A DNA stretch of 40,215 bases from Candidatus Blautia excrementigallinarum (GTDB lineage Bacteria; Bacillota; Clostridia; Lachnospirales; Lachnospiraceae): contig DWXL01000015.1 of the NCBI GenBank assembly GCA_019119235.1, positions 1-40,215 of the forward strand, in the 5' to 3' direction. The number at the start of each line of letters is the position of its first letter. Within the stretch, counting starts at the first letter, position 1. Under the pieces are notes generated by a model. The model was not told the origin of the DNA. It saw only the letters and a program-made list of their open reading frames with translations, and searched no databases. Position numbers and translations under genes: made by a program. Below are positions 1 through 40,215 of this stretch, one piece after another.

Positions 1-555
1 TATTTTGGCAGTATTTATATGATCGTTGTGTTCGGATTTGTAGGACTGGGGACCATAACTTCCGATGTTCAGAACGGGGCCCTGGGTTTTCTGATGACGC
101 TGCCTGTCAGGAGAAGCGATTATGTAAAAGAAAAATATCTCCTCTGTACGATGTATATTTTCTGCGGCTGGGCGTTTTCTGTCATACTTGCGGCAGTCAT
201 GTACAGAGGACGGATACTGGAGGGCGACGAGCCTTTCATAATGGTAAGTATTTTGTACGTGGTGGCGGCGCTTATAATTAATTTCCTGATGATCCCCATA
301 AATTTCCGGTTTGGTCCGGAAACTGCCAGGATCGTACTCTTTGGAGTCTTTGCCGCGATCGTTCTGGGCGTGTTCGCGGGCATGTATCTGCTGGAAAAGC
401 TCATACCGGATCATTCTTATCTTGACAAGATCGCGGAGACAATTAATGCGGTAACAGCCGGACAGCTTCTGATAGGATTTCTGGCTGTGCTGGCGGTAGA
501 AACGCTCGCGTCCTATCTCTACAGCCTGCGGGTGATAAAACGAATGGAGTTCTGA
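1..555 (+). CDS. ABC-2 type transporter permease, C-terminal part (truncated by left window edge)
   Basis: Frame open from base 1 (YFGSIYM...); multiple hydrophobic segments; motif TSDVQNGALGFLMTLPVRRSDYVKEKYL typical of ABC-2 permeases. Confidence 0.75.
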   Translation, partial: YFGSIYMIVVFGFVGLGTITSDVQNGALGFLMTLPVRRSDYVKEKYLLCTMYIFCGWAFSVILAAVMYRGRILEGDEPFIMVSILYVVAALIINFLMIPINFRFGPETARIVLFGVFAAIVLGVFAGMYLLEKLIPDHSYLDKIAETINAVTAGQLLIGFLAVLAVETLASYLYSLRVIKRMEF

Positions 556-631
556 AAATAATTCCGGTTTCTTGATTTTCCTTTACGCCGCCGATATAAT
601 AGTGATCATAAAAGAATATGGAGAAACAGAT

Positions 632-1726
632 ATGGAAAGAAACCAGATTTATATTACATGCGGAACCGAATATCAGGAAATGACGAAAGAAATCCTTAAG
701 GAATGCGCTCTTGCGGATCTGATCGGAGACAGGAAGAAACGGATCGCCATCAAGCCCAATCTTGTCTCCGCCTCCGATCCGTCCAACGGAGCCACCACCC
801 ACAGAGAGATCCTGGCGGGTATCATGGAATACCTGCGCGGCCATGGTTTTCAGAATATTGTTCTCACCGAAGGCTCCTGGGTGGGAGAGAAGACGGCAGA
901 TGCCTTCCAGGCCTGCGGCTATCAGGAAATCTGTGAACGTTATGATGTGCCTTTTCACGACACACAGAAGGATAAGGGTGTTTCCGCTGACTGCAGCGGA
1001 ATGAAACTGAATATCTGCAGCAGCGTGGGCGATATTGATTTCCTTATTAACGTGCCTGTGTTGAAGGGCCACTGCCAGACGAAGATCACCTGTGCCCTCA
1101 AGAATATGAAGGGCCTGATCCCCAATTCAGAAAAAAGGCGTTTTCATTCTCTGGGCCTTCATAAACCCATCGCCCATCTGAACACCGCGATCCGGCAGGA
1201 CTTCATTGTTGTGGACAATATCTGCGGCGATCTGGACTTCGAGGACGGAGGGAATCCGGTTGTGATGAACCGTATCCTTGCAGGAAGGGATCCTGTGCTC
1301 ATAGACGCTTATGTCTGTCATATGATGCACTACAAAGTATCCGACGTGCCTTACGTGGAGTTGGCCGGGAAACTCGGCGTGGGATGTTCGGATATCGGGA
1401 AGGCAGATATCCGTATCTGCGGAGAGAGCATGGGAGAGCAGCTTCCCCGTTCCCGTAAAGTGGTGGAGCTTGCCGACGCGGTGGAGGAAGTGGAATCCTG
1501 CAGCGCCTGCTATGGATACTTAATCCCCGCTCTGGACAGGCTGAAACAGGAAGGTCTTCTTCAGAACCTCCATGAGAAAATCTGCATCGGACAGGGATAC
1601 CGGGGAAAAACAGGAGAACTGGGAATCGGCCACTGCACCAGAAACTTCCGCCACCATCTGGAAGGGTGCCCGCCTCTTGAGAATGATATATACAACTTCC
1701 TGAAAGAATATATACTCAATAAATAA
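632..1726 (+). CDS. DUF362 domain-containing protein
   Basis: ORF 572-1726; start at 632 (MERNQIYI) preferred over 572; KPNLVSASDPSNGATTHREI and NVPVLKGHCQTKITCALKNMKGL are DUF362-type motifs. Confidence 0.8.
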   Translation: MERNQIYITCGTEYQEMTKEILKECALADLIGDRKKRIAIKPNLVSASDPSNGATTHREILAGIMEYLRGHGFQNIVLTEGSWVGEKTADAFQACGYQEICERYDVPFHDTQKDKGVSADCSGMKLNICSSVGDIDFLINVPVLKGHCQTKITCALKNMKGLIPNSEKRRFHSLGLHKPIAHLNTAIRQDFIVVDNICGDLDFEDGGNPVVMNRILAGRDPVLIDAYVCHMMHYKVSDVPYVELAGKLGVGCSDIGKADIRICGESMGEQLPRSRKVVELADAVEEVESCSACYGYLIPALDRLKQEGLLQNLHEKICIGQGYRGKTGELGIGHCTRNFRHHLEGCPPLENDIYNFLKEYILNK

Positions 1727-1895
1727 TACCTGGATTTGCAGACTGTGAATTGAACCTGTTACAGGATATCCTGAAAAGAAATTACATTAGACCAATCAGA
1801 CTTGAATCAAACACCAGAAATTAAATAATTGTATTTGAACTAAAAAATAATACAAAGCGACAAATAAAATTCTGATATAAAGTTAAAGAAAAATA

Positions 1896-2004
1896 TTTCC
1901 TCAGGGAACGTCCGCAGCGCCGGCACTTCACGAATGCGAAGCATGAGTGTTAGTACCGCTGCGCGAGGATCAAGTGCGAACGGTTCCCTGAGGAAAACTT
2001 TTTT
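1896..2004. repeat. Long imperfect hairpin with 14-bp perfect terminal arms between convergent genes; possible bidirectional terminator or repeat element
   Basis: TTTCCTCAGGGAAC (1896-1909) is the reverse complement of GTTCCCTGAGGAAA (1983-1996); inner pairing GCAGCG/CGCTGC and ATGCgaaGCAT; followed by CTTTTTT. Confidence 0.7.
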
Positions 2005-2015
2005 ACATAATTATA

Positions 2016-2612
2016 TCAGAAATCCCTTGCAGCCTCCGTCAGGATCTCCAGAATCTGATCCTCCGTAAACCGGCTGCTGTCCAGACAGATATCATACTGG
2101 CTGAGATCCGTCCATTTCTCATCCGTGAAGAATTCATAATACGCCCGTCTCTGCTTATCCATGTTCTTCACCATTTTGCGCGCGCTTTTTTCTTCCCGGC
2201 CTGTGCGGGCCCTGATGTTGCGTACACGGAGATCGAAGGGGGCATGGATAAATACGGTGAGAGATTTGTCTCTCAGGATATGATTGGCGCACCGTCCTAC
2301 GATAACGCAGTTGCCTTTCTCCGCAAGGGAGAGAATGATATTACGCTGGATCTCAAAAAGCACATCGTTCATTGGAATCGCATAATATTCCGGACTGATC
2401 TGGATCTCATGATCCACAGAGAATCGCCACTGGTTGGGCTTCTTCTCATCCACACTTGCAAACTGGTCAAATGGAACCTGCTTTTCTTTGCTGGCCATTT
2501 CGATCAGTTCCTTGTCATAAAAGGAATAACCAAGTTTATCGGCCAGCGCTTTTCCGATCACGCGGCCGCCGCTTCCATACATACGGTTAATGGTAATAAT
2601 GTGTTTACTCAT
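2016..2612 (-). CDS. Cytidylate kinase-like family protein
   Basis: 198 aa; MSKHIITINRMYGSGGRVIGKALADKLGYSFYDKELI nucleotide kinase P-loop variant; CVIVGRCANHIL. Confidence 0.85.
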   Translation of the reverse strand: MSKHIITINRMYGSGGRVIGKALADKLGYSFYDKELIEMASKEKQVPFDQFASVDEKKPNQWRFSVDHEIQISPEYYAIPMNDVLFEIQRNIILSLAEKGNCVIVGRCANHILRDKSLTVFIHAPFDLRVRNIRARTGREEKSARKMVKNMDKQRRAYYEFFTDEKWTDLSQYDICLDSSRFTEDQILEILTEAARDF

Positions 2613-2771
2613 ATGAAGTCCTCCCTTCTGAAGCTTTCTTTATATTTGTCTTAATCATACCATATTTATCAGACAATATCTATAAGAAAAAAAGAAAAAA
2701 CTGAAATTGTATTGTTGAAAATATATATATAAAAATGTCAAAATAGGGAATAGCATGTCGATGGCTTTTTC

Positions 2772-2800
2772 TTGACCATAGGTCAGAGGAAGTTTATAAT
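2772..2800 (+). promoter_or_regulatory. Sigma-A-like promoter overlapped by palindrome TGACCATAGGTCA
   Basis: TTGACC (2772-2777), 17 bp spacer, TATAAT (2795-2800); 13-bp palindrome TGACC-ATA-GGTCA at 2773-2785 covers the -35. Confidence 0.6.
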
Positions 2801-2893
2801 ACAGTTATCCCCAAAAGAAAAGATGAAATTGACTTTTTTTTACATTTTTTATGGATAAAACTGGTAAATTTGCCTATACCGGGAAAAAATTAC

Positions 2894-2922
2894 TTGACAT
2901 ATGAAGTCTTATTAAATATAAT
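2894..2922 (+). promoter_or_regulatory. Perfect-consensus sigma-A promoter upstream of the cell wall hydrolase
   Basis: TTGACA (2894-2899), 17 bp, TATAAT (2917-2922). Confidence 0.75.
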
Positions 2923-3039
2923 TTTCTTATGCATTACAAAAATGTTACAAAATAATAAATATTATATAATGCTGAAATTAAGAAAAAGCATTGTTTATAT
3001 AAAAATAACATTATTAAAAATGCAAGGAATATCGGAGTT

Positions 3040-3945
3040 ATGAGAATCAGGAAATTACCAGTAAACCGTAAAAAAATTGAAAGAAAAAAGAAAGGGAATC
3101 CCTCAGTTCACGGCATAGTCTCTCTGACCATATGCGGTCTGACTGTGATTGCTCTTTCTGTAGGATGCAGGATAGCGGGCAGCGAAGAGGAAAACGAGGT
3201 ATATGCCGCATCAGAACCGGTTTTCCACACCGTGGACTATGATCTTCCGACAGGTATTGCAGGTGTTGCATCAGGCATAAGCGCTGCGCCGGAAGAAGGA
3301 TCTACCATTTACCGGATCGGAACATCCTGTGAACATGTGGTGGTGGGCCAGCGTATACAGAAAGTTGAGAAAACCGCACGTGAGCTGAATGTCAGCGCTT
3401 CCATGGAAGCTGCGGTAGAAGACCTTGATTCCAAAGCAGTTTCACTGGCTTCCTCCGCAACCATGATGTCGGATACAGATTACCAGAATCTTCTGCATAT
3501 TGTAGAGGCTGAGGCCGGCACCGAAGATGTCAAGGGCCGTGTTCTTATTGCCAATGTGATCATGAATCGTGTGAAGCATCCGGAATTTCCGGATACTGTT
3601 TCCGAAGTGATCTGGGAATATGACAATGGAGTGGCTCAGTTTTCTCCTATTGCCGACGGAAGGATCGGAGAAGTGACAGTATCCGATGAGACCAGAGAAG
3701 CAGTAAAACAGGCTCTCGAAGGAGTTGATTATTCGGAAGGAGCTCTCTTTTTCATTCAGAAATCAGCTGCGGAAAAACATAATATCGACTGGTTTGAAAA
3801 AGATCTGAAATGGCTTTTCAAACACGGAGTGCATGAATTCTATACTTATCCGGACGAGGTTTCCGGAAATGAAGAAGAAAACGACAGCAATACACAGGAA
3901 ACAGAAGATCTTGTGCAGATGGTCGAGACAGATGCAAAGGAATGA
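3040..3945 (+). CDS. Cell wall hydrolase, SleB-like (Hydrolase_2) domain
   Basis: 301 aa; N-terminal hydrophobic segment; LLHIVEAEAGTEDVKGRVLIANVIMNRVKHPEFPDTVSEVI...QFSPIADGRI. Confidence 0.85.
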   Translation: MRIRKLPVNRKKIERKKKGNPSVHGIVSLTICGLTVIALSVGCRIAGSEEENEVYAASEPVFHTVDYDLPTGIAGVASGISAAPEEGSTIYRIGTSCEHVVVGQRIQKVEKTARELNVSASMEAAVEDLDSKAVSLASSATMMSDTDYQNLLHIVEAEAGTEDVKGRVLIANVIMNRVKHPEFPDTVSEVIWEYDNGVAQFSPIADGRIGEVTVSDETREAVKQALEGVDYSEGALFFIQKSAAEKHNIDWFEKDLKWLFKHGVHEFYTYPDEVSGNEEENDSNTQETEDLVQMVETDAKE

Positions 3946-3956
3946 CGGACAGGAAC

Positions 3957-3995
3957 GCCCTGCGGAGTGAATATAACACTGCCGCAGGGCTTTTT
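3957..3995 (+). terminator. Intrinsic terminator after the cell wall hydrolase
   Basis: GCCCTGCGG...CCGCAGGGC followed by TTTTT. Confidence 0.9.
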
Positions 3996-4100
3996 ATATT
4001 TTTTATGGAATTTTATATTAGAACATGATACAATGATGCAGAAAAATACTGCAGCGTCCTGTGGACGCCAGGAATCAGAGAAAGGCAGGAATATTGTGTG

Positions 4101-5597
4101 ATGCAGATATTATATAAAAGTACAAGAGGAAACGGTGAAACAGTAACGGCTTCTCAGGCAATACTGAAGGGACTTTCTGAGGACGGCGGCCTGTTCGTGC
4201 CTGTGAGTATCCCGAAACTGGATATTCCGCTGGGCCGTCTTGCAAAGATGACTTATCAGGAAACGGCATATGAAGTTATGAGCCGCTTTCTTACAGATTA
4301 TACGGAAGAAGAACTTAAAAACTGTATTGCCGGAGCATATGATTCCAAATTCGATACAGAGGAGATCGCGCCTCTTCACAAAACAGGAGACGGAGTTTAT
4401 TTTCTGGAGTTGTTCCACGGAGCGACGATCGCCTTTAAAGACATGGCTCTTTCCATCCTCCCGTACCTGATGACTACGGCAGCGAAGAAAAATAATGTCA
4501 AAAATGAGATCGTGATCCTTACAGCCACTTCCGGAGATACAGGTAAGGCGGCGATGGCAGGTTTTGCTGATGTTCCTGGTACCAGGATCATCGTATTCTA
4601 TCCCAAACACGGCGTCAGTCCTGTCCAGGAGAAGCAGATGGTAACTCAGAAAGGCAATAACACCTATGTGGTTGGCATTACCGGCAATTTTGACGACGCC
4701 CAGACAGCAGTGAAGAAGATGTTCAATGATCCGGAGATGGCATCGGAACTGCATGAGGCAGGATATCAGTTTTCTTCCGCAAACTCGATCAATATCGGAC
4801 GTCTTATACCTCAGATCGTGTATTATGTATATGCTTACGGCAGACTGCTGAAATCAGGAGAGATCCGTGAGGGAGACAGGATCAATATCACTGTTCCCAC
4901 AGGAAACTTCGGCAATATTCTTGCCGCTTACTATGCGAAGCTGATGGGACTTCCGGTAAACAGGCTGATCTGTGCATCTAATGAAAATAAAGTGCTTTTT
5001 GATTTCTTCCGTACAGGAACCTATGATAGAAAGAGAGATTTCATTCTGACGTCCTCTCCGTCCATGGATATTCTGATCTCCAGCAACCTGGAGCGTCTGA
5101 TCTACCGGCTTACGGGTGAGGATTCTCAGAAGTGCCGCGAGCTTATGGAGGCTTTAAGCTCAGGAGGCGAGTATACCATCACGGAAGAGATGAGGAAGGG
5201 ACTGGCTGATTTTTACGGCAATTTTCTCAGCGAAGGGGAGACCAGGGAAGCGATCAGCGCTACTTATTATGGTTCCGGATATGTGATCGATCCACATACC
5301 GCAGTGGCGGCAGGCGTTTATCAGAAATATCTCCGGGATACGCAAGATCATACACCGGTAGTCATAGCGTCCACCGCAAGCCCATATAAATTTACAAGAA
5401 GCGTGATGGACGCTGTTTCCGACAGGTATGAAGGACTGGATGATTTTGCCCTTGTGGACGCGCTTTCCGCTCTTACAGGTATTCCTGTTCCCAGGGCAGT
5501 GGAAGAGATCCGGACGGCGCCAGTGCTTCACGATACGGTGATAGACGCCTGTGAAATGCCGGAAACCGTTAGAAAGATTCTTGGAATAAAATGTTGA
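4101..5597 (+). CDS. thrC: Threonine synthase
   Basis: About 498 aa; LYKSTRGNGETVTASQAILKGLSEDGGLFVP, FHGATIAFKDMALSIL (PLP Lys), LTATSGDTGKAAM. Confidence 0.95.
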   Translation: MQILYKSTRGNGETVTASQAILKGLSEDGGLFVPVSIPKLDIPLGRLAKMTYQETAYEVMSRFLTDYTEEELKNCIAGAYDSKFDTEEIAPLHKTGDGVYFLELFHGATIAFKDMALSILPYLMTTAAKKNNVKNEIVILTATSGDTGKAAMAGFADVPGTRIIVFYPKHGVSPVQEKQMVTQKGNNTYVVGITGNFDDAQTAVKKMFNDPEMASELHEAGYQFSSANSINIGRLIPQIVYYVYAYGRLLKSGEIREGDRINITVPTGNFGNILAAYYAKLMGLPVNRLICASNENKVLFDFFRTGTYDRKRDFILTSSPSMDILISSNLERLIYRLTGEDSQKCRELMEALSSGGEYTITEEMRKGLADFYGNFLSEGETREAISATYYGSGYVIDPHTAVAAGVYQKYLRDTQDHTPVVIASTASPYKFTRSVMDAVSDRYEGLDDFALVDALSALTGIPVPRAVEEIRTAPVLHDTVIDACEMPETVRKILGIKC

Positions 5598-5622
5598 AAA
5601 AACGTAAATAATAGAGTACAAT
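5594..5622 (+). promoter_or_regulatory. Promoter for the 6S RNA, overlapping the thrC stop codon
   Basis: TTGAAA (5594-5599), 17 bp, TACAAT (5617-5622). Confidence 0.65.
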
Positions 5623-5629
5623 TAAATTA

Positions 5630-5815
5630 ACAGAAATCCTGGAATGTGCGATACCCCTTCAGTTTTTGAACCTACATCGACATTAAGGGAATCCAATATC
5701 GCAGATGTAATGTCAGACCTCTCGTTGTGGTAGGCAGCGCATCCTGTTGAGGACACCCACCTGGCTGCGGCTAGGAGTCAAAAAGAAGGGAACGGCATTC
5801 CGGGACTTCCAGAAA
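5630..5815 (+). ncRNA. ssrS: 6S RNA (SsrS-like)
   Basis: Terminal stem TCCTGGAATG (5637-5646) / CATTCCGGGA (5796-5805); internal TTTTTGAACCTACATCGACATTAAGGGAATCC recalled as typical of Firmicutes 6S RNA; promoter upstream and terminator downstream. Confidence 0.82.
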
Positions 5816-5819
5816 AGAC

Positions 5820-5844
5820 GAGCCATCTGTATGGCTCTTTTTTT
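5820..5844 (+). terminator. Intrinsic terminator of the 6S RNA unit
   Basis: GAGCCAT-ctgt-ATGGCTC followed by TTTTTTT. Confidence 0.9.
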
Positions 5845-5881
5845 AAAGAAAAAAGCTGTAATGTATGGGAGGAATTTAAAA

Positions 5882-6931
5882 ATGGTTACAGAAAAACTTT
5901 TTGACAGTCTCCCCTCAGGGGAGAAGGTTACAGCCTACCGTCTGGAGAACAGCCGTGGCGCTTACGCGGAAGTACTGGATTACGGCGCGATTCTCCGCGT
6001 GCTCTGCGTACCTGACAGGAATGGCGACCTGACAGATGTCGTACTTGGATATGATTCCATAGAAGGATACCTTACTAACGGATGCTTTTTCGGAGCGACC
6101 ATCGGCCGGAGCGGAAACAGGATAGCAGGCGGGAAATTCATCCTGGACGGCAGAGAAGTGGTACTTGCGAAAAATGAGGGCGAAAACAATCTTCACAGTG
6201 GCCCGGACGGATTTGAGAAGAAGATGTGGAGCGCGCAGACAGACAGCGATAAGAACCGCGTTACATTTTCCAGGATCAGTCCGGACGGTGAGAACGGTTT
6301 CCCGGGAGAACTTGATGTTTCCGTTACATATGAACTTACAGACGACAACGAACTTCGTATCGTTTATGAGGGGATCTGTGACCAGACCACAGTTGCCAAT
6401 ATGACGAACCACTCTTATTTCAATCTTTCCGGCGAAGGAAGCGGAGACGTTCTTGATCAGTATCTGACGATCCATGCGCAGTCTTATACTCCTGTGCGGG
6501 AAGATTCCATTCCCCTGGGAGAGAATGCACCGGTAGAGGGAACGCCTATGGATTTTCGCAGGGAAAAGACTATCGGACAGGATATTAACGCCGATTTCCT
6601 GCAGCTGAAGCACACGGGTGGATTTGACCATAACTATGTAACGGACGGATATAATATGGCTGAGATCCGTGAGATTGCCGCGGCCCGCTCCGAAAAGACG
6701 GGAATCCATATGGAAGTGCTTACGGACTGTCCATGTGTACAGTTCTATGCCGGCAATTTTGTGGATAATGAAAAAGGCAAAAATGGCCATGTGTATGGGA
6801 AACGGAACGGTTTCTGCCTGGAGACACAGGTGGAACCAAACGCCGTCAACGTACCCGATTTTCATTCTCCGGTCCTGAATAAAGGAGAGAAATATTATTC
6901 CGAAACAGTCTACCGTTTTTTCGCAAAATAA
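5882..6931 (+). CDS. galM: Aldose 1-epimerase
   Basis: Supplied ORF starts at 5747 inside the 6S RNA; start 5882 (MVTEKLFDSL) follows GGGAGGAA. Motifs NRIAGGKFILDG, NNLHSGPDGFEKKMW, NHSYFNLSG, GFDHNYV. Confidence 0.92.
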   Translation: MVTEKLFDSLPSGEKVTAYRLENSRGAYAEVLDYGAILRVLCVPDRNGDLTDVVLGYDSIEGYLTNGCFFGATIGRSGNRIAGGKFILDGREVVLAKNEGENNLHSGPDGFEKKMWSAQTDSDKNRVTFSRISPDGENGFPGELDVSVTYELTDDNELRIVYEGICDQTTVANMTNHSYFNLSGEGSGDVLDQYLTIHAQSYTPVREDSIPLGENAPVEGTPMDFRREKTIGQDINADFLQLKHTGGFDHNYVTDGYNMAEIREIAAARSEKTGIHMEVLTDCPCVQFYAGNFVDNEKGKNGHVYGKRNGFCLETQVEPNAVNVPDFHSPVLNKGEKYYSETVYRFFAK

Positions 6932-6967
6932 ACGGAGGATTTTTTTCAGAAAAAACTGCCATGTTTT

Positions 6968-7015
6968 CTGGTTTTCTTCATATACTTTTTATATGAGGAA
7001 AACCAGATTTTTTTG
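6968..7015 (+). terminator. Terminator-like hairpin overlapping the predicted 5' end of the SpoIID-like CDS
   Basis: CTGGTTTTCTTCATATA (6968-6984) pairs with TATATGAGGAAAACCAG (6990-7006), 17 bp with one G-U, then ATTTTTTT. Confidence 0.85.
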
Positions 7016-8306
7016 TATGTGCAGAATTATGATGCTTCTGTTTCTGGCAGGAATGATAACCGTGAACGGAGTGCTGGCAGAACAGGCAGATCAGAAAAGT
7101 GAATATCTTGCTGATTTAAAAAAACAGATGCAGCAGGAAAAAACTCGGCCGGGGGAGACGATACAGGGAGAGGTAAGTACTTCTCCTGTAGAGCAAAATA
7201 AAACAGTAGAAACAAAAACGGGTGGTGAAGAACCTATGATCAGAGTACTTCTTATGGATTCCGGCTATAATTCCTATTTCCATCCGGAGCTTGTCTTTGT
7301 CTGCAATGGGAAAGAAACTGTTTATACTCCGGAAACTGTTAAAGCCGAAGGCGGCTCTGTCACCGTACCCGAATGCGGAGATGGGATCCGGATCACTTCT
7401 ATCAGGCGACAGAACGGTAATCCCGTTTATGAAGGCTCTCTTCATATCATGGCAAAAGAAGAGGGGATCGTGGCTGTAAACGAACTGCCTCTGGAAAGTT
7501 ATCTCAGGGCTGTGGTCCCCAGTGAGATGCCGTCAGGATATGAAAAGGAGGCGCTGAAGGCTCAGGCGGTCTGCGCCAGGACCTATGCATGGATACATAT
7601 GCAGGAGCATGGCCTAGAGGAATACGGGGCGGACGTGGATGACAGCGTGAACTATCAGGTGTATCAGAATATACCTCCACAGGAAAGCACCACAGAGGCG
7701 GTTCAGGAGACAAAGGGACAGATTTTGTGTCAGAACGGAGAGCCGGTGGAAACATATTATTTTTCCACATCTGCCGGAGTTACCAGTACAGACGAGATCT
7801 GGGGCGCTGACACCGCCGCTTCCTATCTGAAAAGCGTGCCCTGTGAGTTTGACAGTGAAGAACCATGGAGCCGCTGGCAGGTGGAAATCCCCTGGCAGAA
7901 TCTGGAGGACAGCGTAGAAAAAGAGACCGGACAGCCCGGAAGTCTTATCGGGATATCCATAACGGAAAAACAGGAAAGCGGTGCGGTCACAGGTCTTGCG
8001 GCGATAACAGAAACGGGAACGCTGGATCTGGAAGATGAGTATTCCATTCGGGAATTCCTTTCTCCGGCGGGGTGTGTCATAACGGAAAAAGACGGAACCG
8101 GAACGGAAGGAGGAACGCTTCTTCCGAGTTCATATTTTGAACTGACTGTTGTTCCGCAAAAATCGGTTATTGTTACAGGAGGAGGATATGGCCACGGGGT
8201 GGGAATGAGTCAGAACGGGGCGAATGAGATGGCAAAGCAGGGCTATGACTATGAAGAAATCCTAGATTATTTTTATAAAGATGTGGAATTAGAGCAGATT
8301 TCCTGA
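6993..8306 (+). CDS. SpoIID/LytB domain protein (start uncertain: 6993, 7017 or 7029)
   Basis: LPLESYLRAVVPSEMPSGYEKEALKAQAVCARTYAW, YYFSTSAGVTSTDEIWG, GGGYGHGVGMSQNGANEMAKQGYDYEEIL; N-terminal signal-like segment. Confidence 0.9.
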   Translation: MRKTRFFCMCRIMMLLFLAGMITVNGVLAEQADQKSEYLADLKKQMQQEKTRPGETIQGEVSTSPVEQNKTVETKTGGEEPMIRVLLMDSGYNSYFHPELVFVCNGKETVYTPETVKAEGGSVTVPECGDGIRITSIRRQNGNPVYEGSLHIMAKEEGIVAVNELPLESYLRAVVPSEMPSGYEKEALKAQAVCARTYAWIHMQEHGLEEYGADVDDSVNYQVYQNIPPQESTTEAVQETKGQILCQNGEPVETYYFSTSAGVTSTDEIWGADTAASYLKSVPCEFDSEEPWSRWQVEIPWQNLEDSVEKETGQPGSLIGISITEKQESGAVTGLAAITETGTLDLEDEYSIREFLSPAGCVITEKDGTGTEGGTLLPSSYFELTVVPQKSVIVTGGGYGHGVGMSQNGANEMAKQGYDYEEILDYFYKDVELEQIS

Positions 8307-8384
8307 CGCTTGCCACTGTACATGTTTCATGGTATGATAAAGGGAGCATTGTTCACTGACGCATAGCGGAGCAGGAGAAGAACT

Positions 8385-9272
8385 ATGGATAGAAAAAAAG
8401 AAAGAGGGGCCCTTCATCTGATCCTGGGGTTTGCGGACAGGATCACGGGAGATCATGTGGCGGCCTACGCCGCCCAGACGGCTTACTTCCTGATGATGTC
8501 CTTTATCCCGTTTGTATTGTTTCTGGCGGCTATCGTTCAGTATACGCCGTTGACATACGGAATGGTCAGACAGGTGATCATAAGCATTGTGCCGGAGAAT
8601 CTGCAGGGATTTGTCCTTGGTATTGTGGCGGAGGTTTTTTCCAAGAACGCCGCCGTGCTTTCGGTATCCGCTCTGGTTGCGCTGTGGTCATCCGGAAAAG
8701 GCATGCAGGCGCTGATCAACGGGCTGAATACCATATATCATGTAAAAGAAACGCGAAACTGGCTGGTAAACAGGATTTATTCCATGCTGTACATGTTTCT
8801 GTTTGTTATAGCGCTGATCATCAGCCTTCTGCTTCTGGTAATGGGAAACAGGATCCATGATGTTGCTATGGAATATGTACCCATCATAGGGCGGGTGATC
8901 GGTAAGGTTCTGGACGCAAAGACGTTCCTTGTGTTTGTCATGCTGTTCCTGGTATTCCTTGTGCTTTACAGATACCTTCCCAACCGGAAAGCCTCCCTGA
9001 AAAGCCAGGTGCCGGGCGCGTTCCTCACAGCCGTGGCTTGGTCGCTGTTTTCCTACTTCTTTTCACTTTACTTTGCGTTCTTTCCGAACGTCGGTTCCAT
9101 GTACGGAAGTCTTTCCACGTTGATCATGGTAATGCTGTGGCTGTACTGCTGTATGAACCTATTGCTGTACGGCGCGGAGGTAAACGCGTATTTCGAAGAT
9201 CAGTTCCGTCAGGCGCAGACCAGCTTCTGGCAGCTGGTCGCCAGAAAAAGAAAGCAGGAGAAAAAAACTTGA
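8385..9272 (+). CDS. YihY/virulence factor BrkB family membrane protein
   Basis: 295 aa; DHVAAYAAQTAYFLMMSFIPFVLF, VALWSSGKGMQALINGLNTIYHVKETRNW, LYRYLPNRKASLKSQVPGAFLTAVAW. Confidence 0.92.
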   Translation: MDRKKERGALHLILGFADRITGDHVAAYAAQTAYFLMMSFIPFVLFLAAIVQYTPLTYGMVRQVIISIVPENLQGFVLGIVAEVFSKNAAVLSVSALVALWSSGKGMQALINGLNTIYHVKETRNWLVNRIYSMLYMFLFVIALIISLLLLVMGNRIHDVAMEYVPIIGRVIGKVLDAKTFLVFVMLFLVFLVLYRYLPNRKASLKSQVPGAFLTAVAWSLFSYFFSLYFAFFPNVGSMYGSLSTLIMVMLWLYCCMNLLLYGAEVNAYFEDQFRQAQTSFWQLVARKRKQEKKT

Positions 9273-9291
9273 CAGATTTTTGCTTCTGTGG
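9269..9291 (+). promoter_or_regulatory. Promoter of the T-box/pheST transcript; -35 overlaps the stop codon of the BrkB-family gene
   Basis: TTGACA (9269-9274), 17 bp to CATATT; TGA stop at 9270-9272. Confidence 0.5.
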
Positions 9292-9302
9292 CATATTAAT
9301 TA

Positions 9303-9567
9303 AAGACGAAAAGCTGAGAAGGCGTATCAGGGTTCTGTTTTCTTACAGAGAGAAGAAGTCACCGGCTGCAAGCTTCTTTAAGTTCAGACAGTTCCTTAGT
9401 TTCCCGCCGGAGCTTCATTTCTGAACCGTGACCGGACTTCCGGTTCCAAGTAGGAGATGACGTGGCTGCGCGTTAAGCAGAGACAGAGCGCTCATGTATA
9501 TCTGTACATGGGAAACTGGGTGGTACCGCGGATAATCCGTCCCTCTATGAGGGGCGGTTTTTTTGAT
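9303..9567 (+). promoter_or_regulatory. T-box leader, Phe-type inferred from downstream pheST
   Basis: Antiterminator core GGGTGGTACCGCGG (9518-9531); terminator CCGTCCCTCtatGAGGGGCGG + TTTTTTT (9537-9564). Confidence 0.93.
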
Positions 9568-9572
9568 ACCAA

Positions 9573-9723
9573 GGCTTCAAAAGTCGGAGATCCATCTGTG
9601 CTTTGCAGAGAAATGGATTGACGACCTTGGAAGCCGTACAAAAATGAGGAAGAAACGGGGGAGGGGCCCCGTGAATTCCGAATTTTTGTAGAATTGCGAG
9701 AGCACGGAGTGCGGAGCAATTCT
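9573..9723. repeat. Three consecutive hairpins between the T-box terminator and pheS; possible repeat or MITE-like insertion
   Basis: GGCTTC/GAAGCC (9573-9578/9630-9635) with inner ATCCAT/ATGGAT; TACAAAAAT/ATTTTTGTA (9637-9645/9682-9690) with inner ACGGGG/CCCCGT; AGAATTGC/GCAATTCT (9690-9697/9716-9723). Confidence 0.65.
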
Positions 9724-9781
9724 CAGGTGTCAAAGTTGACGATTAAAATTCTAAGCGTATATCAAAAAGGAGAAATGAACC

Positions 9782-10807
9782 ATGAGTATGAAGGAAAAGC
9801 TTCAGGAACTGGCGGAGACCGCCAGAAAACGGATTCAGGAAGCAGACGGCCCGGATAAACTCAACGAAGTCAAAGTAGCTTATCTGGGAAAGAAGGGCGA
9901 GCTTACCGCGATCCTGAAAGGAATGAAGGACGTGGCTCCCGAGGAGCGTCCCAAGGTGGGACAGCTTGTCAATGAGACAAGAGCGAAGATCGAAGAGCTT
10001 CTGGAAGAGACCAGAAAGAAACTGGAAGAGGCTGTCCGTGAGGAAAAAATGAAAGCGGAAGTCATCGATGTGACCCTTCCCGCGAAAAAAGCCAGGATCG
10101 GACACCGCCATCCCAACACCATCGCTCTGGAAGAGGTGGAGCGTATCTTTATCGGTATGGGATACGAAGTTGTGGAAGGCCCGGAAGTGGAATACGCGGA
10201 CTACAACTTCACGAAGCTGAATATTCCGGAAGATCATCCTGCGAGAGACGAACAGGATACTTTTTTCATCGATGATTCCATCCTGCTCCGCTCCCAGACT
10301 TCCCCGGTACAGGCCCGTGTTATGGAGAAGGGCAAACTGCCCATCCGTATGATCGCTCCGGGAAGAGTTTTCCGTTCCGACGAGGTGGACGCCACACATT
10401 CCCCGTCTTTCCATCAGATCGAGGGAATGGTCATTGACAAACATATCACTTTCGCGGATCTTAAGGGAACCCTGGAAGAGTTCGCAAAAGAGCTTTTCGG
10501 ACCGGAGACCAAGACGAAATTCCGTCCCCATCATTTCCCGTTCACAGAGCCCAGCGCGGAGGTGGACGTATCCTGCTTCAAATGCGGAGGTAAAGGATGC
10601 CGTTTCTGCAAAGGCTCCGGTTGGATCGAGATCCTGGGATGCGGTTCCATTCATCCCAACGTGCTGAGGATGTGCGGCATCGACCCGGACGAGTATACAG
10701 GCTTTGCTTTCGGCGTGGGTCTTGAGAGAATTGCGCTCCTGAAATACGAGATCGACGATATGAGACTTCTGTATGAAAACGACATTCGTTTCCTGAAACA
10801 GTTCTAA
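9782..10807 (+). CDS. pheS: Phenylalanine--tRNA ligase alpha subunit
   Basis: 341 aa; GHRHPNTIALEEVERIFIGMGYEVVEGPEVE, FHQIEGMVID, GFAFGVGLERIALLKYEIDDMRLLYENDIRFL; RBS AAAGGAG. Confidence 0.98.
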   Translation: MSMKEKLQELAETARKRIQEADGPDKLNEVKVAYLGKKGELTAILKGMKDVAPEERPKVGQLVNETRAKIEELLEETRKKLEEAVREEKMKAEVIDVTLPAKKARIGHRHPNTIALEEVERIFIGMGYEVVEGPEVEYADYNFTKLNIPEDHPARDEQDTFFIDDSILLRSQTSPVQARVMEKGKLPIRMIAPGRVFRSDEVDATHSPSFHQIEGMVIDKHITFADLKGTLEEFAKELFGPETKTKFRPHHFPFTEPSAEVDVSCFKCGGKGCRFCKGSGWIEILGCGSIHPNVLRMCGIDPDEYTGFAFGVGLERIALLKYEIDDMRLLYENDIRFLKQF

Positions 10808-10827
10808 TAGAAAGGTGGATATTTAAC

Positions 10828-13245
10828 ATGAATACATCAATGTCCTGGATCAAAATGTATGTGCCGGATCTGGATGTGACAGCTCAGGAATACACAGACG
10901 CCATGACGCTTTCCGGAACGAAGGTGGAAGGGTATGAAAAGCTGGACGCAGATCTGGATAAAATTGTCATCGGACAGATCATGAAGATAGAGAGACATCC
11001 CGACGCGGACAAACTGATCGTCTGCCAGGTGGATATCGGAACAGAGACTGTACAGATCGTAACAGGAGCCCCCAATGTAAAAGAGGGAGACAAGGTTCCG
11101 GTTGTTCTGGACGGCGGCCGTGTAGCGGGAAGCCACGACGGCAAGAAAACTCCCGGAGGAGTTCTGATCAAGAAAGGACAGCTCCGCGGCGTGGAATCCT
11201 GCGGTATGATGTGCTCCATCGAAGAGCTTGGAAGCACCAGAGAAATGTATCCGGAAGCTCCGGAATACGGTATTTATATTTTCCCGGAGGACGCTGAAGT
11301 TGGACAGAGCGCTGTCAAAGCGCTCGGCCTGGACGACGTTGTCTTTGAGTATGAGATCACATCCAACCGTGTGGACTGCTACGGCGTGATCGGAATCGCC
11401 AGAGAGGCGGCAGCCACTTTCGGCAAAAAATTCTGTCCTCCTGTTGTGAAGACAACAGGAAACGGAGAGGACGCTTCCGACTATATCAAAGTTACGGTAA
11501 AAGATCCGGATCTCTGCCCCAGATATACGGCCAGAGTGGTAAAAAATGTCAAGATCGGACCGTCTCCCAAATGGATGCAGAGATGCCTTGCCGCAAACGG
11601 CATTCGTCCCATCAACAACCTTGTTGATATCACCAACTATGTGATGGAAGAGTACGGACAGCCCATGCACGCTTACGACCTGGATACTATTGAGGGACGG
11701 GAGATCATTGTGCGCCGGGCAGAAGCCGGAGAGAAATTTGTCACCCTGGACGGACAGGAGAGGACAATGGATGAAAACGTCCTGATGATCTGCGACGGCA
11801 AAAAAGCGGTAGGCATCGGCGGTATCATGGGCGGTGAAAACTCCATGATTACCGACCAGGTAAAGACCGTGCTTTTTGAGGCGGCCTGCTTCAACGGAAC
11901 CAATATCCGCCTTTCTTCCAAGAGGATCGGACTTAGGACAGACGCTTCCGGCAAATTTGAAAAAGGCCTGGATCCCAATAACGCCGAAGCGGCCATCAAC
12001 CGCGCGTGCCAGCTGATGGAAGAACTTGGCGCCGGCGAAGTGGTCGGCGGCATGGTTGACGTATGCAGCGAGACAAGAGAGCCTTCGAGAGTTCCCTTTG
12101 AGCCGGAGCGAATCAACGCCATCCTGGGAACTGATCTGACAGTGGATGAGATGCTGGGATACCTGGCGCGGGTAGAGCTTGCCTACGATGAGAAGACAAA
12201 CGAGATCGTAGCGCCCACTTTCCGCCAGGATATCCACTGCACCGCGGACGTTGCCGAGGAAGTGGCCAGGTTCTACGGATACGACAAAATCCCCACTACC
12301 CTTCCCAACGGTGAGGCTACCACAGGCAAACTTCCGTTCAAACTGAGAATCGAGCAGGTGGCAAGGGACATCGCGGAATACTGCGGATTTTCCGAGGGAA
12401 TGACCTACTCTTTCGAAAGCCCCAAGGTGTTTGACAAACTTCGGATCCCGGCGGACAGCGACCTGAGAAAGGTGATCACCATCAGCAATCCGCTGGGCGA
12501 GGATTACAGCATCATGCGTACCACAACTCTGAACGGAATGCTGACTTCTCTTGCGACCAACTATAACAGAAGAAACAAAAATGTCCGTCTCTACGAGATC
12601 GGCAAAGTATATCTTCCCAAGTCCCTGCCGCTTACAGAACTTCCCGACGAGAGAGTGCATTTCACGCTTGGAATGTACGGCGACGGAGACTTCTTCGACA
12701 TGAAGGGCGTCTGCGAGGAATTCTTTGAAAAAGCAGGCATGAAGAAAAAAGTTCACTACACGCCCGACAGCGGAAAACCCTGGCTTCATCCCGGCAGACA
12801 GGCCAACATTATCTATGAGGGAAGCGTAGTGGGTTATTTGGGAGAGGTACATCCCCTGGTTGCCGATGCTTACGGAATCGGCGAAAAGACATATATCGCG
12901 GTGATCGATATCCTGGATATCCTGAAATACGCCGGATTTGAGCACAAGTATACCGGAATCGCGAAATATCCGGCAGTGACCAGAGACCTCAGTATGGTCG
13001 TACCGAAATCCGTCCTTGCGGGCGATATCGAAAAGATGCTGGAACAGAGAGGCGGAAAAATTCTGGAATCCTATCAGCTTTTCGACGTATACGAGGGATC
13101 TCAGATCAAAGAGGGATATAAGTCCATGGCATACTCCATCGTATTCCGCGATCATGAGAGAACTCTTGGGGAAGCGGATATTACCGCGGTGATGAAGAAG
13201 ATCCTCAACGGGCTTACCTCTCTGGGAATCGAGCTGAGAAGCTGA
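10828..13245 (+). CDS. pheT: Phenylalanine--tRNA ligase beta subunit
   Basis: 805 aa; MNTSMSWIKMYVPDLD, tRNA-binding domain, ITNRVDCYG-type and HP(G)RQA motifs, C-terminal anticodon-binding-like domain. Confidence 0.98.
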   Translation: MNTSMSWIKMYVPDLDVTAQEYTDAMTLSGTKVEGYEKLDADLDKIVIGQIMKIERHPDADKLIVCQVDIGTETVQIVTGAPNVKEGDKVPVVLDGGRVAGSHDGKKTPGGVLIKKGQLRGVESCGMMCSIEELGSTREMYPEAPEYGIYIFPEDAEVGQSAVKALGLDDVVFEYEITSNRVDCYGVIGIAREAAATFGKKFCPPVVKTTGNGEDASDYIKVTVKDPDLCPRYTARVVKNVKIGPSPKWMQRCLAANGIRPINNLVDITNYVMEEYGQPMHAYDLDTIEGREIIVRRAEAGEKFVTLDGQERTMDENVLMICDGKKAVGIGGIMGGENSMITDQVKTVLFEAACFNGTNIRLSSKRIGLRTDASGKFEKGLDPNNAEAAINRACQLMEELGAGEVVGGMVDVCSETREPSRVPFEPERINAILGTDLTVDEMLGYLARVELAYDEKTNEIVAPTFRQDIHCTADVAEEVARFYGYDKIPTTLPNGEATTGKLPFKLRIEQVARDIAEYCGFSEGMTYSFESPKVFDKLRIPADSDLRKVITISNPLGEDYSIMRTTTLNGMLTSLATNYNRRNKNVRLYEIGKVYLPKSLPLTELPDERVHFTLGMYGDGDFFDMKGVCEEFFEKAGMKKKVHYTPDSGKPWLHPGRQANIIYEGSVVGYLGEVHPLVADAYGIGEKTYIAVIDILDILKYAGFEHKYTGIAKYPAVTRDLSMVVPKSVLAGDIEKMLEQRGGKILESYQLFDVYEGSQIKEGYKSMAYSIVFRDHERTLGEADITAVMKKILNGLTSLGIELRS

Positions 13246-13859
13246 TGAAGATTTATATAGTAAGACATGGGATAACCGTCTGGAACGAACTGAAAAAAGT
13301 GCAGGGCTGCGCGGATATTCATCTTGCGCCGCAGGGCCGGAGCCTGGCGGAAAAAACAGGCGAGGCACTGAGGGACGTGTCTTTTGATATCTGCTTTACC
13401 AGTCCTCTTCACCGGGCGTGCGAGACGGCCGCCCTTATACTTGGGGAAAGAGCAGGACGGATACCGGTGATTCCTGACGAACGGATCCGGGAGATCAATT
13501 TTGGCGTTCTTGAGGGGAAGGTTTTTAAGGATCGGGAGGGAAATATCCTGAATGAAGATCTGAAGACTTTTTTTAAGGATCCCTGGAATTATAAAAGACC
13601 GGAAGGCGGAGAAAATATTGAAGATATCGTCCGCCGCACCGGAGAGTTCTGGAAGGAAAAGACCAGTGATCCGAACCTTCAGGATAAAACGGTTCTCATC
13701 ACATCCCACGGCTGCGCGGTACGCGCCCTGCTTCAGAATGTGTACAAAGATAAGGAGGATTTCTGGCACGGAGGCCCGCCGCCAAACTGCGGAGTCAACG
13801 TAGTGGAAGTGGCAGACGGAAAGACAGTCCTTCTGGAAAAAGACAGGGTTTATGCCTGA
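13245..13859 (+). CDS. Histidine phosphatase (phosphoglycerate mutase) family protein
   Basis: 204 aa; IYIVRHGITVWNELKKVQG, FTSPLHRACETAALI, VLITSHGCAVRALL; overlaps the pheT stop by one base. Confidence 0.92.
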   Translation: MKIYIVRHGITVWNELKKVQGCADIHLAPQGRSLAEKTGEALRDVSFDICFTSPLHRACETAALILGERAGRIPVIPDERIREINFGVLEGKVFKDREGNILNEDLKTFFKDPWNYKRPEGGENIEDIVRRTGEFWKEKTSDPNLQDKTVLITSHGCAVRALLQNVYKDKEDFWHGGPPPNCGVNVVEVADGKTVLLEKDRVYA

Positions 13860-13903
13860 ACGCATCTTTGGCCTGAGAAATATAAAATAATAATCGACAA
13901 AGC

Positions 13904-13951
13904 TAGCGTCAGTATACAAGGACCGTATTGGCCCCTTGTATACTGACGCTA
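13904..13951. repeat. 18-bp perfect inverted repeat with a 12-nt loop, no U-tract
   Basis: TAGCGTCAGTATACAAGG (13904-13921) / CCTTGTATACTGACGCTA (13934-13951). Confidence 0.9.
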
Positions 13952-14124
13952 ACCCGACATGAATGCAGGTCGGAGGAGTCCGGAAGACTTTCCGGATTTC
14001 TCCGGCCTTTCTCTTATGTAGGAAAAAGAGAGGGAAGGTAAAGTGGAAAAGACAGCTTGTCGCTCTGAAAATGTTATGATATTATGGTAAAAAAGCAAGA
14101 ATATTGCATCTAAGGAGGATGATT

Positions 14125-15756
14125 ATGGGAAAAAAGATAGCAAATACCCTGCTGTTTCTGGCAGTTCTTGCCGCGGCGGTGGGAATGACGTTATATGTGG
14201 GCCAGGGAGTCGTCAGCGTTCTTGTCTATAATTTCATTTTCCTGGCAGTTATGGTTGTGATTTATTTTATCTGCCTTTTCGGAGGGATGTACCGGATGAA
14301 TAATCTGGCCGAATCTCTGAGGAACGCAGGCCAGGAACTGGTGGGACTGTTTCAGAAGCCAGGCAAGGCGGAAACTGAGAAGGTCGTAAGCCTGAAAGGT
14401 ATTTTCCATCACGGATATCTGGACAGGAAGATGAACGACTTTACAGACGGTATCAACAAGAGCGAGGAAGGCCTGGGCGATATTGAAGAATATTTCAATG
14501 AAGAGGATCTGGATAATCATATACATAAGCGTCTTCTTGAGATGGCACCGGATATTTTTACCAGCCTTGGTATCCTTGGAACATTCGTGGGACTTGTGTG
14601 GGGCCTTAAGAACTTTGAACCCTCCAATTATGAGGCGATGACAACTTCTGTTTCCGCTCTTGTAGACGGTATCAAGGTTGCGTTCCTAACGTCCATTTAC
14701 GGAATTTCTTTTTCTATTATATACAGCTACGGTATGAAGAGTGAGTACTCCTCCATGACCGAGGGACTGCAGGATTTTCTTGGCAAGTTCCATGCTTATG
14801 TGATGCCTACGGCAGAGACAGAATCCATGAATATCATGGTTTCCACACAGAAAAACCAGACGGCGGTCATGACTCAGATGGCAGAGGATTTTTCTGTGAA
14901 ACTGGCGGATAACTTTGAGAAGGTGATCACGCCCACTTTCCAGAAGATGAACGACTCTCTTGACGTACTTGTTTCTTCTGTGACACGCTGTCAGGAGGAT
15001 GCGGTAAAAGAGATCGCAGACGCTTTCCTGAAGCAGATGAACGCTTCTTTTAAAACGCAGTTTGATGAATTCGGCAGGACGCTTGCGCAGCTGAAAGACG
15101 CGCAGACAGATAATGTGAACTATACTACGAATCTTTATCAGGCCATGAGCCGTCAGCTTACAGAGTCCTATATGCATCATGAGACGGAGATGAAGAAGAT
15201 CCTGGAGGAAACAGGAAAGACTCAGAAGGAATATCTGGATACGGCGAACCGTATTGTCCGTGACAATCAGACCATACAGAAGCAGCAGCAGGCGGATTAC
15301 CATCATCTTGCGGATTATCTCAAGGAGGCGGAGACTTCATCCGCCAAATTCTGGGTGGCCTGCAATCAGACCATGCAGAAATATGTGGAGGCTGCCGCTC
15401 AGGGAATGGACCGTGTGTCCGCCGCCGGCAGGGCAGGAAGCGATCTGCTTGAATCCAACAGACGTGCTGTCGAGGCTTTTGACGCCAGACTGCAGGAATT
15501 TACTGAATACCAGAAGAAATCAGCCCGTACCATGGATCAGGTTCGCAGGCTTCTTATGGATATTACCGCCGCCCGTGAAGGCGGAGAGATCCGTCTCAGC
15601 GCCGGAAGGAATACCCAGAAGGAAACCCTGGATAAGATCCGCGAGATCCTGGAGGCGCAGAGCGAACAGCAGAAGGAATTCCTGGAGGAAATGTCCAGAA
15701 ACATCAAAGATCTTACGAAAGCTTCCGGAAAGGGAAAATTCGGTTTGTTCAGATAA
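14125..15756 (+). CDS. MotA/TolQ/ExbB proton-channel family protein with long coiled-coil tail (ZorA-like)
   Basis: Transmembrane segments; IFTSLGILGTFVGLVWGLKNFEP and ALVDGIKVAFLTSIYGISFSIIYS are MotA/ExbB-type; about 330-residue polar/helical C-terminal tail; RBS AAGGAGG. Confidence 0.88.
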   Translation: MGKKIANTLLFLAVLAAAVGMTLYVGQGVVSVLVYNFIFLAVMVVIYFICLFGGMYRMNNLAESLRNAGQELVGLFQKPGKAETEKVVSLKGIFHHGYLDRKMNDFTDGINKSEEGLGDIEEYFNEEDLDNHIHKRLLEMAPDIFTSLGILGTFVGLVWGLKNFEPSNYEAMTTSVSALVDGIKVAFLTSIYGISFSIIYSYGMKSEYSSMTEGLQDFLGKFHAYVMPTAETESMNIMVSTQKNQTAVMTQMAEDFSVKLADNFEKVITPTFQKMNDSLDVLVSSVTRCQEDAVKEIADAFLKQMNASFKTQFDEFGRTLAQLKDAQTDNVNYTTNLYQAMSRQLTESYMHHETEMKKILEETGKTQKEYLDTANRIVRDNQTIQKQQQADYHHLADYLKEAETSSAKFWVACNQTMQKYVEAAAQGMDRVSAAGRAGSDLLESNRRAVEAFDARLQEFTEYQKKSARTMDQVRRLLMDITAAREGGEIRLSAGRNTQKETLDKIREILEAQSEQQKEFLEEMSRNIKDLTKASGKGKFGLFR

Positions 15757-15768
15757 AAGGAGAGACAG

Positions 15769-16758
15769 ATGCGCAGAAGAAAAAAATCAGATGACCAGGG
15801 CTTTAATGTCTGGAGGTCCTATTCGGATATGATGGCCGGCGTTCTGCTTCTGTTCGTGCTCATTATGTGTGTGACACTGTTTCAGGCTCAGAAGAGTTAT
15901 GACGAAAGTGTGAAAGAACGTGACGAGAAAATCGCCATGCAGGAGCAGTATACCCTTGAGATCCTTGCCCAGCAGAATGAACTGGACGAGAAGGAAGGCG
16001 AACTTCAGAGCCAGACCGAGCAGATCCAGTCCCAGGACGAGAAACTGAAAGATCAGGAGCAGCTGCTGGCAGCGCTGGCGGCCCAGCTTCAGGATCAGGA
16101 AAAAACGCTGAAAGAGCAGGCGGCCACGCTGAGCGCCCAGCAGACGGATCTTGATGAGAAAACAGCGCTCCTGGCAGATCAGCAGGCCCAGATCGATCAG
16201 ATCGTGGGAGTGAAGGCGGAAGTAATAGAGGCTCTGAGGAACGAGTTCGCGGCCAGTAATGTGAATGTGGATATTGATTCCCAGACCGGAGCCCTCACAC
16301 TGGACGCCAACGTTATGTTCGATTACGACCAGTATGAGCTCACGGATGAAGGAAAAGCTGTTCTCGAACAGATCCTGCCTATATACTGTCAGGTGCTCCT
16401 TCAGGGAGATTATACCCAGTATCTTGCCGAGATCATTATAGACGGATATACAGATACCGACGGAGATTACAGTTATAACCTGTATCTTTCCCAGATGAGA
16501 TCCCTTGCCGTGGCCCAGTATCTTCTGGATATCCAGGGGAACTTCCTCAGCGCGGAGCAGAGCCAGGAGCTTCAGGATTATCTCACCGTGAACGGACATT
16601 CCATGGCCAATCCTATCCTGGACGCCCAGGGCAACGTTGATAAGGACGCTTCCAGGCGAGTGGAAGTGAAGTTCCGCCTTAAAGACGACGAGATGATCCA
16701 GGAACTGAACCAGATCATGAGCGGCGATGAGGCTGCCGCCGCTGCAGGAGAAAATTAA
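15769..16758 (+). CDS. OmpA/MotB-family protein with single TM and coiled coil (ZorB-like)
   Basis: WRSYSDMMAGVLLLFVLIMC (TM with MotB-type Asp); Q/E/L-rich coiled coil; VMFDYDQYELTDEGKAVL...IIIDGYTDTDG...NLYLSQMRSLAVAQYL OmpA-like domain. Confidence 0.9.
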   Translation: MRRRKKSDDQGFNVWRSYSDMMAGVLLLFVLIMCVTLFQAQKSYDESVKERDEKIAMQEQYTLEILAQQNELDEKEGELQSQTEQIQSQDEKLKDQEQLLAALAAQLQDQEKTLKEQAATLSAQQTDLDEKTALLADQQAQIDQIVGVKAEVIEALRNEFAASNVNVDIDSQTGALTLDANVMFDYDQYELTDEGKAVLEQILPIYCQVLLQGDYTQYLAEIIIDGYTDTDGDYSYNLYLSQMRSLAVAQYLLDIQGNFLSAEQSQELQDYLTVNGHSMANPILDAQGNVDKDASRRVEVKFRLKDDEMIQELNQIMSGDEAAAAAGEN

Positions 16759-16767
16759 AAAAACACC

Positions 16768-16796
16768 TTGCAATCCCTGATCTTCTATAGTATAAT
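16768..16796 (+). promoter_or_regulatory. Sigma-A promoter upstream of rplS
   Basis: TTGCAA (16768-16773), 17 bp, TATAAT (16791-16796). Confidence 0.7.
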
Positions 16797-16874
16797 CATA
16801 CCTGTTGTAAAAAAGATGGTCCTCTGTTACAGATTTATGTATTAAGAACATCCAGAAGAATAGGAGAGAAAGAA

Positions 16875-17222
16875 ATGAACGACATTATCAGAAACATCGA
16901 AGCTTCTCAGTTAAAAGCAGAAGCACCGGAATTCCGTGTAGGAGATACCGTAAGAGTGCATGCACTCATCAAAGAGGGAAACCGTGAGAGAGTTCAGGTT
17001 TTCGAGGGAACTGTACTGAAGAGACAGGGAGGAAGCTCCAGAGAGACTTTCACTGTAAGAAAGAACTCCAACGGCATCGGCGTAGAGAAGACATGGCCGC
17101 TGCATTCTCCCCACGTAGTTAAAGTAGAAGTTATCCGCCGCGGTAAAGTACGCCGTGCGAAACTGAACTACTTAAGAGACCGCGTAGGTAAAGCTGCCAA
17201 GGTTAAAGAGCGCGTGAGATAA
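16875..17222 (+). CDS. rplS: 50S ribosomal protein L19
   Basis: 115 aa; [62 protein letters not shown]. Confidence 0.99.
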
Positions 17223-17246
17223 TACAATTTCAGAGGTTTCTATGAG

Positions 17247-17280
17247 GAGGGACAATAACGACAGCTATTGTCCCTCTTTG
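17247..17280 (+). terminator. Intrinsic terminator after rplS
   Basis: GAGGGACAATA...TATTGTCCCTC followed by TTTG TT. Confidence 0.85.
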
Positions 17281-17313
17281 TTAATATCAGATGATTTCAG
17301 TTGAGGACCGGAC

Positions 17314-17916
17314 ATGGACATCAGAAATATAAAGAACTGGAAAGAAAATCCCAAATATCAGGAAATGAAGCTGCGTATGCAGGATGTAAAAGTAAAAAAG
17401 ACGTTCCGCTGGATATTTGAAATCGCGGTGACGCTTGCTTTTGCGGCACTGACGGCTGTGTTAATGTTTCAGACTGTCACCATGCAGGAAAGCGCCATGG
17501 AACCTACCATCGAGGTGGGAGACAGCTTTTTTATGAATCGGGTGATCTATAAATTTTCTTCGCCAAAACGTGGAGATATTATTGTGTTCCGGACAGATGC
17601 CAGTGACGACGCGGCACTTCATATCCGGCGTGTGGTCGGGCTTCCCGGGGAGACGATCCTGATCAGGAACGGAAAGATTTACATAGATGGGGAAGAATAT
17701 ATGGAAAGCGGGAATTATCCAGCTGTTACCAATCCCGGACTGGCAGAAAACGGCGTTACTCTGAATTCAGGAGAATATTTTGTCCTGGGCGATAACCGGA
17801 ACAACAGCGAAGACAGCCGGTATGCAGATATCGGCATGGTAAAGAAGCGGTATATTGCGGGAAAACTGTGGTTTCTCTGCTCGCCGTTTGAAAAAGCAGG
17901 ATTTATGAGAGGTTAG
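17314..17916 (+). CDS. lepB: Signal peptidase I
   Basis: 200 aa; TM then MQESAMEPTIEVGDSFF (atypical context around catalytic Ser), RGDIIVFR, HIRRVVGLPGETI, YFVLGDNRNNSEDSRY. Confidence 0.93.
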   Translation: MDIRNIKNWKENPKYQEMKLRMQDVKVKKTFRWIFEIAVTLAFAALTAVLMFQTVTMQESAMEPTIEVGDSFFMNRVIYKFSSPKRGDIIVFRTDASDDAALHIRRVVGLPGETILIRNGKIYIDGEEYMESGNYPAVTNPGLAENGVTLNSGEYFVLGDNRNNSEDSRYADIGMVKKRYIAGKLWFLCSPFEKAGFMRG

Positions 17917-17922
17917 ACAAAT

Positions 17923-18774
17923 ATGAATGTACAGTGGTATCCCGGTCATATGACCAAAGCAAAACGACAGATGCAGGAGGATCTGAAACTGATCGATCTG
18001 ATCATTGAGCTGGTGGATGCCCGGGTTCCCATTTCCAGCAGGAATCCGGATATTGACAGTCTGGGCCAGAATAAGGCAAGGCTGATCCTCCTGAATAAGG
18101 CGGATCTGGCTGACGAACGTCAGAATGAAGCCTGGAAGGAATATTTCCAGAACAGGGGGGTTCATGTGGTTAAGGTGGATTCCCGCAGCGGCGCGGGAAT
18201 GAAACAGGTGCATGCAATGATCCAGGAAGCGTGCAGAGATAAAATAGAGAGGGACAAAAAGCGGGGGATTAAAAGCCGCCCGGTCCGCGCCATGGTGGCG
18301 GGAATCCCCAATGTGGGAAAATCCACATTTATCAACAGTTTCGCAGGAAAAGCATGTACGAAAACAGGAAACAAGCCGGGAGTTACCAGAGGAAAACAGT
18401 GGATCCGGCTTAATAAAAATGTAGAACTTCTGGATACGCCGGGTATCCTCTGGCCGAAATTTGAGGATCAGAAGGTTGGAGAACGGCTGGCCTGTATCGG
18501 TTCTATCAAAGACGATCTCCTGAATATGGAAGAACTTGCGCTTATTCTGATCGCTTACTTAAAGGAGCGATATCCCGGAGCTCTGGAAAAACGATATGAA
18601 GTATCCGAAGGAGGAGAGGCTCTGGCAGTGATGGAAGAGATCGCGAAAGTCCGGGGCTGTGTAAAAAAAGGAGACGAACTGGATTACGCTAAAACTGCAG
18701 GGATCATCTTTGACGATTTCCGCAGCGGTAAAACAGGGCGTATCACTCTGGAATGGGCGGAGCAGGAAGTATGA
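17923..18774 (+). CDS. ylqF: Ribosome biogenesis GTPase YlqF/RbgA
   Basis: 283 aa; VQWYPGHMTKAKRQM, circularly permuted G motifs LNKADL, GIPNVGKSTFINS, LLDTPGILWPK. Confidence 0.97.
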   Translation: MNVQWYPGHMTKAKRQMQEDLKLIDLIIELVDARVPISSRNPDIDSLGQNKARLILLNKADLADERQNEAWKEYFQNRGVHVVKVDSRSGAGMKQVHAMIQEACRDKIERDKKRGIKSRPVRAMVAGIPNVGKSTFINSFAGKACTKTGNKPGVTRGKQWIRLNKNVELLDTPGILWPKFEDQKVGERLACIGSIKDDLLNMEELALILIAYLKERYPGALEKRYEVSEGGEALAVMEEIAKVRGCVKKGDELDYAKTAGIIFDDFRSGKTGRITLEWAEQEV

Positions 18775-19526
18775 AAACAGTAAAAGAAATTACAGAAGAA
18801 TTCGAAACGCTTCCCTGCAGAGAACGGGGGGAGCTGTACCGGATTTATCAGGACGATCCGCGAAGCGGCGTACAGAAACTCCTGGAACGTTACCGGAAAA
18901 AAGACGAAGCTCTGGAGAAAGAAAAACTCCGGATGGATGAGATGCTTCAGTATGAACGGGAATACAGTCATCTGGGATATCTCTGCGGGATCGATGAGGC
19001 CGGGAGAGGCCCTCTTGCCGGTCCGGTGGTGGCAGGTGCTGTGATCCTGCCGCAGGATAAGAAGATCCTGTATCTGAATGATTCCAAGAAGCTTTCCCCG
19101 GCGAAACGGGAGGAACTTTATGATGTGATCATGGATGAGGCGGTGGCTGTGGGCGTCGGGATCGTGGGGCCGGCCAGTATCGACGAGATCAATATCCTGC
19201 AGGCGACTTACGAGGCCATGCGTCAGGCCCTGGGGAAACTTTCTGTGAGGCCTCAGCTTCTTCTCAACGATGCGGTAACTATACCGGGTGTGGATATGCC
19301 TCAGGTGCCGATCATCAAAGGAGACGCAAAAAGCGCTTCTATCGCGGCGGCCAGCATCATAGCGAAAGTCACAAGGGACAGGCTGATGCAGGATTATGAT
19401 AGAGCCCTTCCGGAATACGGATTTGCTTCAAATAAGGGGTACGGCTCGGCGGAGCACATCGCGGCGCTGAAGAAATACGGACCGTCTCCCATTCACAGAA
19501 AAAGTTTTATCACGCATTTCATATAA
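18771..19526 (+). CDS. rnhB: Ribonuclease HII
   Basis: Start 18771 (MKTVKEITEEF) with ATGA overlap of the ylqF stop; GIDEAGRGPLAGPVVAGAVIL, LNDSKKLSPAKREELYD. Confidence 0.96.
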   Translation: MKTVKEITEEFETLPCRERGELYRIYQDDPRSGVQKLLERYRKKDEALEKEKLRMDEMLQYEREYSHLGYLCGIDEAGRGPLAGPVVAGAVILPQDKKILYLNDSKKLSPAKREELYDVIMDEAVAVGVGIVGPASIDEINILQATYEAMRQALGKLSVRPQLLLNDAVTIPGVDMPQVPIIKGDAKSASIAAASIIAKVTRDRLMQDYDRALPEYGFASNKGYGSAEHIAALKKYGPSPIHRKSFITHFI

Positions 19527-19566
19527 CAAAAGATACCTACATAAAACATTGAAAAGGTGAAGTTCT

Positions 19567-19917
19567 ATAAATAAACGGGAAACAGGCGGCTGCTATGAAC
19601 ATAAGGCGGCCGCTTTTCTGGAATCACGGGGACTTAAAGTCCTTGAACACAACTTCCGCTGCCGTACCGGAGAGATCGATCTAGTCGCCAGGGACGGAGG
19701 GTATCTGGTGTTTGTTGAGGTAAAATACAGACACAATAAAACAAGCGGCCGTGCAGCGGCTGCAGTGGACAGAAGGAAACAGCACATGATCAGCCGAACT
19801 GCGCTGCTTTATCTCATGTGCCGCGGATACAGCGAGTGTACAGACTGCCGCTTTGACGTGGTGGCTTTTGACGGGGAGAAGATCCAGTGGATACGAAATG
19901 CTTTTGATTTCATCTGA
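19567..19917 (+). CDS. YraN family (UPF0102) nuclease-fold protein; apparent ATA initiation codon
   Basis: Frame reads (I)NKRETGGCYEHKAAAFLESRGLKVLEHNFRCRTGEIDLVARDGGYLVFVEVKYRHNKTSGRAAAAVDRRKQ...; in-frame TGA at 19558-19560; no ATG/GTG/TTG until GTG 19708, inside the conserved core; SD-like AAGGTG 7 nt before ATA. Confidence 0.85.
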   Translation: MNKRETGGCYEHKAAAFLESRGLKVLEHNFRCRTGEIDLVARDGGYLVFVEVKYRHNKTSGRAAAAVDRRKQHMISRTALLYLMCRGYSECTDCRFDVVAFDGEKIQWIRNAFDFI

Positions 19918-19972
19918 ATCCGTGGACCGATAGTAAAAGATACAGATAAAATAAGATGTTCAGGAGAAGAAT

Positions 19973-20824
19973 ATGGAGATAAAATGGACCGGGGATGGCT
20001 ATCCTCATATGAATATAAAAGAAAATAAAGGCGTTACATATCTGACATTTCCCGCGCTGGAAAAAGAGGAGGGATTTGTGCATGCCTTCAGTACCCGTCT
20101 GGGCGGTGTGAGCGAAGGAATCTACGCCTCCATGAACTTGAGTTTTACCAGAGGGGATAAAGAGGAGGCGGTCCGGGAGAATTTCAGAAGATTTTCCGAC
20201 GCCCTGGGTTTTTTGCCGGAGGATATCGTATGCTCCAGCCAGACACATACAGCTAATGTAAGGGTGATGACGGAAAAAGACAGAGGAAACGGCGTAACAC
20301 GTCCGGGGGTCTACGAAGACGTGGACGGCATGATCACGGATGTTCCCGGGGTGGTCCTGGCGACCTTTTACGCGGACTGTGTGCCTCTGTATTTCGTGGA
20401 TCCTGTACACAGGGCTGTGGGGCTTTCCCATTCCGGATGGAGAGGGACCGCCGCCGGCATCGGAAGGGTGACGGTAAGAAAAATGCAGGAAACATATGGC
20501 ACAAGGCCGGCGGATATACGAAGCGCGATCGGGCCGTCCATCTGCCAGGAATGCTACGAGGTGAGCGAGGACGTGATCCTTGAGTTCAGAGACGCCTTCC
20601 CCAAAGAAAACTGGAAAGACTTGTTCTACCGAAAAGAGAACGGGAAATATCAGCTGAATCTTCAGAAAGCCAACCGTCTGATCATGATGGACGCGGGCAT
20701 TCCGGCTGAGAATATTTCCCTCCCGGGAATTTGTACATGCTGTAATCCGGAATTCCTTTTTTCCCACAGGGCGTCAAAAGGGCGCCGGGGAAACCTCGGC
20801 GCCTTTCTGGGAATTCGGAAATAA
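19973..20824 (+). CDS. Laccase-domain / polyphenol oxidase family protein (YfiH/PgeF-like; start may be 20009)
   Basis: HAFSTRLGGVSEGIYASMNLS, QTHTANV, DVDGMITDVPGVVLATFYADCVPLYFVDPVHRAVGLSHSGWRGT, AIGPSICQECYEV. Confidence 0.95.
   Translation: MEIKWTGDGYPHMNIKENKGVTYLTFPALEKEEGFVHAFSTRLGGVSEGIYASMNLSFTRGDKEEAVRENFRRFSDALGFLPEDIVCSSQTHTANVRVMTEKDRGNGVTRPGVYEDVDGMITDVPGVVLATFYADCVPLYFVDPVHRAVGLSHSGWRGTAAGIGRVTVRKMQETYGTRPADIRSAIGPSICQECYEVSEDVILEFRDAFPKENWKDLFYRKENGKYQLNLQKANRLIMMDAGIPAENISLPGICTCCNPEFLFSHRASKGRRGNLGAFLGIRK
20777..20806. terminator. Hairpin at the convergent end of the laccase-domain gene and prs
   Basis: AAGGGCGCCGGGGAAACCTCGGCGCCTTT; lies inside the last codons of the + strand CDS. 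Confidence 0.55.
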
Positions 20825-20827
20825 TGA

Positions 20828-21997
20828 TCAGTTTTTTACTTTACGCATCAACTCCATAATCTTGTCATTGCTGGAACGTACTTTTTCAACAGAAACGTCA
20901 TGATTGATGATATCGATGATGCTGGCCAGATACTTGCTCATGTTGGCCTCGATATAATAGGGCTTCGTGAGCAGGTCCGGTATCCTGTAGTTAAGATTGG
21001 TGGTGATCACCTTATCGATCCAGCCCCGGTTGTAGTAGTCGTCAAACTTGTCAAGCCCGTCTGTGAAAAGCCCGTATGTAGTACAGATAAATACGCGCTT
21101 CGCATGGCGTTCCTTGAGCTGTTTGGCTACGTCAAGCATACTCTCGCCGGATGAGATCATATCGTCGATAATTACAACATCCTTGCCTTCTACGGAATCA
21201 CCGAGGAATTCGTGAGCCACGATGGGGTTCTTGCCGTTTACGATAGTGGAGTAGTCGCGGCGTTTGTAAAACATTCCCATATCGACTCCAAGGATATTGG
21301 AGAAATATACCGCTCTTGACATAGCGCCTTCGTCGGGACTGATGATCATGAGATGATCGTTGTCCAGCCTGAAATCCGGCACATTCTTCACCAGAGCCTT
21401 CAGAAACTGATAGGTGGGGAAGAAATTGTCGAATCCGTTCAGAGGAATGGAGTTCTGAACGCGGGGATCGTGAGCGTCGAAAGTGATAAAGTTGGAAACG
21501 CCCATATCGCTCAATTCCTTGAGAGCCAGAGCGCAGTCCAGAGATTCTCTTTTGGAGCGGCGGTGCTGGCGTCCTTCATACAGGAACGGCATGATCACAT
21601 TGATCCTGTGAGCCTTGCCTGTGGAAGCGGAAATGATCCTCTTCAGATCCTGATAATGGTTGTCCGGAGACATATGGTTTACATGGCCGCAGACGGTGTA
21701 TGTCTCGCTGTAATTCGTGATATCCACCATGATAAAGAGGTCTGCGCCGCGGACGGATTCTTTGATGTAGCCTTTGCCTTCGCCGGTTCCGAAACGAACG
21801 CATTCACATTCGACAAGGAAAGACGGTTCGCTGTAACCCTGCGGTATAATGCTGGGCTGTTTCTTTTCCACAAGTTCTCTACGGAATTTCACAAGTTTCT
21901 TGTCTACTTCCTTCGCCAGGTCCTGACAGCCGGAAAGAGCGGCGATGCGGATGGGGGCGACAGGAAGAGATTTTTCAAGTAACTCTATATTGGGCAT
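20828..21997 (-). CDS. prs: Ribose-phosphate pyrophosphokinase, long divergent form
   Basis: 389 aa; NVIMPFLYEGRQHRRSKRESLDCALALKELSDMGVSNFITFDAHDPRVQNS, KDVVIIDDMISSGESMLDVAKQLKERHAKRVFICTTYGLF. Confidence 0.88.
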   Translation of the reverse strand: MPNIELLEKSLPVAPIRIAALSGCQDLAKEVDKKLVKFRRELVEKKQPSIIPQGYSEPSFLVECECVRFGTGEGKGYIKESVRGADLFIMVDITNYSETYTVCGHVNHMSPDNHYQDLKRIISASTGKAHRINVIMPFLYEGRQHRRSKRESLDCALALKELSDMGVSNFITFDAHDPRVQNSIPLNGFDNFFPTYQFLKALVKNVPDFRLDNDHLMIISPDEGAMSRAVYFSNILGVDMGMFYKRRDYSTIVNGKNPIVAHEFLGDSVEGKDVVIIDDMISSGESMLDVAKQLKERHAKRVFICTTYGLFTDGLDKFDDYYNRGWIDKVITTNLNYRIPDLLTKPYYIEANMSKYLASIIDIINHDVSVEKVRSSNDKIMELMRKVKN

Positions 21998-22100
21998 GAT
22001 TTTCCTCCTGGGTTCGTGTTTTCAAAGTTGTCGGGCATCATATACAATGACGCTACTACTACATTTATAACATTTGCCCTAAATCCCGTCAAGGAATTTA

Positions 22101-22129
22101 TTGATTTTTACTTCTGAAATTGTTATGAT
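22101..22129 (+). promoter_or_regulatory. Promoter for the DUF512 gene
   Basis: TTGATT (22101-22106), 17 bp, TATGAT (22124-22129). Confidence 0.65.
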
Positions 22130-22196
22130 AGTAGCGACACAGAGAGAAAAACAGACTGTAAATAACAGTGGATATATAGCAGCAGAGGGAATCAGA

Positions 22197-23579
22197 TTGA
22201 AAGAAAAAAGACATGTGATCTCCAGGGTCCTTCCGGGAAGTATTGCCGAGGAGCTTGAACTGGAACCGGGAGATATTCTGGCAGCGATCAACGGCCAGCC
22301 GGTGGAGGACGTATTCGATTACCGGTATCTTATGAACGATGAATATGTGACGCTTCTGGTGGAGAAGGCAGACGGAGAACTCTGGGAACTGGAAGTGGAG
22401 AAGGAGTTTGAGGAGGATCTGGGCGCGGAGTTTGAGAACGGGCTGATGGACGACTACCGTTCCTGCAGCAACCGCTGTATTTTTTGTTTCATTGACCAGA
22501 TGCCTCCCGGAATGCGGGAAACATTATATTTTAAAGACGACGATTCCCGGCTGTCTTTTCTTCAGGGGAATTATGTGACTCTGACCAATATGAGCAGGAA
22601 AGATATCGATCGTGTGATCCGGTACCGCCTGGAACCCATAAATATCTCTTTCCAGGCCATGAATCCGGAACTGCGGTGCAGGATGCTGCATAACCGTTTT
22701 GCGGGCGAGGCGCTTGAGAAGGTGGATCTTCTTTATGAAGCCGGTATTTCCATGAACGGCCAGATCGTCCTATGTAAAGGAATTAACGATGGCAGCGAAC
22801 TGGAGTACAGTCTTGAGAAGCTTTCCGCTTACGCTCCGGTTCTTCAGAGCGTTTCCGTGGTCCCGGTGGGGCTTACGAAATTTCGCGAAGGTCTTTTTCC
22901 CCTTGAACCATTTACGGAAGAAGATGCGGAGAAAGTGCTTGAACAGATACACCGCTGGCAGAAGGCCATGTATGAGAAACACGGGATCCATTTTGTCCAT
23001 GCTTCGGATGAATGGTATATTCTCGCCGGACAGGAGCTTCCGGAGGAAGAGCGCTATGACGGTTATATCCAGCTGGAGAACGGCGTGGGAATGCTGCGGC
23101 TTCTGGGTACGGAAGTGAAGGCCGCTCTTGAAGAGCGCGCCGGCGACGACAGGAAGCTGAGGATTTCTGCGGCTACCGGAAAACTTGCCGCGCCATACCT
23201 CAGACAATGTATGGACGCGATACATGAGAAATTCCCTCGTGTTAATGTAGAAGTACATGAGATCTCGAACCGTTTTTTCGGCGAAAGGATTACGGTGTCC
23301 GGTCTGATCACGGGACAGGACCTGAAAGAACAGCTGACGGGACAGGACCTGGGAGAGCGGCTTCTGATCCCCTGCAATATGCTCCGCAGCGGAGAGGATG
23401 TTTTTCTTGACGACATGACAGTGGAAGAGCTTTCCGAAGCCCTGAACACCGAGATCGTAGTGGCAGATGAAGATGGAGCGGATCTGGTATCTTCCGTACT
23501 GGATCCCCCTGACCATAAAAAACAGATAAGGAGACAGATGTATGAGCAAACCAGTAGTAGCGATCGTGGGAAGGCCTAA
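22197..23579 (+). CDS. DUF512 domain protein (PDZ + radical SAM), probable TTG start
   Basis: [39 protein letters not shown] (PDZ); [43 protein letters not shown] (CxxxCxxC); upstream in-frame starts 22101 and 22125 coincide with the -35 and -10. Confidence 0.85.
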
Positions 23580-24864
23580 TGTGGGCAAATCCACGTTGTT
23601 CAATGTGCTTGCCGGAGAGATGATCTCCATTGTCAAGGACACGCCCGGTGTGACCCGGGACCGGATCTACGCGGATGTGACCTGGCTGGATCATTCCTTT
23701 ACCCTCATTGATACAGGCGGAATCGAGCCTGACAGCAGCGATATCATTTTATCCCAGATGAGGGAGCAGGCCCAGATCGCCATAGATACGGCGGATGTGA
23801 TTATTTTTATCACCGACGTCCGCCAGGGCCTTGTGGACGCCGACGCCAAGGTGGCGGATATGCTTCGCCGCAGCCAGAAGCCGGTGCTTCTTGTAGTTAA
23901 TAAGGTAGACAGCCTTCAGAAATATATGATGGATGTTTACGAGTTCTATAATCTGGGCATCGGAGAGCCGATTGCCATTTCCGCGGCCAACCGCACAGGG
24001 ATCGGAGATCTTCTTGACGAGGTTGTGAAGGAGTTCCCCGAAGGCGCGGGAGAAGATGAGGACGACGACATTCCCCGGATCGCCGTGGTGGGTAAACCCA
24101 ACGTGGGCAAATCCTCGCTGATTAACAGGCTTCTGGGACAGGACCGTGTGATCGTATCGGATATTGCCGGAACCACCAGGGACGCGGTGGATACGAAAGT
24201 CAAATGGCAGGGAAAAGAATATATTTTCATTGATACCGCCGGACTTCGCCGCAAGGGAAAAGTGAAAGAAGAAATTGAGAGATACAGTGTGATCCGCACA
24301 GTCACTGCGGTGGAGCGGGCTCACGTGGTGGTTATGCTGATCGACGCCGTGGAGGGCGTGACGGAACAGGACGCCAAGATCGCCGGGATCGCCCATGAGA
24401 AGGGCAAGGGCGTGATCATTGCCGTCAACAAGTGGGACGCGGTGGAGAAGGACGATAAGACGATCTATAAATTTACCAACAGGATCCGCGAGGTGCTTTC
24501 GTACATGCCGTACGCGGAGATCGTCTTCATCTCGGCCAAAACGGGACAGAGGATCCCGCGCCTGTTCGAGACCATCGATATGGTGATCGAGAACCAGACG
24601 CTGCGGATCCAGACGGGAGTGCTTAACGAGATCCTTTCCGAAGCGGTGGCGATGCAGCAGCCGCCCTCCGACAGGGGCAAGCGCCTGAAGATCTTCTATA
24701 TGACACAGATAGGAGTACGCCCGCCTACTTTTGTTATTTTTGTAAATGACAGGGAACTGATGCATTTTTCCTACACCAGATATATTGAAAACAAGATCAG
24801 GGAGGCTTTCGGCTTCCGCGGAACCTCTCTGAAATTCATTATCCGTCAGCGGGGAGAGAAGTGA
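23542..24864 (+). CDS. der: Ribosome biogenesis GTPase Der (EngA)
   Basis: 440 aa; two G domains: [12 protein letters not shown] and [14 protein letters not shown]-like C-terminus; overlaps the DUF512 gene by 38 nt. Confidence 0.98.
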
Positions 24865-24866
24865 TT

Positions 24867-25508
24867 ATGGAACGAATTATCTGTCTGATCATCGGATATA
24901 TATGCGGCCTGTTTCAGACTTCCTATATTATCGGCAGAATGCATAAAACCGATATCCGGGAACATGGAAGCGGAAACGCGGGAACGACCAACGCGCTGCG
25001 AACCTTCGGCAAAAAGGCGGGAGCGCTGACTCTTCTGGGAGACATCCTGAAATGCGTGATCGCGGTCCTGCTGGCGAATCTCATTTTCGGAAAGAGCTGC
25101 GGGGACATTATGCCGCTTCTTTCCGTGTACGCTGCGGCGGGATGCATCCTGGGACATAATTTCCCGGCTTACCTGAACTTCCGCGGCGGGAAAGGATTCG
25201 CTGCGTCGGTGGGATTTATCCTTATTTTTGACTGGAAGATCTTCCTTGTGGGAGCGGTGGTGTTTTTCGCCGTGTTTTTCCTGACCCACTATGTATCCCT
25301 GGGGTCCCTGAGCGCCTATGTGACGGCGTTCCTCGGAATGATCCTGCGGGGAGAGGGCGGCGCGTACGGAATGGATAAGAGCCATATGATGGAAATGTAT
25401 ATTCTCATGGCGGCGCTTACGCTGCTGGCTTTCTACAAGCACCGTTCCAATATCGTCCGTCTGATCCACGGAAACGAGAACCGCATATATCTCACGAAGA
25501 AACAGTAG
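24867..25508 (+). CDS. plsY: Glycerol-3-phosphate 1-O-acyltransferase PlsY
   Basis: GSGNAGTTNALRTFGKKAGALTLLGDILK, GHNFPAYLNFRGGKGFAAS. Confidence 0.96.
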   Translation: MERIICLIIGYICGLFQTSYIIGRMHKTDIREHGSGNAGTTNALRTFGKKAGALTLLGDILKCVIAVLLANLIFGKSCGDIMPLLSVYAAAGCILGHNFPAYLNFRGGKGFAASVGFILIFDWKIFLVGAVVFFAVFFLTHYVSLGSLSAYVTAFLGMILRGEGGAYGMDKSHMMEMYILMAALTLLAFYKHRSNIVRLIHGNENRIYLTKKQ

Positions 25509-25571
25509 CGTTATGCCGGCTGTCATGTAATACAGCCCTCTATAAAAACGAAAGGTAAAAAGGTGGAGAGA

Positions 25572-26579
25572 ATGGCTAAAATCAGTGTATTGGGCGCAGG
25601 AAGCTGGGGAACGGCGCTTTCCCTTCTGCTTCATAATAACGGACACAGCGTACGGCTCTGGTCGGCGCTTAAAGATGAAGTGGAGATGCTGAGGACAAAG
25701 AGAGAGCACGAGTCAAAACTTCCGGGAGTCCACCTTCCGGAGGATATCGAGATCACATGGGATCTGGAAAGCTGTCTTAAGGATCCGGATGTGGCCGTAC
25801 TCGCGGTTCCGTCCCCCTTTACCAGAAGCACATCCGCGCAGATGGCGCCGTACGTGAAAAAAGGCCAGATCATCGTCAATGTTGCAAAGGGAGTGGAGGA
25901 GAATACTCTGATGACATTAAGCGAGATCATCAGCCAGGAGATTCCGCAGGCGGATGTCTGTGTGCTTTCCGGTCCCAGCCATGCGGAGGAAGTCGGACGG
26001 GGGATCCCCACAACCTGCGTGGTAAGCGCCTCTGAACGCAGTATGGCGGAATATCTTCAGGGCATTTTTATGAGTCCGGTATTCCGCGTCTATACAACTC
26101 CGGATATCCTGGGAGTAGAGCTGGGAGGAGCGCTTAAAAATGTGATCGCCCTTGCCGCCGGAGCTGCGGATGGACTTGGTTATGGCGACAATACAAAAGC
26201 CGCTCTGATCACACGGGGGATTGCGGAGATTGCCCGGCTGGGGACGAAGATGGGAGCCAGGATCGAAACCTTTTACGGGCTGTCAGGAATCGGAGACCTT
26301 ATCGTTACCTGCGCCAGTGTTCACAGCCGCAACAGAAAAGCAGGCTATCTCATAGGAAAAGGATATACAATGAAAGAGGCCATGGATGAGGTGAAGATGG
26401 TCGTGGAGGGCGTCTATTCCGCAAAGGCGGCCAAAAGCCTGGCGGAAAAATTCCAGGTTGAGATGCCCATCATAGAAGAGGTCAACAAGGTATTGTTTGA
26501 GGACAAGAAAGCTGCAGATGCGGTTATGGATCTGATGATCCGCGATAAAAAAGTAGAAACACCAATGCTGCCGTGGTAG
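25572..26579 (+). CDS. gpsA: NAD(P)H-dependent glycerol-3-phosphate dehydrogenase
   Basis: Start 25572 (MAKISVLGAGSWGTALSLLL); ELGGALKNVIALAAGAADGLGYGDNTKAALITRGIAEI. Confidence 0.97.
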   Translation: MAKISVLGAGSWGTALSLLLHNNGHSVRLWSALKDEVEMLRTKREHESKLPGVHLPEDIEITWDLESCLKDPDVAVLAVPSPFTRSTSAQMAPYVKKGQIIVNVAKGVEENTLMTLSEIISQEIPQADVCVLSGPSHAEEVGRGIPTTCVVSASERSMAEYLQGIFMSPVFRVYTTPDILGVELGGALKNVIALAAGAADGLGYGDNTKAALITRGIAEIARLGTKMGARIETFYGLSGIGDLIVTCASVHSRNRKAGYLIGKGYTMKEAMDEVKMVVEGVYSAKAAKSLAEKFQVEMPIIEEVNKVLFEDKKAADAVMDLMIRDKKVETPMLPW

Positions 26580-26585
26580 TAAAAA

Positions 26586-26629
26586 AAGGCTGTGTCGCCG
26601 GGATAAATCCCGGGATACAGCCTTTTCGA
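26586..26629. terminator. Bidirectional intrinsic terminator between gpsA and the aldo/keto reductase gene
   Basis: AAAAGGCTGT..CCGGGATaaATCCCGG..ACAGCCTTTT. Confidence 0.88.
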
Positions 26630-26668
26630 TCTTCTCTGCCTGAAAGAGATGAGGACCGGAGCCGGAAC

Positions 26669-27496
26669 TCAGAACATCACTCCCCGAAGATCCTCAGGAA
26701 CAGAGGCACTGTGATAATTCTCATTCAATGTGTCCAGAAGATCCATATCTTCCTGATCGATGGAAAAATCAAAAATATTCGCGTTGGATTCTATGCGGTC
26801 CGGGTGGACAGATTTGGGAATTACGGAAATTCCCTTCTGCACAGCCCAGCGAAGACCTACCTGCGCCGGTGTGTGGGCATATTTCGTACCCATTACACAG
26901 AGAACGTCATGATCCAGGTAAGCGCCTCTGGCAAGAGGAGCGTAAGCCTGGACCTGAATTCCGTTCGCCTGACAATAATCGATGAGTTCTTTCGGATAAC
27001 AGAGCGGATGGCATTCGATCTGATTTACTGCTGGAACGATGCCGGAAACCCTGCGGAGTTCTTCGAGATGACGGATCTCAAAGTTGCTGACGCCGATGGA
27101 AAGAGCCCTGCCGGAACTCAGGATCTTCTCCATTTCTTTCCAGGTGCTTAAGTAGCAGCCCGGAACAGGCCAGTGGATCAGGTAAAGATCGATGTAGTCC
27201 AGGCCAAGACGGTCAAGGCTGCGCTGAAAAGCGCCTTCCACATCGCCCAGACGCTGGGCATTGTTCCAGATCTTGGTGGTGATAAAAAGCTCTTTGCGCG
27301 GGACACCGCATCTGGCAATACCGCGTCCTACATTCTCTTCGTTCTTATACGCGGAAGCGGTGTCAATCATGCGGTAGCCGCATTTCACAGCGGAAATAAT
27401 AGCGTTCTCCGCTTCGTTTTCTCCGGTGGCTTTATATACGCCCAGACCAAGCAGGGGCATTTTTCTGTCGTTATTTAAAAATACTGCGTTAGTCAA
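26669..27496 (-). CDS. Aldo/keto reductase (probable TTG start)
   Basis: LGLGVYKATGENEAENAIISAVKCGYRMIDTASAYKNEENVGRGI, LDYIDLYLIHWPVPG, IGVSNFEIRHLEEL; TTG ACT AAC at 27496 preceded by GGAGGAAC. Confidence 0.93.
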   Translation of the reverse strand: MTNAVFLNNDRKMPLLGLGVYKATGENEAENAIISAVKCGYRMIDTASAYKNEENVGRGIARCGVPRKELFITTKIWNNAQRLGDVEGAFQRSLDRLGLDYIDLYLIHWPVPGCYLSTWKEMEKILSSGRALSIGVSNFEIRHLEELRRVSGIVPAVNQIECHPLCYPKELIDYCQANGIQVQAYAPLARGAYLDHDVLCVMGTKYAHTPAQVGLRWAVQKGISVIPKSVHPDRIESNANIFDFSIDQEDMDLLDTLNENYHSASVPEDLRGVMF

Positions 27497-27726
27497 AATG
27501 GTTCCTCCTTGTATACAGACCCGATTCAGGAACTGTTTCTTCCAATGATATGCAACCCGGCGCATACCGGATCGTATATTCTGTCTGACCATACATTGTT
27601 CATTATAACATAGAATTATGAAAGAAGCACTTCTTTTTTATTAAAAAATTACTACGAACTTCCGCATTATGTAACCTGAATGTAAAAAAACAGATACTGA
27701 AAAAGATTGTATTTGATAAAAAACAA

Positions 27727-27748
27727 TATTGTTATAATTATAACAATA
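27727..27748. promoter_or_regulatory. Perfect 22-bp palindrome, candidate Rex- or Fur/PerR-family operator
   Basis: TATTGTTATAATTATAACAATA; contains TTGTTA-N6-TAACAA. Confidence 0.6.
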
Positions 27749-27835
27749 GTTTTGCCGTTAGAAAAAATATCACAAATATCCTGAAATAAAATAAGGATTT
27801 TCCGTTATTTTCATTGTGAATTTATCAATAGTACC

Positions 27836-27864
27836 TTGCTAAAAGAAAGATAAAGATGTATAAT
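27836..27864 (+). promoter_or_regulatory. Sigma-A promoter upstream of the nickel/CODH maturation genes
   Basis: TTGCTA (27836-27841), 17 bp, TATAAT (27859-27864). Confidence 0.7.
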
Positions 27865-27923
27865 AAATCATAATTGATAATTTCTTGTCATAAGTGCGCA
27901 TTTTTTTAGAAAGGAGTAGGAAC

Positions 27924-28253
27924 ATGCATCTTATTAAAGACGAAAACGGTAATCCTGTTCAGCACGGACATGAACATACACACAGCCACGGAGAGGGATG
28001 TGAGAACCATTCTCACGACCACTGCGGCATCTGTCAGGGAGGCGACTGCAAGAATGAAACCACAGCGCTTCTGACATACATGCTCCAGCACAATGAGCAT
28101 CACGCCCAGGAACTGGATCAGATGGCGGACAACCTTGAGAAAATGGGGCTTTCCGCTGCGGCGAAGACCATTAAGGAAGCTGTATCTGATTTCCAGAAAG
28201 GGAACATGCGTCTGGGACTTGCCCTGACACTGGTGAAAGAAGAACTGAAATAA
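27924..28253 (+). CDS. Small His/Cys-rich putative metal-binding protein
   Basis: Start 27924 (MHLIKDENG) after AAAGGAGTAGG; HGHEHTHSHGEGCENHSHDHCGICQGGDC then a predicted helical C-terminal half. Confidence 0.82.
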   Translation: MHLIKDENGNPVQHGHEHTHSHGEGCENHSHDHCGICQGGDCKNETTALLTYMLQHNEHHAQELDQMADNLEKMGLSAAAKTIKEAVSDFQKGNMRLGLALTLVKEELK

Positions 28254-28282
28254 TTTAAGACTCGCATCAGGAGGTGACACGA

Positions 28283-28465
28283 ATGTGTCTTGCAACAGTA
28301 TATAAAGAAAGCGATGATTCCGTGATCTTTAAGAATGTAAGCCGTATTGATGTGGATGGAGAGAAGATTATTCTCCGGGATATCATGGGCGACGAGCGGA
28401 TCATCGAGGGCCGCATCCTTATGGTGGATCTGGCGAACAGTGTTGTGAAGCTGTGCTGTGACTGA
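28283..28465 (+). CDS. cooT: CooT family nickel-binding protein
   Basis: 60 aa MCLATVYKESDDSVIFKNVSRIDVDGEKIILRDIMGDERIIEGRILMVDLANSVVKLCCD; N-terminal MCLA; RBS AGGAGG. Confidence 0.85.
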   Translation: MCLATVYKESDDSVIFKNVSRIDVDGEKIILRDIMGDERIIEGRILMVDLANSVVKLCCD

Positions 28466-28524
28466 ACAGCGCGCGGGAACAATTATTAATACAGTAATAC
28501 CTGACTTAGGAGGCATCAATAATT

Positions 28525-29295
28525 ATGGCACATGTGATTGCCGTCGCAGGTAAAGGCGGCGTTGGAAAGACTACTTTGTGCGGAATGCTGATCCAGTATC
28601 TCTGCGAGCAGGGAAAGGGCCCTGTCCTCGCTGTGGATGCGGATGCGAATTCCAATCTGAACGAGGTTCTCGGAGTGAAGGTAGACACCACTCTCGGAGA
28701 CGTCCGCGAAGAGATCGCGCGGGCGGAGATGGCGAAGGAGAGTCCGATCCCGGCCGGGATGTCCAAGGCGGACTATGCGGAACTCCGTTTCGAGGACGCT
28801 CTGGTGGAAGATGATGATTTTGATCTGCTTGTTATGGGCAGGACGCAGGGGAAAGGCTGTTATTGTTATGTGAACGGACTTCTTCAGGCGCAGCTTGCCA
28901 AATACCAGAATAACTATCCCTATTTTGTTGTTGATAATGAAGCCGGCATGGAACATATCAGCCGGGGCGTTCTGCCTACCATGCAGACGGCGATCCTGGT
29001 AAGCGACTGTTCCAGAAGAGGAATCCAGGCGGTAGGGAGGATCGCGCAGCTGATTAAAGAATGCGATATGCATCCGTCCACGGTTGGCCTGATCGTCAAC
29101 CGGGCGCCAAAAGGCGAACTGAATCCCGGAATTATAGATGAGATTCAGATCCAGGGTCTGAATCTTCTGGGTGTGGTTCCCCAGGATGAATCCGTGTATG
29201 AGTATGACTGCGAGGGTAAACCCACGGCGTCTCTTCCGGAGGACAATCCTGTGAAACAGGCTCTCCGGGCTATCGTTGATAAACTGGACCTGTGA
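28525..29295 (+). CDS. cooC: CODH maturation ATPase CooC
   Basis: HVIAVAGKGGVGKTTLCGMLIQYL deviant Walker A; CYC motif in GKGCYCYVNGLL; DNEAGMEHISRG. Confidence 0.93.
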   Translation: MAHVIAVAGKGGVGKTTLCGMLIQYLCEQGKGPVLAVDADANSNLNEVLGVKVDTTLGDVREEIARAEMAKESPIPAGMSKADYAELRFEDALVEDDDFDLLVMGRTQGKGCYCYVNGLLQAQLAKYQNNYPYFVVDNEAGMEHISRGVLPTMQTAILVSDCSRRGIQAVGRIAQLIKECDMHPSTVGLIVNRAPKGELNPGIIDEIQIQGLNLLGVVPQDESVYEYDCEGKPTASLPEDNPVKQALRAIVDKLDL

Positions 29296-29426
29296 TCCGG
29301 CCGCTTCAGTAAGCGGGATGTCTGCACCGGGAAGAGGTTTTTCCGGCGGACTTTTTTACATGAAAATAACCCATGGGCGGGGATGGGTTCTGTCTGCGGG
29401 GTTATTATAAAAAAGACAAAATAAAC

Positions 29427-29460
29427 ATACATGGCCGCGTTTATCTTATCTGCCATGTAT
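29427..29460. promoter_or_regulatory. Inverted repeat directly upstream of the cooS ribosome-binding site
   Basis: ATACATGGC (29427-29435) / GCCATGTAT (29452-29460), 16-nt loop; SD AAAGGAGG follows. Confidence 0.6.
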
Positions 29461-29478
29461 CACTAAAGGAGGTCAATA

Positions 29479-31371
29479 ATGAGTGAATTCAAATTAACTA
29501 CAGTGGAAGAATTTGAGAATGCCACTAACAGACTGCTGGAGACCGGCGCTAAAGTGGGCGCTGATTCATGGCAGCTCCGCGTGAAAAATCAGACTCCACA
29601 CTGTAAGTTCGGAGAGAAGGGCATCTGCTGCCGTATCTGCTCCATGGGACCGTGCCGTATTACTCCGAAGGCTCCGAGAGGAATCTGCGGATGCGACGCA
29701 CACGGCATCGTAGGAAGAAACTTCCTTAAATTCACAGCAGGCGGAGCAGCGACACATTCCGATCACGGACGAGAGATCTGTCATACTCTGTACTGCGCAG
29801 ACAAAGATGGGAACTACAAAGTAAAAGATCCCGAGAAACTGATCCGTATCGCAAAAGAATGGGGCGTTGAGACAGAAGGTAAAGATATTTACGATCTGGC
29901 GCACGAAATGGCTGAGACAGGCCTTATGGAATATGGTAAACCCTTCGGTTACCAGAGATTCCTTGACAGAATGCCCGCAGCCCAGAAAGAGAAGCTGATC
30001 GAAAACGAGATCGCTCCCCGTGCCATTGACCGCGAGGTTGCTTCCTCTCTCCACATGTCCCATATGGGATGTTCTTCCCTTCCGGAAGCGCTTGTGAAAC
30101 AGTCTCTCCGCTGCGGTCTTGCAGACGGATGGGGCGGCTCCATGATGGGAACCGAATTCTCCGACGTGCTTTTCGGAACTCCGAAGCCCATCGACACAGA
30201 GGCGAACCTGGGCGTTATGGTGGAAGAGAACGTAAACATCGTTGTACACGGCCATGATCCCAGCCTTTCCGAGATGATCTGCGAATACGCGGACAGCAAG
30301 GAAATGATCGACTACGCGAAATCCGTAGGAGCCAAGGGTATCACAGTATCCGGTGTATGCTGTACCTCCAACGAAGTGGCAATGCGCCGCGGCGTTCCCA
30401 TGGCGGGCAACTTCCTGCAGCAGGAGAACGTTGTTCTCACAGGCGCCTGTGAGGCTATCGTTGTTGACGTTCAGTGTATCTTCCCGGCACTTGGACCGTT
30501 AAGCAAATGTTTCCACACCAAATTTATCACAACTTCTCCCATTGCTCAGATGCCGGATTCTGAATTTATCAGATTCAACGCTGAGACAGCAGGAGAAAAC
30601 GCGAAAGCGATCGTTAAACTCGCGATCGACAACTTCAAGAACAGAAAGCCCGAGCTCGTACATATCCCGCAGCTGAAGCAGAAGGCTACTGTAGGTTACT
30701 CCACAGAAGCGATCGTTAAAGTCCTTGACGGTGTTACCAACTCTCAGGTAGATGAACTTGGCACCACCAAGCCGCTGCTTGAGTGCATCACTTCCGGCGT
30801 TATCCGCGGCGCTGTTGCCATGGTAGGATGCAACAACCCGAAGATCCGTCCGGACTACGCTCACATTGAGCTTATGAAGAAATGTATTGCCAACGATATC
30901 ATTATCATCGCATCCGGATGTTCCGCACAGGCTGCCGCCAAGGCCGGCCTTATGGACAAATCCGCGAAGGAACTCTGCGGAGACGGTCTGAAGAGAGTCT
31001 GTGAACTGGCTGATATCCCGCCTGTTCTTCATATGGGATCCTGCGTGGATATTTCCCGTATGATGGTTCTTGCGGCTGAACTTGCCAAAGACGCAGGCCT
31101 GCAGATCAATCAGCTTCCTGTAGTGGGATGCGCTCCGGAGTGGATGTCTGAGAAGGCAGTATCCATCGGTAACTATGTTGTGGCTACCGGTATCGATACC
31201 TTCCTTGGTGTTGATCCTTATGTGGCAGGTTCCACAGAGATGGCGGAACTTCTGACAGAGGGAACCAGAAAATGGGTAGGAGCTGCCTACACAGTTGAAA
31301 CAGATATCGAGAAATTAGTTGATCTGATGATCGAGAGAATCGAAGAGAAGAGAACAGCTCTTGGAATCTGA
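29479..31371 (+). CDS. cooS: Anaerobic carbon monoxide dehydrogenase catalytic subunit
   Basis: 630 aa; HCKFGEKGICCRICSMGPCRITPKAPRGICGCDAHGIVGRN, VCCTSNEVAMRRGVPMAGNFLQQE, CSAQAAAKAGLM; also called acsA in acetogens. Confidence 0.98.
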   Translation: MSEFKLTTVEEFENATNRLLETGAKVGADSWQLRVKNQTPHCKFGEKGICCRICSMGPCRITPKAPRGICGCDAHGIVGRNFLKFTAGGAATHSDHGREICHTLYCADKDGNYKVKDPEKLIRIAKEWGVETEGKDIYDLAHEMAETGLMEYGKPFGYQRFLDRMPAAQKEKLIENEIAPRAIDREVASSLHMSHMGCSSLPEALVKQSLRCGLADGWGGSMMGTEFSDVLFGTPKPIDTEANLGVMVEENVNIVVHGHDPSLSEMICEYADSKEMIDYAKSVGAKGITVSGVCCTSNEVAMRRGVPMAGNFLQQENVVLTGACEAIVVDVQCIFPALGPLSKCFHTKFITTSPIAQMPDSEFIRFNAETAGENAKAIVKLAIDNFKNRKPELVHIPQLKQKATVGYSTEAIVKVLDGVTNSQVDELGTTKPLLECITSGVIRGAVAMVGCNNPKIRPDYAHIELMKKCIANDIIIIASGCSAQAAAKAGLMDKSAKELCGDGLKRVCELADIPPVLHMGSCVDISRMMVLAAELAKDAGLQINQLPVVGCAPEWMSEKAVSIGNYVVATGIDTFLGVDPYVAGSTEMAELLTEGTRKWVGAAYTVETDIEKLVDLMIERIEEKRTALGI

Positions 31372-31405
31372 TATATTAATAAGCAAAAAAGGTGGATGAC
31401 GTAAA

Positions 31406-32170
31406 ATGAAAATCGCAGTAACAGGAAAAGGCGGCGTGGGTAAGACAACCTTTGCGGCGACTCTGGCCCGCCTCTACGCGGCGGAAGGAAGGCCGGTCCT
31501 GGCGGCGGATGTGGATCCGGATGCCAATCTGGGACTTGCCCTCGGGTTCGATGAAGACACACTGGATTCTATTGTTCCCATTTCCAAAATGCGCAAACTG
31601 GTGGAAGAGCGGACTGGCGCGACGGCAGGAAATCAGTTTTATCATCTGAACCCCAAAGTGGACGACATTCCCGACAAATACGGCAAGGTCTGCAACGGAG
31701 TCAGGCTCCTTGTTCTTGGTACTGTGGAGACCGGCGGCGGCGGATGCGTATGTCCGGAACATGTGATGCTGAAACGGATCATCAATAATCTTGTTCTCCG
31801 CAGAGAGGATGTCGTGATCCTTGATATGGAGGCAGGACTGGAACATCTGGGACGGGGTACCACAGAAGGTGTCGACGCTTTTATCGTGGTGATCGAACCC
31901 GGAGCCAGAAGCGTTCAGACCTATAAGAATGTTAAGCGTCTGGCGAAGGATCTTGGCGTGTCGCAGGTAAAGGTTGTGGCCAACAAGGTGCGCACCGAAG
32001 AGGACGAGGCATTTGTCACCGGACGGATTCCAGAGGAAGATCTTCTTGGAATGATCCATTATAATACAGAGGTGATGGACGCTGATCGACAGGGGAAATC
32101 CCCCTATGACTTCAGCGAGACAGTCACCGGAGAGATCAGAAAGATAAAAGAAAAAATTGATCGTCAGTGA
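31406..32170 (+). CDS. Second CooC/AcsF-type maturation ATPase
   Basis: MKIAVTGKGGVGKTTFAATLARLYA; ETGGGGCVCPEHVML; DMEAGLEHLGRGT. Confidence 0.92.
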   Translation: MKIAVTGKGGVGKTTFAATLARLYAAEGRPVLAADVDPDANLGLALGFDEDTLDSIVPISKMRKLVEERTGATAGNQFYHLNPKVDDIPDKYGKVCNGVRLLVLGTVETGGGGCVCPEHVMLKRIINNLVLRREDVVILDMEAGLEHLGRGTTEGVDAFIVVIEPGARSVQTYKNVKRLAKDLGVSQVKVVANKVRTEEDEAFVTGRIPEEDLLGMIHYNTEVMDADRQGKSPYDFSETVTGEIRKIKEKIDRQ

Positions 32171-32192
32171 TCTATAATTAGGAGGTATAACA

Positions 32193-34319
32193 GTGACTTT
32201 ATTTGAAAGTGTTTTCGCAGGAAACGACGCGGTCTATGGCCTTACCGAGAACGCCATTGACGAAGCGATCAAAGCTCATGGAGCGGACAAAGCAGTCAGC
32301 TTCCCCAACACCGCTTATTCCCTTCCCTGCTACTACGCAGTAACAGGAACCAAGGTAGGCACACTTGGAGAGCTGAAAGAAGCGCTCGGGGTTGTGAAGA
32401 CCCTGATGACAAGAGAGAAAAGGACCCACGACGTATTTATGTCCGGTGTGGCTACAGCGCTCTGCGCGGAGTTCATCGAGGTCCTGAAATACATCGACGG
32501 CGCGGTTCCCTACGAAGAGCCCTGCTACGGCCATCTTGCCGACGCAGTGATCCGTGAACTGGGCGTGCCGCTGGTAACAGGCGATATCCCCGGCGTAGCC
32601 GTGATCCTGGGCAAAGCTCCTTCCGCAGAGGAAGCGGCGGCCCTGGTAAAATCCTACCAGGCACAGGGTATCCTTGTGACCCTGACCGGAGATATCATCG
32701 ATCAGCTTGCAGAGATCAACTATAAGACAGGCGCCAACGTACGTGTGATCCCGCTGGGCAAGGATGTTACATCTGTGATCCACGTAGTATCTGTAGCGAT
32801 CCGCGCGGCTCTGATCTTCGGTAACGTAAAACCGGGCGACGCTGCAGCTCTTATGGAATACACCATGAAACGTGTTCCGGCGTTCGTAAACGCATTCGCA
32901 CCGCTGAACGACGTGATCGTCGCATGCGGAGCAGGCGCTATCGCACTTGGCTTCCCGGTAATCACCGACCAGGCGGACGTTGCGAGAGTACCGAAGAGCC
33001 TGATCTGCCAGACAGATATCAGCAAATGGAACGCAACCTCCCTTGAGGCCCGCGACATCAAGATCAAGATCACCAATATCGATATCCCGGTAGCGTTCGC
33101 GTCCGCATTCGAGGGCGAGATCATCCGCCGCAAGGATATGCAGGTAGAGTTCGACGGATCCCGTGTGGACTGCGCGGAACTTGTACAGACCTGTGACGCC
33201 AGTGAGGTAGAGGACCACAAGATCACCGTGATCGGACCGGAAGCAGACGAGATGGAGCTTGGAAGCAAGAACTGCATCGCATACGTTGTGAAGGTTGCCG
33301 GCAAGAACATGCAGGCAGACTTTGAGCCGGTTATCGAGCGTAAGTTCCATAACTACATCAACTGCATCGAGGGCGTATACCATACAGGCCAGAGAGACAT
33401 GCAGCGTATCCGTATCAGCATCGACGCGTTCAACGCAGGATTCCGCATCAAACACATCGGAGAAGTGCTTTACTCTCAGGTGAAGAACGAATTCGACGCG
33501 GTTGTGGATAAATGCGAAGTAGTGATCTACACAGATCCGGCAGAATGTAAGAGAGTACGCCATGAGGTGGCTATCCCCACATTCGAGAAACGTGACGAGC
33601 GTCTGGATAACCTGACAGACGAGTCTGTAGACGTATACTACAGCTGTATCCTTTGCCAGGCATTCTCCCCCAGCCACGTATGCGTGGTAACACCGGAGAG
33701 ACTGGGACTGTGCGGAGCCGTATCATGGCTTGACGCCAAGGCGACCAACGAGCTGGATCCGGCAGGACCTTGCCAGGTGATCACCAAAGAGCGTCCCATC
33801 GATGAGAACCTTGGTTCTTATGAGGACGTAGACGAGGCAGTGAAGAAACTTTCCCAGGGCGCACTGGAGCATGTAACCCTGTATTCCATCATGCAGGATC
33901 CCATGACCTCCTGCGGATGCTTCGAATGTATCTGCGGTATCGAGCCGTTCTCCAACGGCGTTGTCATCGCCAACCGTGAGTACGCGGGTATGACACCTCT
34001 TGGAATGACCTTCCCGGAGATGGCATCCATGACAGGCGGCGGCGTGCAGACACCGGGCTTCATGGGACACGGCAAGCACTTCATCTCTTCCAAGAAGTTT
34101 ATGAAGGCAGAGGGCGGAATCGAGCGTATCGTATGGATGCCCAAGGAGCTGAAAGACTTCGTGGCAGAGCGTCTGAACAAGACGGCAAAAGAGCTTTACG
34201 GAATCGACAATTTCACAGACATGGTCGGAGACGAGACAGTAGCGACAGATCCGGAGACACTGGTGGCTTTCCTTACCGAGAAGAACCATCCGGCACTTGC
34301 ACTGGATCCGATGATGTAA
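32193..34319 (+). CDS. acsB: CO-methylating acetyl-CoA synthase subunit beta
   Basis: 708 aa; A-cluster motif YYSCILCQAFSPSHVCVVTPERLGLCGAVSWLDAKA and MTSCGCFECI. Confidence 0.98.
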   Translation: MTLFESVFAGNDAVYGLTENAIDEAIKAHGADKAVSFPNTAYSLPCYYAVTGTKVGTLGELKEALGVVKTLMTREKRTHDVFMSGVATALCAEFIEVLKYIDGAVPYEEPCYGHLADAVIRELGVPLVTGDIPGVAVILGKAPSAEEAAALVKSYQAQGILVTLTGDIIDQLAEINYKTGANVRVIPLGKDVTSVIHVVSVAIRAALIFGNVKPGDAAALMEYTMKRVPAFVNAFAPLNDVIVACGAGAIALGFPVITDQADVARVPKSLICQTDISKWNATSLEARDIKIKITNIDIPVAFASAFEGEIIRRKDMQVEFDGSRVDCAELVQTCDASEVEDHKITVIGPEADEMELGSKNCIAYVVKVAGKNMQADFEPVIERKFHNYINCIEGVYHTGQRDMQRIRISIDAFNAGFRIKHIGEVLYSQVKNEFDAVVDKCEVVIYTDPAECKRVRHEVAIPTFEKRDERLDNLTDESVDVYYSCILCQAFSPSHVCVVTPERLGLCGAVSWLDAKATNELDPAGPCQVITKERPIDENLGSYEDVDEAVKKLSQGALEHVTLYSIMQDPMTSCGCFECICGIEPFSNGVVIANREYAGMTPLGMTFPEMASMTGGGVQTPGFMGHGKHFISSKKFMKAEGGIERIVWMPKELKDFVAERLNKTAKELYGIDNFTDMVGDETVATDPETLVAFLTEKNHPALALDPMM

Positions 34320-34329
34320 TAATTTACGG

Positions 34330-34357
34330 CGGAGAATGGGGCTTTCCTCATTCTCCG
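34330..34357 (+). other. Strong intercistronic hairpin after acsB, without a U-tract
   Basis: CGGAGAATGGGG-cttt-CCTCATTCTCCG, 12-bp stem with one G-U. Confidence 0.75.
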
Positions 34358-34426
34358 GCGTTATGCTTTCAGAAAGCAGTCGTGAAAACTGACAGAAAGG
34401 TTTGCCTATTTTTGGCGGAATCTGCC

Positions 34427-34456
34427 TTGTCAATAACCTATGAACTGTTGTATAAT
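34427..34456 (+). promoter_or_regulatory. Candidate internal promoter for acsD-acsC-acsE
   Basis: TTGTCA (34427-34432), 18 bp, TATAAT (34451-34456). Confidence 0.65.
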
Positions 34457-34511
34457 ATGCAATAGAGTATAAATATCAATACTTAAATTTTTAAGAGGAG
34501 GCTAATAAGAA

Positions 34512-35453
34512 ATGCCGTTTAATCAGAAACCACAAAAGTTTAATGCGAAGATTAACTCAGTCACAATCGGAAGCGGAGACAAGACTGTGACAATCGGCGG
34601 AGACAGCACATTTCCGTTCTACACCTTTGACGCTCCGTCAGAGAACTGCCCGAAGATCGGCGTAGAGATTTCTGACATGGGCCTTGAAGGCGTATCTGAG
34701 GGAATCAAAGCATACTACGACGGAGCTTCCACCATGGCTGACATCGCGAAGAAAGCAGCCTCTATGGAGGGCGCTGACTTTGTCGCACTGATCCTGGAAG
34801 GCGGAGATCCCAACGGTGAGAACAAGTCCATCGACGAGCTGATCGCAGTTGTCAAGGAAGTTGCCGACGCAGTTGACTGTCCGCTTGTTGTAGAGGGATG
34901 CAAGAACGTAGAGAAGGATGCGGAACTTCTTCCGAAGGTTGCAGAGGTTCTTCAGGGAAGAAACGCTCTGATCCTTTCCGAGAAAGAAGAGAACTACAAG
35001 GCTATCGGCGCAGCTGCAGGTCTGGCATACAATCAGATCGTAGGCGCTGAGTCCGCGGTAGATATCAACCTTGCGAAGCAGCTGAACGTTGTTACAACAC
35101 AGCTTGGCGTAGATCCCAAGAAGATCGTTATGAATATCGGAAGTGCGGCAGCAGGCTACGGATATGAATATGTGGTTTCCACTATGGACCGTATCAAAGG
35201 TGCTGCTCTCGGCCAGAACGACAATATGCTTCAGATGCCTATCATTACACCTGTATCCGCAGAGACATGGGGCGTGAAGGAAGCTACAGCTTCCGAAGCC
35301 GACATGCCGGAGTGGGGCCCGCAGGACGAGCGTGGAATCGACATGGAGATCATGACAGCCGCAGCAGACCTGGCAGCAGGTTCTGACGCTGTGATCTTAA
35401 GACATCCGGAATCTGTTAAGACAATTTCCAAGATGATCAAAGCACTTGTGTAA
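34512..35453 (+). CDS. acsD: Corrinoid iron-sulfur protein small subunit (ACDS delta)
   Basis: 313 aa; MPFNQKPQKFNAKINSVTIGSGDKTVTIGGDSTFPFYTFD, PKIGVEISDMG. Confidence 0.95.
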   Translation: MPFNQKPQKFNAKINSVTIGSGDKTVTIGGDSTFPFYTFDAPSENCPKIGVEISDMGLEGVSEGIKAYYDGASTMADIAKKAASMEGADFVALILEGGDPNGENKSIDELIAVVKEVADAVDCPLVVEGCKNVEKDAELLPKVAEVLQGRNALILSEKEENYKAIGAAAGLAYNQIVGAESAVDINLAKQLNVVTTQLGVDPKKIVMNIGSAAAGYGYEYVVSTMDRIKGAALGQNDNMLQMPIITPVSAETWGVKEATASEADMPEWGPQDERGIDMEIMTAAADLAAGSDAVILRHPESVKTISKMIKALV

Positions 35454-35475
35454 CGAATAGGAGGATAATTGAGCT

Positions 35476-36822
35476 ATGGCACTGAATGGTATTCAGATCT
35501 TTAAATTAACACCAAAGAAAAACTGTAAGGAATGTGGATGTCCGACGTGTATGGCTTTCGCTATGAAAGTTGCACAGGGCGCTATGCAGATCGAGCAGTG
35601 TCCGCATATGTCAGAAGACGCGCTGGCTACTCTTTCCGAGGCTACCGCGCCGCCGATGAAGACCATCAAGATCGGAACAGGCGACGGCGAGTTCACTCTC
35701 GGAGGAGAGACTGTTCTCTACAGACATGAGAAGACATTTGTCAGCAAGACAAGATATGCAGTATCTCTCTGCACAGGCATGAGCGACGCTGAGGTTGACG
35801 CGAAACTTGCTGAAATCCCGGTAGTTGACTATGAGCGTATCGGCGAGAGAATGCATGTTGAGCTTGTATATGTAAACTGCGGAGCAGACGCAGACGCGGC
35901 TAAATATACAGCGCTGGTTGAGAAGGCCAAAGGCCTTGGAAGAACTCTGATCCTGGGATGCACTGATCCCGAGATCGCGAAAGCCGCTCTTGAAGTATGC
36001 AAGGACAGCAAACCGGTTCTGAACGGAGCAAACGCTTCCAACTATGAAGCTATGAACGCAGTTGCCACAGAGGCAGGCGTTGTTCTGGGCGTATCCGGTA
36101 AAGATATCAACGAATTATATGACACAACAGCAGCACTTGAGAAACTGGGCAACAAGAACCTCGTTCTTGACACCACAGGCGCTGACGCAAAAGAAACATT
36201 CGCAAATACTGTACTGGTTCGCCGTGCAGCTCTGAAAGATCAGGACAGAACCTTCGGTTATCCGTCTCTGGTCAACCTTGTTAAGATCGCTCAGGGCGAC
36301 AAACATCTGCAGGCAGCACTGGCAGCACTGTTTACCATGAAATACGGTTCCATCGTTGTAATGGAAGAGATGACATACGCAGAAGCGCTTCCGCTTTACG
36401 GACTGCGCCAGAACGTATTTACAGACCCGCAGAAGCCGATGAAGGTAGAGCCGGGTATCTACCCGCTGAACGGCGCGGACGAGAATTCTCTCGTAGTTAC
36501 CACTGTAGACTTCGCTCTTACTTACTTCGTTGTATCCGGAGAGCTGGAGCGTTCCGGTGTTCCGCTTAACTTCGTTATCAACGACGCCGGCGGACTTTCC
36601 GTTCTTACCTCCTGGGCTGCAGGTAAATTCTCCGGAACAAGCATTTCCGAGTTCATCAAAGAGAATGTTGAGCCGAAGGTAAAATGCAGAAAACTCGTGA
36701 TCCCCGGCAAGGTAGCCGTACTGAAGGGCGATCTGGAAGCAAAACTTCCGGGATGGGAGATCATCGTAGGACCGAGAGAAGCAGTACAGCTTGTGAAGTT
36801 CTTAAAGGATATGCAGGCATAA
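35476..36822 (+). CDS. acsC: Corrinoid iron-sulfur protein large subunit (ACDS gamma)
   Basis: 448 aa; N-terminal 4Fe-4S motif KKNCKECGCPTCMAFAMKVAQG...EQCP. Confidence 0.96.
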   Translation: MALNGIQIFKLTPKKNCKECGCPTCMAFAMKVAQGAMQIEQCPHMSEDALATLSEATAPPMKTIKIGTGDGEFTLGGETVLYRHEKTFVSKTRYAVSLCTGMSDAEVDAKLAEIPVVDYERIGERMHVELVYVNCGADADAAKYTALVEKAKGLGRTLILGCTDPEIAKAALEVCKDSKPVLNGANASNYEAMNAVATEAGVVLGVSGKDINELYDTTAALEKLGNKNLVLDTTGADAKETFANTVLVRRAALKDQDRTFGYPSLVNLVKIAQGDKHLQAALAALFTMKYGSIVVMEEMTYAEALPLYGLRQNVFTDPQKPMKVEPGIYPLNGADENSLVVTTVDFALTYFVVSGELERSGVPLNFVINDAGGLSVLTSWAAGKFSGTSISEFIKENVEPKVKCRKLVIPGKVAVLKGDLEAKLPGWEIIVGPREAVQLVKFLKDMQA

Positions 36823-36865
36823 CTGCACCTTATCATAACAAAGTAATGTAAAGGAGAACACAGGT

Positions 36866-37651
36866 ATGGCAAAATTTGTAGTAATCGGAGAAAGACTTTC
36901 AACAACAGCTCCCGCTGTAAACAAAGCTTTCATGGAAAGAGATCCGGAGCCGATCATCAAGAGAGCAAAACAGCAGCTTGACGCAGGCGCTACTTATCTG
37001 GATGTTAATATCGGACCGGCTGAGAACGACGGCGAGGATCTGATGAAGTGGGCGGTTCAGCTCCTTCAGTCCGAGTTCGACAACGTTCCGCTTGCTCTTG
37101 ATACAACCAATAAAAAAGCAATCGAAGCCGGAATTTCTGTTTACAACAGAAGCAAAGGCAAACCGATCGTTAACTCTGCAGACGCAGGCGACAGAATTTC
37201 CAACATCGACCTTGCGGCAGCTAACGACGCTATCGTTATCGCTCTCTGCTCATCAGGAATGATCGCATCCGACAACGACGAGCGTATGATGCACTGCCAG
37301 AACATGCTGGAGAGAGGCCTTGGCCTTGGCATGGAAGCAGAGGATCTGTGGTTTGACCCGCTGTTCGTAGTTGTTAAAGGTATGCAGGAAAAACAGATGG
37401 AAGTTCTGGAAGCAATCAAAATGTTCTCCGATATGGGACTTAACTCTACCGGCGGACTTTCCAACAACAGCAACGGTATGCCGAAAGCTATCCGTCCGAT
37501 CATGGATTCCGCTCTGGTAGCTATGGCAATGATGCAGGGTCTTACCTCCGCAATTGTCAACCCCAATGATCTTCGTCTTATGGAGACCATTAAATCCTGT
37601 GACGTATTCAAAGGAAACACTCTGTACGCAGATTCTTATCTGGAGATCTGA
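36866..37651 (+). CDS. acsE: Methyltetrahydrofolate:corrinoid/iron-sulfur protein methyltransferase
   Basis: 261 aa; VVIGERLSTTAPAV, GATYLDVNIGPAENDGEDLMKWAVQLLQ, NSADAGDR, pterin-binding fold. Confidence 0.96.
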   Translation: MAKFVVIGERLSTTAPAVNKAFMERDPEPIIKRAKQQLDAGATYLDVNIGPAENDGEDLMKWAVQLLQSEFDNVPLALDTTNKKAIEAGISVYNRSKGKPIVNSADAGDRISNIDLAAANDAIVIALCSSGMIASDNDERMMHCQNMLERGLGLGMEAEDLWFDPLFVVVKGMQEKQMEVLEAIKMFSDMGLNSTGGLSNNSNGMPKAIRPIMDSALVAMAMMQGLTSAIVNPNDLRLMETIKSCDVFKGNTLYADSYLEI

Positions 37652-37736
37652 TCCGCCGGCAGACAATCCGTTCTGCGGTAAGGGAACGCTATGTGCAGGC
37701 GGTCCCGGAGAAGAGTTTTATAGTGTACATAACCAA

Positions 37737-37773
37737 GATGAGGGCTGGAGACTTCGGTCTTCAGCCCTTCATC
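37737..37773 (+). other. Stable UUCG-capped hairpin between acsE and the acsV-like gene
   Basis: GATGAGGGCTGGAGAC-TTCG-GTCTTCAGCCCTTCATC, one bulged base and one G-U; no U-tract. Confidence 0.8.
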
Positions 37774-37799
37774 TATCTTAGGAGAAAGGTGGTTGCCTG

Positions 37800-39728
37800 A
37801 TGTTTAAGGTAACGTTTGCTTTTGAAGACGGCAGTGTAACAGAAACGTATGCCAATACAGGAGACAATCTCCTGGAGATCGCCCGAGAAGCCAATGTGGC
37901 GATCGATGCTCCCTGCTCCGGGAACGGAGCCTGCGGGAAATGCCGCGTTCAGTTAAAGAACGGCGAGCTGGAAACAAAGAAAACACTTCATATTTCCGAT
38001 GAAGAATTTGAGGAAGGATGGCGTCTGGCCTGCATGAGCAAGATTATTGCAGACGTGGAGGTGCTTGTTCCGGACATTGCTTCCGCTTACAAGAGCAGGA
38101 TGAAAGTCGCGGATTTAAGCTCAAGAGAAGAAATCGCCATTTTTGAAAACGCCAAGAGAGAGATCGAACTGGCGGGTATTGAATTGAAAAACAGCCTTGA
38201 CGTGGTGGAGGTTCGGATGGAAGAACCTACTCTGGACGATACCATGCCTGACATCGAAAGGCTTTCGCGCGCGCTGCGCAAGTTTATGAACCTGAAGCGT
38301 GTGAGAATCCCCTATACGGTTCTCAGAAAGCTTCCGGATGTTCTCAGAAACAGTAAGTTTTCTGTGAAATGTGTGCTTAGGACAACACCGGACGATATGT
38401 TCGTATATGATATTTTTGACAGCAGAGAAGACGTGGTGATCGGCGGACTTGCGGTGGATATCGGTACCACTACAGTATCCGCTGTTCTGATCAACATGGA
38501 GACGGGAGAGATCCTGGCGAAGAGCTCTGCCGGTAACGGACAGATCCGTTATGGAGCCGACGTTATCAACCGTATTATCGAGGCGGCCAAACCGGGTGGC
38601 CAGAAGAAGCTGCAGGACGCGGTGATCAAGGAGACCATCAATCCCATGATCCATGAGATGTGCAAAAGCATTGGTTTTCCCAAAGACAGGATCTACCGTA
38701 TGTGCGTGGCTTCCAACACGACGATGAATCATCTGTTCGCCGGCATCAACGCAGATTATCTCCGTATGGAGCCGTACATCCCGGCGTTCTTTAAAACTAA
38801 TTCGCTGTTCTCCTCGGATGTGGGGATCGACATCAACCAGGATGCGCATATTATTATCGCGCCCAATATCGGAAGCTATGTAGGCGGCGATATTACCGCG
38901 GGCACCCTGGTGAGCATGATCTGGAACAGACCGGAATTCTCCCTGTTCATCGATCTGGGAACCAACGGTGAGCTTGTATTCGGCAACTCTGACTTCATGA
39001 TGAGCTGCGCCTGCTCTGCGGGACCGGCTTTCGAGGGAGGAGACATCAGCTGCGGCATGCGAGCCACAGACGGAGCTATCGAAGCCTGTACCATTGATAA
39101 AGATACCATGGAACCTACCTATACCGTTGTGGGAGACCCCGGCACGAAACCTGTGGGACTGTGCGGATCCGGTATCATTGATGTGATCAGCGAGCTGTTC
39201 ATGGCCGGCATCATCAATCCCAAGGGCAAGTTTGTCCGGGAAGGAAAGAGAGTACGCCACGACCAGTATGGAATGGGCAGCTATATCATTGCTTTTGAGG
39301 AGGAAGCCGGCACCACGAAGGATGTGGAGATCACAGAAGTGGATATCGACAACTTCATCCGTGCGAAAGGCGCGATCTTCTCAGCGATAAGGACTATGCT
39401 TTCCTCGCTGGATTTCGACGTGTCCATGATCGACGACGTCTATGTCGCGGGCGGTATCGGAAGCGGTATCAATATGCGCAACGCGGTGAATATCGGAATG
39501 TTCCCGGATATTCCTCTGGAGAAGTTCCACTATATCGGCAACTCCTCCCTGACCGGAGCTTATCTGATGCTTCTTTCCACGCCGGCGGAGCAGAAGACGT
39601 ACAAGCTTGCGTCCAATATGACTTATCTGGAGCTTTCCGCAGTACCGACCTATATGGACGAATTTGTTGGAGCCTGCTTCATTCCTCATACAGACGCGTC
39701 CATGTTCCCGTCCGTACAGCAGAAATAA
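37800..39728 (+). CDS. acsV: Reductive activator of corrinoid protein (2Fe-2S + ASKHA domain; AcsV-like)
   Basis: 642 aa; CSGNGACGKCRVQL ferredoxin motif; GGLAVDIGTTTVSAVLINMETGEIL; SLFIDLGTNGELVFGN. Confidence 0.93.
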   Translation: MFKVTFAFEDGSVTETYANTGDNLLEIAREANVAIDAPCSGNGACGKCRVQLKNGELETKKTLHISDEEFEEGWRLACMSKIIADVEVLVPDIASAYKSRMKVADLSSREEIAIFENAKREIELAGIELKNSLDVVEVRMEEPTLDDTMPDIERLSRALRKFMNLKRVRIPYTVLRKLPDVLRNSKFSVKCVLRTTPDDMFVYDIFDSREDVVIGGLAVDIGTTTVSAVLINMETGEILAKSSAGNGQIRYGADVINRIIEAAKPGGQKKLQDAVIKETINPMIHEMCKSIGFPKDRIYRMCVASNTTMNHLFAGINADYLRMEPYIPAFFKTNSLFSSDVGIDINQDAHIIIAPNIGSYVGGDITAGTLVSMIWNRPEFSLFIDLGTNGELVFGNSDFMMSCACSAGPAFEGGDISCGMRATDGAIEACTIDKDTMEPTYTVVGDPGTKPVGLCGSGIIDVISELFMAGIINPKGKFVREGKRVRHDQYGMGSYIIAFEEEAGTTKDVEITEVDIDNFIRAKGAIFSAIRTMLSSLDFDVSMIDDVYVAGGIGSGINMRNAVNIGMFPDIPLEKFHYIGNSSLTGAYLMLLSTPAEQKTYKLASNMTYLELSAVPTYMDEFVGACFIPHTDASMFPSVQQK

Positions 39729-39790
39729 GGCCGGAGCAGAAGCGCCGTCCGGCGACGGCATATTTAATCTAAGTTTAACAGAGGTGTGCA

Positions 39791-40215
39791 ATGAATTCTG
39801 ACATAAATGAGTTAAAATCCGGCGGAGAGGAATTCCTCTCTGTGGGAGACAGACTGGGATATGAAAAAGACAGCAAGGAGAGGATGCCCTGGGAGCATTA
39901 TCTGGACGCCTACGGCAAAGCTGATCCCGTAGAAATCGCGGCCAGACTTCAGATCCCCTATAATCAGGACACGAAGTGCTTTACCCTTCCTTTTCTGGGA
40001 TCTGTATATGAGATCTCATGGCCTGAGTTTCGGGTCAGCCATCATGAGGACGGGCAGAAGTATTATTCGCTGGAGGAGATGATCTATGCCAGAATCCTGA
40101 CCATCCGTTTTCTTCTTGAGGGCTCTGCCGTCAAAGGAAGCGGCAGGATGAAAACCTACCGGGAAATGCCCTGGGGCGAAGTGTATCTCCGCCAGTTTGA
40201 CGGAAGATGTATCAA
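39791..40215 (+). CDS. DUF3786-like protein, truncated by right window edge
   Basis: Open frame MNSDINELKSGGEEFLSVGDRLGYEKDSKERMPWEHYLDAYGKADPVEIAARLQIPYNQDTKCFTLPFLGSVYEISWPEF... running off the window; absent from the ORF track. Confidence 0.75.
   Translation, partial: MNSDINELKSGGEEFLSVGDRLGYEKDSKERMPWEHYLDAYGKADPVEIAARLQIPYNQDTKCFTLPFLGSVYEISWPEFRVSHHEDGQKYYSLEEMIYARILTIRFLLEGSAVKGSGRMKTYREMPWGEVYLRQFDGRCI

Follow-up and report, generated by a model that had tools for sequence, protein, structure and literature searches.

Few characterised bacterial genes have conserved near-cognate start codons, and pcnB is one of them. Two others, infC and Streptomyces sigR, are non-canonical-start genes that are held down by IF3 (PMC5472188). 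Streptomyces sigR has a GTC start in 32 of 34 species and a GTT start in the other two, and its translation is IF3-repressed (PMC5472188). The AUU or AUC codon of infC follows a Shine-Dalgarno (SD) sequence, is conserved and is known to confer IF3 sensitivity; one codon (ATT, in some cases ATC) is kept as a self-feedback loop. sigR is not an initiation gene, its non-canonical start is kept across the genus, and the codon, which follows a strong SD, is swapped only for another non-canonical one.

We analysed a window of 40,215 nucleotides from Candidatus Blautia excrementigallinarum, taken from a fragmented assembly (G000) of the gut bacterium Blautia that is 78% complete. It contains a yraN gene that probably belongs with these systems. 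The features of the locus are:

18753..19526, plus strand: rnhB, the upstream neighbour (longest frame), whose stop lies 40 nt before the ATA
19526..19542, plus strand: conserved leader element ACAAAAGATACCTACAT, consensus ACWNAAGATRCCNACAY, with the core GATACCNACA at 19532-19541, 35 nt upstream of the ATA
19555..19560, plus strand: Shine-Dalgarno sequence AGGTGA, overlapping the in-frame TGA at 19558-19560, with a duplex energy of -7.9 kcal/mol with the anti-SD
19567..19569, plus strand: putative initiation codon ATA, aligned with Met/GTG/ATT/ATC starts of relatives, the same in the sister species and 35 nt from the leader element
19567..19917, plus strand: yraN (UPF0102, PD-(D/E)XK-type nuclease fold), 116 aa plus stop
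19973..20824, plus strand: pgeF/yfiH-like downstream neighbour with an ATG start, which served as a control gene

As in infC and sigR, there is no canonical start in frame, an SD lies at working distance and the weak start is kept in relatives. Unlike infC, yraN is not known to be linked to initiation fidelity, and its codon differs between species. It resembles sigR in being a non-initiation gene with a non-canonical start kept across a genus, but it uses four near-cognate codons, has GTG, TTG or ATG in other species and is preceded by a dedicated leader element. IF3 repression has been shown for sigR and may also act on yraN.

In the window, the conserved yraN N-terminus is not preceded by an in-frame ATG, GTG or TTG. 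The codons after the in-frame TGA are AGT TCT ATA AAT AAA CGG GAA, and the open frame ends at TGA 19915-19917. The preliminary description of this DNA had reported this absence together with the codons, the alignment of the ATA with the Met of relatives and an SD-like AAGGTG at 19554-19559; all were borne out by the sequence and the alignment. AGGTGA ends 6 nt before the ATA, and the 16S 3' end in one member of the genus is GGATCACCTCCTTT. The earliest in-frame ATG, GTG or TTG is GTG 19708, which lies within the nuclease core, and a start there would drop ~40% of the protein.

Read from the ATA, the protein is YraN/UPF0102, as had been proposed from the sequence. In profile searches the translation exceeded the curated cut-offs of NF009150 (E 2.7e-38, 130.7 bits against 81), TIGR00252 (114.1 bits against 69.05) and PF02021 (E 1.9e-29, 102.3 bits against 23.6), and it aligned with PDB 3fov (E 4.2e-11). 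It resembles YraN/UPF0102 proteins such as 3fov in sequence, in the GEIDL...EVK core and in its rnhB-adjacent position. The PD-(D/E)XK core, GEIDL...FVEVK, is intact, as the preliminary description had also stated; nuclease activity itself is predicted.

The closest relative is a sister species (G032, locus L002), whose YraN is 86% identical and whose locus carries the same ATA, leader element and SD sequence. Comparison of the codon between siblings, an earlier suggestion, thus shows that the ATA of the window is not unique. The two yraN genes differ at 8, 8 and 29 first, second and third codon positions, respectively, mostly the third, giving a dN of 0.067, a dS of 0.49 and a dN/dS of about 0.14. 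The 60-nt leader contains 1 difference, compared to about 13% over 2 kb. yraN is under purifying selection, with the unusual start retained.

Across the genus, the stretch from the upstream in-frame stop to the conserved N-terminus contains no in-frame ATG, GTG or TTG in 19 of 61 yraN genes (18 if the GTG at codon +5 in L067 is accepted). By our assignment, these 19 start with ATA (2), ATT (2), ATC (3) or CTG (12). Canonical codons lie near the assigned starts of L003, L004, L008, L022 and L072, where the assignment is provisional. Among the 19 are the ATT gene of the isolate Blautia sp. XA-2221, the ATC gene of the isolate B. caecimuris DSM 29492 and the CTG genes of G004 and G068, two near-complete genomes of one to four contigs. 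Overall, the start codon of Blautia yraN varies among ATA, ATT, ATC, CTG, GTG and TTG, and ATG is a minority start, found in about a quarter of the genus. In contrast, no yraN lacked a canonical start among one representative from each of 48 other Lachnospiraceae genera (0/48; Fisher p 4e-6, ignoring relatedness); unlike the window gene, all of these have ATG, TTG or GTG available.

At the same Blautia loci, a canonical start was missing in 0 of 42 rnhB and 0 of 57 pgeF genes. In twenty 20-kb loci it was missing for yraN in 11 of 20, compared to 1 of 176 for nine neighbouring families, which, from reading their sequences, we take to be rplS, lepB, ylqF, rnhB, pgeF, prs, der, plsY and gpsA. The difference between genera and the near absence of such cases in control genes show that the lack of canonical starts in yraN is more than chance. 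The family at 22101-23579 (2/20 without a canonical start) was excluded because the longest frame of the window over-extends it. A further control, the ORF at 26573-27151, seemed start-less in relatives and was rejected as an apparently spurious frame whose matches are broken by stops and share no common start. The sole case among the nine families, lepB of L153, has a long open N-terminal extension with no canonical start codon before query residue 39. Immediately upstream of lepB, L144, L146, L151 and L155-L157 have a hairpin, GGGACAATA...TATTGTCCC, that resembles a terminator and precedes a T-run.

The window belongs to a clade of 12 species (SH-aLRT 99) whose assigned starts are ATA (2), ATT (3), ATC (4), GTG (2) and CTG (1), with no ATG or TTG. 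The codon at the window's ATA position is ATA, ATT, ATC or GTG throughout the clade; L069 has ATT there and a CTG two codons upstream that matches the element spacing better. In every species of the L001-L006 subclade, GGTGA lies 5-6 nt before this codon. The GTG inside GGTGA is in frame in L003-L005 but not in L001, L002 or L006, which indicates that the start they have in common is the later codon. The SD duplex is weaker in the ATT/ATC subclade (-4.3). Other lineages start two codons earlier, with CTG and TTG alternating at the homologous site (for example, CTG AAA GAA AAT versus TTG AAC GAA AAT). On a tree of rnhB and pgeF, the start codon changed at least 24 times and crossed between the canonical and near-cognate classes at least 9 times.

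Alignment of the gap between rnhB and yraN revealed a nearly invariant stretch, TACAAAAGATACCNACAY. The leader element, ACWNAAGATRCCNACAY, is new and is specific to the rnhB-yraN gap of this genus. Its core occurs within 90 nt upstream of yraN in 39 genus loci, and the total rises to 42 of 61 with the variant in L020 and the loci with longer N-termini, L108 and L119; it was found next to yraN in 0 of the 48 other genera examined. The 17-base form is present in 24 of 65 genus genomes at one copy each, and by coordinates all copies except that of G074 are at the yraN locus. The element precedes 21 assigned near-cognate starts by 33-37 nt and 20 canonical ones by 31-40 nt, with a median of 35 in each group; this tightness is partly by construction in L003, L004, L008, L069 and L119, where starts were assigned with the element in view. 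This near-fixed distance makes the element a ruler that favours the near-cognate assignments. By the same rule, the start would be an in-frame TTG 35 nt from the element in L119 and 37 nt in L108. The N-terminus of YraN is extended by a Lys-rich stretch of about 51 residues in L108 and about 31 in L119, and the element shifts upstream with the start. Near-cognate starts occur in 21 of 42 loci with the element and 4 of 17 without it; these are raw counts, uncorrected for relatedness, with only 2 supported independent pairs.

Several roles for the element were considered and rejected. Its frame relative to yraN differs among species, which excludes a coding sequence. As a regulon motif it also failed, since a 12-base version was about as frequent as a reversed control in 10 genomes; nearly all of the off-locus copies inspected fall inside reading frames. 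Pairing with 16S rRNA was no better than for shuffles, and the folded leaders had no common fold. Rfam covariance models gave no match to 19200-20100 at E up to 1.

Taken together, the absence of a canonical start and its recurrence, the purifying selection, the near-fixed element distance and the controls make it probable that the intact yraN starts at the near-cognate ATA at 19567, read by fMet-tRNA and placed by AGGTGA, and that this weak start is kept by selection. This suggests that yraN production is deliberately held low or switched. Initiator fMet-tRNA would read the ATA, at which AGGTGA would position the ribosome. Translation would be weak and the weakness itself selected, perhaps because an excess of a nuclease-like protein is harmful. 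Gating may act through IF3 and the fidelity of start-codon selection, as in infC and sigR, through a factor that reads the leader element, or through both. In the most specific form of this proposal, which we think unlikely, a trans factor or the ribosome would read ACWNAAGATRCCNACAY ~35 nt upstream and license a mostly rejected start codon, as a dedicated translational switch; YraN would then be made only under certain conditions. The preliminary description had compared the locus with infC, and the comparison is apt, as Blautia infC itself looks like a gene with a conserved ATT start. An ATT AGC region follows GGAGG in nearly all of 30 infC loci (L164-L193), with an in-frame ATG usually four codons later; L176 has no ATG there. 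The ATT AGC region and the ATG-less infC of L176 suggest that near-cognate initiation is likely to be workable in Blautia.

Other explanations differ in how they treat the element and the codon. The element may serve yraN transcription, either within an internal promoter or as a protein-binding site, with the weak start a separate, neutral or compensating trait. We regard this as possible but doubtful. Its specificity to the rnhB-yraN gap and its frequent absence where yraN abuts or overlaps rnhB are in keeping with this, and a short leader of fixed length would likewise yield near-fixed spacing. However, neither a -35 hexamer nor a TATAAT-like box is conserved (column information is near 0 at -25 to -11), the gap has no promoter-like match, and the element is single-copy rather than a regulon motif. 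Alternatively, little YraN may be needed, so that weak starts are tolerated drift under relaxed constraint and carry no regulation. The high codon turnover, with its many changes on the tree, fits such drift, but the conserved SD and an element at near-fixed distance point to constraint, and none of the nine AT-N codons in the clade is ATG (naively 0.75^9, ~0.08, which is not strong). On balance we think drift rather doubtful, a shade more so than the promoter.

Translation could also begin upstream in another frame, for example at GTG 19557 (GTG AAG TTC TAT AAA TAA), or pass through the TGA, with yraN reached by re-initiation, frameshift or read-through. Such a short overlapping frame is present in the window, and ATA, ATT and ATC could then encode an internal Ile; being synonymous Ile codons, they could by their third-base pattern in the clade alone have this meaning. 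An internal Ile is disfavoured by the in-frame stops, by the GTG that two species, L005 and L006, have at this codon after the same GGTGA, and by the spacing rule, which fits a start at the codon itself. Relatives do not share the overlapping frame and vary in their upstream frames, and in L026, L028 and L121 the CTG directly follows an in-frame stop, so that initiation upstream appears very unlikely. The preliminary description had left three options: true non-canonical initiation, which is supported, and a recent ATG-to-ATA loss or a sequencing error, which are not. That yraN recently lost its start and is a pseudogene in the making would agree with a first canonical codon far inside the core, but the ATA is shared with the sister species at the dS and dN/dS given above, the pattern recurs across the genus with intact frames, and the entire 12-species clade is without ATG; we consider such a loss highly improbable. 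An error at 19569 might be suspected in so fragmented and incomplete an assembly, but the identical ATA in another assembly (L002/L031), that of the sister species, and ATT or ATC at the same codon in the two isolates exclude it in practice.

In a literature search restricted to open-licence papers, we found none that described a non-canonical start for yraN. If initiation at the near-cognate codon is real, yraN would add a case that spans a genus and many codons, in a DNA-processing protein, and its Blautia variants form a natural set for measuring the benefit of a weak start. Gene callers that accept no start other than ATG, GTG or TTG would shorten yraN or overlook it in about one third of Blautia species. 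Frames much longer than that of the window also occur at this locus. In L118 (G083), the yraN frame is open for 264 codons upstream, and rnhB and yraN are seemingly fused in one reading frame; G052 and G179 have comparably long frames around yraN, of 389 and 398 aa.
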